From Chrysoperla carnea (lineage: Eukaryota; Arthropoda; Insecta; Neuroptera; Chrysopidae), in NCBI RefSeq assembly GCF_905475395.1, contig NC_058338.1, positions 92,799,435 to 92,863,434 on the forward strand: a DNA stretch of 64,000 nt, given 5' to 3'. The position numbers were made by a program, and so were the translations under genes. Below are positions 1-64,000 of the stretch, one piece after another; the stretch's first letter is position 1, and each line of letters opens with the position of its first letter. Below the pieces are notes generated by a model. It saw nothing but the letters and a program-made list of their open reading frames with translations. It was not told the DNA's origin and searched no databases.

Positions 1-60
1 CGTAATTTATAAATATATTTTAACGCACAAATAAATGATTAGTTGCATCAAATAACTTAC

Positions 61-1182
61 TCAAAGTCATATTAAAAGTTAAATTCGAATCAACTTTCTC
101 AATTTTTGGATCAATCATTCGCTCATAGGCCGTTATAATACTGAAATTGAAAAAATTAAAATAACAATTAAATAAACTTAAAATTTTAAAATATTAAACA
201 ATAATAATGCCCTTTTTCACATTCTCAGTTAGATTGCAAACCGTATTCACCTGCAGTTTAATATTTATATATATAATATCTATCGTATGGACATAGCTTT
301 AGGCTGGTAATCAAAGGTGATGCGTCTAATAGCGATTGTAAAAAACTGAGAAAGTGAGAACAAGTCAACTATGTTTACTTTTTACGAAAGTCTGCATTCG
401 TTTTGATCAAAGATTCTTGATCGGTACAAGTTGGACGTCTTGATATTCTTTCTAAACGATTTTCTTCACTTACATCCAAGTATATAACCAGATCAGGTTT
501 AAGTAAATCAGTTGGCCACTTATAAACCTCATCATCGATTGGGGGCAATTCAATTTCTTTGTTATGTACTGCTTGAGCTAATGCAAAAGCTCCAGTAGAA
601 TGCCAATATCTAGATAGAAAAATATTTAAAAAAATGCAAAAAAATTAAACTCTTATTTTCACCTATCCAACATAACAGGAGATCGAGCTGTAATTACACG
701 AATCTCTTCGGCAGCAATGTAATTCCCCAATGAATAAAATGCAGTACGAAGAGTTGCATCATCGAATGAAGATCGTAAATGATCAATAGATTTGGGTGGA
801 GTACACATTAATTCAGCTCCACGTTTTTTCGATAAAGCTCTTGATAGAGTAGTTTTTCCTATTTTTAACATAGTATTTGTTAAATAAGAATGTAGAATTG
901 CGAAATTAATTATACTAACCGCACCCATCCAAGCCTTCGAGGACAATAAATGGGAATTTTTTGGATTCAGCAGCATTGCCTAGCTCCTTTTTTGATTGAT
1001 ATATGTTTAACAACTCGACAACATTTGAATTGTCCTGTAAAAATAGCTTTTCAATGACTAGAAATTCATTCTCCAAATAAAATAAAATGAAGTGTCCAAA
1101 TTTTATCACTTACTTTGTGGCAATTTAACACATTCATTATGGATTCGAGCGATTTAAACAATATTGGATTATTTCCTTCCAT
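61..1182 (-). CDS. CMPK2: UMP-CMP kinase 2 / thymidylate kinase-like, mitochondrial (3' end outside window)
   Basis: Nucleoside-monophosphate kinase of the thymidylate kinase fold; in animals CMPK2 phosphorylates dCMP/dUMP/CMP/UMP in mitochondria. Exons on the minus strand, in order: 1182-1114, 1034-920, 858-663, 609-379 and 140-61, all with GT-AG borders and matching phases, giving about 230 residues before the window edge. Visible motifs are the P-loop LEGLDGCGKTT, split across exons 2 and 3; the DRYWHSTGAFA motif of thymidylate kinases; and a lid-like SRRPTCTDQ. The last exon (ITAYERMIDP) aligns with FRQKVEMSYQRM of human CMPK2 as I remember it. The start at 1182 is the first in-frame Met. 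An in-frame exon ending at 1324 (ISPDYLSE, joining to VFARPFCYN at 1214) may extend the N-terminus, but I found no ATG for it. The long N-terminal region of vertebrate CMPK2 is not visible. Family call is firm, start uncertain. Confidence 0.85.
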
Positions 1183-1426
1183 AATGGTATTATAACAAAA
1201 TGGCCTTGCAAATACTGAAACTAAAACAAAAATTTTTTTAGTAACCATAAAAATTAAACAAATTAAAAGGAAAATTTTGTAAGAAAGGAAATTTACAGAA
1301 TTGTATGAAACACCGTCACTAACCTTCGCTCAAATAATCTGGACTAATGAAATTTCATTCTTTCAACGTGATGTCATTTTTTTTTAAGTCATCTAAGCAT
1401 AAATAGTTCTGATACAATATTCCCCC

Positions 1427-1434
1427 TTTTATAA
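1427..1434 (-). promoter_or_regulatory. Candidate TATA box for the CMPK2-like gene
   Basis: On the minus strand the sequence reads TATAAAAGG, about 100 bp upstream of the possible first exon that ends at 1324 and about 20 bp upstream of an initiator-like TCAGAAC (about 1407-1413). The leader between them holds several ATGs followed by in-frame stops within a few codons. Inferred from consensus and position only. Confidence 0.35.
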
Positions 1435-1439
1435 AATTT

Positions 1440-2583
1440 GTAAATATGTAAATGATCCAAAATTATAACATAAAAATAAATAAAATCCCTACAGTATTCG
1501 TGAAGATAACGAAAGTCGCTAGAATGTTTCAAACGCAAACTCTAGCTCAGCTGATTATAAAATAATAGGTTTGTTCTTATTGAAAAAAAAAAAAGTTTGT
1601 TTCACATTCGCGGTGTAATTTATAAATAATGTTTGAAATTTATTAAAACCAGAGAAATAAGTTCGTAAGTTTTCGATTAAAATTTATTCAAACAATAGTT
1701 TGATGTATCTTTATATTTACTTTGTTAATTTTTGCAAACTTTCCATAAATAACTTGACCCTGCTTTAAGAGCGAGAATGTTTATTCGACATGCTATGCTC
1801 TTTAATAAAGTTTTAAAAATGTACTAATGATGATGACTTCGCAAAATAAATTAGCCTGCATTAATTAAATGTTAAAATAATTAAGCTTGGATGATTAAAA
1901 CTTATATGAATCGTGATGGAACAAACCAATTTATACATACAAAATCCATAGTAAACCATGATGAAATGTAGATTTTTTTAGAACAATCTTTTATGTTTTT
2001 TTGTTAAAAAAATAAGAAAAAAGTCCTAATTGTTATTTTTATAGTTTAGTGTTATGAAAAATCAAAAATATATTTAGATATCTTGATTTTTGTTTAGATT
2101 CCACCATATTAATTTTCATGTCAATTTCATTTTAATCACTCGTGATAAGTAAAGATCAAAAGTAACGTAAATACACTCCCCTACATAGTTTCCCTATGCA
2201 ATCTACGATTTAAAAACGACATTTTATATCAAAAGTCACAAATAATTGATATTAATTATTTGCGATATCTGCATATTGACCTACAATCTTGGTTCAAGGT
2301 TTTCGTATAAAGGAAACAATTGAATTGACTCAATTTCAGTTTCTTATCTTATTTAAATTATTGAGACTCACTGGCTGCGTTTATAATGCGAAAACTAGTA
2401 ACGCAAAATAAAATCATGTTATTTACGATTACCAAGGAGGAAAACTAAATATCATACTTTTTTCAGATTTTAATCACATTTTTCTTAGTTTTTCAGTTAT
2501 AAATAACATTATCTGCTATGGATTCATTGACATTATATTACATAGATTGAGCATATCGCCTATCTTTCCGTACAGTGAGAGAT
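1440..2583. other. Intergenic, AT-rich, no gene seen
   Basis: Between the CMPK2-like gene and the inverted-repeat element at 2584. No ORF with recognisable content on either strand, and no strong repeat structure noticed. Confidence 0.5.
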
Positions 2584-3111
2584 GTGCTAACATGTGAGGT
2601 AATTGCTTGGGTCAGCTAGGGACATTTATCGGATGTGTTCCGTAATATACACCAGTATACTGGCCGGTGCTCATAACGTCAGAAATCGACGCCATATTGT
2701 ACTGGTATACTACGCCATATTGTACGGGTAAAACGGGCATGATAGTGCACATGTGTTCACCGAGTGTCTGTGCAAGAAATTTATTTATTTATTGTTCATT
2801 AAGAAGGAATAATGGCCTCTGAAAAAGACTTACTCGTAAATGACGAACACAATAAGAATATATATTTAAGAATATATATACACGCACTGATTAGTATATT
2901 TCGAAACGATTCACCAGTATGGCGTCGGTTTATGGCATCGTTAGCACTGGCCAGTATACTGGTGAACATTAAGGAACATACCCGAAAGAATATAGGGACA
3001 TTTATCAAAACAATACTACAATGACAAGTATGGCAACAACACTTTGTTTTGACATTTCTAGACGGCCGCCATGATGGATTTGACCTAAGCAATTACCTCA
3101 TATGTTGGCAC
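2584..3111. mobile_element. MITE with ~31-bp terminal inverted repeats and CCAGTATACTGG palindromes
   Basis: The ends are inverted copies: GTGCTAACATGTGAGGTAAT at 2584 and, read from the other strand at 3111, GTGCCAACATATGAGGTAAT; the match continues through TTGCTTRGGTCA. Inside are several copies of a perfect palindrome, CCAGTATACTGG, within a longer inverted pair (about 2640-2700 and 2915-2985). It holds only a 70-codon ORF and no transposase, so it is non-autonomous. A second, inverted copy lies at about 13800-14135, and the two bracket the D2HGDH gene. Confidence 0.75.
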
Positions 3112-3222
3112 GCTTAAAATCGTTTGACGCTCATTCTTTGTAACTTACCACGCCATAGTCTAAAATTCTGTAAATCAAATTTAAAAAAAAAATAAATAAA
3201 TAAATAAAACTTAAAAATAAAC

Positions 3223-3228
3223 TTTATT
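3223..3228 (-). terminator. Poly(A) signal of D2HGDH
   Basis: AATAAA on the minus strand (plus-strand TTTATT), about 45 bp past the D2HGDH stop codon at 3271. It is the first such signal downstream and at a plausible distance. Confidence 0.55.
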
Positions 3229-3270
3229 GAGGAATTTTCTTATTTCAGTACATTGAATTTCTTGTAAAAA

Positions 3271-6200
3271 TCATTTTATTTCATCAGGTAACACTTTATA
3301 AGGATTTAAGATTTTATTTGGATCCATTAAATTCTTCAATTGTTTCATTAACAAAAGTGCACTACGACTTTTCGAGTAATGTATCACATGTGCCTTCTTA
3401 AATCCTATACCATGCTCAGAACTTACACTACCCTTTAATTTGGATACGTACTCAAATACGTATGGCTCAACTAGTTCCATCACTTCATGTGAATATTGTT
3501 TTGTTGAAATATTTAAATGTAAATTTCCATCACCTAGATAATATAAGAAAACGTTGTAAAACTTTTTGAATATGCTGTTTTGAAAACAATGTGAATCGAT
3601 AAAAATTAAACACAATCCAAATGTAAACAAGCCGATATTAGTTTTATCAAATATTAACTATATTAGCTTTTAAAATTTGTCCATGTCCTTGAGAATCAAT
3701 ATTTTTGGCAACAGCAAACGCCGACGCTTAACTAATCAAAGCGAGTTTTCAACATTTCATTTGGTAGAAGTGAATCCAGCTGATATATTCATGAAGCATG
3801 CATGTCTATCTAATCTAAAACTTAGTTTAGTATAAAAAAAATAAATAAGGCAAAATGAAACGTTGACGGATGTCGGACGCAAGTGCAATAAAAATTGTAT
3901 ACGACTTTAATTTTAGAAAAGCTTTGTTTCGCATGTTTTCGACATCTGACAGTATGACATATAGGCTTCATAAGATCATCCCTGGTTTAAATATTTTCTG
4001 CCAATAGTGTAATTTTATCTTGCAGTGTTCTGAAAAACAATTCTAGAAGAATGAGTAAGTATAAAAATTTCTAAGCAGTTTGAATTTAGCTAAAGTATAA
4101 GAGTTAAACTTTTTCAAGATTAAATTAGACTATTGCCGAAATTATTTCCACCAGGGATCGTTTCTGGAAACTCTTCCACTGATAAGTAAAAAAATTCATA
4201 ATCCTACCTATATGGCCATATCCAATAACTCGAATAGCGAGACTGCCTAAACGTTTAGTCACATCAGGCACAATTGAATAGAAATGCTCTAAAGGTAAAG
4301 TAACATCGTATTTAAGTGTATAGCCATCTTTTAATATTCCATCGGTTATTCGTTCACGCAATTGCCATATCGTCTAAAAACATAAAAATTTTATGTTTAA
4401 TCGACGTATTAATATTTTGGTTACAAACTCAGCCAGTCAAGGAAATATAAATTTATCGAATAACTAAAGGGAAATAGAAGTGCCACAGTCCCTGGATAAC
4501 AACGAAAGCTGATGCAAAGGAGATTCTATACGCTTAAAAATACTTCGCCAGCTTAAAAATTACATTGGATTGAGGTATATTCCTGTCCTCGTAATCGTTC
4601 TGTATTTACAGGCCTAGCCATTGATATAAAGCTTGAATAGGAATAAAAATAGAAAGCATGCAAGTTTCTAATTTTTAAACAGTTTGATAAATGACAAAAT
4701 GAGACATCCAATTCGAAAGTAAATAACGAGAAATGTATGACTTAGTAAATTAATTTTACGGAGACAAAATTATGTGTATCGATTACCAGTTATGGAGTAG
4801 AGTGAGCATTTCATTGAGCTTGAAAAACTAAGTCAAGTTTATTGTATGCGTAAGATGTGCGCAAATAAAAGTTATTTCTTGAGTTTCAAGCATGCTTCAA
4901 GCGAAAAATATTGAGTGTGTAAGCGCACATCTTACGCAGACAATAAACTTGACTTTGTTTTTTTTATTTATTTATTATATATTTACGCTCTTGAAGTAAA
5001 AGCAATTTTGAAATCGTTTTTTCATTTTTTCTTCATAACTTTCAACGGAAAGCGCAATTTGGCGTAGAGAAACTGTTTTTCAACAACTCATATCAACCTT
5101 ATAAGTAATATTAATTTCATGGGTTTTTGGTAACTAAAATCCCCCAAATTTTCACGTCCATGGAGGTAAAGGATTTTAGCTAGGGAATTTAGGTTAACTG
5201 TTTAGTACATAAAATTTGCTCTTCATAAACATCGATTATTCTCACGGTTTACTCAAAATTTACGATTTTAATCTTTTGTGCCAGAATTTCGAAAAATTAT
5301 TTACTTATTTTATTCAGTTTTTTTTTAGAGAAAAAAAGACTTAAATAACAGTAATTATTCACATCGGCGCTTTTTTTATGTTTTTGTGTGCGTGCAAAAA
5401 ACAAACTCATCACATTCAATCAATATCGCGCTATCCGCTCTAAAGTTATGGAAGAAAAACGATTTCAAAATTGCAACTTAACTTCAAAATCGTATAGCGC
5501 CAAAAGGGAGCAAATTTTACTATGGCATGTACGGTAGAGCGTTTTAAAGACCTTTTAGAGATACCCTATAGAAATCACTGGAGAAAAATAAACACCAATT
5601 GATTAAGCTAAGACTCGCAAAAAAAAAAGTAATTCATAGCATGTTTACATTTAGATTGTTTAAATTTTTGTAATTTTTCAATATTTTGATGCAGTATACC
5701 TAAATGACCAAATCCAGAAACACGGGCATGTTTTCCAACATAATCACTAAGATCAGTCACCATTTCGTAGAATTTCGATAATGGCAATGAAAAATCATAT
5801 GTGTACATGTACCCATCTTTTAACAAAGCTTCTGCAATTCTTTCTCTAATTTCCCACATTGCCTACATTAAGATGGTATATTAATAATATATCTTTCGCA
5901 TTTAATTTGAATTTTCGAAAAATCGAAATACATAATTTATTTTTTTTTTATAATAGATGATTCTATCAAAACTCAACGAAAATTTTTATAAAAATCAAAA
6001 TTTATAACTTTTTAGCTAATGTAAAACTTGCGATATCACCAATGTGAAATTAAAAAATTTTCAATTTTACCAACATCGCCGAGTTCTAATGTCTCCATAG
6101 TTGGGTAATTCCACCGGATTTTGATAATCAATTCGGAATATTTTGGAAGGAGGCTAATTTTTTTTATAGTTTTTTTTCGTTGTAAAAATACAGGAAAGGA

Positions 6201-9200
6201 GTTTTCCGGTTTCAGAACGATCTGCATGTCCTTCTGCCCGCGGTTTTGGGACAATTTGTCTGTACGTTGTTTTCTTTGGTGATGTTATCTTAAATATCTC
6301 TGCTTCTATTAATCGGATTCAGATGAATAAAAAAAAATTGTTTGTTATGAATTTTTGCATTGGCCTTGTTTGCTATTGAAACAAAAGAAACATATTTTAA
6401 AAAAATAGTTTTATCCCAAAATTTTCCGAATTGATTATCAAAATCCGGTAGATTTACCCAACTATCTAGATAAAATTTGAATTTTTAAAATTCGACCATA
6501 AATAAAAATTTTAGTAATAAAAAAAAATGATTTTGATGGTAATTTGGATAATAATTTTATTTTAGGAAATTATGGATAGAAAACAGTAATACTTAAGATG
6601 TGTACCTTTGAAGATGAATTTGTAATAACATAAAAACAAACACAATTGCCCAAATTATTTCCACAAGCAAACAAATTCGAAGACAACCAACATTTTTTTT
6701 GTTTTGTTTAAAAGGCTAACAACAGAGGGCTATACGAATAGTAAATTTAACATATTTCTATCGTTCCGATAACTATTTTGTAAGCCTTCCAAATATCCAA
6801 CTCACACTTTTCCATCGATTAGTTATTGTCATTTTATGGAGTCCAATTATAAGTAAGTTTTAGATTTCTGTAGGAAAATTTTAAGTTTTAATGTTTTTAA
6901 AATAGCAAAATAAAAAATGTATAATTTTAATTCGTTTTGAAACATAATTATCTTTACAAAGCCATACAATACTCGAAAGTTAACTTTCAGGGTCGTATTT
7001 TTTTTCCAATGTTAAATTTTAGTAAATTTTATTAATCGAAGCATGCATTATTATTTTATGAAATCAATATATGTGAATATTAGTTTATGGAAGTTAGTAC
7101 GAAGTTAAAAATTTACACATTAATAATCTTTTTCATCCTAGATAAAATGCAAAAACACAGATCGGAACAATATGTGATCCAGGTTTATATCCGGTGAATA
7201 TCAAGCATCATCCAGCGGAAGGGCGGAGGATTCAAACTTTTGTTCATCATGTTATAAAGTCAATAAAAATAAGACACGCTCTTTTCGAGTAAAAGGGCAT
7301 GTCAAAATGTGATTCCTAGTCACTATTTTTCAATAAGTTAACTCTTTGAAGTACAGAAAAAACTTTTCTAAAACTCTGTACGAATCGACCTCTTCAAAGC
7401 GATATATATTGAGACATTGTCGATCTAACGTATGTTTTGAGACGACGTAAAGTTGGAAAGGGCATCCATTCGTCGCTGAATGCTTCGAGTGCATTTTTGT
7501 CAACCTATCCGGCAATGCGTTTTCGCCAAAGTTTAATTTTTAATCCAAATATCGGAAATCATAGTGCAAAATTGAAGGAGTCAATCAAAATTTGATGAGT
7601 CGTATTCATCGCAGATTTCGCTCACAGTTTTGAATTTTTTTCTGAATTCGTTGACTCAGATAAAAAGTGTATAGAATAGTCCAAAATATAAAGTTTTCAC
7701 ATGAAATTTTTGACCGACACCACAAAATAATCTTGTGGTGTCGGCCAAATGTAATTATTTTCGGCAAAAACGAGTTTTCGGCGAAAATTCACATTTTTGT
7801 TTTCCAAATGCTTATATCTCGAAAACGATGACGTTAGGTAAAAAATGTCAGGAATAAAGAAATGCTGAGAATTGTCCAAAATATGAAATCTAATGGTTTT
7901 TATTAATGTTAAATAAAGAGAATGTGATGTCCGGAAGTAGGGTACTTCTGCCCCACCGTATGGAGGTAAATCGAAACCTGACGAGGAGTTAATTTCTTGG
8001 TTAGACTGTTTTTTCGATTTTATTTCCTCGAATAACTAAGAAATTTGTTCTAGAACATCGACTGTAGAAGTCTTTCACTGTTGAGAGAAATTTTATCAGT
8101 GATAAGTTATACAAAAATTCAGAAACTTACATGAACTTTTCCAGGTTCATTTGTAACTATTCCATTAGTAATATTACCCTTTTCCAAAGCTGTTTCAATA
8201 AATTTATTTAATTTCTCCTCATCATGATTCATATTACTGCCTGATGTTTCAATTAGCATATAGAATGGTGAACTTTCATTTAATGGATTACGTAATTTTA
8301 GATTTTCTTCCACCACGGCTAATGATTGTTGATCCATCATTTCACATGACGATAAAATTTCACCTAAGTCTTGTTTAGCTTGTTTAAAAGTTTTCAATAT
8401 ATCTTCAAATGAATTCAATGCTAAACGAATAAATTTCGGTCAAAATTTTAAAATTAGGAAGAATTTTTGTTAAAAAAGGAATTGACCGCTTACATAAAAA
8501 TGCCACATTTATTGCCCGAGGTTTAATTGGACAATTTATTGCTACTTTCGTAACAAGACCTAATGTTCCTTCGGATCCAATAAATAAATGTTTTAAATGA
8601 TATCCAGTGTTATCTTTTTTTAAAGTACTTAAACAATCTACAATTTCTCCATTGGCCAAAACCTAAAATTTTATAAAGTTTTATCAAAGGTTCGAATTGT
8701 ACAATCCAGAGGCGGATTATCCATACAGGCGCGATAATACAAAGGGGTTCGCGCGCGGTAGGTTTGAAACAAGTATAAAACTAATTGTGTAGGTATGGAA
8801 GTCTAATTCAAATAAGTGACAGGCTTTTGTCCTAAATTTAAAAATTGATTTATACGTTACATTAGAATCTTTTTTACGCTTAAAAAGTATTATTTAAAAA
8901 AAAAAAAAAAAAAACACTATTTACATTTTCAAAAATCAATTCAAATTTACTTCGAAAACAATGTTTAATGTCATGGCGTCTTGAATGACATCACGACTTG
9001 GCATAAAAACATTTTCGTATATGGAAGTTTAAGCAGTTGTAATCAACTAACCTGCTTCGTTCTATTAAAATATAATCTTGTTTACATAGCGTTTCTTATG
9101 GCGTGACGTAATACTTTCAATACTTTCTGATTTCTCTTCTTCAAAAGAGGCGAGAATGGTACAGCAATTTTTACAGAAAATTTTCGTTTCTAAGCAATTT

Positions 9201-12080
9201 GAGGAATTTGAACACTAAAGAAGTTCTAAATAGAGCAACTATGTTAGTAACGAAATATTCTGGTGATTTATAAAATTGCTTTTTTGGAAAATGTATTATT
9301 CTACATTCTTATTTAACAACGATATCTCGGGCTGGAGAACTGTCCCGAACAACCAACACGATTTTACAGGTTCTAAGAAATAAAGAACTTGAAACTAAAG
9401 AACTAAAAAAAGGTCTTTTTATTACGGGAGGCGCCAATTTTTTAAACTGTCTACGAAGGCAAAACATTTTTTAATCCGCCTCTGGTGTAATCATATTGAA
9501 TACATACTGCTTCAACTCCCAAAACAGTACCATGAAGATTTCCATATCGTAACAATCGTAAGCCCCCTGCATTTGTCGACACATTACCACCAATATTACA
9601 TGAACCTTTTGCACCCAAATCAATTGGCATCATAAAGCCTTTCTCATTTAAATATGAATCTAACACTTCTAATATGCATCCCGCTTGACAGACCAGAATA
9701 CCTATTAAACGTTTTTCTTAGTACAGTCAATAAAAGCACATCACTTCACCTAGCCTCACGGAAGTAAGACCTCTTTAGCCCATTTGGCTGTTTGATTAAA
9801 TAAATCAATATGATAATAAAAATTTTTGGACCAAAAGTCACGAAAAGATTTCGTTCATTTAACTAATACAGCCCCGTAAACTTTTTCGAGTAAGAGAACA
9901 TTTTATAATGTCAAAATGTGATATCCAGTCACTATTTTTCAATGAGTTAACTTGCGAAGTACAGAAAAAAACTTTTTAAGCGATCTTCAGACATTGTCGA
10001 TCTCTCTCTGTAAACGTATCAAAAAAAATCGATGTACGATAGATTGTGATCCGAAAATAATATTCAACTGAATCAGTCTGTAAATTCGAACGTTGAGTTT
10101 GTTTTGGCGCGAGCCTTGGCTTGCGTAATTCTATGTCGTATTCAACGCAGATATCACTCACAGTTTTGAAATTTTTTCTTAACTCTTCTCTAGCCTTTCC
10201 TCTTCTTTCAATCATTTCAATCAAAATCTGTTTCACATCAGTCAATTCGATAGACAAGATTCTGGTTTTCTGTTTGAATTTTTCGACTCAAAGACAAAGT
10301 CAAAGAATGTACAAGTAAAAATGGCATACAGAAAAAATCGAAAAAAAATTCCAAACGTCTTTTTGTTTCGAAGTTTAATAAAACTCAGTATTAAGTGTAA
10401 TTTTGATCCAGAGAATAAAAAAAAAAAAAAAAGATTCATTTCAAGATTAATCAATAATTTTCTATGGTATCGCGCGAAATCCTATATTTTGGAAAGATTT
10501 TCGACGATATCTCAAAAACTATTCAAGGTTATCGAGTCATTTTTCCCATAATGAGAAATAAAACTTCAAACAGACACGTCCCTAAAGAAGTTTCACATCA
10601 GATATCAGAAGAGAAATTCAATTTTACCTGAGTTTTCATCAAAACTAATAATATTATTCATTAACGTTGTAGAAATAACAATTTCATCATGCACAGGTAC
10701 GGATCCACCTACAAGACCAGTATTTCCACCTTGAGGGCATACTGCAAGACGTTCTTTATTACAAAATTCTAAAATCTTAGATACTTCTTCAGTTGTTCGA
10801 ACTTTTAACACTAATTTGCTATAACCTATAATTGAAAATCAATTAAAAAATATATTTTAAAATAATACGATATCGGTTGGTTACCTCTGCAGTTTTTGAT
10901 CCAATCGACATTGTAACTTTGTACTTCATCTTCGTCAGTTAACACACGAGTTTCTCCTAATAACTGTGTAAAATATTTTATATGATCATCATTTAATTGA
11001 CTGTAATCGCCTCTTTTCACCCCATATCTATCCTGAAACCAATAAAGGATTTTTCAAATTGAAAATTAGTCGCATCAATTAATGTTTTTATTTGAAAGTC
11101 CTCAATAGTAGCTACAATTTTGATGATTTAAAAAAAAAAATGTTTCTTTTTGTATATTATTTAAAATCAGAAACCTTTCGGAGAGGGGGGAAAGGCAATG
11201 TCTCGACTGAAAGGCTAATGACAGAAGATTGAAATTTCGAGAGGATGATTGATTTTATACTGTAGGTGCCATTTAAGAAAGGATTTTTCGAAATTCATCC
11301 CCTAAAGATGTGAAATAGAGGATGAAAATTCGTATGAAAATATATACATATCGTCATTTTTGAGTTCACTAGTTAACCGATTATAAAAATTCCTTCACTT
11401 AAAGAATGCTACATCATCGCCAATGAACATGGGTATATTATTCTCAAAAAAGTTAGGGCTCGCACCAAAAGTTAATCAGACATCAGTTTGGATGATAAAT
11501 ACTTAGTTTTCCGATTTTGTGCCAAAAAGTGGAATTTCGGGACAAAAATGGCTCGATTTTTGGAATACGGGACATAATTCATGTAATCTGATATCGGATT
11601 CATATTCAGCGAACAAAAATGCCTACCAGATGACAAATTTAAGCCAAAATAAGCCTTTCAAAAAAATTTGGACTACATATGCCTTCAAGCTGTGGCCCTA
11701 TGCTTCTTTATGACTAGGCTAAGTTTGCTGATTGTTCCTTGGGGTCCTATAAACACTTTACAAAAAGTTTCATTAAAATCGGAGCTGTTTCCCCACCTAT
11801 CCACTTTCAACACTTCTTTCCGGCTTATTCATTGTATGTTAAATTCTCTAATCGAACTAAATTTATTTTTTTTAAATACCTTCGTTAATTCTGGTAACGA
11901 TGGATCGCTAGAATAAAATGCTTTTTGTTTATATTGTGGAAGATAAGTTGTTGGCGCTGTTAGTAAAACAATCGATGGTGATGAAACAGTTGAAAAATTT
12001 GAAGTACATCCGGTGGAAGAAAGAAAATTGACAGGTGCTTGATAAGCCAAACGTCGATTAGAATGTATACTTCGAAACAT
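3271..12080 (-). CDS. D2HGDH: D-2-hydroxyglutarate dehydrogenase, mitochondrial, with two alternative versions of exon 7
   Basis: FAD-dependent oxidation of D-2-hydroxyglutarate to 2-oxoglutarate in mitochondria. Exons on the minus strand: 12080-11880, 11032-10885, 10825-10628, 9701-9508, 8662-8494, 8420-8131, then 5862-5700 (copy A) or 4373-4208 (copy B), then 3533-3271. Every junction is GT-AG and in phase. The product is 541 aa with A or 542 with B; human is about 521. The N-terminus ([10 protein letters not shown]) is Arg/Ser-rich like a mitochondrial presequence; Met at 12080 follows aaa, and an in-frame Met 39 bp upstream is a weaker alternative. FAD-binding signatures are [35 protein letters not shown] and FIGSEGTLG. 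The metal/active-site part is G(Y/F)GH(I/L)GDGNLHLN and SSEHGIGF. It ends [12 protein letters not shown] like the family. All exons look intact. Confidence 0.95.
3980..4156. mobile_element. Small MITE, CCCTGG family, in a D2HGDH intron
   Basis: Inverted ends CCCTGGTTTAAATATTTTCT (3980) and, from the other strand at 4156, CCCTGGTGGAAATAATTTCG; both continue into WATAGTSTAATTT. Same family as the element at 62606-63201. It lies between exon copy B and the last exon. Confidence 0.65.
4208..4373 (-). CDS. D2HGDH: D2HGDH exon 7, copy B (keeps canonical substrate residues)
   Basis: A 166-bp exon (55 codons plus 1 base). The acceptor is tttttag before ACG ATA TGG and the donor is GTAGGA after CAT ATA G. 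It encodes residues 401-455 ([12 protein letters not shown]...GYGHIG). By alignment to human D2HGDH it keeps the Arg, Thr and Lys matching R386, T390 and K401 (here 406, 410, 421) and the zinc-ligand His of GYGH. It joins in phase both to exon 6 (ends ...AAA GTT CAT) and to the last exon (GT GAT GGA). It shares about half its residues with copy A, so the duplication looks old. No stop or frameshift. Confidence 0.85.
4779..4954. repeat. Fold-back repeat in the intron between exon copies A and B
   Basis: Two 32-bp arms at 4832-4862 and 4923-4954 (GCGTAAGATGTGCGC facing GCGCACATCTTACGC) differ at about two positions. The outer end CGATTACCAGTTATGGAGTAG recurs inverted at about 26430-26455, inside a second copy (26341-26460), so this is a dispersed MITE and not a local regulatory hairpin. 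Confidence 0.55.
5700..5862 (-). CDS. D2HGDH: D2HGDH exon 7, copy A (two substrate positions changed)
   Basis: A 163-bp exon (54 codons plus 1 base). The acceptor is aatgtag before GCA ATG TGG and the donor is GTATAC after CAT TTA G. It encodes [12 protein letters not shown]...GFGHLG. It uses the same phases as copy B, so it substitutes for it exactly. The Arg at 406 is kept, but the Thr position is Ala (410) and the Lys position is Thr (421); the metal-binding His is kept. The reading frame is intact and the core of the exon (LLKDGY, SLPL, VTDL, GHLG) stays conserved, which argues against a dead copy. Confidence 0.85.
6060..6480. repeat. Dispersed repeat, member 1
   Basis: A stretch with an AATTCGGAATATTTTGG-type core, then TTTTCGTTGTAAAAATACAG and GAGTTTTCCGGTTTCA, recurs at about 39190-39330 in an ACE-like intron. 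Neither copy has coding content. Confidence 0.45.
7240..7520. repeat. Dispersed repeat shared with 9880-10270
   Basis: Both segments carry CTTTTCGAGTAAAAG-, CACTATTTTTCAAT- and GAAGTACAGAAAAAA-like blocks in the same order, on the same strand, in two D2HGDH introns. Short ORFs here belong to this repeat. Confidence 0.5.
9880..10270. repeat. Second copy of the 7240-7520 repeat
   Basis: Same block order as at 7240-7520, in the intron between D2HGDH exons 3 and 4. Confidence 0.5.
11460..11835. repeat. Dispersed repeat, plus orientation, D2HGDH intron 1
   Basis: Contains TTGTGCCAAAAAGTGGAATTTC and ends near CACTTCTTTCCGGCTTATTC. The same sequence occurs inverted and partly doubled at about 41095-41560 in an ACE-like intron, and its GGCACAAA/ACTTCC block again near 50030-50110. 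No transposase is visible. Confidence 0.5.
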
Positions 12081-12119
12081 TTTGTAGATCCTAAAATTGA
12101 AATGAAAGTTGGATTTCAT

Positions 12120-13600
12120 TTACGTTACCTAATGAATACAAAAAAATTTTGGAAACTTACATAAAGGAAAAGTACGAAATCTCGATAAAATTAAAATCTC
12201 ATATCTTATAAATTTTAAAACGGGATTATAAAATGAAAATACTTAACATTTATTTACATATTTTGCTAATCTATCAAATTAAATTATCATTAGTAGTTAG
12301 TACCTACGATATTTAAATCGCAAACATATTTTGATTGCTTGCAAATTTTTGGAGAGTAAATAAATGGTTATTAATAATTAAACAAAGTTAATAAAAAAAT
12401 ATCTTTGTAAAGGAAGGATTATCCCGAATTTTCAAAATATTGACGTTACTACTTGTTTAAAATACGCTAAACATTTTTAACCTTAAATTGTAAGTTAAAT
12501 GTCAAAAAATTGTTCCGCTTCCAAATCATCTTATGAAAGATAATATACGGAAAATTTGAGAAAAAGAAAGGTTTTTATTTTTAAATTATAACATATTTCA
12601 ATTTTGAGTGTTTAGATCAAAGATAATCTGTCTAAAATATTCATAATTGGATGGCTTAATAATTTTTCGGAGAATTATAAATCGTTGAGTTATTTATTGA
12701 GTAGGTATGAAACTACGAGATTCAATTCATTGATATTTTTTTAAAGGAAAATATTTCTGATAAATTAAAGAAATTTTCCCTATATGTCTGTCTAGAGTAT
12801 CAAAATTTAAAGATTTACTATTACGAATAATTTACTTACTTATTATTACTGTAAAAAGTAACGTCTACATAAATGAATATTTATATCGTTTTTATTGTAC
12901 GGAGCAACGAAATTTTGAAAAACTATTTTAATAGAATTCAATCAAAATTATATTATAGAAAAATATACACACAAAAAGTGGAACTATGAATCCTCCCCTC
13001 AGCTTTTCTAAACAATTACTGTTCATGAATTATAATTTGTATCTTGGAATTTTACTTTGAAAAGCGATAACAACTCAAATTCAAATACAAAAATTTTTAT
13101 TATCTTATTATTTACATTTTTTAATTAAGGGAGTTCTGATTATTTACAAACTCAACTTAAGGAATTTTTTGCCTTTTCTTTCAATGTAGCGATGATAAAA
13201 ATAAAATTATATAATTTGTATTTTGACAAATTCTTATCGAAAAGATTATTTGTGATTTTCAAGGTATTTTTTGTACAAATATAGATAGACAGTGTCCCTA
13301 ATTATTATATAAACTAATGTAAATTCACCACAATCCCACAAGAGAAAGAGAAGTTATCGAATAGTTCAAAAGTTTAAAAACTATTTCCTTGAAAATCTGC
13401 TTGACAAGCGGCTTTTTCTCTGTGGGAATGTGTCAAGCACAATGCTTATGAGACATTGAAACCGAATATGCCTAAATATCAATTAAAATGATTAGGAAAT
13501 TTTATATATATTTAAGTCAGGCCAAGATCGAACTTAGAGAAAGTAGAGGTAAAGGGGCACAATCTCTTATGGCTCAAAAGTATTCAAAAATAAAGTGGTT
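12120..13600. other. Intergenic upstream of D2HGDH, no gene seen
   Basis: Very AT-rich. This must contain the D2HGDH promoter, but I see no convincing TATA box and no ORF of interest. Confidence 0.5.
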
Positions 13601-13602
13601 AG

Positions 13603-13743
13603 AATGGCGCTAATGTAGCAAAAGGTGTTTGATGTGAAATTCTCTACCCTTCTCTAACAACTTGTGTAGATATTTATTTATCTGACTCTTATTATTTTGA
13701 GCACTTCTTTTAAAACCTACACTTTTGCTACAGCAGCGCCATC
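13603..13743. mobile_element. Small fold-back MITE (GGCGCT ends)
   Basis: Arms ATGGCGCTAATGTAGCAAAAG at the left and, from the other strand, ATGGCGCTGCTGTAGCAAAAG at the right, about 140 bp apart end to end. No coding capacity. Confidence 0.55.
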
Positions 13744-13799
13744 CTTATTTGCTGCTTTTTCGATGGACACTTAAAAACAACATGGCCGACTTTTTTTTT

Positions 13800-14135
13800 T
13801 GGTATGTTCCGTAATATTCACCAGTATACTGGCCAGTGCTAATGACGGCATAAACCGACGCCATACTGGTGAATCGATCCGAAATATACTGGCCAGTGCG
13901 TATATATATATTCTTATTGTATTTGTCAATTACGAGTAAGTATTTTTCAGACGCCATTATTCCTTCTTAATGAACAATAAATAAATAAATTTCTTACACA
14001 AGCACTCGGTGAACACGTGTACACTATCATGCCCGTTTTACCAGTACAATATCACGCAGTATACTAGTACAATATGGCGTCGATTTTTGACGTCATGAGC
14101 ACTAGCCAGTATACTGGTGAATATTACACACCCTT
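13800..14135. mobile_element. Second, inverted copy of the 2584-3111 MITE (core only)
   Basis: Reads as the reverse complement of the first copy: the stretch around TTCCTTCTTAATGAACAATA and several CCAGTATACTGG palindromes are shared. The outer 31-bp ends found at 2584 and 3111 are not seen here, so the copy is truncated or belongs to an inner element bounded by ATGTTCCGTAATATTCACCA. Confidence 0.65.
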
Positions 14136-14859
14136 TATATGTATACAATGGAGGGTAGAGTTAAGGAGACTCATCTTATATGGAGAAAAATTGAAAAAGT
14201 GATCAGTGGTAAGGAGAAACTATAACAAACTGTAACTCGAAAAACCTATTCAAACATAGTAGAATACCCTATTACTTAATTTTATAATTATTTATGAAAA
14301 CTGTGGAATTAAAATTTCGACCATGTACCGGAAAAATGATAATAATTAGAACAAAAAACCACAATCTTCTATGACGGAATCACCCTCACAGTCTCACAAA
14401 TTAAATAAATTTTATGAGTTTGTGTACGTCTTGGTCCATATGACGTCTTGATGATCTTTTTAATGATAGGCATATTTTGATATTAGTCTAATCTTTAGAC
14501 TAAGACTAAACTAAATGCAAATTGAAAATAGAAATTTAAAACTTTATATAACTCCTTCATTTTAATAAATAAATATTTAAAAGATACATAAAGTTAGGCT
14601 TAAATAATATGAATTTAAAATAGGCAGTAATTCAAATTAAATAATACAGTTCAACCTCGTTCCGTCTTGACCAATAAGGTATGTGGCGCTCCGAATCATG
14701 ACAGATTTGAAAATAAGAGTTTGAGCCACTTTTACAAATTCTTTTGTCTGATGTAGGTATGTCTTTTATAAATAAACAATTAGCCAAGTATAATACTAAT
14801 AATAATTATTTTTTAGGTCAAAACTACGTGAAATTTTAATAATTTTTACAAGGGATTTA

Positions 14860-15680
14860 TTAATACAATTTTTGAACCTCATAAACGGCAAAATAAGTTA
14901 TTTAGGTTCCTTTTTCAACATTTTCAGTCAATAGGATACTTTCGGTAGTTAAATTTCATAAAAATTAAAATTTATGTAGAATTATATTTAAATATTCTGA
15001 TTTTGAGTCATAAAAGCACATTATTGTTTTGTTTTATATTAAAATTAAAAGTCGTATTTTTTAATCTATATCACGTAACCTCAAACACGAGCTTTCATAG
15101 TAATTGTAAGTTATGTCATTTACTTAATCATCACTACATAGTATAAAACAAAGTCGCTTTCTCTGTCCCTATGTCCCAATGTCCCTTTGTATGCTTAAAT
15201 CTTTGAAACTACGCAACGGATTTTGATGCGGTTTTTTTTAATAGATAGAGTGATTCAAGAGGAAGGTTTATATGTATAATAACATCCATTAAATAGTAAA
15301 GAAGTACTGCTATTTTTGAGGGTAATAGTTAAAAATGTAAAAAGTAAATAAGTAAAAATGTAGTGTATGAATTTAGATATTCCAAAGATAGCAGGAAATC
15401 TTCATGGTATAGAGAAAGAGGATTGTTTTACTCCAAATTTAACGCGCGTGGGCCACGGGCAGTAATGAATAAATCAAAACTACTGGATCGATTTTAATCA
15501 CATAGGCTATATATTTTATACCCGTGCGAAGCCAGAGCGGGTCGCTAGTTTATACATATAATAATTACATACACGACTGTTGGCTTTTTATTAGGAAAAT
15601 CAACATTTTGAATTAAGCTATTTCAAACACAGTAGAATACCCTATTGCAAAGCAGTTTTGTATATGGACTGGAATAAATA
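14860..15680. repeat. Dispersed repeat split by a Helitron
   Basis: Blocks AATATTCTGATTTTGAGTCA (near 14990) and TTATACATATAATAATTACA (near 15552) recur in the same order at 21455-21970. In the second copy they are not separated by the ~415-bp Helitron-like insert. Confidence 0.65.
15130..15548 (+). mobile_element. Non-autonomous Helitron-like element
   Basis: The right end has the Helitron signature: the hairpin ACCCG...CGGGT followed by CGCTAG and then host T (CTAG at 15545-15548). The left end is near TATAAAACAAAGTCGCTTTC; its exact first base is uncertain. It carries no Rep/helicase ORF. Comparison with the uninterrupted repeat at 21455-21970 supports an insertion here. Confidence 0.7.
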
Positions 15681-15689
15681 TAATGAAAA

Positions 15690-16230
15690 CAAACAATTGA
15701 CTGAGTTAATTGTTGAAATACCATGTATAGACAGTGTTGATTACTCTATCACATTACACATATACCTATACATGTCAAACATACATAACTAGCAATCCCA
15801 CATTAATACATGCTATAAAATTTGCATCTAATGTGTGCTCTCGTGAGTAAACAGTGATGTGAGTAAAGTGTTTCAAACAAAAGTTTAGTGTTTATTTTTA
15901 TATAAGGAACATTTTTTACATTTAAACTTTTGTTCTATCTCTAACCGTTTACAAGATGGGTTCTACGGACCCAAGACCCAATTGACCTATGTTGCTCATT
16001 TACGAACTCGACCACTCCTTTTATGTCCTGAGTGTGCTGTAAAAATTTCAACTTGATATATTTTTTCGTTTTTGAGTTATCGTGTTCACAGACGTATGGA
16101 CGGACGGCAACCGAAAATGGACTAATTAAATGATTCTATGAACACCTATACCAAAATTTTGTACGTAGCATCAATATTTTTAAGCGTTACAAACTTGGAA
16201 CTAAAGTATATATGCTATGTATATTTTATA
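15690..16230 (+). repeat. Dispersed ~550-bp repeat, copy 1
   Basis: Contains CAATTGACTGAGTTAATTGT, GTTCTATCTCTAACCGTTTA, CAAGATGGGTTCTACGGACC and TATTTTTAAGCGTTACAAAC. The same blocks in the same order are at 54065-54600; partial copies are at 48090-48400 and 46450-46520. All are in the same orientation. Likely the end of a larger transposon; class unknown. Confidence 0.6.
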
Positions 16231-16259
16231 TATAACATGGTATAAAAATAGGAGTCGAA

Positions 16260-17700
16260 TAATTTGATATATTTTCAGAGGTTTTACTGTAGAATAATAA
16301 ATTATATTGCACACTCAAAACTAGACAATTATTCAGTTGAATATATTTTAGTTGTTTAAAATAATTTTATAATTTAAAATTTTAATTTATACTTTCAAAT
16401 ATTCGCCCGGAAAACAATTTATCATTTAATTTTATGAATAAAATTGTAAAATTTTAAACGAGTAGGTAGTGGTTTGGAATTAGGCATTTATATCACCTGG
16501 AAGAAAAAATAAACTTAATATAATAGGTGGTTTAAAAGTTTCTAAAATGATTAGAAATATGTAAGCAATTAAAAGCATGCTAAGCCAAATTTTTTATGAA
16601 TAACTTAATTTATTTATCGTGTCTATCAGGGCCAGGCCTCCTTGTCAACACAATTCTCGAGGCTTCTTTAAAGCCGTTTGCAGATCATCAACTTTTTTCA
16701 AGTAATTCCGATATATATCCTCAATTTTGAGAAGAAACGAATTTTTCTGAGAAATTTCCGCAGCTGGTACAGTTCAGGCAAATCATCGGATTTTCATTTT
16801 TTTTACTTACAACTTTTTTTATGTATTTTCGGATAGTGCCAATGGATTTTTTTTCAAAACCTTATTATGATCCGAACAAAGATATTGTAATAGTACTATT
16901 ATTTAATCTATGGATCCGAAATATTATTTTTATGTTTAGACAAATTAGTTTAAACAATATCCTACCGGGCACCCACTGGCAACCTGAATATTTACGTTCA
17001 GGAGCATGTTTTAAACGGGGTCCTGCAAAAATTTTCCATTCGAACATTATTTATGCTCAATGACGGTTTTTTTACGAGTCTAGTAAAGAAAATCTTTATT
17101 CACGAATGTTTGAATTAATTTTTTTTTTAAATTCAAGGTAAATGTCTTAAAATTCATGAAACTTGATCTAGTCATGTGATTAATTACTTGTAAATTAATT
17201 AGGCATTCAATCAAATCAATATGCAAGCAAGAGACACATAAAAAAATTCACTGTAAATCAAGTTTAACCTGCATATATATCCATCAAATCAATACTTTGG
17301 ATCTATAATTATTTTATGCTATAATAAAAACTATAATTGAATTTTAAATCGGAAATGTTTTTATATAACTCACCGGTGCGGTATATAAACATACATATAT
17401 TGTTATGTTATAGGTATTCCGATTCCGTGTATTAATAACATAGTGGTGGGAATTCTTATGAAACAGTTTGATAATTTTATAAATAAAATTTATAAAAAAA
17501 AGTATGTACATGCTATAATAGGAGTTAAATTTTTACCATTAAAATAAAATTTTTAACAACGTAATAAAATTCGTGGAAAAAGGTTAATTGCATCTATCTA
17601 TGTGTTCTGAATTATTTATTATGCTTGTAAAGAAAAAAAGCATTCCTTCTTAAAATCTAGAATGAATTACTAATAACTATAATAGTGGTAAAGAATAAGA
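16260..17700. other. Intergenic, no gene seen
   Basis: AT-rich. Small overlapping ORFs on both strands near 16820-17060 look like repeat-derived open frames. The block CAGCTGGTACAGTTCAGGCA at 16762 resembles text in the repeat near 39450. Confidence 0.4.
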
Positions 17701-17940
17701 AGGGTATCACTAGATCTCCTGGGTCTTCCTTATAAAAGCAATCCCTCTCTAGTGGAAAGGAGGGTCCTAGAGTGGACTCCGCAAGAAGTCGCAAGAAAAG
17801 GAAGATCCCGAGAAACATGGAATAGGACAATTAAGAGAGAAGCGAAGGAAGTGAACAAGACATGGGACGGCTGGCGAGCTCTTCTAAGTGTCCTATGCTG
17901 CTCTAACTGGAGATAAAGGAAATAAGTCAAGTAAGGCAAT
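17700..17940 (+). mobile_element. Degraded non-LTR retrotransposon ORF2 end (RTE-like)
   Basis: More GC-rich than its surroundings. The frame around 17800-17915 reads SRETWNRTIKREAKEVNKTW followed by DGWRALLSVLCC, matching the usual C-terminal end (rRpktTWrr...W...LA...WR.lV..Lc) of RTE/CR1-type reverse-transcriptase proteins. The upstream part (GPRVDSARSRKKRK) is in another frame, so the copy is broken. The clade is an inference. Confidence 0.5.
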
Positions 17941-20253
17941 TCCTCACTTAAAAACAGGAAAATCTACCGGTCACAGATTAAATTTGTAGCTAGAGTGTTC
18001 TTTCGAGGTGACAGCACCATAAACGCAAAAGCATTTCTATCTTGACTTGTAAGGAAGGACGGATACCTCCCTGTATTTCTATATAGGCGGAAATAATAAA
18101 AAATGACATTTAGTCTGTGCCTCTGTTATTTTAGACCTACCATCCTTCAACAGAGTGTACATGCTCGGACTATCGTTTCTCCGTAGGTAGAATTTGCAAT
18201 TAAGGTCGATCGGTTAATTGATTTTGAGTTCCCTTGCTGCAGATGATTTATAATTTTCTACTAAATCGTAGTTATTTTGCAATTTTTACTTTTGTTCTGA
18301 TATTTATAAGTTAATTCCGAGAATATAGTCAAAAAGACTTTCTTTTGTCGCTGAACTTGTTTATACACTCTTTCTATGTCCCTCGTAGAATAGAGCTCTT
18401 AGAGAAGGACTTAGAATTTGGGAGGTTGTTCCCATTACTTTTCATCATCATTTTTTCACTTATTCACTTATGTCCTTTCCCATATATCCTAGAACTCAAT
18501 GGAGATTAACTTTTTCATATTCTTTTCTTCTCTTAATTCCTTTTTTGCCTCATTCCTCTTTGTTTACCGTCTATTTGGAATTCAAGTGTGTCGGTTAACT
18601 ATAGTTACTTATTCCGGTATTTCAGCTTAGTTTGAACTTTTCAAGCGAGATATTTGGCTTCTGTTTTCATTTCATCATTCTGGCGATTGCTTGGCGATTT
18701 TCACTTTTTATTCTAGCTTAGGCCGATTACTTTTTGAATATGATCTGATTGATCGATTAACTTTATCTGAAGGGCTGTTTAGTTTTCGACAAAAATCACG
18801 ATGTAGTCATTTAGATACTTTCTATTTAAGTTAGCCAGTTCCTCCCTCAATTCCCTAACTAGTTAAGATGTATTGATGAATCAGGATTTTCAGATCGAAA
18901 AGTATAGTATACATTCCTGCTTCAGGAATAAGCCTATTCAGGAATTATTACAGGAAACTGCTCTATCCTAATCAATCTTAAAAAATAGAGAACGAATTTA
19001 AGGCTCAGTACTAGATACTAGTGATAAAACTCTTCAGTCTTACTCAACCTACAACTTTTAAACCTGTACGGTAGTTAAATATTTTTTATCCCCCGAAATT
19101 ATTCTTAGATATATTTGAAATGCAATTTTAGGGTTAAGTACGCGAAAAATTTGTGGGGGGTTTTTAAAATTTTGTTAATTTCATTTGTATATTCTCTTAG
19201 TTGCTTGCTGTTTTAGTATTGTTATGTTTACAGATCTTAACTTTCCTTTTGTATGAATGAAATAAAAAGTAAATGGTAAGTAAAATGAAATATAAAACAA
19301 TGTTGTAACACTGACTTTAGAATCACATTTTTAAAACGTCATAATAAGACACTTGACGTAACATAAGTACTGAAGTCCATCGGTTTCATAGTTTATTATA
19401 ATTTTTATTTATATGTGTGTATAGCATACTCAGTTTTGTACATTAGTCAAGGTGATTTTTAAGAATGAGTATAATTCATATTTTTTAGTTGTTTATGTTT
19501 GATGAGTATTGAGTTTATTTTATTATCAGTGAAGTTGTGTAGTGTGTTTGTTACATGACACTCGTAAACAATGTGTTTATAACAACAATGTGCGATTAAC
19601 ATCGAACATAAAAATAAGTGATGCATTCAGTTTTATAAAAATTATTTGTAGCTTTTTATTTTGGATTTTTTTTTTAATTAATCCAAATAGTCAAATTTTG
19701 TTGTTGTTTTGTTTTAAATAATTTGTTACAAGGTAAAACATAATTTGTTTTTTCTTCATTTAAACCTGTTTTATTGCCGTTTTTGTATATATTCATTTAA
19801 AAGTAAATTTCATCGAATTTTATTTATTCAAATAAGTCGCTTTCACTTTTACTTATTTTGTATAAAAAAGAAAATAATGGCATGCGAACGCACGCATAAA
19901 ATGTGGTTAAAAAGAATTGTTATCAATTAAAAAACTGTTGAAGTTTTTAATCTTGATACCGGTTGTTTAGGAGTTGGTGATTTTTTTATCTATGATTAAT
20001 AAAAAAGTTCCATTAAATTTTTTGTTGATTTAGCCCTCGTTTGTTAGTTCTAAGAAACCGGTGTAAATGACCAATCGCGGGAATTCCAATTTGCTATCTT
20101 CCTTTCCAATCTTTCTTCTACGATGAATTTTGTTAGCGCTTGTGTTTCTTAAGGAAAGTTACTTTAATGGTTTCATTTTTTTTGTTTTTTACAATATTGC
20201 CTACAAAGTTTCATGGAAGTTTCTCTTAATTTAGTCCTCTGGTGTTAGTTCTA
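17940..20253. other. Intergenic, no gene seen
   Basis: About 2.3 kb with no recognisable ORF, RNA gene or clear repeat boundary on either strand. Some parts (18000-18900) have higher GC, suggesting old transposon remnants. Confidence 0.4.
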
Positions 20254-20493
20254 CCCTGGTGGAAAAAATATTTGAAGAAAGAATAAGTCTTAAAAACTCT
20301 TAGAAACTCTGAAATAGTCTTAGGAACTCTGAATTTCTGAATGTTTTTTGACTGTTAATCCAGACTGAATAAGTCTGAATAGCTCTGAATTAGACAGTCC
20401 AAAAATGTTTAGAAATTCAGCGTTATTTAGAGTTTCTAAGACTTATAAGTTTATAACTTTTATCATTTCTTCAAATTATTTTTTCCACCAGGA
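20254..20493. mobile_element. MITE with CCCTGGTGGAAAAAATATTT ends, copy 1
   Basis: Left end CCCTGGTGGAAAAAATATTT, continuing GAAGAAAGAATAAGTC; the right end is its inverted, slightly eroded copy. The interior has repeated (A)AACTCTGAA/GTCTTAG units. A second copy is at 43195-43411. A 97-codon minus-strand ORF starts beyond the right end and runs into it; it is probably not a gene. Confidence 0.65.
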
Positions 20494-21454
20494 TAAATCA
20501 AATTGTGTTGCTCGAGGTTAGATTGTATCGGCTGTATTGGTGGAGCAGCTTGACTTAGGCTGTAAGGCTCATTGTGATATTCGACTAAGACTTTTGTTGA
20601 AGAACACCAGAAGAGGTTTGACGTATATACAGATTTTAACTCCCAGAGGGCGTCAAGAAAGCCAGACTCAAGTGTTTTTGTCTTCTGTCTGAGTCGTAGA
20701 TGCTTCTTTCTCCTCTCTTTGAAAGCTCCTTGAATAGATTTGGTGCAATTCTGCACGCGAGCTTTTCTTTACTTAGATTATACAATGTAAGGGTCATATA
20801 ATTATATCTCGAAGTGATACTGTTTTCGTACTTTTTTCTTGAAGCTACTTAACATACTGTAAACCGCTGTAAAAAATTACAAAGCTTACAACTCCAGCGT
20901 CTTAATATTTTGTGAAATGAGTAACATTCAGATATGCTTCACTAGTACTCTATCGATACCGGCCAAATTATTAAGCCTCTTATTTTGGTGTAACAAAAAT
21001 AATATTATAATAATCTAAAAATGGAAAATTTTATAATTGAATTTTTTTTAATTTTTAATTATTTTTGATAAAAATGGAAAAGTTTATCAATGCACATATT
21101 TTTATTTAAAGGCAAATTTATGTTTTGAATAATCATTGGAAAATATAATTGATTTTTAAATTGAATTTCTTTATTAATTTTTGAAAAATTGCATAATATA
21201 ACTTTGATAAATTTGTCTAGAAACCAAAACAACAAAATAACATTGTTTCTCTTCATATGATGCCAAAGCTCTACTAACTAACTCAAACTTTGAGGATAAT
21301 TTTTCGAACTATATAGAAAACATTAGGAAAATGCTATAATCTCTACAATTTTTAGAAATGAGCCATCGCTTCGTCTTTGTCCTTACCGTGACTGCTCTTG
21401 AAGTAGTATTTGTCTCCCAGACGGTGTCCTCCAGTAGCCGCTACTATATTTTCG

Positions 21455-21970
21455 GAACGCTTGCAATAAGGTACTTTTGGTAGTGAAAAATAAATTAGAA
21501 ATTTGAAAAAAATTAAAATTTATGTAGAAATATACTTAAATATTCTGATTTTGAGTCATAAAAGCTCATTATTGTTTTTATTATATTAAAATTAAAGTCG
21601 TGATTTTTAATCTGTATATCATGTGACCTAAAACACGAGTCGCCATGATGTGATATCATATAGGCAAAAATAATATGCATTAATTACTAATTTGTTGATT
21701 GGTTTCATAGAAATTGTTCATTATGTTACCATCAACTTTATTTATACATATAATAATTACATACACGACTGTTGTTTTTACCAATATTACGTCAGCAAAA
21801 CGACTGGCAGCGTTTTTGCGAGAATAAAAAGGTTTAAGTTTAATTTAATTTTATGCCAAGAAAGCGTGTTTATTTTTCCGAAATATATATTTTTGTGGCT
21901 TTTTATTAGGAAAATCAACATTTTGAAGTACTTTTTCAATCAAAGTAGTATACCCTATTGTACTTTGGCC
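21455..21970. repeat. Dispersed repeat, uninterrupted copy of 14860-15680
   Basis: Shares AATATTCTGATTTTGAGTCA, TTTATACATATAATAATTAC and CTTTTTATTAGGAAAATCAA with 14860-15680, but lacks the Helitron. The open frame at 21692-22045 lies in this repeat. Confidence 0.6.
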
Positions 21971-22519
21971 ACAACTGTTTTGCTACATGTAGTACCACCA
22001 GAATGTTCTTCCTTCGACGCTTTATCTAATATTTGTCTCTCTTAAGATGATTTGTTTCATTCAGGAGTAGTTTACAATTGGCAAATGGTATACCTGGATG
22101 TTTAGTGATGCTCCTAGCATAAAATATTTCAAGTATAAAAGTAATCATTATTTTACTAAAAAAAAAACTCAAGAATGTAAAGTAACGAGAACTGGAAGAA
22201 TTTTATAAAAAAGTATTGTATTAAAACTACCTTCAAAGTATTATTGCATGACTAATTGAGAGTCACATGAATAAGTTTTTTAATTTCAATATTTAAAACA
22301 ATTATTGTTTCAAATAATAATAAAAAAAAAACTTTCTTATTCAAGGAAATGAAATGTCAACTTAATTGAACATAAAAACGTTTATTTCTATGAAAAATTA
22401 ATTATTTTGCGTTTTACTAATTTTTGCCGCTGGACATGCTAGAAGCAAAAAACGAAAACACAAATGGTCTCTTAAAATCACAACCGTATAGTATAATCTA
22501 AATGTCTAGGACTATTAAC

Positions 22520-22880
22520 CTCCGTACTAAAAAAAGGGGTGTTAGAAGTTTGATCGCTATGTGTATGTGTCTAACTGTCTGCCTATCTGTCTATGGCATC
22601 GTAGAGCCTAAACGGATGAACCGATTTTAATTTTTTTGTTTCGTTTGAAAGGTAATTAAATGGAGAGGATTCTTAGCTACGTTTCAAGTGTGAGTTTAGG
22701 GTTCCGTAGCCAAAAATACTAAAAAAATGGCGATGATCTTCAAAATCAGTTCAGTTTGGAAAAGGCTTTAAGGAAAAATATAATTTAATGGAGACAGTTC
22801 TTAAATATGCTTCAAGTGTGAGTTAAGGGTTCCGTTCCCGAAAACTTTGTCGGGGGTTTTTTAAATTTTATAAAAATGTT
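22520..22880 (-). repeat. Dispersed repeat with CGGTTCATCCGTTT / CAGACAGACA block, copy 1
   Basis: Read on the minus strand it has AACCCTAAACTCACACTTGA, AAAATCGGTTCATCCGTTTA, a GATGCCAT-AGACAGATAGGC block and a run of T near TTAGTACGGAGG. Copies in the opposite orientation are at 30315-30652, 33560-33765 and 51912-52170. Probably the 3' end of one transposon family; class not determined. Confidence 0.6.
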
Positions 22881-23370
22881 GTGTACTATATTAATAGCCG
22901 CTCATGCTTAGTATACATACATAGTCAAATAATATTATTATATTCTTAACTAGCTCGACTTATAGGGAATTCCACTTCCGTAGTTTAACCTGTGGCTACC
23001 CTGTACCCGTGGCTTAAAACACAACAACCAACTTTTGTAGAAAAGTGGTGAAAAAATTAAAAGTTCTTAAATTAATATAAGGGAACATGTATTAAAAATA
23101 GTAATTATATGTCTAGAAGATTAGGAGAACATCTGTAAAAACTAACATGTTTGCCTAATAAACTTATTATTAAAATTTATTTAAATTTATGATGTTTTTT
23201 TGTTTAAATTATTTTTGTCGAGCGTTTTTTGCTAAGCGGTACATTTTAAGACCGTGAGAATATTTTTCGTCAATCCAAGGCATAATTAACTTGAAAATGA
23301 GGGGTGCAACATGGAATTTCATAAAGGAATAAGTAAGATAAGGGCAGGGCAGAAAAAAACTTGCTAGAGT

Positions 23371-23399
23371 AATAATAATAATAATAATAATAATAATAC
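23371..23399 (+). repeat. (AAT)n microsatellite
   Basis: About ten uninterrupted AAT/ATA units, in a region without genes. Confidence 0.9.
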
Positions 23400-23489
23400 A
23401 TAAGATTCTTAATTAGAATAAAAAAAATTTAGATTTTTCTGTCGATATTCCCATATAGTGAGACAATAGCCTTTTCTTTGAGAAAAAGG

Positions 23490-24405
23490 TTGACACGTTT
23501 TTGACAAAAGCCTATGAACTTCCAGCTATTTTTAAATGCCTGTAAAATATTACGCCAAGCCCTAGGTCGGTAATTAGCTATTTTGTATAGTGTTTTCATC
23601 ATTTCCAAAGTTATAAGAATGGTGTCTTAGAACCACAGTCGTGTAATCTAAATGTCAAGGATTATTTTAAGCTTGTCGAGAAATTAAATATTTTTTAGGC
23701 AACTTTAAATAGATAAAATGAAATAATAAAAAAAATAAAAAATCCAAATGCGTTAGATAAAATTTGAAAAGAAGAAACAAGTTCAATAGTTTACATAGCG
23801 CTTTAGCAGTCGGCGCCCATTATTGGGAACATTTAAGTCGGTCTAAATGGTCGGGTTTCTTATTTTTTTAATTATTTTAGACTTTTTAGTGTCCCAGTAC
23901 TACAAAACCCTCTTATTATACTATATTAAAACTTTTAAACCAATTTATTTTTATTCCAAATTAAATTTAAATATATAACTTATATATATTTTTGAAAACC
24001 CCTTTTAATTTCCTTTATTTTGATACCCTACTCGAAAGGTTTTGTTTTTATTAATTTATTACTATTTCGCCAAAAAATCCGCCATTTTGCTTTGTTTTTT
24101 CAAAAAGCTATCTAAAATCAGAAATAGGTTCTTGTGACAAATTTAATCATAACTTAAATGTTGAAATCCATTGAGTCGTTTAAAAGATACGAAGTAATAT
24201 AGAAATTTACAAACAAATATACAAGATCTACAAGATACGCGCGAAAAACATAACCACTTCTTGACAATCGGGTATAAAGCTAATTTTGACAAGAACCTAT
24301 GAAACATCCAGTTATTCTGAAATGCCTATAAAATATGAACGCCAAGCTCTAGGTCTGTAATTAGCTATCTTGTATAGTGTTTTCATCATTTCCAAAGTTA
24401 TTATG
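23490..24405. repeat. Direct repeat pair (23490-23625 and 24280-24405)
   Basis: Both parts read ...CCTATGAA...AAATGCCT-TAAAATAT...AACGCCAAG then GGT-GTAATTAGCTAT and TGTATAGTGTTTTCATCATT. Same strand, about 790 bp apart. No coding content. Confidence 0.6.
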
Positions 24406-24632
24406 GTAATAAAAGATTAAGTGTTAACGGATTTTATGATCTTTGATACTCAATGCATAATTAAAAAAACAAAATATTTATAAATGTGTGTAATAATATT
24501 TGTAATTAGATGTTTTGTTTTCCTAATTTTGAACTTTGTATGACATTTATATAAAATGGATATACTCACTCGTAGGAGACCTTTATCATGTATGAGCTCC
24601 GTGCTATTCAGTGCATCGTTGCAACGCACGCA

Positions 24633-25818
24633 CTGTGGAGTATTTATATCAAACTTGTCGAAATATAATGAAGGCATGAAGGAAGTTGATTCAAAAGATT
24701 ATTTAGATGAAAAAGTACCTTTTATTTGGCAAAAATTAATAAAAAAATTTTGTAGCCAAATCCGTCTTTAACGCATTCGTCTTCAAACCCAATTACTACT
24801 TCTGTTTCCGAGCCACTTTTCGTCTTATCTATGCTTGATTTTGTTTTCACGTTGCATAATTTGACTAGAAAACGGCTTCTTTTACTTTTGACGGTAGCTA
24901 TCTTAATCTGTTCTTATGTCTTCGTCTTAAAAGAAAAGGTTCGAGTTCGCGCAAAATTTGTTTTCATAAACATATTATATAATACTCAAACTTTGCCTTC
25001 CTACAAAACATTTTTCCCGACAAAATCTGACACATAAACAAGAAGCTTTGAGTATTATTCATGAAAAAAATTATATTTTTTAACATCAAATATGAATCAC
25101 AAATATTTAATTATTTTAATAGAAACATTAAAATTAATTACTAATATAAATAAAGCACAAACCTTCTTCTTCAATATCCAATAATATTTTCTTAATTGTA
25201 CTAACAAATACAGAAAACATTAATTGAATGATACGGTAAATCGAGATCGCCAACAATTGAAACATGCATTCGTAAGAGCAGGTAGATTGCGACTGAAGAA
25301 ACAGACTTTGTGTTTGTGATGGATTAGTTATCTAACTATTCGTTGTGTGCGTAGTCATGGTAGAGACAATAAAATCGATGCCAGCGCTTCCAGTGAAAAA
25401 TTCTGACGTTAAAGGAGGCTGTTATGAGTACTTTGCAATTCTTTACATGTTAATGTTATAGTGAATGTCAAATTAATATTATTGAAAAACACTAATTAAT
25501 TAAACTTAATGCATAAAAAATTGTGAAAATAAGAAATAAAAATACATAAATATTATTTTTTAAATGTAAATTATCATAATTATTTATTTAAATTTTGGAG
25601 ACAATAATATTAAATTTTCAATATAAGTCATAAATGCAATCCATACAATTATATATGCATCCATACAATTCTATAACTAAAGTAGTATATCGTTACCATG
25701 GAAACGCTTCTAATAAAACTCACACACGGTGAAAAAACAACTTTTAATGCAAAACAAAATAGTTGGTTTTTCTGACTTTTGACCAGAAATTTGATATAAA
25801 TACTCCACTGTACAGCCT
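24633..25818. mobile_element. ~1.2-kb element with ~22-bp terminal inverted repeats
   Basis: The left end CTGTGGAGTATTTATATCAA and the right end (other strand: CAGTGGAGTATTTATATCAA) match at all but one base. The interior near 24990-25340 recurs at 32310-32660, and that copy also ends at AAATACTCCACTGTA (about 32715). Overlapping short ORFs on both strands; a minus-strand frame reads TPQCVRCNDALNSTELIHDK, which recalls a retroelement Cys-rich end, so an older insert may lie at the left end. Confidence 0.55.
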
Positions 25819-25969
25819 GACTAGTGACAAAACGATTAGTTCCACACAGTTACCTTCAAAATGGAGAAATTCTGTTCTAAAATGGAATAGAGATTATTGA
25901 ATATTTATGTTCCAGCACTAAAGGATTTTGAGTCCATAAATAAGTAAAATTGCATATTGTATCATTGAG

Positions 25970-26075
25970 ATGATACTGGATGGGAAGCAAGCAAACTGAG
26001 CGCTTGGATCCAGAATTGCACGGATTTCATTCAAGAAGCTGTCACAGTGAGGAGAAAGAAGAATCTAAGAGAAGA
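25970..26075 (+). mobile_element. Degenerate fragment of the retrotransposon found at 61435-61739
   Basis: GATACTGGATGGGAAGCAAG and GAAGCTGTCACAGTGAGGAG line up with GATACTGGCTAGGTGGCAGG and GGAGCTGTCACAGTGAGGAG of the 61.4-kb copy. The reading frame is broken here. Confidence 0.55.
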
Positions 26076-26340
26076 TTCAGACAAAAAACTGAAATATAAA
26101 ACAAACGCAGATTAGCGTATTTGGTCACATACTGCACTTCGATTAGACTTTCAAACACTCCCACACACGTGCAGACCTCGAAAATTGATGACGAAGTTAG
26201 TGTAAAGTTCAGGAGTTTCAAATTAAACTACGTTAACGAAATTTATTCTAATAATAAAAACATACATACAGAGTGTTTTATTTTTGTAAGTTGTCATATG
26301 CATGAAACTAGAAAATAATTTTTATCGGTAAAAGAAATAC

Positions 26341-26460
26341 AATGCAAGCGAAAAATATTGGATGTGTAGGCACACATCTTACGCAGACATTAAACTAGAC
26401 ATAGGTTTTCAAGCTCAATGAAAAGCTCACACTACTCCATAACTGGTTATCGATCGATGA
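26341..26460. repeat. Second copy of the 4779-4954 fold-back family
   Basis: Contains GGCACACATCTTACGCAGAC and, at its right end, CTACTCCATAACTGGTTATCG, the inverted form of the left end at 4779. Confidence 0.5.
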
Positions 26461-27594
26461 ACATTTTAAATTAAAAGTTGTTATTGATTAAAAAATAATA
26501 TTTTTTATTCGAAACAATTTTCCGCAAACCGTACAGTTTAGGCAAAAACGGGCTGAAAACTTTTACCCAAAATTGGTTTTTCGTATCAAAATTGTTATTT
26601 CGTATAATTGTTTCAGCGAAATCTAGGCACTCTTCTATAAAGACCTTGTTCAAATTTAATGAACAAACGCACAAAAAGGTAGATTTTTGCTATGAATTAC
26701 TGTCTTAAACTATTCAAACAAAAAATTTGCGTATTTATAAAGAACAACTTTCTAATTTAAAGCGTTCATCTAATGTTTGTCAATTATGAATCAGGGTGAG
26801 ATTTTAATTGAAACTGAAAATTTAGATCGAATTGGATGCCGGTATAAGATGTGAATCTTTAAAACTAATATTTTTCGTTTGAAGCATCTTTCTCGATTAA
26901 ATTTATTTATTGAGTTTCAAGAACATATAAGAACATACTTCATAAGACATCCTGTATATTTTCGGAATGTTTTGAAAGCACGTTGGGGGTGTAGATATAT
27001 TTATTAATTTAGAAAGAAAACAACGTGACATACAAGGTCTTATTGATGCCAAATCAAATTCCGTTATCTCTTTGTGAAATGTAAACAAACAGTTTGGCAA
27101 ATAAGATTTTATCAGGGCATAGAAGGTCGACGTTCGGATAAATTAAAATATACATTACTCACGCGTGCTTAAAATTTATTTTTAAACTTCCCGGCGCTAT
27201 GACTTTTTAAAACTCATTGTAAATAAAAAGACGTCACTTGGATGCACAAGATAAAGACTTTCAAAGAGTGATTTTGCTTTTTGTTACTCCTTTTTCTTCT
27301 AGACATTTGTTAGAGAATCAAGTATAGAAATATAGAAATTAATTCAGATTGAGAAAAAAAAAACCGACGGGGCAGCCATTCGCAAACTGCTTGGCCTCAA
27401 ATGTCGGCGAAGGCTTATGGGTTTTAGTTTAGAACAATTTATTTACTTTCGTCACGATTAAAGATAATTAAAGAACCGCAGATGCGGTTCTATTTCAATG
27501 AAGTATGATTTCCTAATTATCTTTTTAAAATTACCGAGAAACTGAATAATTTCAGAAACTTTCCAGTATACCTGGCTAAAATTCTGAGACTACT

Positions 27595-28076
27595 TTATGG
27601 ATGTTGTCTATTAGGACCGATGACGCCTGCCATTTGTTCGTATAAAAATCCTAAAGTAAGGAAAGAAAGATCGTTTACTGATTTCCAATGATGAAGCTTT
27701 TCACATGGTTGATGATTAAGTTCTTTTGGAAATATGCAGCCACAGCTGCGATGTTGCTGAACGAATTCCTTTAAATCAACCATAGCCGTTACCAAACTAA
27801 ATAACTTGAGTTGATTTTCTCGAGACATGCTATTAAAAACTGTAGTCGAAATTATTTTTCTTACCGGATTTTTTTAATTTCAGAACAGATATAATCAGTC
27901 AACTGGTAAAAATCAGTGCCGCATTTACCATCTAGGCAACCTAAATAAAAAATTTTGTTCCAAAGGGCTGCTCTGTTAGACTCTAGAAAGATTGTGGAAC
28001 GAACTAGGCAAAATTTTGACCAAAGAGTTCCAGGTAACTTTGATGATGATGATAGTGTCATGTTTGGTTGCACCAA
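27595..28076 (-). other. Two adjacent unrecognised ORFs, possibly exons or a decayed element
   Basis: The minus strand has an ORF at 28076-27861 (71 codons, containing GTLWSKFCLVRSTIFLESNR) that ends at CGG|GTAAGA-like donor context. After 24 bp comes an acceptor-like CGACTACAG and a second ORF, 27828-27595 (77 codons, containing CGCIFPKELNHQPCEKLHHW). Cys/His and hydrophobic content and base composition look more protein-like than the surroundings, but I recognise no family. A 24-bp intron is implausible, so either these are separate exons with partners I could not find, or the frame is broken. Confidence 0.25.
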
Positions 28077-28099
28077 ACGTTGACTGACATGCTATTCCA

Positions 28100-30310
28100 T
28101 AAGCTTCAATCGTATGCCGTGTGGATTGTAGGGGGTTTTAATTTGATTTATTTGTTTATCATTTTTTATAGCATGTTTTCCCTGGAGAATAACCAGTGGT
28201 GGTTTGCTATTGCTATTCACTGGGAGTTCCATATTTATAACTGAATCATACTCTTTTTCATTCCTTGCCCTTGTACTATTTGTTTCGACCTTCTCTTGTT
28301 TTATTATGAGATTTTTGAAGATTGTGAATAATGGCTACAATTTGTTAAGTCTTTTTCGTATGACCCATTTATCTTTTTGCTAATAATAGTCGATCGAATT
28401 GCGTTTTTTTCCATGGGTTTGAGTTTTCATTTTCTGAACTTTGCCTTTCGGTTATATGCGCTATGTGCAAGGGGGAGGGTCTTAGGTTTGGCAATACACG
28501 TGGCGCACCGACGGAAAAATGCCGAACTATTTACACGCCAGCCGCCGACAATGTACATTGAAAATACATTGACAACTACTTTTAATATAGAGTACAAAAT
28601 GTAGTATATATTGTATAGTGTATTTATATTATACTAGTATTGTACTTTGGTAAATATTTCGAATTCTACCTATTTAATCTCAGTTTAAATATTAAAATTA
28701 TTAATGTTATTTTCTCAATAAATTTTTATAATCAAAATAAGGACACAAAATATAACGATGTTAATATATGTGTCTTTGTTTAATAATTAACGTTATACTT
28801 TATAATATTCAATCGACTTCAATCTTTAAGTGTAAAATAAAGATTTTTAGTGCATTTTGTGTATAATATTATCTTTATTTAGTTGTTATCTCTCTTTAAT
28901 ATATAGTGTTTAATATTTGTGTATTTGGTATCCTTGTTACACTTCTGTTTAAATATGATACCAATTCCACATGGTGGTTGTAAAATATCGTGTACTCTTT
29001 TTAACACACATCTAAATACTATAATGCTATTTCATTTTTCTACATTTAATACACATATTACTACATTTAATACTCATTTTTATTGAGAACGAGTTGAAAT
29101 AGCTAACGAATGTTTATTTAATAATTACAATACCTTTTTTGGCGTTAGTATATAATAATTATAACAAGTGTTGCAAAAAACTTTCTGCTCTTTTTACATG
29201 CAGTTCAATGTATACAAAGAAAAACAATGGCCGCATGACGGGTGAATAGTTCTACACTTTCCACTAGTTGGCGCCACTTGGCTTCATGCACATAGCGCAT
29301 AGCATTATATTGTATAAGGATATCTATCATCAGACTGTGTGTCATCTTCACTACTAGCTTGTCTCTTGTTTTCCAAGTTGGACTTGGATGGTTCCTCTTT
29401 GTCTATTGCTGGTATATTCCAAGTAAATTTTCGAAGGCTAAGAGAGAAAAGATAGTTTCAACCTAAGAGGGCATCTATCAAAAATCCGCTTACGGACTAG
29501 AACAGTTGTAAATTCGACATTAGTAAAAATAACCGTTTCTTTCGATAGGGTGATTACTTTTGCACTACCTTGTACAAAAGCGGTTCTTACTAAACGAAAG
29601 ATTCCCTAAAAAGATAAATAATTTCATAAATGCATTTAAAAACATGATAAAAAATGCCTCTTATGTTTACAACCAGGATTTAAATAAATTGTATAAAGTA
29701 CAATCATAATTTATTTTTTTTCAAATAATATTTTGTTCATACTTCCGTCTTATCATACTTTTTGATAAAAATTCTATTGTTTATTACAATAAAAATAAAA
29801 AAAATGTTGCAAAGGTTAAAATTGAAATACTACAACTTTGAAGTTTGACAATTTCACACATACTTATTTATATATTGATTATTAAGTTATTAAGTATGAT
29901 TTATCGTAAATATTTATTCAATTTATTAAACACTTATTTTAGGGTTAGTTATTTTTATTGATAAATGTATTATTATCATGAGTCATTATCATACAACCAA
30001 ATGTGGGGCATTTATCATGGGAAAAACCATTTTTTAACTTTATACATATGAATAATAAATATAATTTGCAAATTTAAAGAAAATCTTCACTTTAAAAAAC
30101 GCCAAATATCTTGTAGCGTTGAAAATCATTAATATATTTTTATTAAATGAAGCGAAATTATGGTTACTAACTCTTCCAATTTGATATGGAATTTTCAGTT
30201 TTCGTGGTCTACCTACGTACTTTCGACACAAATTTAATCAAACTGAAAACTCTTTTGTTTTTGACGAATTTTGGATATGGGCTCATTTAATAATTATCAT
30301 AAGTGAAATT
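28100..30310. other. Intergenic, no gene seen
   Basis: Long AT-rich stretch. Only short isolated ORFs; no RNA gene, no clear repeat edge noticed. Confidence 0.4.
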
Positions 30311-30314
30311 TACC

Positions 30315-30652
30315 AAACCTCTAAAACCCTCGACAAATTTTTTGGGTGCAGAACCCTAAACTTGCACTTGACACGTATCTAACAACACTTTCCATTAAAT
30401 TACGTTTTTCTTTAAAGCCTTTTCCAAGATGAGCTGATTTTGAAGATCGCCATTTTTTTAGTTTTTTCGGTACGGAACCGTAAACTAGCACTTGAAACAT
30501 AACTAAGAACACTTTCCATCAAATTACCTTTTAAACGAAACAAAAAAATCAAAATCGGTTCATCCGTTTATTCGTTACGATGCCACAGACAGACAGACAG
30601 ACAAAATAGCGACCAAACTTATAACACCCTTTTTTTTTAGTTCGGGCGTTAA
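30315..30652 (+). repeat. Dispersed repeat, CGGTTCATCCGTTT family, copy 2
   Basis: Contains AACCCTAAACTTGCACTTGA, CAAAATCGGTTCATCCGTTT, CGATGCCACAGACAGACAGA and AACTTATAACACCC, followed by a T-run and AGTTCGGGCGTTAAAAA. The first half (AACCCTAAACTTGCACTTGA...) is repeated once internally. Confidence 0.65.
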
Positions 30653-31486
30653 AAAGTCAAAAGCCTTTAAACGGCTGATCAGAGTTTCATCAAACATAGT
30701 TTAAACCACAAAACCGTCCCGTTTAAACTAGACTACACTTTCCATGTAAGAAATTAGGTTGACAACCCAGGATAACACACATGCCGCTTTAACCTAAAAA
30801 CCGTATATACCTTTCTATAATACTACACTCCCGCAAACAGAACAATCTTGGCGCATTTTTTTCCTGGATGGGTCCTAGATTGAAACTAAAGAATTATGAT
30901 TTTTACTGGTAGAAATAACATCAATTGAAATTTCTTCGTTTTCTATGCACGCCCTGTAATTAGGACTTCCCTATTATTAGCTATACTATATGCTTAAATT
31001 TGTATATATTTTGCTAAGGAAATTACAATCAAGAAAGAAAAAATAATGACATCAAACCAGCGATAAAGGCACATGAATGTATATAGATGATGCTTGAGTG
31101 TTTTCATAACTTTTCTATTGCTATTTTGGCATAAAAATTACATTTTTTTTAGTTGTAGGTATTCCAAAATAACACAACAGTTCAAGGATATGTAATTCGT
31201 TGCCAAAATAAAAAGATAAAGTTTCATAAAGCTAGCAAAACTATAATAATTAAAATATCTTTAACTCCAGATATGTAATGGAAGTTTAAAGTAAAAAATT
31301 ATAACCTACATTTTTACTGCTATGGTATGATCGGATGTAAAAAAGGATAGTCGAGTCACCAAAAGCATTACCTTTACATTCTCGACCCGACTTCGTGCTA
31401 CTTCGCGAGACTGAAGAGGAGGCCTTACGCTTAGAATTAATTGCCCCGATTTGAAGTTCCATAGTGCTTAAGATTTGAGTTAGTAA

Positions 31487-31811
31487 TATACAGAATGTTC
31501 GATTTATATCTAGGCATATAAATATCACGAGTATGACAGAGTACATGCGTTAAGCAATGCATCTAAGTAAGAGGTCTTATAGAAGTTATATGAAATAGCA
31601 AAAGTGACTTGTATCGTGGTTTATCTGTTTTAGTTCATCTATTCAACTAAGAAACTCCCACTCTCCAAACGTCTTACAACTATCTCAACGCATATCGAAG
31701 CTTCGACACATGTATATAATACCTTTCACTTAGATTCATTGCTTAACGCATGTATTCTGTCATACTCATGATATTTATATGCCTAGATGTAAATCGAACA
31801 TTCTGTATACA
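31487..31811. mobile_element. Fold-back element with ~85-bp inverted arms
   Basis: Arms 31487-31571 and 31728-31811 match at roughly 94% (both contain TACAGAATGTTCGATTTAYA and ACATGCGTTAAGCAATG when read inward). About 155 bp of unrelated sequence lies between. No transposase; a MITE by structure. Confidence 0.75.
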
Positions 31812-32309
31812 AACAATTTTACTTGAAAAACCAAATAATAATGTATACCAATGAACTTGACGCAAATGAATTTATTTAAAAAAATTTCTTGTATTTATTA
31901 TACGCGTATATAAAAAGGTTATTGAGTTCAAAATTATAAAATAGTGTTAGTACATATATTCATTATTTATACAGGGTGATTCAAATTATCAGAACAGAAT
32001 TTCATCAAATGTTAATATATAACGTTAATAAATAATGACAATTTCTCAATGCACTCCGCTATTGATTCAACTTCCATTATGGTGACTTAAATGTCTCCTT
32101 CAGACAGTCATTAGAAATGCAGCCAATGAAATTTAAATTAATTATTTAATAATCGTTTTATTGCCTCTTATTTAATACTTAAGAAAGCAATTAAAGTTAT
32201 TCGCGAATCCAGAACCGGCTTAAACAGCGTAGGTATATAATTAACATTATAGAGACGTAATTAATCCAAACTTGAGAATAAAAAAGTCAGCCATGAACAT
32301 ATTTCTTAA

Positions 32310-32720
32310 AAATACTTAAACTTTGTCTTGCTAGAAAAAATTTTGATCGATAAAACCTGACACATAAACAAAAAGCTTTGAATATGATAAATTTAATGAA
32401 AAAATATCTCTTTTAATATCAAATATGAATCATAAATATTTAATTATATGAATAGAAACATTACACAAATTAAATACTAGTAAATAAAGCACAAACCTTC
32501 TTCTTCAATATACAAAAAAAAATCCTTACTTAATTGCACTAAAAAACACAGTGAACATAAATTGAATGATAAGGTAAATCGAGAGCGACAACAATAATAA
32601 TAACATGCATCCGTATTGAAGCCTGATTGTGATGGAGTGGTTATCTAACTACACCAAAAAACAACTTTGAAAAGAGTTGAGTTTTCTGATTTTTGTCCAG
32701 AAATTTTATATAAATACTCC
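32310..32720 (+). repeat. Partial copy of the 24633-25818 element
   Basis: Shares AAAGCACAAACCTTCTTCTT, ATTGAATGATAAGGTAAATC-type and ATATAAATACTCCACTGTA blocks with the first copy, same strand; the left terminal repeat is missing. Confidence 0.6.
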
Positions 32721-33559
32721 ACTGTAGCAGCCTTTACGTCATAGTTCTAGCAGTAAAATATTGAATAGGAATGACGGCCCTGCATAAATCGGTGAATATA
32801 TTAAACGTATTTAATAAGAATTCGAACAAAATTGATTTTAGTCAACTATTTATCATATACCCTATGTAATTGTCTAGCGCGTCCTTTCGATCCCAACTGT
32901 TAAACTTCACGGATGTTTGATCACATATCTAACTATAACATTGTAAAAGTATGTTTTTTGTTTGTATCGATTATTTTAAAAAGGTATATTCATGGAATAC
33001 CAAATGTAAAAAACCTCCAGGCAATGAAGATAACACACGTTCGCCGGTGTTATATACCCCATTTGATGTTAATGAATTCGTGGAAGAATCTGCTACAGAA
33101 TTTCTCTGGGAGAACAACTGCTAAAGTTGTAAATGTGGCTGTAAGATATAAGACATTGCAAAAAATAATGTGTGTCAGATAATTTTCATTAGCTTTTTTA
33201 ATTCTCATTAGCTAGAGTCACTGTGATGTATTCAACATCGCAACATTTCTTTAACGCAACTCACAGGACAGCTCAGGACTTAAGAAGAAGACAGTTAATT
33301 TTGTTAGTATATACACAGGGTATAATAAAATTTAATATTAGTTTTAAATTGGATAAATTTAAAGGTTATTTAATAATTAAGTTATTTTTTTATTTAATTA
33401 ACTATTGATTTGCCGGTCTATAATTTTAAATTAAAGACAAAAAATTCCCGTTGACAAATCAATATGTATGTTCTTCTTGTTCTTGAATATTTTAAGATGA
33501 ATTCTTCATTTTCATTAAGAAAAATCAAAATTTAAAATCTTCCTTTTTGACAAGGGTTT

Positions 33560-33765
33560 ACAAAATTTAAAAAACCCGCGACAAATTTTTCGGCTACGGA
33601 ACCCTAAACTCTATTTGGAATCCTAAAAATTAAATTACCTTTCAAAAAAACCAAAAAAATCAAAATCGGTTCATCCGTTTAGCCGCTACGATGCCACAGG
33701 CAGACACACACACATAGCGGTCAAACTTATAACATGCCCTTTTTTTAGTTCGGGGGTTAAAAAAT
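33560..33765 (+). repeat. Dispersed repeat, CGGTTCATCCGTTT family, copy 3
   Basis: Contains ACGGAACCCTAAACT, AAAATCGGTTCATCCGTTTA, GATGCCACAGGCAGACACAC and AACTTATAACATGCCC, then AGTTCGGGGGTTAA. Confidence 0.65.
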
Positions 33766-33844
33766 TATTTCCGATTCGTGGGTATTATATTTGAGAAACC
33801 CGTCACTTAGAAGAGGCTTGATAAAATTTCTTATATGAATCAGA

Positions 33845-34250
33845 GAGAATAATCAACCTCGATAATTCGAACCTCGTTAAGTCGTAATCCTTAGTAAATC
33901 AAAAAAAATTTCATTCGCTTATACTGAACCTCTAAATACGCGGTATCTAGAATTATTTAGACTTTATACCTCGAAAGAACTGTTATTTACTTCCGAAGTT
34001 TTGATAGTACATATTTATACTCTGTAACTCGAATTTCAAAAGGCAGACTCAGTAAGTCGTAGTTTGTAAAATAAATACAATGACGTCGTAGTTAGTAAAA
34101 TATAATCGCGCCTTTCTAAGCCGAAATTAAATCCTCTGTATCTCGAACTACTTGTTAAGTCGAAAACTCGAAATTTTTTACATTTACCGTGAGATTCGAG
34201 TTTACTAACGCTAAGGAAAAATTTCATATTTTTTTTGTACATTTAAGTCG
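33845..34250. repeat. Possible pogo/Tigger-type MITE remnant
   Basis: Several scattered repeats of TCGAA/CTCG words (AACCTCGATAATTCGAACCT, ATACCTCGAA, GTAACTCGAA, TATCTCGAAC, AAGTCGAAA) in both directions, the style of sub-terminal repeats in pogo/Tigger elements. The class is inferred from this pattern only. Confidence 0.35.
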
Positions 34251-34542
34251 ATAGTTTATAATAATTTTTTTTTTTTTAAATTTTAATTTTTAAATTTGCT
34301 TCTCCCGTTCTAAAATCATCTTGAGGGATGGATATAGTAATCAAATTTCGCACAAGATATTCAGATTTGAATCTTGTAGATAATTTTTATCTTTAAGAAG
34401 GTAACAACGTACATTGTACATTCAACAAAATTATATAATATATGATAAACAAGACTTATTATTGATTTTCTAACAATAATAAACTTTGTGTTTTAATTTC
34501 AAATCAACCGTTAACATAAATTCTTTTTTTCTCTTGTTACAG

Positions 34543-37500
34543 ATGAATTCAAAAATATTTTTATTAATAATTAATATTTGTATTTTATTAAAATTATCGC
34601 AATGCGAAGATTTATCAACATTTGTGGAATTAATTGAATATGATTATGAAGATCAATGTGCAAATACAGCATCTATATCAAAACATTTTTTAACAGATGA
34701 TCTTTCAGATCTATATAATTTATATTCATTATTAAGTGATAAGGTAAAGTAATAAGTATTTTTATTTTATTATAAAACAATTAATTTTATTGTATTATAA
34801 ATATTTTTAATTATCATTAATTTTATCGATTATGATTAATTTAAATTTTTATAAAATTAATGAGTAAGCATACTCAAAAAATACAAATTAAAATGACCGC
34901 TTTTAAAGAAGATTTATTCACATTAGTGATGTTCCGGATTAGCAAAAATTTAGCAGCATCTTTGTTTTAGATCTACAAATTTTGTTTGGTGCTAAAAAAG
35001 GACTTACATATAATGGAAGAGTCAGGTCAAAAAACCCTCTGAATTTACTAAAGCTGATCATTTGAGGATTTGTTATAGTAGTTGTGTACACACACATACT
35101 GCAGTCAGTTAAGCGAACGGTACAACAGGGGTCAGAGAAAACGGCTATGATTTCCGTGGTATTGAAATGAATTTACTAAAGCTGAAAATTGTTATACAGA
35201 TTGTATATTGCATATAAATAACAATTATGACAGTCAGTCAGTTTAATGTGAGAACAAAGCTGGTCAGTCAGCCCTAATGTATGTGCAATCAATAAATGAG
35301 ATGCAATTAATTTTTTTAACTTGAAAATTTTTTTAGAGGTAGGTACTTGATTGTATATTATGACCATAAATAAAATGGTCAGCCAACCATATTGTGGAAC
35401 AACTTTCGCAATCAAATGAAAACCAAAAAAAAATTTTTATTTAAATTCTTCGTATATTTTTTAATAGTTTTTGACTGACTGGCGGGAGTTGTTCCACAAT
35501 ATGGTTGGCTGGCCATTTTATTTATAGTGAATATACAATTAAGTACCTATAAAACAAGTCCAAAAAATGAATTACATCTTATTTATTGATTGTACATACA
35601 TTAGGGCTGACTGACCAGTTCTGTTCTCACATTTAACTGACTGACTGTCATAATTGTTATTTATATGCAATATACAATCTGTATAACAATTTTCAGCTTT
35701 AGTAAATTCATTTAAATACCACGGCAATCATAACTTTTTTGGTAGCATACATCTGACCCTTGTTCTACCGTTCGCTTGACTGACCGCAGTATGTGTGTGC
35801 ACACAACTACTATAACCAATCCTCAAATCATCAGCTTTAGTAAATTCAGAGAATTTTTTTGGTCTGGCTGTATTCAATCGTAAATTGAATTCAAATGGAT
35901 GGCTTCAAATAGTTTCCAACTTTGATTTTCACAAGGGGTGTCATGTCTTTCATATAATTTTATTTGTCTAAAATGTTGATGATAAATTAATTTTTAAAAT
36001 TTTATTTTTTATAGACTGAAGCAGATGCATCATTTGCTAAATTCCAGCGAGAGCAAGCAATACAATTAAGTTCAAAAGAGAATGATAATGAAAGCTTAAA
36101 TAGAAAAGTACAGTTATTAACAAAAATTGGTGATAATTTATTATCTGATAGTGAAATATCAAAGGTAATTGTTAAATAAATATCTATATGATAGAATACT
36201 CCAATCCTCATTTTTGGTTATCTAAACTCATAAAGATCAGAACAACAAAACCTGTGTCAAATTTACCTGTTGTAATTATAGCTTTTTTAATCTTTTTTTT
36301 TTTTTTTTATAGATAATCGACTTAAAAGAGGATACCGAAAAAATGAAATTAACTTCCAGCATAGCTTGCTTAAATGATACAAATTGCAGCTTATATTATA
36401 ATGGTAAGAACTATGTCATACTAGCTGAAGTCTTGGGAAAATTTATGGCTAGGAAAGCGTCACTTACACTCCTTATCTCACACTTTATTTCACCCTCCCT
36501 CCTGGATCATATATTGATACTAGAATAAAGGACTCGATTCCTCTTATCGCATTCCAATATGCGACGGCTTTTCAATTGGAAATCTTCTCTCGCCTTGCAG
36601 AGAGGTGCCCCGATCTGTAACTCGAAAGGTTACTGTGGAGCACATATCAGCATCTTCTCAGGTAGTCAGGATGCTCTTCAGGGTGCTTCGAGAAGCTGAA
36701 TCACCTGAACATTACAATCAGGCTGATCTGGAAACCGAGTCACTCTGCCCTCAAACGCTCCTTTCACCTGAGCTTGTCATTCCCATAGCAAGATGCTCCG
36801 TAATTTACCCATCTAGATTACTAGGACGTTGCGCAGGATGTGATAACCTTCAATCATTTGCTGAAAATTATGTTTGAGGAGAGAGAGGAATTTCGAAGCA
36901 GGAAAATTTATTGTGTAAAAGAGGAAAAAGTGTAACAAATACGTCATACTAGTACATGGAATAATTATTAAAAATTTTCTTACAGATGTACTACATACTC
37001 TTGCCACTTCCAAAGATGTCGATGAATTAGAATACGTATGGTCAGCATGGAATACAAAGTTTCAAAAACATGAAAATCAATTAATTGAAGTTGTAAAATT
37101 ATTAAAAAACGCTGCAGAAGCCAACGGTAAGATTTTTTATATAAATATAGCAGTACAGTCAAAGAAATAAACCGCTTCCTGATAGCTAAAATGTGGTGGA
37201 ATGTTTCTTAAGTGTCAAATATAATTCGTAAACCATGAGTTCGTTAAGAACAATATTTGACACTTTAGAAACATATTCATATGTTTTAGTAAAAAGTAAG
37301 CGGTTTATTTCATCTTTTACTGTACTATAATTAAAACTTTTAAATAATTTTTTCCTCTTAAAATTTTTAGGAATGTATGATGTTGAATCATATTGGGATC
37401 TATTAACAGAATATACAAATAGTTTTCGACGTGTGAAAACAATGTGGCTAGAAATTGAACCATTATATTTAAAATTACATAAATTTGTTAAAGATCGATT

Positions 37501-40500
37501 AATTTTTAATAAATTTATGGTTGAAGATGGTACCGAAGAAATACCTATTTATTTATTAGGTAAGATAAAACAAATAAAATATAGGTTTAGGTTCTCATAT
37601 CGTCCCCGTAACATATTCAATTTTTTTGAAATTTTAATGGTACTCTCTGTATATATAAAATCTATTATGGAGTTGCTGACTCATTTTTTAAAATAATTTA
37701 ATTATTTTATTATTAAATTTTTATAGGTTCACCTCATGCGAATGATTGGTTAAAAGTAGCTGATAAAATATTACCTCACCCACAAATATACGATAAAATT
37801 GTTAATACTATTAAAGAAAAGGTAAGAATTCATTTTTCAAAAATCGCTTTTATATCATGGGAAACTTTTAGGGAAAAATAAAAATTTAGATATTCTATCT
37901 TTGGCTACTTACAAGGGAACAAAATGAAATACTTCATGTGAACAGATTTTCAGCCATTCTTGGCCGCTGTCCTATAAGCTGCTAAACTTTTCAGATTTTC
38001 CAGGTTAAGAAAAATCATTTGAATTCATTCAATCATTTTTCAATCTAAAAATCACAAAAATCATATCGTCCGCAATCTAATTATTCTGAAATTAGTTTCC
38101 TAATGAGACAGAATCGATATATTTAGCATTGCGGACTATCTACACCTCCCTCCCTCATTACCATTGCGGGCGATCTAATTTCGACTATATTTTTTGGAAT
38201 ATCCGTCGATTAAATTCCTCGCTTTAAATTTGATAAGTTCAAAATTGAGACAGACGCTACATCTTTGGCACTCTATTGGAGCCAAAGCTATCCGCTTCGA
38301 GAGTGCGGCATAGCCTTATGATTGAGGACGCGCAGCTTTTATGTAAAGACTCTCAAAAGCTACGCTTGGCATGCCGATTTTGTGTACATAAAACGTTTGC
38401 ACTTTGATTGAGCATCGTTTGGAAGAACGTGCTCGCTCTGCGGAATGAATTCAGAGCGAACTCGTTTCTTTGATTTTTGGCGGAACGTTCGTGTTGATTC
38501 CACCGAATTTTCTTATATGTAGTTTATTATCGTCTTTGAATAATTTATCAATGTATTTATAATTATTAACAAAAGTGTTTTCCTTAATAGATTATTGGAG
38601 GAAAAGCCGCATATGAATGCGCCCAAATATTAACAAATAATATGGGATTAATGAATTACAATGAACAATTTTGGAAAAATTCTAGATTTAATTCAAGATG
38701 TCCAACTAGTATATTGAATTTCTGTCAAAGTGGAAACATTGAGTAAGTTATTTCCAAATACAAAGTAACTTGATACTATTTGAGCTTTTTTACCAAGTCT
38801 TCAAACTTTAAAAACTTTTGTATTTCTATAAAGCATTTTTTTATTAATTTTAAATTTTTTTGTAGAGTGGTTACATGTAATGAAACTTCTTTATCGAAAT
38901 TTATTGAAGCCAATGGAATTGGCTTGCATATTTCACACTCTCAATTGACGGGGGAGGATGAAAACAACCTAAGTTATAGTATACGTAATCCAAATAGATA
39001 TTCAGGTAAATAAAATGTCAATATTTTATATTTTAGTTCTGATCCCAAATTGTTGATTATGTATTAACGGACTTGTTTTTCAAAGTAAATAAAATTTAGG
39101 TCTTTCTTAATAGATTCATATTTATTTAGTTAAAGACGCCGTTATTTAGTTAAATAGCACATATCTACGAAATAAGATATTCACTTGTCTAATTATTTGG
39201 GTAAATCTACCGGATTTTGATAACCAATTCGAAAGATTTTGGGAGAATGCTTTTAAATAGGTTTCTTTCGTTGTAAAAAATACAGAAAAAGAGTTTTCCG
39301 GTTCCAAAACACGACTGGATTTTTTCGAGTTTTATGCATTTTTGTTTTGTAATGTTTCGGCTCATAATCATTTTTTGAAAAAACAAAACGTTCGCACTAT
39401 CTGAAAGTACACAAAACACCTGCAATTTAAACAAAAATAGTTAAAATCCGATGATTTGCCTAAACGGTACGAAAACTGTTGAAATTTTTCAGAAAAATTA
39501 ATTTTTTTCAAAATTGAAGTTATGTACCGGGCTAAATTTACCATTCTTTTTTATGATCATAAGTTACATCTTTTTCCAGAATTTCAACTCAATTCCTTTA
39601 TTTTAGGAAAAGTTGTCAGAGAAATATTTTCTTAAGATTTTGAGGTTATTTTGCTATGTTCAGCAGGGCTGCCAGTAGAGCCAATTTATTTTATACCGCT
39701 TGGTCACTGAAATTATACAGAATCAAATCTCACTATACAAAGCGACAAAATTGTTAAAAAATAGTCTGTAAACAGTTCCAGTAGCAAGTGGCGCTGGGTT
39801 AAAAAGTCACTTTTACGTTTACTTTTAATGCTAACGAATATTACTCAGAGAGCGCCAATTTCGATTAGAATAGTTTTCGAAAGAGCGACAAGCTCATCAC
39901 GCCATCTACGAATAAGAAATGTTCGATCTCTCGTTATCTCAAATAATCGGTATTTTAATTCTCACGGAAATTACCTCACGTTTGAATTTTTTTTTTTGTA
40001 TCCAATTATACGAGGCAATCTGCTATACAAACTGGATACATAAAATAACCATATTATACACTTTTTGTATCCGATTATACAATCTGGCAGCCCTGATGTT
40101 CAGGGCTCGAAGCAAGGTCAATTCAAAATTAATTCGAAATTCGTAACAAACAAATCTTTTTTTAATTTGGCTCAATCTGATCAATAGAAGCAGAGATATT
40201 TAAGAAAACGTTACCAAAGAAAACAGTGTAGAGATAAATTATCCCAAAACGGCGTGCAGAAGGTCGTGATATTTAAAAAAATCAGTCTTAAAAAAAAAAT
40301 CCAATCCTATTTTAGATTAACCCAACTAAATGGTTTTAAACTTACTTTTTATTATTCTAAAAACAGATTCACACATTGGTATTTAACAACCTAAAGACAG
40401 ATTCACACATTGATATTTATTAATTCATGTCAATCACTTACACAATACATACGTAGTATACATAATTATATAAATTCGACAAAAGAGTCTGAGGTTCGAG

Positions 40501-43016
40501 TTCCGATTTTCATCAATTGATAAAATAATTTGAATATTCTAAAATGATATTCTAACGTTTATTTTTAATTTGTTCCACTTTAGCTCTTACCGAAGGTATA
40601 AAAGAAATCGGCCATTTATTATCAATACATCCGTCAAATTTACATACACAAGAAATAGTTTATTTACATGAATTTGATATCTATTCTGAAAAATACCATG
40701 CAAACGAGACTTTACTATTATTACATGCGTTAAGAATCCTACCACGATTAGCATACTATATCAGTGCGGATGAGTGGAGATTACAAGTATTAGAAAATGA
40801 TACGAATGATATTGATTGGTGGAATTTAAGGCAACAATATCAACGTGTAACTGGTAATGGAAATACCAGCGATTATTTATACGATTTAAATTTACTACAC
40901 AATTCACCGTATATTAGGTAAGTTTGGTAGTCTTAGCTAGTCACAAACGAACATTCTAGGCTGTAAAAAATATGGCAAAAAATTTCTTTGAATATAGTCC
41001 ATGAGTGCTAGTTGTTATTAAACTGTTGCCTTAAAGGTGGCAAAATTGTAATTTATTGAAAATCTTCTTTAGTCTCTTGTTTTTAATAATACAATGAATA
41101 AGCCGGAAAGAAGTGTCAAAAGTGGAAAAATGGGGAAACAGCATTCCAAGAAATATGACCCCAAGGAATGCACAGCCAACTTAAAAACTGTTGCCTTAGA
41201 GGTGGAAAAATTGTAGTTTCTTGAAAATTTCCTTTAGTCTCTTTATAATAATAATATATTGTATAGACCGGAAAGAAATTTCGAAAGTGAAAAAATAGGG
41301 AAACAGCACCCCAAGGAATATGACTCCAAGGAATACACAGCCAAAATAACCCAATCAGAAGGGGGCATAGGGTCCCAGCTGTGGGCATATGTAGCCCAAA
41401 TTTTTTTGAAATGCGTATTTTGGCTTAAAATTTTCATCTAGTAGGTATTTTTGGGGGCTGAATATGAATCTTATATCAAATTACACTTATTCTATCACGT
41501 ATTCTAAAAATCATGCCATTTTTAACACGAAATTCCACTTTTTGGCACAAAAACTTATCCAGGAAGTATTTGTTGTCCCTGATTACGAATGCGATGTTCA
41601 ATTACACGGATAGATTACATTACGGAATATAAGAATTACACGTAGCTCGTGACCGTGACAGATTTTGATCAGATCGATCTGAAGAACATTTTGGGGGCGG
41701 TTTGAAAAACTTTCATAGAAAGCCATTTTCCTACTCATATACTAATACTATATTATACTAGCGGACCCGACAGACGTTGTCCTGTGGAAACGTAACTACA
41801 ATTCATTAATACCTATACTACGTTTAGCCTGTCTGCTACACTCATCCCGCTAAACCCCAATTTAACTCCCATTTATTGGACCGGCCTGAGCTTCGACCTT
41901 TGGCCTGGCCTTCGGCAGTGGAGCTCGCTGCGCTCGCATATGGCTCTAATAAATGCCTATTGACAATAAAAAATACATAGTACACATAGTAAGTTGTAAT
42001 ATAATGTGATATGATTTATATGCGCTCCCACCATTTAATGAGATTGAGATTGTAGTGGACCGAATGGTAAATCTAAACCATTCTCCAATCCCCTTGAACT
42101 CACACAAAAAATTTCATCGAAATCGGTCCAGCCGTCTAGGAGGAGTTCAGTCACATACACACGCACACAAGAAATATATATATTAAGATTCGTAACTTTG
42201 ATCGTCCGTAGCTCGAAAACTACTCGTTAAAAATTTGTGTGGCCGAGGGAGCATTTAGGGACCGTTAGAAAAAGTTTCACAGAAAGCCATTTTCCTATCT
42301 AATATTGCGGCGTCCTTTACAGAATAGGTCTACAAAATCCAAGTCATATAAATATATTTCAATATTCTTTTCCAGCAAATTTTTGGGAGTCATTCTGCAA
42401 TTCCAAATCCTAGATTATTTCCAAACAGAAAATGAAGATGAAAAATCAGATATCATAGAAAAATTAAAAGAAAATTCCAATTTCAAGTAAATAAAATATA
42501 TATATTTAATATTTCAAAAATTAGAAATTTTCAATTTACAAATTTTTCCACAGGGATTTATTAAAAGCTGGATATACCGAAGAATGGCCATTTTTAACAG
42601 ACAGATACTTAAGAATTGAAGAAGTTGATACCAGTGCTTTGTTAACATTCTTTCAACCGCTCGAAGATTATTTAGATAATGCACCATTAAAGCGAGATAC
42701 TGTGGCTCCAATAGAAATTACAACAACTTCAACTACACCAATACCGACAACTGTAGTTATAGAAAAAGTCGTATCAACTGGGAAAAATGGTTTAGAAACA
42801 TCATCTAACAGCGCCGAACACTTAAATAGTTCTTTAGTAGCCACGTCCAGTGAGAATCCAGATAGTATGTTATTGAGTGCATCGAACCTGTATATAATTA
42901 TCGGTTGCACCATTTTAATAGTATGTGCGATTATTGGTGGAATTGCAATTGTGCGTTTACGAACAAAGAAAGATACAAAAGAAGTGAGAAATAATAATCG
43001 GCGATTTGATGCTTAA
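34543..43016 (+). CDS. Angiotensin-converting-enzyme-like protein (M2 family), membrane-anchored, catalytically dead
   Basis: Exons: 34543-34743, 36015-36164, 36313-36403, 36986-37126, 37371-37559, 37727-37821, 38591-38742, 38866-39005, 40584-40917, 42376-42486, 42554-43016. All are GT-AG and in phase, giving 688 aa. Residues 1-21 are a signal peptide (MNSKIFLLIINICILLKLSQ). The body follows peptidase M2 (SAWNTKFQ, MYDVESYWDLL, PHANDWLKV, RYLRIEEVD), but the HEXXH stretch is replaced by EANGIGLHISH (354-364), and the third-ligand region HEAIGD by LTEGIKE (388-394). It therefore cannot bind zinc in the normal way. A Thr/Ser-rich stalk (about 585-640) leads to a membrane helix (647-668) and a basic 20-residue tail. 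Drosophila Ance-3 and nematode ACN-1 are comparable non-peptidase, membrane-bound ACE homologues. The ATG directly follows an acceptor-like ctcttgttacag, so a 5' UTR exon probably lies upstream. Exons of residues 1-120 are divergent. Confidence 0.88.
35021..35870. mobile_element. Long inverted repeat (~384-bp arms, ~82-bp loop) in ACE-like intron 1
   Basis: Arm 35021-35404 pairs with 35487-35870. Facing blocks include CTGAATTTACTAAAGCTGAT, CTATAGTAGTTGTGT, ACTGTCATAATTGTTATTTA, CAGTCAGCCCTAATGTATGT and GCCAACCATATTGTGGAACA. Mismatches and small gaps are scattered, perhaps 10%. No ORF of substance. Transcription through this intron would make one long hairpin RNA. Confidence 0.85.
38000..38520. 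repeat. Dispersed repeat shared with 43870-44240
   Basis: GAGACAGACGCTACATCTTT and GGCACTCT occur here and at 44170-44200; ATATCGGTTCTGTCTCAT-like and TTGCGGACTATCT blocks lie upstream. Intron of the ACE-like gene. Confidence 0.5.
41095..41560 (-). repeat. Inverted and partly doubled copy of the 11460-11835 repeat
   Basis: The piece GCCGGAAAGAAGTGTCAAAA...GGGGAAACAGC...AAGGAAT appears twice in tandem (41100-41165 and 41268-41335). It then continues as in the 11.5-kb copy to AATTCCACTTTTTGGCACAA. Small ORFs on both strands belong to it. Confidence 0.6.
41751..42190 (+). mobile_element. Short interspersed element (AGCGGACCCGACAGACGTTG start)
   Basis: Starts at CTAGCGGACCCGACAGACGT and ends CGGTCCAGCCGTCTAGGAGG, then TCACATACACACGCACACAA and an AT tail. 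This layout resembles 3' tails of RTE/SINE-type insect repeats. More GC-rich than its flanks. No coding function. Confidence 0.5.
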
Positions 43017-43194
43017 TAATTGTGTGAATTATTTTAGTGTTATTAGCAAATGAAAACTTAAAATATGGATAATGGAGTTATGTCATAATTTTGAAAATGT
43101 ACAGGGTATATTGATCTTTATACGACTCTTATCTCCTTGTATTGTAAGTGGTTGTCTAAAATCTTTCGCAGAGTCAAATGCGGATATTTTTAAT

Positions 43195-43411
43195 CCCTGG
43201 TGGGAAAAATATTTGAAGAAAGAATAAATCTTTATAAAAGTCTTAGAAACTCTGAAAAAGTCTTGGGAACTCTGAATAATTGAATTTCTAAACGCTTTTG
43301 GACTATCTAATTCAGAGTTATCCAGGAGTCCGAATTAGACAATCCAAAAACGTTCTGAAATTCAGAGTTTTTATGACTTATTCTTTCTTCAAATATTTTT
43401 TCCACCAAGGA
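43195..43411. mobile_element. MITE with CCCTGGTGGAAAAAATATTT ends, copy 2
   Basis: About 36-bp inverted ends (CCCTGGTGGGAAAAATATTT at left; from the right, CCTTGGTGGAAAAAATATTT), both continuing GAAGAAAGAATAARTC. It lies about 180 bp past the ACE-like stop, possibly in its 3' UTR. Same family as 20254-20493. Confidence 0.75.
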
Positions 43412-43939
43412 TGTCACAAGTTATCATCTGTGAGTGTTTTCCCCTACCTTTATATACTGCCAGTGTTCGGAGAATATTTATAGAGTTAAGGTATTATGGT
43501 TACGTTTACACGAACACATGATCATTAGAGCCGTATTACTCAAATATTTTTGGGTAATACGGTCGAAGAAACACGGCAAATACCTGTATATTTTGAGCTC
43601 CAATTATTAATATAATCGAAACCGTTTATTACCAAAATTGACCATAAATTAGGTGATATTTTTAGTATTGTTAAAATGGTTACCTTCTCTAGTATATGTA
43701 CCAAGATTTTCAAACCTTTTTGAAGACGTATTCCAGCGACAGAAAGAAATAGTATGTAGTAAATACCTAAGTTAACATCTATGCTCAGCAGACAAAATGT
43801 GCGGTCGAATCTCAAATTTGACCCCCTTATTTTCTTCTGTGGTAAGAAAGAGATAAATAATGAGTCATTTCAGAAAGGCTGAAAATTTCATTGGTGTTTC
43901 GCGTTCTAAATCGTAAGAATCAATCGTAATGATCCCAAG

Positions 43940-44195
43940 TCCCAAAGATGTAGCGACTGTCTCAAGTTTGAACTAATTCCAGAAAGGATAGAACCGGTTT
44001 TAATCGACTTGGGGTAACATTTCCAAAAAAATATTGTTTATGTGAGATCGTCCGAAATGGTAGTGGGAAAATTTATCTAGTCCGAAACGCTGAATATATC
44101 GGTTCTGTCTCATCAGGAAACTGATTTCAAGCAGATCGGTTCCATCCTTTCTGGAATCAGATCAAACTTGAGACAGACGCTACATCTTTGGCACT
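43940..44195. repeat. Fold-back repeat downstream of the ACE-like gene
   Basis: Arms 43940-43996 and 44137-44195 are inverted copies (CCAAAGATGTAGCGACTGTC facing GACAGACGCTACATCTTTGG). Part of the 38000-38520 family. Confidence 0.6.
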
Positions 44196-45049
44196 CTCAA
44201 AGTCTCCCCTCCCTCTCTGAGAATGCGAAATAAGCTTACGATTGGGGACGAAATTCTGGCTAACATCTACAAATTTTCAAATGTCTCACTAAACCTAAGC
44301 TTGGTCGCAGACCTAATATCAATGTAGCGCGTTTTTGCTAAATACAGCAGCTACTGATACTACAAAAATTATGTAAATTATAAAGAATCAAGCACACATG
44401 CAATTTTATTTTGTCTAGTTGTTTAAAACTATACTATTAAACTTCGACGAGTTTCACGAACAAAATGGTTGAAGATATTCGCCGAAGGACAAAATAAACA
44501 ATAAATTTGAAACGCAATCTGTCGCTGATTTTAAGTTTAATGTATATAATTGAATACGCTTTCTCCTCCTTCTTTGAAGATCATAAATATACGGAACTGG
44601 ATTTTTTGTTTGTTTTATTTTTATTTTATATTTTTTATCGAACCAATTATTTTAATTTTGATGATCTTTTTACTCAACACTTTGTACACTTTTTCACTAT
44701 AGTAATTAGTAATGGAATTAATCTAGTTTTTAGTGTACACTTTAAATAAAAGTGTAGGTAAGAAGGAACATAATTCGTATCGTTAATAAGCATCATCGAA
44801 TTGAGAGGATCATTCCAAAATATATTAAATTTTAAAATGATCATTAGATATTAATACCGTTTTTTTAAATTAATTTATTTTATGTTTGTAAATAAATTGT
44901 AGATATTTTAATTATTTTATTTTATTTTTTTTTAATTTTCAAAATTGTTTTTCATTTTATAAAAAACTGTTTGTATTTTATTAAAAAAATCAAGAGATAT
45001 ATTTATTAATCTTTATTATGTGAATTTTTATTATTATAAACCTGATTTA

Positions 45050-45520
45050 AAGTGGTTCGGCTATCACGTAACTAGTCAACTAGTCAATTTTTATGACGTA
45101 AATGAAAGAAAATGCTATAAATATATCGTAAGCTAGACAATTTGTATGACTGAAATGTAAAAAAATGCTTTAAAAATATCGAAAAAGCGTCAAATACTAA
45201 AGTTTTTTATGTTTTCTTTTTGGAAAGCGCCGTAAGGTAATGTTTTTTTTTTTTTTGATAAACAGAATCTGGGTTAAATTTTCTTCATGATGAAAACTTT
45301 TTTGAAGTTCAATCACCGATTAATTTTTGTACAATTAACATTATTGTGAGTTCCTACATTAATGTACTGTGTTAAAAATCACAATTTTAAAATGAAATAA
45401 TTCAAAATTTTGTCCTGCAAGAGGCCCCCAAAACTGTGTTTATTGTGATCACTGGACTTTGAACTATAATTTACCGCAAGAAAATGAACATTCACCGTAC
45501 TTACTCAAGCAACCGAATCA
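45050..45520 (-). repeat. Dispersed element, minus orientation (pair of 58065-58525)
   Basis: Both copies contain, in the same order, AAGTACGGTGAATGTTCATT, GCAGGxxAAAATTTT, TAATGTTAATTxTACAAAAA, TTCATCATGAAGAAAAT and GACTAGTTGACTAGT-like ends. The copies are inverted with respect to each other. Confidence 0.65.
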
Positions 45521-46184
45521 CTTTAACCTCATTACCCCTGTAAGACTTTTGATACGTTTCTTTTTTACTGGTACTGTACCTTTTTCAGACATACTGAATG
45601 ACATGATGACATACTGAGCACAAAATGTTATTAGGTAAATACTTATTAATTTGTTTTTGTTTGACAATAATCGAGAATCGCGGCAATTCGAGGTAAAGTA
45701 CTTTTTAATTGAACAAAATATTAATTTTAAAAAAAATTTCAACGGGTAGCCGTTGTTTTTTGCAGGTAAGAATGCAAATTATTTATTTCTAATCACTATA
45801 TCATTAATATTTTTCAAATAGGGTAGGTCCAGCAGAATTGGACTATGTTTCTTTAAAGTTATTTTTCTGAAACTTTACAATGTCTGGAAATTGGTATATA
45901 TTTCTATGTACATACATTGTCGCATGTAAGATGAAGACACCCTCATATTTTCGTTATTTATAGAAATATCGATTTGAAGTTTTTTACTATTGTGCCAGTT
46001 TAGCCAAATATTCGACTAGTCCGTCTATACCGATTGTCCATCAATCCCGGACTTACCCTATGCATACCTCGTAATTATTTATTACCTTACATCCAGTAGT
46101 ATAACATTGAATGCATTCTAACTATAAAAATATTAATTTTAGAAAAAAAAATTAACGTAAAATTTAGGAAATTTGTTGATTTAA

Positions 46185-47880
46185 AAGTTGGGGTATTAGC
46201 ATTTTATTAATTAAACAATTATAAGAAGAGATGTCGGTTAAAAAGTCAATAAAAATCGTAATATAGTCGTAAGCGGTAAGTGATAAAAAAAATTATTTAA
46301 CAAAAAAGATAGGTAATTATCTACAATAAAAGTTATTAGCATTTTTGTCTAAAGTGCACGGTTACGGAGATTTGGCAAAAACGGTTTTTCTCAGAATTCC
46401 AACCACCAAACTTGTAAGATTTTTGTGAATTAACATTCAGAAACAAGTGGAAACAAGCAATTGACTAAGTTAATTTTTTAAATACCATGTATAGACTGTG
46501 TTGATTACGTAATCGTTTTTCGTTACGTTATTTAAGTAAAGAACGATAGTCACCCTTAGTCACAGTCGTTTACCGATGGGTCAAGTGATTTTGCAATCCG
46601 CTCCCGGACCACCACTTTTGACCTTAAGATTGCAGCTACGGAGCACCACTTAAGTGATACTGAACCTATTTAAAAAAAATAACTTCTGCATTATAGACAA
46701 GAGAAATGGGTTTCTCTATTACCTGTATTAATTAAGTTAAACTAAGCTCAAGTACCGTTGATCGACCTTCACTCTTTCTTTTTCATGATTAGAACCAGTT
46801 TTTTTTAGAACCTGATTACTTTTTAATTTTTATTTCTCTTTAAAAATAGATTTTTTTTGGCTCAAAGACAGCTAAAAGATATATATTACAACCTTGGTAT
46901 AGGTAAGTTTTATTGCAAAGGCAGTGTTTGATTTTACGTTGAATTCTTGAGTGTAAAATAATTAATTGGTTGTTTACTCAACTGTTATAAATAAATTATA
47001 AAAGACTGCACTTTTTATTGATCAGTATATTGGGAACGAATCATTTTTTACTACAAAATCTAGTGCTTCAAATTTAGACTATACCTAAGTAATTAGATTA
47101 CCACCAAATATTTATCCAAAATTGGATAAAAATAAAAATAAACTTGGATTTCAATGATTTTTCGAAGTATAAAAATTAATTTTGTTTTAAATAAATTAGT
47201 CTAAGATTCAATATAACAAAAAGTTAAAAAAATATGGTCAAGATTTAGTAGAATTGATCATCATAGTTGATATTAAAATTAAATAATAGGTAAGTATGAT
47301 CACATACAAACCTTAAAAGAATTGGCACCCAACTTTAAACCTTTTGATTTGTTGTAGTTCTAAGCATTCTGAATAAATATCTCAATGGTCACAACGAAAA
47401 ATAACGAACAGTTTTCGAGTTATTTAGCATTTTATTGTTTAAACAATTATTAGAGAAGAGATATCGGTCAAAAAGTCAATGAATAAATCATAATAGTCGT
47501 ATAAGTAAACGGTAAGTGATAAAAAATAGTATGTTACACTACAAGAGCAGAAAGTTTGAGAATCCTGTAATGTGTTCACCTCGCGCATAAATATGGCGCA
47601 AAGTTCAGGGCTCTTAAACTTTCTGCTCGTATGATGGATGTATGCTATTTTTTTTTTATTCTCAGCCGAAAGTTCGTATTTTCTGCTTCTATTGGGAGAC
47701 CGAAAGTACGTACTTTTGGCCGTGGATAAAGAAAACATTAATGTATAAATAAATAATAATTATAAATATTAATAATTATAAATAAATAAATAATTATTTT
47801 TAAGTAATAGTTATTACCATTTTTGACCTAAAGTACATGTTTAAACGGTTTTTCTCAGAATAATGGCAATTTTGCATTTA
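46185..47880. repeat. Duplicated segment (46185-46420 and 47425-47880), the second interrupted
   Basis: Shared words: AACAATTATxAGAGAAGAGAT, TCGGTxAAAAAGTCAAT, CGGTAAGTGATAAAAAA, TTATTAxCATTTTTG and AACGGTTTTTCTCAGAAT. In the second copy about 260 bp are inserted, including a short hairpin (GAGCAGAAAGTTTGAGAA at 47545 facing TCTTAAACTTTCTGCTC at 47613). Confidence 0.55.
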
Positions 47881-48089
47881 GGTTACTCCCCAACACTATG
47901 ATAAAACACATCCTCTGTTTAAGTAGTGTTTTATTGGATGAATTTGATTTTAAGGAATGTATTTTTTATTAATTGATTATAATAAGAGTAGGATAATTAT
48001 CTGGTAAATTAGGCCTCAGATCCAAATTTGGTAAATACCATTTTCTTCTTTTTTCTCAGCTTATTCAGGAAGCGAAAGTTCTGCAGTCA

Positions 48090-48400
48090 ATAATAGAAGA
48101 TCCTGTGTATACAATAAATGTATACTTGATACAATACAATATATGTATAATATTCTCACCTAATTCACGGGTAAACAGTGATGTTTACGAAAAAATGTTT
48201 CAAAAAAAGTTGTTTATTTTTTTTATAAGGAAAATTATTTACATTTCAATTTTTGTTCTATCTCTAACGGTTTACAAGATGGGTCCTACAGACCCAGGAT
48301 CCAATTGATCCATGTTGCCCATTTACAAACTCAAACTCACGTTTTAGGTCCTAATCACTCTATAAAAATTTCAGCTTAATCACTCCGACAATTTAGTGAA
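48090..48400 (+). repeat. Dispersed ~550-bp repeat, partial copy
   Basis: Contains GTTCTATCTCTAACGGTTTA, CAAGATGGGTCCTACAGACC and AAATTTCAGCTTAATCAC-like words of the 15690-16230 repeat. Confidence 0.55.
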
Positions 48401-49075
48401 TTTTGGGACAAGAGTAACGGGCTTAGGGGATAATCCTAATGCCGAATTGGCCATATTACCCATAAAAATGAAAAACTAGACTTGATAATTAAAATTGATT
48501 AAAAAACCACGAAGTTATAACAATCAAAGATTGCATTCAAAGGTTGTCCATCTCCTATTAGCAAAACAAAGTTTTATATATAATGTCTATGGCGATATAC
48601 AAGTATGACGTCACTAATGGGTATCTTCCTCTTTGTTTAATTAGGAATTTTAAACGTTCATATCTTGCATACTAGTCAAGATTTTTTAAAACCAACTTCA
48701 TTTTTTTATCCGTGAAGAATTCTACATCTGAAGTGGTTAAAAAAAATTAAGTCCAATCCCCTATTTGGAAATTTTAGAACACTGCCTAGATTAAATAATA
48801 TTCACTACCATAGTTACTATTCCGTAAAAAATAAATTTTTATAAACAATTCATATTTGAGTATGAAATACTCGGCACGAATGATTTCTCAAATACTACAA
48901 GATTATTTAAAAAAAATTTTTTTAAACATATTTCAGGCGTAATTTTTGTAGTATGTGATGAAATTCATTCTTTTGAATGAAAATTTGGTGAAAAATACAC
49001 TTTTGGGATGTTATTTAATTTTTAAATATAAATAACTATTTTAAATAAAAAACTACATGTTATGATTTATAAAAC

Positions 49076-51792
49076 ATGGCTTATAAACCGAAAGCAAAAA
49101 AGTTGCCACAAATGGTGGCAGCATTAACAGGTATGTAATCATTTAGATATTAAGGATTTGCCCCGCTTGATGAATATTGAGAAAAAAACCGGGTGTATCA
49201 GAATATTCGGTTTAAAAGTGATAGCATGCATGCGAAGACTATTATGGAGAAAATTGTCGAAAAAACCATAGCCTAATATGCGATTTGATATACCTGCGAT
49301 TTTTGTATGTTTATGAAGGATCTCCGGATCGGGAAAAATTTTTCGTCTGCAATTTCGATAAAACTCATACATAAGATAACTTTTACCCAAAAAATACAAT
49401 AATAGTGTTTTTTTACGATGGCGTCCATAATTTCTGAAATATCACAAAAGCCCATGATGCGAAGACTATTTTCTCGGAGCGATTTTGTGTGATAAAATTT
49501 TGAATATTCAACCAATCATCAAATCAATCTGAATTTGTAATTTTTGGGCTAAAATTATCCTATATACCATGTTTTATCAAATTCTGAGACAAAAATATGT
49601 GTTCGATTTTTTCGAATTGTTCTAAAGGTTACCCTCTTAAGAATTGGGTTTTTTTTACGATTGGGTCCCTAGTTTCTGAAATATCACAAAAGCTTATTCG
49701 AAGACTATTTTTTCGGAGAGATTTCGTGTGATAAAATTGAGAATATTCTATCGATCGTCGTTAACCCCTTAAGAAAAATGCAAAAAATCGAGAACAATTT
49801 TTCGTCTTCAATTTCGATAAAACTCGTTACATAAGGTAATTTCGACCCAAAAAATACAAAAATTGCTTTTTTTTACGATATATGACAAAAGTCCATGCAA
49901 AGAGAAATTTCTTGGAGCGATTTCATGTGATAAAATATATACTATTTTTACAATCGTCAAATCTACCCGATTTTTGTAATTTTTGGGTCAAAATCTGATA
50001 TTAGATGACACGATTTCTTTCACATATTCCAAAAATCGAACCTTTTTTGACCCGAAGTTCCACCTTTGGCACAAAGCGGAAAACTAACTATTTTTCGTTG
50101 CCTAGGAGGTATTTTTGGTCGCTACTACTTATCAGTTAAGACCTCTAGTTGACTTTCGAACGTATTTAAGGATATAGTTGTCACCCTATTAGCTCAGTTG
50201 GTTAAGTAGCGGGTTCGATTCCCGCCGTCACAGCAAAATTAATTTAATTAATAGTTGTGATGGGCTGGTGTAGTGCATGGTATATGCATGAAGGAGGTGC
50301 ACTCAGCCTCTAAAATTGAGGAGCTGATAAATGAAATTATCAGCGGAAAGGTGGTAAAACACATATACGGTAATCACAATGGGATAAGTTACTCGTCTAG
50401 CAGGTAACGCTTTGATTTGACAAATGTTAAAATTTTTGTAAATTTACAGGTTGTATTGGAGGATTCTGCTTGGGTACGGTAATTGGGTGGTCATCACCAG
50501 CTGGTAAACCACTTAAAAAATTAGATCTAAACGGAAAACAAGTATCATGGATTGGATGTATAAATTGTCTTGGTTCTGCATTCTCAGTTTTACCATTACC
50601 ATTTATAATGGATAGAATTGGACGAAGACTTTCTATGATGATAATTGCTGTTTTTTTATGCCTCTCTTGGATTATGCTTGCTTTCGTAGAAACATTTTGG
50701 CTTTTAATAATAGCTAGATTCCTTTGTGGCTTCTTTAGTGGATCATTTTGTGTTGTGTCTCCCGTATATACAGGAGAAGTTGTCGAACCTCGAATAAGAG
50801 GTGCTTTAGGATCATGTTTTCAATTGTTTATCGTATTCGGAATATTTGTTTTATTCGCTATTGGTTTGACTGAAAATCTCTTAGTATTAAGTCTGTTTTC
50901 CGCTGTATGTCCAGTAGTAATGATTGTTATTCTAATATTTCTACCCGATTCACCATTGTTCTTAATCGATTCGGGAAAAGACGAGGAACGGATTGATAAA
51001 GCATTTATATTTTTACGTGGGAAAGATTATGATTTCACAGAAGAAAAAGTTGAATTAGCCAAAGAATTAATTGAAGCGGATGAAAGAAAAGCTGGAAACT
51101 TAATGGATAAATTTAAAACTAAAGCGACTAAAAAAGGATTTATTATTGGTTTGGGCTTAAATATCGCTCAACAGCTCTCTGGTATTAATGTTTTAATGTA
51201 TTACGCTACGAAAATATTCGCAGATTCTGGAACCGCAATAACACCAGAAGTTTGTAGTGTAATACTTGGTGTAGGACAAATTGTTGGGACATTGTTAGCT
51301 GTTGCTATATCAGATCGTGCTGGAAGAAAGATTTTACTAATAATATCGTTTGCAGTGATGGCCGTATGTTTATTAATAATGGGATGTTATAGTTTTTTTA
51401 CAAGGAACGAAGATTTAGACGACATATCATCGGGAATCCGTTTAATTCCAGTTTTCGTTACGACCATCTACGTTATAGCATTTTCAATCGGTGCTGGGCC
51501 TTTAGTGTGGGCTTTAATTGGTGAAATGTTTGCACCAGAAGTGAAAGGTGTTGTATCTTCGATATGCGCATTTTCGAATTGGATGTTTGCATTTATAATA
51601 ACGTCCACATATACGTACATGGAAGATGTTTTCAAACCATACGGTGCATATTGGTTTTATTCAGCTGCTGGTTTCCTTTGCGTTGTATTTATTATATTTA
51701 TGGTGATTGAAACGAAGAACAAGACTTTGAGAGAAATTCAAATTGCATTAGGAGGTGATGACACCACTAAAGAGTCAATACAATACAATTAA
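49076..51792 (+). CDS. Facilitated sugar transporter, MFS (trehalose transporter Tret1-like)
   Basis: Two exons, 49076-49130 (MAYKPKAKKLPQMVAALT) and 50450-51792, joined in phase at GG|GT, giving 465 aa with twelve hydrophobic segments. Sugar-transporter motifs are all present: DRIGRR (73-78, loop 2-3), LPDSPLFL in place of PESPRWL (about 183-190), QQLSGINVLMYY (259-270), DRAGRK (307-312), GPLVWALIGEMF (368-379) and ETKNKTL (439-445). It would move a sugar such as trehalose or glucose down its gradient at the plasma membrane; substrate cannot be read from sequence. Exon 1 is too short to stand out alone but supplies the standard N-terminus ahead of TM1. An AATAAA at 51818-51823 lies 26 bp after the stop. 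The 1.3-kb intron is filled with repeats and a SINE. Confidence 0.92.
49180..50110 (+). repeat. Imperfect tandem repeat in the transporter intron
   Basis: Words TTTCTGAAATATCACAAAAG, TCGAAGACTATTTT, GGAGxGATTTxGTGTGATAAAAT, TTTTTCGTCTxCAATTTCGAT and CCCAAAAAATACAA recur two to three times, at about 49320-49560, 49640-49760 and 49790-49990. The units are diverged. The 3' part resembles the 11460-11835 repeat. Confidence 0.65.
50180..50420 (+). mobile_element. tRNA-derived SINE lacking the anticodon arm
   Basis: A pol III A box (TAGCTCAGTTGG, 50190-50201) and B box (GGTTCGATTCC, 50212-50222) are only about 10 bp apart, whereas a tRNA needs about 30. The anticodon arm is thus missing and this is not a tRNA gene. 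About 200 bp of unrelated body follows. It ends about 30 bp before the acceptor of transporter exon 2. Confidence 0.65.
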
Positions 51793-51911
51793 TATTTTGT
51801 TTGTAAAAAATGTTAATAATAAAATCATAAATTGTTTGTTTGGTAAATCAAATTTTTCAAAGTTAAAATTTATCTTTACATATATACAAGTGAAATTGCC
51901 AAAATTAAAAA

Positions 51912-52170
51912 AAAAAAAAAACCGAGAAATTTTTACGGAACCCTAAAATTGCATTTGAAATGTATCTAAGAACACTCTCCAGTATATTACATTTTTCTTT
52001 AGAGCCTTCTCTAAACGGAACCCTAAACTCAAACTTGAAACATAGTTACGCACTCCTCATTAAATTACCTTTCAAACGAGAGATGAAACAAAAAGAATTT
52101 AAATCAGTTCATCGGTTTAGGAGCTACGATGCTACAGACAGACACACATAGCACCCGTTGTTTAGATTCG
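51912..52170 (+). repeat. Dispersed repeat, CGGTTCATCCGTTT family, copy 4
   Basis: Contains ACGGAACCCTAAAATTGCAT, CGGAACCCTAAACTCAAACT, CAGTTCATCGGTTTAGGAGC and GATGCTACAGACAGACACAC. It starts within about 120 bp of the transporter stop. Confidence 0.6.
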
Positions 52171-53455
52171 AGGGGAATGACTTGACTGACTGACGAATCA
52201 ACAGCCTAAACTGTTGATCGTAGAGGCCTGAAACTTGGAGTGTTCTTTCTATTAAGTAGGCATTCGATAAGAAAGGCTTTTTCCGAAATTTTACCCCTGA
52301 GAGGGTGTAAAATGGGAACAAAGTTTGTATGGAACAACATAATTCCTTGGTCCTGCAATCTACTTCAAAATTTGCATAAACATTCTTTAACAGAATTGAT
52401 GGAGACGTTTTATTTCGTGTTTTATTGAAACTCATCGCCTAACGAGGTTAACAAGGGGTTGAAAGAACTTTATCATTTTTTAAGTTAGAAATGTAAAAAT
52501 TGTTAATGAGCTGATATTTTGAGACAAAAGAATACTGTATCATTTTTTTATGAATCTATACATATCAAACAATTTGTCATGAATGATTGGAATGATTCAC
52601 GAATGTCAGGAATGATTCACTGGCTGACTGACGGATCAAAAAACAGCCTAAACCATTGATCGTAGAGAAAAACGAAATTGCGAAGTTGTAGCTACCTACA
52701 TCGCGTTGCAGACCTAAAAAAAATAGCTCCGACCTTAGTTCGAAATAAAGCTTTTTGGGCAGGAAAAGGCCCAACTTTTGTTATGCTATTCCCAAATGCA
52801 TAGCAAAATTGGTAATGCTTTGATTATATAGTAGATTTATTTTTATATATAAATTGCATGTATTATTAAATCATATAAAGAACGAAGCTTATATTTACAT
52901 ATTGATATTAGAGAAAAAAGATATCGCTAGATAGTACAATCATATCGTGACTATTTCAAATTGATGTCTAAAATATTGTGCTTGGTTCTACCATTTGCAT
53001 GTACGTTCTATTTAAACGTTGCAAAAGACTTACTAAAGCGTTCATTATTTTCTTTTCACGTATATACATTACCTGCAGTTACCACATTATATTTACAGTA
53101 ATAAAATTTTGGTGTGCTCAAGGAAAAAGTATAAAAGAAATGAACAGGATGATGCGAAAACTGAGCCGAGAATCACTATAAAAAACATTTCTAGCCTACT
53201 CCGCAAAAATTCATTCATGTTATACCTACTTTAAAATATATAACGATGTAAAATTTTTTTTCTCAAATTTAAGCGCCATGTCAATACAAAATTGAAAGGA
53301 ATAATTTGCTGTAAATTCAAATGAGTTACAATTATTTAACTTAAATTTAAAACAGATTAGGAACATCAAGCCTACAAAAATTGCAATTTTTAAAACATGA
53401 TTAAAATATTACAATTTAGATTACAATGACTCATTATTTAATTAAAATTTGTAAT
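52170..53455. other. Repeat-derived intergenic sequence
   Basis: Two related blocks, TGACTGACTGACGAATCAACAGCCTAAACTGTTGATCGTAGAG at 52188-52230 and a near copy at 52620-52665, show a duplicated transposon piece. No gene seen; short ORFs on both strands are incidental. Confidence 0.45.
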
Positions 53456-53459
53456 CCTT

Positions 53460-53859
53460 ATATATTATAAATGTGAAAGTAAGGATGTTTGTTTGTGTCG
53501 CTTTCAAGTAAAAACTACTGAATGGATTTAATTGAAACTATAATAATATAGCTCATACGTCATACTAACACATGAGCTATATCTATTATTAAATTAAATT
53601 AAGTCTAGCAATCTAGCATTTCAATGCGCCATCTATAACCATCATTTTGAACCATACAATTCATGGCCATCTGTTCTGATATACTCAATAAATTATGACT
53701 ATTTTACATTTAATAAAAAAAAAATTGAAAACTGTGTAAAACAATTCCTATACTTATTTCGAGTGTTATGGAAGAGGATAAGTGAGAGCAAGGGAGATGA
53801 AAGCTATAACACGGTGGTCTTTACTTTTAAATTCAGCGAAGCAGGCGGGTATCAACTAG
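53460..53859 (+). mobile_element. Non-autonomous Helitron-like element, second family
   Basis: The right end is TTCAGCGAAGCAGGCGGGTATCAACTAG|TAT with CTAG at 53856-53859. The inner TATTTCGAGTGTTATGGAAG and GAGAGCAAGGGAGATGAAAG recur inverted at 63008-63132. The left end is near TATATTATAAATGTGAAAGT. No protein coded. Confidence 0.6.
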
Positions 53860-54064
53860 TATAATAATAAACCAAAATTTATATATACACTTATACCAGG
53901 TAAGAAATATTACTGTGAAACTTTTTATTTTACTATTTCTTAATAAAAACTTCCTCACAGCTATAGTTATTTCAATTCGTAAAATATCCTATAATAAAAA
54001 GAAATAACCGTTTAAAGTACCGCGATGTGAAGTAACACGAAAATAGTATAAATAAATATTTAAA

Positions 54065-54600
54065 CAAGTGAAAAAACAATTGACTAAGTTAATTATTGAA
54101 ATACCATGTATAGACAGTGTTGATGACGCAATCGTTTGTTTTTTGACGTCACGTAAATAAAGAAAGATATCCACTCTTGAATAGCCACACATACATAACT
54201 GATATTCCCAATTTAATAAATACTACAAAATTTGCACCTACTTAGCGTCCTCGAGGGTAAACAGTGATGTTTACAAAAAAAATGTTGTAAAACAAAAGTT
54301 GTAAATTTTTTTAAAGAAATATTTTTTTATATTTAAACATTAAACTTTTGTTCTATCTCTAACGGTTTACAAGAAGGGTGTTGTGGACCCAAGACCTAAT
54401 TAACCTATGTTGCTGATTTACGAACTCGATCTCATTTTTTACGTCCTAAGCACGCTATAAAAATTTAAGCTTGATATTTCTTTTTGTTTTTGAGTTATCG
54501 TTATAGTTATATTTGGTGATTCTATGAAAACCTATACCAAAATTTTTTTCGTAGCATCCATATTTTTAAGCGTTACAAACTTGGGACTAAACTTATATAC
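54065..54600 (+). repeat. Dispersed ~550-bp repeat, copy 2
   Basis: Closest partner of 15690-16230; shares AACAATTGACTAAGTTAATT, ATACCATGTATAGACAGTGT, GTTCTATCTCTAACGGTTTA and TTTTTAAGCGTTACAAACTT. Confidence 0.65.
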
Positions 54601-54639
54601 ATGGTATAATAAAAAATGCCTTTTTAAATTACCACGTTT

Positions 54640-55725
54640 TCAAAACGAACTAAAAATTATATAATAATTTAATTATGTATTATAATTGTAATGTAAAATT
54701 TTATGCAAAAAAGCGTGGGGTACTCTTCTTGCATTCTTATTGTGAAGTCTGGCACTCCACGCTTTTGGGTCCATTCATTAGTAACGTAAGGATTATTTTG
54801 GCGATGTTTGATCCCCTACCCCTCACGTAAAGATACATAAGATTTCTCAAGGCCTACACCCCCCCCCCTTACGCAGAATTCTATGTCGTTTTTCAGAATT
54901 ATAAAATGTTGTGAGAAAAGCATCATTTACACAACACTAAAACTCACAGTTTGACGTAAATCAAAGATTTATTTTTTTAACAGATAATTTAGGTTTATAA
55001 TGTAATTGCAAGTATACATTATAGGATGAAGAAAATCATTCGATATGCGAAATGGAACTAGATTTCTATTATTAAATTTTGACTTATAAAATATTACGTT
55101 AGAATTTTTTTAACATCCCCACCCCCTGGATCCCTCACGAAATAATGAATGGTCCCTTTTAACATAAAATTTTACATTAAAATTATAATAATTTATTTTC
55201 GATTGATACTTTGCATGTCTTTCTAGCAAGAGGTGGGAATGCACAAGTGGGACATAATCGGGGTTCTCATTTACAAACTTTGAGTTGTGTGCACGCACCC
55301 CGCCCCTATTAAGGATTTTCTAGATAAATTTTGAAAAATCAACACCACCAATTAAATTATCTTATTAGCGAAAAAATTAAATAGACATTATCATAAGTTA
55401 TAGTTTTATTTATGTTTCAATTTGCTTGCCAATCGCTGTCAAAGCACACATAGAGAAAAATTAGGTGAGATGCCATATCTTTTGGCAGGCAGAAGTAACT
55501 ACAGAACGAACTTATTTTTTGTTACAATTTTCTTGTCGATCAGTATACCTACCTTAAAATGAAAAACCACATGCATGATGAATCTTCAGGTAAATTTTCC
55601 ATCGCGTTTATTCTAAACGAACTAATTTTTATGTCTGTTCGTAATGAAAATTTAATCAATAAACAAATGTTATAAATATGCCTACAATAGTAGTTTTTCA
55701 TTTCATTTATGTATTGTAAGTCGAT
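54640..55725. other. Intergenic upstream of the SDCCAG8-like gene
   Basis: No recognisable gene. Contains poly-C runs (54858, 55110) and ACGTAA-rich text also seen at 58900-59110, suggesting another dispersed repeat. The promoter of the next gene should be here, but no clear TATA box is seen. Confidence 0.4.
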
Positions 55726-58700
55726 ATGTATAGTTCGACTTTTCATAAAAGAAAATTATATCCAAGTACACCAATATTATCACGACCTAAATTAAGTTCA
55801 AATATGCGTTTTAAATCATCTGTACGTAATTATGGCATACATTCACCGACCAGTCCTGATAGTAAATTGAAGAAAAATAAAAGTCGGTAAGTAAAATAAT
55901 TTTTTATAATTTCTACTTAAGGTAATACGAGCGCCAAGGCAAGTTTAGACTTATGGTTGAAATTATTTGTACTTTATTTTCAACTTTGGTGATGAATTCT
56001 GTTATAACTTTATCAATGTAGACGAAAAATAAGAATACAATTTTTAGATATTTGCCTTGGTTTTCGAAATATCGAAAGCTAAATAATTAAACAAAATATT
56101 CAATTTTCGATATTTTCAAAATTACTCCAGATATTGAAAAATTTGATTCTTACTTTTCGTCTTATATTGTCAAGTTATAACATAATTCACCATCAAAATT
56201 GAAAATATATATATATATTTTTTTTTGTATCCCCACTACCGTGCTCATACATCCTTAATTAGTCGGACACAACGGGTTTTTCTTGTTTTCAAGAATTTAT
56301 TAAGGTTTTAACTTTAATTTAAATAGTATTTTTTTTATTTCCATTGACTAGTTTTGGAGATATCTATGAAAAAATATCATCCATCTACCGTTTTCCCATA
56401 AAACCAATGTTAAATATGCCTATTTTTGAAGTCGGGCACCCCCCCCCCTCTACTAAAATTTTCAGAATTGATTTAGACTTAGTCCAACTTCATATAAAAA
56501 AAATCAAGCCTTTTATTCAAAATTGCCCTAGCGCTCGAACATCCTTAAAATTAAAAATAAATTGAAAAGATACAAGTACCTGCTCATGAACATTGAATAG
56601 CCACAGTTTAAAAAAATTTGAAAGCCTTCGACTGCATAGTTAATAGTCATTCAAGATTTGTACAAAATTCGTTTTATCTTTTTAGTTCATTTTTTATACA
56701 ACCGGGTATTTTTATGTTTTATTTTCCCAGTTTACTACTTTAGAATTTTTTGGATTAATTTATTATTTTTTCGAACAAACTTGCTTATCTTGCAACAATC
56801 AACATACATCAAAAGATTTTCTTACAAAATCAAATATCATAGAATATTTAATACAGACTACTAATAGTTACGGTTCTATAAAATATATCTACTAAATTTT
56901 TTTCTTTCCTCTCATGGGCACGCATGTTCTTCGAATTCATATTTTAAGTATCAAAATTGGTATCCAATTTCTGTTTATAAAAATAAATATATGTGACCAA
57001 AAAACGAAAATCAGTCACTCCAGTTATTTAAACACAATATCTGCACGTCCAGTGTAGTGGATGTGAAAATTTTATCATATTATATATACAGTGTGATCAT
57101 TTCAAAAGTATCCACCCTTCATAACTCTTGATGTGATTATTGATTTGTGTGAAAAAACCTCGATTTAGATATCGAGGGGGAAGTTCAAAAATGGTACCTA
57201 GAAAATTTGAGATTTCATCCCTTGACCCCCAGCTACCCCAACTTTGAAATTTAAAATGTCACCCCCTATCTTGTTATACCTGATTTAAAAGAGCATACAA
57301 TTCTCTATCCTTGATAACCTTTCTAACCTTGATAAAAAAATGAAATCGATCGATTGGTTCTTAAAATAGACTACGCAGAAGATGGAAGGTATGAATTCCA
57401 TTTTCTATGTAGTCCTTAGATCATATATTTTAAAGAACCAATCGATCGATTTATTATTATTTTTTTTATCATGGTTAAGGTTGTAATGTTTCGTAAACAA
57501 TTAATTTGCAGAAAGTATGCCACAATGCCATCATCGATAAAAATGGACACAAGACGAAAATTAGACAATTTTACTGATGCTGCCTATAATGAAGCTGTTT
57601 CCAGATTACGTGTCCTATTGCACGATAGTTACAGTCCCAAAATTACTACCCACTTATTCGATGATAGTGGTGATGAAACTGATGATAAGTCTGTATTTAG
57701 TAATTTTACAAGAGTATCTAAACATTATCATACACCAGTTCCATATAAAAGGTAAAAATCATTTTATGGTTGGATATTTTTTTGACTGAAAATGATTGGT
57801 CGATATATTAACTGAATTTTTCTTTTCAATTTTCTCAAAATAAATTGTTGTTTTCAATTTTGTAGAGATTTAGTTATTCCAAAACAATCTGTTACAAATC
57901 AACTATCAAAAGATCCGCCATCTACTGAGCTAATGTCATTTATTGAGCGCCAAGAAGATTATATTAATCAATTAGAAAAAGAATCGCAATATTGTCGGGT
58001 AAGTTTATTTACCAGTTACCTTATGTCAATTACGAAAATGTAAGGGTAAATTTGTAGGAGAGATTACGGTAGTCCGTCTGTTTCAGCAAGTACGGTGAAT
58101 GTTCATTTTTGCGGTAGATGATAGTTCGAAGTCCCTTGATCAAAATAAACACAGGCCTCTTGCAGGGGAAAATTTTAAATTATTTCATTTTAACACAGTA
58201 CCTTATGGAAGAACTCATAATAATGTTAATTATACAAAAATTAATCGATGATTGAGCTTCGAAGTTTTCATCATGAAGAAAATTTCTCACAGATTCTGTT
58301 TATGCAAAAAAACTTTACCTGAGGGCGCTTTCAAAAAAGAAAACTTAAAAAAAACTTTGGTTTTTGACGCTTTTTCGATATTTTCAGAGCAGTTTATTAC
58401 ATTTATATCATACAAATTGCCTAGTTTACGATATTTTTAGAGCATTTTATTACATTTACGTCACAAAAATTGACTGGTTGACTATTTGACTAGTGCGTGG
58501 CGGCCGGACTACTTTAACGTTCATATATCTCATAGTACAATTAACAAGGTATTTTCGTCACGAAGACGCGCTTTAAAACAGTTCACGTATCTCACCAGCC
58601 AGCGCCATGTTGAAAAAATCTAACCAATTAAGAAAAGAAGACGCGAATTGACAAATATAAATAAACAACTCCAACTAATATGGCAGAGACTGCTGAGAAA

Positions 58701-61700
58701 AGCACGAAAAAGATCAGCTACGAGTGAAAGTGTCAATCTACGCACAAACATACCTTGTTTAATTGTACTATGATGTATCTTAAAAGGACTTCTAAAGCTT
58801 CTTAAGAGAGAAATACACTATACTTTCGTTTTGGTATCGAAACACCTTAAAATTTTTGTTAATAAGCCTTAGGGGTCATTCATTAATTGGGTAAGCAAGC
58901 AGTTACACTAAAAATCACAGTTTGACCTAAATTAAAGACTTTTATTCTTTAGCGGAAAGACTATAGTTCGCGATGTACACACATTATTTCTAATATTACA
59001 GTTCAACTCATAAAATCTTCCATAAGGATGTGTTTAAAAAAATCTCCCCCACATAAGCACATGAATAGATTTTAACTCCCCCCCCCTCAAATACTTACGT
59101 AATTAATGAATGGCCCCTTCAACCGAACTCTATAAGCAATGGGAATTATCCACACCATCAGTGCAAAATGTCGATGTAATTCAATTTTTTGTTCCAGCAT
59201 GAACTATCTGGTCTGTTAGATAAAGTAAAAGAAGTTATATCCGAAAACGAGCAACTTCATAAAAAACAAAAAATAGGAATTATGAAATCGGTTACAGACA
59301 CATTCGACACTACGGAAACAGATGAAGATCCAACAGATATTGTAAATATAATCCCTTTAATGCATACAAATAAAACTTAATAATTTCCTTTAAAAAATTT
59401 AATCAATTTTAGACTTCCACAAAAAAATATACTACAACTTCTAAACGACCACTTGAAGGTCCCGCAATAGTATTTGAATCAAGAATATCCGAATTAGAAG
59501 CTCAATTAACACAGTATAAAATTGATTTAAAGAAAAAACAAGATGAAAATGAAATGTTGCAACGACAGTTATCAGAAAATGTACTTTGTGATTCACCAGC
59601 TTTTAAGAAACAACTTGAAATGTTACAGAGGTAATCAAAAATGGAATACAATGTTAAAGTTTATTTAACCGTCGGCATATTTTATGTTAACATTTTCAGA
59701 GAAAAGGAAAATTTACAAGATACAATTTCAAAATTACAAATGAATGCTGCATTAGACAATGATCATAATATGATAGATAAAAAACAAATGGAACAAACAC
59801 GATGGGAGCGTGAAAGAACCGAAGCAAAATTACGACGATTGCAATCTGAATTACAGCGAGTTACTGATAATTCCGCTGAACAAGCTCGTCGATTTGCAAG
59901 TGAACGAGGTAACTGTCATAAATATACAAATTAAGCAACTATCATATACAGAGTAGGCCATTTTAATCTATGCATCTGAATATCTCGCCATCAGTTTTTT
60001 CATTTTTTCGAAAAACGTTAGCTTTCGTAGGAAATGCGGCTTAAAAATATGTCATTATAACATTTAATCGAAAAAAAATACGCTTAAAGTTTATCGTTAA
60101 TTTCATGTCAAAGTCATAGACACAGGCGAATGTCCAGCGTGTTTTCTTTCGATTAAATGCAATAATGACATATTTATAAGTCGCATTTCCTCCGAAAGCT
60201 GGCTACTTTCAAAAAAATGGTTAAGATGAAAATTGTTAAATTTTTTATGATGTTTATGTTTATGATGTATGAATGTTTAGTATCTAAATTGGCTATTAAA
60301 GGACCCAAAGAACTAGATCAAATCTGATGTCAAAAAATGGTGTCCCTCATAAAACTCTACAATATTTGTTGAGGTCATTTTTTAATAGCGCCTCTGGCGA
60401 GATATGCAGACGCGTAGATTAAAATGGTTCACCCTGTATATTAATTAAATTATTCTCACGGGATAATTTTTCGGGTGCAGCCATTTAAATTACGGGCTTT
60501 TCAATTGGCTTTAGTAAAAATAAATTCTGCGCGATGAGACTTTGTTGTTGGTCTGTTTTTCGCTTTTACTTTGCAATATTTAGTATGGGTATCAAATGAC
60601 AAAAACGTTATTCTATTTCGTCTGATCTATAATAAAAAAACCTCCTCGTCTCCTGATTTTCTAAGCAGTATGGGGAACGTAAATTTTTATGTTTTTAAGA
60701 TTATATTTTATATTAGATATATCACTAAAAAAAGCCCGCGTTGTTAGCTCTTAAAATATCTTTCATGTATTTGTTGCCCGCACTTAAATGCGGCGTTCAA
60801 TTAAGGCAAATAAATCATTTACTTCCCTTACCAACTTTTCACTTTTTCTTATACTCTCGTCCGGCGTCAATCGATTTCCAAGTTCGTGTCTAGACCTATC
60901 TACGTGGCCGTCATTTACAAAAATTATTACATATTATTAATATTTATTTAAGATGCTTTGGAACGACGGTATTCTCAACAAATTGATCAACTAAATACAG
61001 AATTATCGGTACAATGGGATACAGCAAGTAAATTACAATTAGAACTCGACAAACAGCGACGTGAAATAACAGATTTACGACGAGAATTATCTCAAAAGAA
61101 TGCGTATATAGATGATCTAAAGAAAGAGTTGCAAAGCAAAACAGGTTAATCATTCAATTTTGTAACTTGCAATTTTATTTTTGTAATTGTAAATAGGGTA
61201 AATTTTAACTGGCTGAAAAGGATCAACTCGTTATATTTCACGATTGAGTAGATGGAACGAAATTAGACCCTAATCTTAGTACACTGACTTTTTTTTATTA
61301 GTAGTCAAAAATGTTTCTATGTGTATGGTATACTTTCATGGCTTTTATCTTCCAGTTTAATAGATCTAGTTCTCAGCATCATCATTTGATACCCATATTA
61401 AAATTTAATTTTAATAGTTTTCATATTCTCTTTTAGGATACTGGCTAGGTGGCAGGCACGCTGAACGCCTGGGCCTGACAGTGTACCATGACTACTGCAG
61501 GAGCTGTCACAGTGAGGAGAAGGAAGAAACGATGTCTAATCTTCTCTGTCACTGCTCAGCTCTTGCCATGAAGTGGTGGACTCACTTGAGCCAGCCTTTC
61601 TGTGACAATCTCTTCGACTTTAAGTACCTTGACGTCCCAGCACTCCTGCTGTTCCTAAACAGCTCCAAATGGATCATGGAGTAGTGGCCGGGGATGGGCT

Positions 61701-63700
61701 AACCCTATTTCCAGGACAACCACTCTAACCTAACCTAACCATATTCTCTTTTGAGTTTTCGATTTTGTTTCTGAAGCGACATACAAAAGTTTCACTTCTG
61801 CTTGTAATGGCCACTAACAGACATTACTAATGGCAGGAAATTTCCAAAAGAGGAACGAGTTCTGAGTTAATTTCCTTCAGCCAGTTGAATAAACCTTAAG
61901 TTATTTTTGATAAATTTATACAAAAATATTTTAATAATTTTATTTGCACTTGTGATGAACGAATTTTTGAATAAATGTATTTTTTAAAAACTTATGAAAT
62001 CAACGTAGTTGAAACTATTTTAAGAACTGATTTACAGTAAATTATTATATTAAATACAGTAACCTTACAATCAGAGCAGTCACAATCAACAGCTGAAAAA
62101 AGTTCACTGGAGCAAGAATTAGCGAATGCAAAATTAAATGCCGATTGTACAGAGCGTGCGCATAAACAAGAATGCGGACGTTTACAATCGGAAATAACAT
62201 CGTTGCGTCAAAGATTAGATCGAGCTGATGCTGATGCTTTACACATGCGACGTGAAAATATGCGATTAACTGAAAAACTGTCTTCTCTTGAAAAAGAAGT
62301 AATTTAAAATCTGACAAATATATTTCTATTTATAATTTTAGTAAATGAAATTCTTTTTTAATTCAGTTGAATTTAAATAAACTTTTAACGGAGAATCGAA
62401 ATAACTCTTCTTATGGTGAACTACAGAAAGAATCCTTACCCATAATGGCTTTACCACCACCCAGGGAGTCGTCAGACTCAACTCGAGAGAAAGATCTTAC
62501 CTCAATGGTAAAAAATATCGAAGCTAAACATGGTAAATAACATTAAATTTATATTATCGTTAGAATTAACTAAGCGTGTAACTTACAGATGTGGTGATAA
62601 AACAGCCCTGGATGGAAATATTTTCTGCCGATAGTCAAATTTAGTCTTACAATGTTTTGAAAAACAATTCTCACAGAATGAGTAAGTCTAAAAAATTCTG
62701 AAACATTCTGAAAAGATCTATGTAAAACTTATTAAGCAGTTTGAAGACTGCATTTTTTTAGACTCTCTCTTAGAAGACTTTTTCAGAATTAATCAAAGAT
62801 TTATTTTGACGTAAAAAGTCAGAATAATTCCAAGATTTCGGACTCTTTGCTCTTGAGAAAAACCAGATAAGATATAGTTCATAAAATATATAAGCATGAC
62901 TTCAACATACCTCATGTGCGAGGATAACAATCTTTAATATAAACTAATATTGATTACTTAAGGACCATAATTTCGAAAATGTACTCAATATTAGTTTACA
63001 TTAAATACTAGCTTGATACCCACCCGCTTTGCTGGGTTTAAAAGTAAAGATTGGTAAAGATCACAGCGTTATAGCTTTCACCTCCCTTGCTCTCACTTAT
63101 TCCCCTTCCACAACACTCGAAATAATGGTAGGGATTGAGTAAGTTTTTTAGAACACTGCAAAATTAAATTAGACCATCAGCAGAAAATATTTCCACCAGG
63201 GAGAATATAATTTGTTTTTCATTTTCACGAAAAGGTCTTTTTACTCTATTATTATGTATTCTTTGTCCTCTTCTTTAATTTTTCTTATTTAAATGTTATC
63301 AGTGTACGTTACAAACCCAGGGCACATATTCGGAAACTGTATTGAGAAAGATATCGGTACGGATTCGTGGCTCACGCAGAATTATTTTTCAAAATTTGAT
63401 TCATGTCTGTAATTTACTTTCTCTGTTTTGCATATAATATATTTGAGTTATTATCCTCATAGAATAATATTTAGCTGCCCTTTATTTATCTCATCTTTGA
63501 AATTATATCAAAATTTATGTTTAAAAATCAGCTCTTCCATGAGTGTGTGAGAGAGACGAATTTAACAATTATTTTGTTGTAGAGGCCACGGTGGCTGAAC
63601 TAGAGGAAATGATTCAATCTCAAAATGCACTCATGGAAAAGCTAACGGGCGAATGCCATACGTTAACAAAAAAACTTGAAGAGTCGTCTGTTAAGCACAA
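55726..63700 (+). CDS. SDCCAG8: SDCCAG8-like centrosomal coiled-coil protein (3' end outside window)
   Basis: Exons: 55726-55886, 57512-57751, 57866-57998, 59198-59341, 59413-59630, 59700-59908, 60953-61144, 62060-62298, 62367-62532, 63583-63700. All are GT-AG and in phase, about 606 residues so far. The start ATG follows an in-frame TAA 9 bp upstream. The N-terminal ~130 residues are Ser/Arg/Lys-rich and probably disordered. From FIERQEDYINQLEKESQYCR onward it is nearly continuous heptad coiled coil (SELEAQLTQYKIDLKKKQ; LDKQRREITDLRRELSQK; LEQELANAKLNADC). The final exon, LTGECHTLTKKLEESS, matches the EECxTLxKKLE segment near the C-terminus of vertebrate SDCCAG8 as I remember it. That protein acts at centrosomes and ciliary basal bodies. 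Other long coiled-coil proteins are the main alternative. The donor at 59342 was chosen by phase. Confidence 0.75.
57327..57481. repeat. Hairpin just upstream of SDCCAG8-like exon 2
   Basis: Inverted arms: CCTTGATAAAAAAATGAAAT plus CGATCGATTGGTTCTT, and AAGAACCAATCGATCGATTT with ATCATGGTTAAGG, with about 70 bp between. The right arm ends 30 bp before the exon's acceptor. Confidence 0.6.
58065..58525 (+). repeat. Dispersed element, plus orientation (pair of 45050-45520)
   Basis: Intron of the SDCCAG8-like gene. Contains AAGTACGGTGAATGTTCATT near the left and TTGACTGGTTGACTATTTGACTAGT near the right, as in the inverted partner. Confidence 0.65.
59946..60439. mobile_element. ~490-bp MITE with ~45-bp terminal inverted repeats and an inner fold-back
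   Basis: The left end (ATACAGAGTAGGCCATTTTA) and the right end, read inward (ATACAGGGTGAACCATTTTA), both continue ATCTxxGCxTCTGxATATCTCGCCA. A second nested pair (about 60010-60075 and 60150-60205, with GxAAATGCGxCTTAxAAATATGTCATTAT) makes the centre fold again. Located in an SDCCAG8-like intron. Confidence 0.75.
61435..61739 (+). mobile_element. 5'-truncated non-LTR retrotransposon with target-site duplication
   Basis: CATATTCTCTTTT stands on both sides (61422-61434 and 61740-61752), a 13-bp target duplication. The insert holds an open frame to a stop at 61684 that is the C-terminal end of a LINE ORF2: GYWLGGRHAERLGL, then CRSCHSEEKEET...LLCHC (Cys-rich domain, with Asn where His is usual), then LLLFLNSSKW. 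It ends with a CTAAC-repeat tail instead of poly(A). Relative GC-richness and the intact duplication point to a young insertion. Clade (I/R1/Jockey group) is inferred. Confidence 0.8.
62606..63201. mobile_element. CCCTGG-family MITE enlarged by a nested Helitron end
   Basis: Inverted ends CCCTGGATGGAAATATTTTC (left) and, from the right, CCCTGGTGGAAATATTTTCT, both continuing TGCxGATxGTCxAATTTA. The interior includes GAAAAACAATTCTxxxAGAATGAGTAAGT as in 3980-4156, so it is the same family. It is longer because 63008-63132 is foreign. Confidence 0.7.
63008..63132 (-). mobile_element. Helitron-like 3' end, inverted, inside the 62606-63201 MITE
   Basis: On the minus strand it reads CGAGTGTTGTGGAAGG, GAGAGCAAGGGAGGTGAAAG, GCGGGTGGGTATCAAGCTAG, closely matching the right half of 53460-53859. 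CTAG is at 63008-63011. Only about 125 bp are present. Confidence 0.6.
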
Positions 63701-63756
63701 GTAAGTGTATCAGTGGAATACAAAACGAAACTGATATGCAATTTTTATTTTAAAAA

Positions 63757-63936
63757 GGGCTCACACTGAAAAACACAACCTAATTCATATTACTTTTCGA
63801 TAGGGCAGCTCCAAACCGAAAATGGGGGAAAAGAGTCCGTTTCTCATTCAATACAAAGTCAAAACATGCCGATTAAAGTCGATATTAATGTTAAACTTGT
63901 GCCTAAAAAACGAAAGGTCAGTGTGAGCCCTATTTT
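63757..63936. mobile_element. ~175-bp MITE (GGGCTCACACTGA ends)
   Basis: Left AGGGCTCACACTGA and right TCAGTGTGAGCCCT are perfect inverted ends. It lies about 60 bp past the last visible SDCCAG8-like exon, in an intron. Confidence 0.75.
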
Positions 63937-64000
63937 CACCATTTTGAATTACAAGTAAAAAATTTATTGTTTTATCTTTCTAATAAAACTTCTACATTTT

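Follow-up and report, generated by a model that had tools for sequence, protein, structure and literature searches.

The window, a 64-kb stretch of DNA, matches Chrysoperla carnea and contains, on the minus strand (12080–3271), a complete gene for D2HGDH, the mitochondrial enzyme that breaks down D-2-hydroxyglutarate. A splice model starting from the ATG at 12080 translates to the full protein. It comprises the following exons, with residues given in human numbering:

11880..12080, minus strand: exon 1, with the ATG at 12080
10885..11032, minus strand: exon 2
10628..10825, minus strand: exon 3
9508..9701, minus strand: exon 4
8494..8662, minus strand: exon 5
8131..8420, minus strand: exon 6, constant, upstream of the switch, ending in phase 0
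5700..5862, minus strand: exon 7 copy A, encoding R386, A390, T401, F432 and H434; 79.0 bits to the exon-7 profile
4208..4373, minus strand: exon 7 copy B, encoding R386, T390, K401, Y432 and H434, the canonical pocket; 88.1 bits to the exon-7 profile
3271..3533, minus strand: last exon, common to forms A and B, encoding H441, N443, E475, H476 and the stop

The protein that includes copy B (form B) is identical over all 542 residues to the public C. carnea 'mitochondrial isoform X3' (P0001), a name which implies that several models of this gene exist in public annotation; the identity assigns the window to this lacewing or to one of its very close relatives. Form A did not turn up as a public record of its own. 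P0001 represents a 90% identity cluster of three members, in which form A, 95% identical overall, would be hidden. Both forms are similar to human D2HGDH (PDB 6lpn) at E 2.9e-175 (form A) and E 1.7e-175 (form B), and a Pfam scan of form B detected both PF01565 (FAD_binding_4) and PF02913 (FAD-oxidase_C). LDHD is not the closest enzyme to form A by sequence: form A scores 587 bits to human D2HGDH and 139 to LDHD.

The gene is flanked by two copies of a ~350-nt element with inverted ends, lying in opposite orientation (2629–3001 and 13782–14127); its 227-nt arms are 91% complementary, and it looks like a MITE. The next gene, at 1–1200 on the minus strand, we take by eye to be a thymidylate or nucleoside monophosphate kinase. 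On the plus strand, a long open frame at 50431–51792 matches sugar transporters (PF00083), and 40556–40921 matches angiotensin-converting-enzyme-like peptidases (PF01401) just above the cut-off.

The exon pair and the choice between its members

A sequence-only reading of this locus had described two alternative exons of 163 and 166 nt, about 1.3 kb apart, that encode the same protein segment at roughly 50% identity. Coordinates and lengths were reproduced, with an intron of 1,326 nt between A and B, and the two translations agree at 25 of 54 aligned residues (46%). Both exons begin in phase 0, end in phase 1 and are bounded by AG and GT, again as described. The predicted consequences for the reading frame were likewise recovered: inclusion of A followed by B runs into a stop after six codons (...GHLDDMAIA*), skipping both gives a stop after six codons (VMEIYI*), and only single inclusion yields a full-length protein, of 541 aa with exon A and 542 aa with exon B. 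The order B then A also fails, with a stop after five codons (...GHIGNVGN*). The pair thus combines neighbouring homologous exons, equal phases and a frame that breaks upon double inclusion or skipping. The proposed logic of mutually exclusive splicing is supported at the sequence level, where the frame enforces single use and form B corresponds to public isoform X3.

Neither copy looks like a decaying relic, since the identity to human D2HGDH is 29/54 for exon A and 29/55 for exon B. The coding frame contains no stops in either exon, while the other two frames contain 3 and 5 stops in exon A and 6 and 4 in exon B. The six frames of the window were divided into stop-free peptides, and those of 12 aa or more were searched with an exon-7 profile built without Chrysoperla. 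Copies B (E 5e-26) and A (E 3e-23) were matched far beyond chance, the next-best peptide reaching 7.7 bits, and no third copy of exon 7 was found in the 64 kb by this search. The other D2HGDH exons have no second copy in the window, where tblastn finds each constant exon once. The exon pair is confirmed and proves to be of greater interest than the initial description suggested.

The A–B intron is long and all sites are of the GT-AG type, which makes steric hindrance and U2/U12 incompatibility unlikely causes of exclusivity. In transcripts that join A to B, the stop would lie in exon B, some 146 nt upstream of the following junction, and ordinary decay should remove them. The stop produced by skipping both lies in the last exon and would escape the exon-junction rule; the resulting protein would be devoid of the zinc ligands that exon 7 and the last exon encode.

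An ungapped complementarity scan between introns, with dinucleotide shuffles as control, identified two candidate pairing arms:

5637..5670, minus strand: candidate arm in the A–B intron, starting 30 nt after the exon A donor
3600..3634, minus strand: candidate partner arm in the last intron, ending 66 nt before the last exon

Pairing of 5670–5637 with 3634–3600 (–30.7 kcal/mol) is the best complementarity between these two introns. Its ungapped score was reached by 0 of 100 and then by 10 of 1500 shuffles, about 0.007 uncorrected for being the best of four intron comparisons; the other three were unremarkable (32, 19 and 93 of 100 shuffles scored as high). Given the positions of the arms, pairing would join the regions of the exon A donor and the last-exon acceptor and loop out exon B. 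This intron duplex is a candidate splice regulator of the exon 7 choice. A second, weak complement of the last-intron arm overlies the acceptor of exon A (5889–5855; score 28, next 25); it would make a competing structure and is offered as a lead.

Two further inverted repeats lie nearby. One, within the A–B intron (4823–4962), is arranged head to head without a spacer, with 70-nt arms at 77%, and could be a fold-back element or influence splicing. The other lies in the intron upstream of exon A (6092–6470) and has 72-nt arms at 85%.

Substrate pocket residues encoded by the two exons

The available passages of a study of human D2HGDH (PMC7801405) assign the substrate contacts residue by residue. 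The C1-carboxyl is contacted by R386, T390, H434 and H441, the C2-hydroxyl by H441, E475 and H476, and the C5-carboxyl by T390, K401, Y432 and N443, while zinc is held by H434, H441 and E475. The same passages state that K401 forms a salt bridge with the C5-carboxylate and that its mutation abolishes activity, that mutations of T390 and N443 lower activity 2.6–3.4 fold, and that expression of a Y432 mutant failed (PMC7801405).

Five pocket positions fall within exon 7: 386, 390, 401, 432 and 434. Exon B encodes R, T, K, Y and H at these positions, and form B has the same letters as human D2HGDH (6lpn) at all ten sites examined. Exon A encodes R, A, T, F and H, so that form A differs from the human enzyme at 390, 401 and 432. 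R386, H434, H441, E475 and H476 are present in both lacewing forms. From these residue sets, the swap is predicted to spare catalysis and to alter the side-chain end of the pocket. Taking K401 as the criterion for C5-carboxylate binding, form B has the lysine and form A a threonine; judged by this residue, form A is a member of the D2HGDH family by descent and not a D-2-hydroxyglutarate dehydrogenase. Position 390 is a poor discriminator, with alanine also the commonest letter among proteins that have K401 (K-type; 61 of 124 rows of the alignment described below).

A single-sequence fold of P0001 gave a mean pLDDT of 32.8, and an alignment-based model (81 rows) of the Schistocerca protein P0010, which lacks K401 (A-type), was used instead (mean pLDDT 86.6; exon 7 91–97). 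The closest structure to this model is human D2HGDH 6lpn (TM 0.96 on target, 2.0 Å), followed by 3pm9, LctD and LDHD-type enzymes. The letters at 401 and 432, read by eye from the alignment, are T/I in 9qgz (named inconsistently, as D-lactate dehydrogenase in the title and glycolate oxidase for the molecule), S/V in LDHD, E/F in LctD and K/F in 3pm9. LDHD (8jdb–8jdy) and 9qgz/9qit share the fold of form A and have a small residue at 401 (S or T) and an aliphatic one at 432. Form A differs from LDHD in that its sequence places it in the D2HGDH family, in retaining N443 and in having a small side chain at 390. The pocket of the A-type is therefore similar to, and not the same as, that of the D-lactate enzymes. 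The small residue at 390 together with N443 should leave more room than in LDHD.

The pocket change in other insects and its genomic routes

Homologues were collected by a protein search with form A (the best 120 of 8000 scored candidates, those sharing most words) and a second search with a profile from 12 A-type rows (again the best 120 of 8000). A protein search with exon A alone (region mode) was insensitive, with 3 matches among 220 candidates. The searches gave 147 proteins, which with form A and the human enzyme made 149 aligned rows. Among these, 114 have K401 and Y432, 10 have K401 and F432, and 25 lack K401. One of the latter, P0059, a gene model without the exon-7 segment, was dropped from the residue count, leaving 24 usable rows, and among these matches listed all 24 also lack Y432. 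At position 401 they have T (13), C (4), A (3), V (2), I (1) or L (1), and at 432 F (21) or, once each, L, I and M; position 390 is A, P or G. D-lactate enzymes have a large hydrophobic residue at this position, so lactate is one candidate substrate among others. E311, R386, H434, H441, E475 and H476 are kept in 149 of the 149 listed rows.

Judged by record names, we take the A-type rows to come from seven orders: Neuroptera, Coleoptera, Lepidoptera, Orthoptera, Phasmatodea, Hemiptera and Thysanoptera. Rows whose names indicate a crustacean, hymenopteran, cockroach or termite, or caddisfly are K-type among the matches listed, and no Diptera were recognised among the listed record names. The census is a lower bound, because clusters at 90% identity hide isoforms that differ in one exon. 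All A-type rows are ncbi, nr or uniref records, and none is from the lgn source (transcript-length contigs). Exon A is less like the K-type homologues than exon B (mean 46% vs 53%, 122 rows).

The ten rows with K401 and F432 (P0061, P0074, P0079, P0092, P0103, P0106, P0111, P0114, P0115 and P0117) all lack N443, with V in five, Q in three, S in one and A in one. The nine that carry a species name are presumably Hymenoptera. These rows may mark another pocket shift.

The change occurs in different genomic settings. In Chrysoperla, the forms differ in exon 7 only, the rest being the same gene by construction. The Planococcus citri isoforms X2 and X1 are identical across exons 1–6 (346/346) and diverge in exon 7 (28/57) and exon 8 (47/83); by sequence, this is an alternative two-exon 3' cassette with the same switch between K-type and A-type. 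Most A/K pairs of moths, beetles, thrips and crickets differ throughout (60–85% in exons 1–6) and are gene duplicates, although the Pectinophora pair (74% in exons 1–6) is labelled isoforms X3 and X1. Two stick-insect models, P0003 and P0004, chain several exon 7–8 modules in frame, K-type then A-type, which points to tandem terminal cassettes. Going by these gene models, other insects thus appear to have arrived at this change of the pocket by way of alternative exons, alternative two-exon cassettes at the 3' end or duplicated genes.

Of all segments, exon 7 shows the lowest similarity in each of the 19 A/K pairs compared, a result tempered by the greater variability of exon 7 among K-type rows as well, and by a set that includes the lacewing pair, identical elsewhere by construction, two cross-genus and two cross-species pairs. 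The Spodoptera litura protein P0118 and S. littoralis P0093 are 98% identical in exons 1–6 and differ at 4 of 55 exon-7 residues, including K401T and Y432F, and by N443F in the next exon. This contrast may reflect recent gene conversion, a difference between copies or a mix-up of models.

The origins of the A-type exons were examined in a tree of 64 hand-labelled exon-7 segments out of 151 extracted, from which columns 390, 401 and 432 were excluded; its columns are few and its bootstrap unsettled. Within these bounds, the A exons of locust, mealybug and thrips group together (support 100/94), as do those of four beetles (98/94), and the moth A exons nest among moth exons. A single origin of all 25 A-type exons was rejected on this tree (AU p 0.005), and a single clade of the 14 non-lepidopteran A exons is compatible with the AU test (p 0.059). 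The result favours two or more origins, or gene conversion mimicking them, and possibly a single very old origin outside Lepidoptera.

A tree of the constant exons retained 143 of the 149 rows (P0002, P0003, P0004, P0006, P0028 and P0059 were dropped). In most random pairings on this tree, K401 and Y432 are lost jointly in 8 of 8 independent pairs; some pairings gave 7 of 8 and one pair without a difference (sign test, median p 0.0078). The 11 changes on this tree are not a count of origins, because a cluster representative may be either isoform. The exon-7 tree offers 2 supported independent pairs (10 when all branches are used), which is not significant.

Proposed function and comparison with known systems

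We consider it fairly likely that exons 7A and 7B of the lacewing D2HGDH gene are used in a mutually exclusive manner, so that the gene gives rise to two flavoenzymes of the mitochondrion, and that the choice of exon probably alters the substrate. Form B, with the human-type pocket, would be the ordinary D-2-hydroxyglutarate dehydrogenase. Form A would handle the C1-carboxyl, the C2-hydroxyl and zinc as before, through R386 and H434 of exon A and H441, E475 and H476 of the last exon. Its ligands for the C5-carboxylate are replaced (K401 by T, Y432 by F), as is T390, which contacts both carboxyls (by A). Form A may thus still oxidise D-2-hydroxyacids, lose D-2-hydroxyglutarate and accept an uncharged side chain, as in lactate or in branched or longer 2-hydroxyacids; we would guess at a D-2-hydroxyacid whose side chain is neutral and perhaps branched. 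Frame disruption and decay would clear products with both exons, and the RNA duplex between introns 7 and 8 would favour form A by looping out exon B.

A different, rather unlikely explanation is that form A is a weak or dead subunit that regulates form B through assembly, the electron acceptor or FAD, or an off-switch for D-2-hydroxyglutarate clearance. An off-switch requires no new substrate, and mutation of human K401 abolishes activity on D-2-hydroxyglutarate (PMC7801405, passages as above). However, the catalytic and zinc residues are invariant in 24 of the 24 usable A-type rows listed, including gene duplicates, where no shared exon forces their retention, and the restricted replacements at 401 (T, C, A, V, I, L) and 432 (F, L, I, M) fit selection for activity. 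Less probable still, form A could keep a dicarboxylate-type substrate through another contact and catalyse the same reaction as a variant with other kinetics or tissue use. The last exon, common to both forms, retains N443 as the remaining ligand of the C5-carboxylate, and the ten listed rows combining F432 with K401 imply that F432 alone need not mean a new substrate; what form A has lost, though, is the lysine that pairs with the second carboxylate, and the human K401 mutant is inactive in the passages cited (PMC7801405).

It is very improbable that exon A is a relic or noise exon that is never usefully included: its lower similarity to K-type homologues (46% vs 53%, 122 rows) would fit, but its frame is open, it has both splice sites and phases that match, it agrees with the human enzyme at 29 of 54 residues and it retains R386 and H434, and the same pocket change is seen in seven insect orders. 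An assembly or haplotype artefact joining two loci, for which no supporting point was found, is scarcely credible, given that the 46% identity of A and B excludes haplotypes, that the constant exons are found once each by tblastn in the window and that the public B isoform is identical.

A switch of substrate by exclusive use of exon 7A or 7B is the account we prefer. Beyond the lacewing, we put forward more tentatively, at somewhat less than even chances, that insects repeatedly evolved a D2HGDH with a neutral site for uncharged D-2-hydroxyacids by duplication of an exon, a terminal cassette or the gene, with the lacewing using duplex-gated splicing. The common ancestor of the lineages outside Lepidoptera may already have had an A-type exon, that of Lepidoptera having arisen separately; an alternative exon and a gene copy would then be interchangeable means of keeping the enzyme pair.

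The exon swap affects contacts that define the substrate in the human enzyme, which is linked to disease, and it spares the catalytic machinery; the natural versions in seven insect orders provide about two dozen sequences, not all independent, with which to test specificity residues. The pattern points to a D-2-hydroxyacid pathway in insects not known before and offers a case in which an alternative exon may do the work of a duplicated gene. The sequence-only reading knew of no report of alternative exons in D2HGDH, and our search of PMC open-licence full text, by titles and abstract starts, found none; a literature search for LDHD in insects brought up nothing related. Form A could conceivably stand in for an LDHD that insects lack.

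Splice events that re-aim an enzyme by swapping part of its active site are rare, according to the available portion of a study of coq-2 (PMC7434440). There, mutually exclusive exons 6a and 6e of C. elegans and other helminths switch the substrate (eLife 2020, PMC7434440). Our best reading is that the lacewing exons would switch side-chain specificity and work like those of helminth coq-2. In both, the choice between two mutually exclusive exons affects the core of a conserved metabolic enzyme of the mitochondrion, a few residues decide, and one exon form is general while the other is confined to some lineages. The enzyme and the phylum differ, and the coq-2 case rests on RNA, mutants and metabolites, whereas splicing and substrate in the lacewing are predicted. 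Unlike coq-2, the D2HGDH change in insects came about by several genomic routes, with at least two origins indicated. The most prominent other example named by the coq-2 authors in that portion, with few others known, is the pair of CYP4F3 splice forms (PMC7434440). CYP4F3 is a cytochrome P450; as in the proposed lacewing D2HGDH switch, the specificity of an enzyme is set by splice choice.
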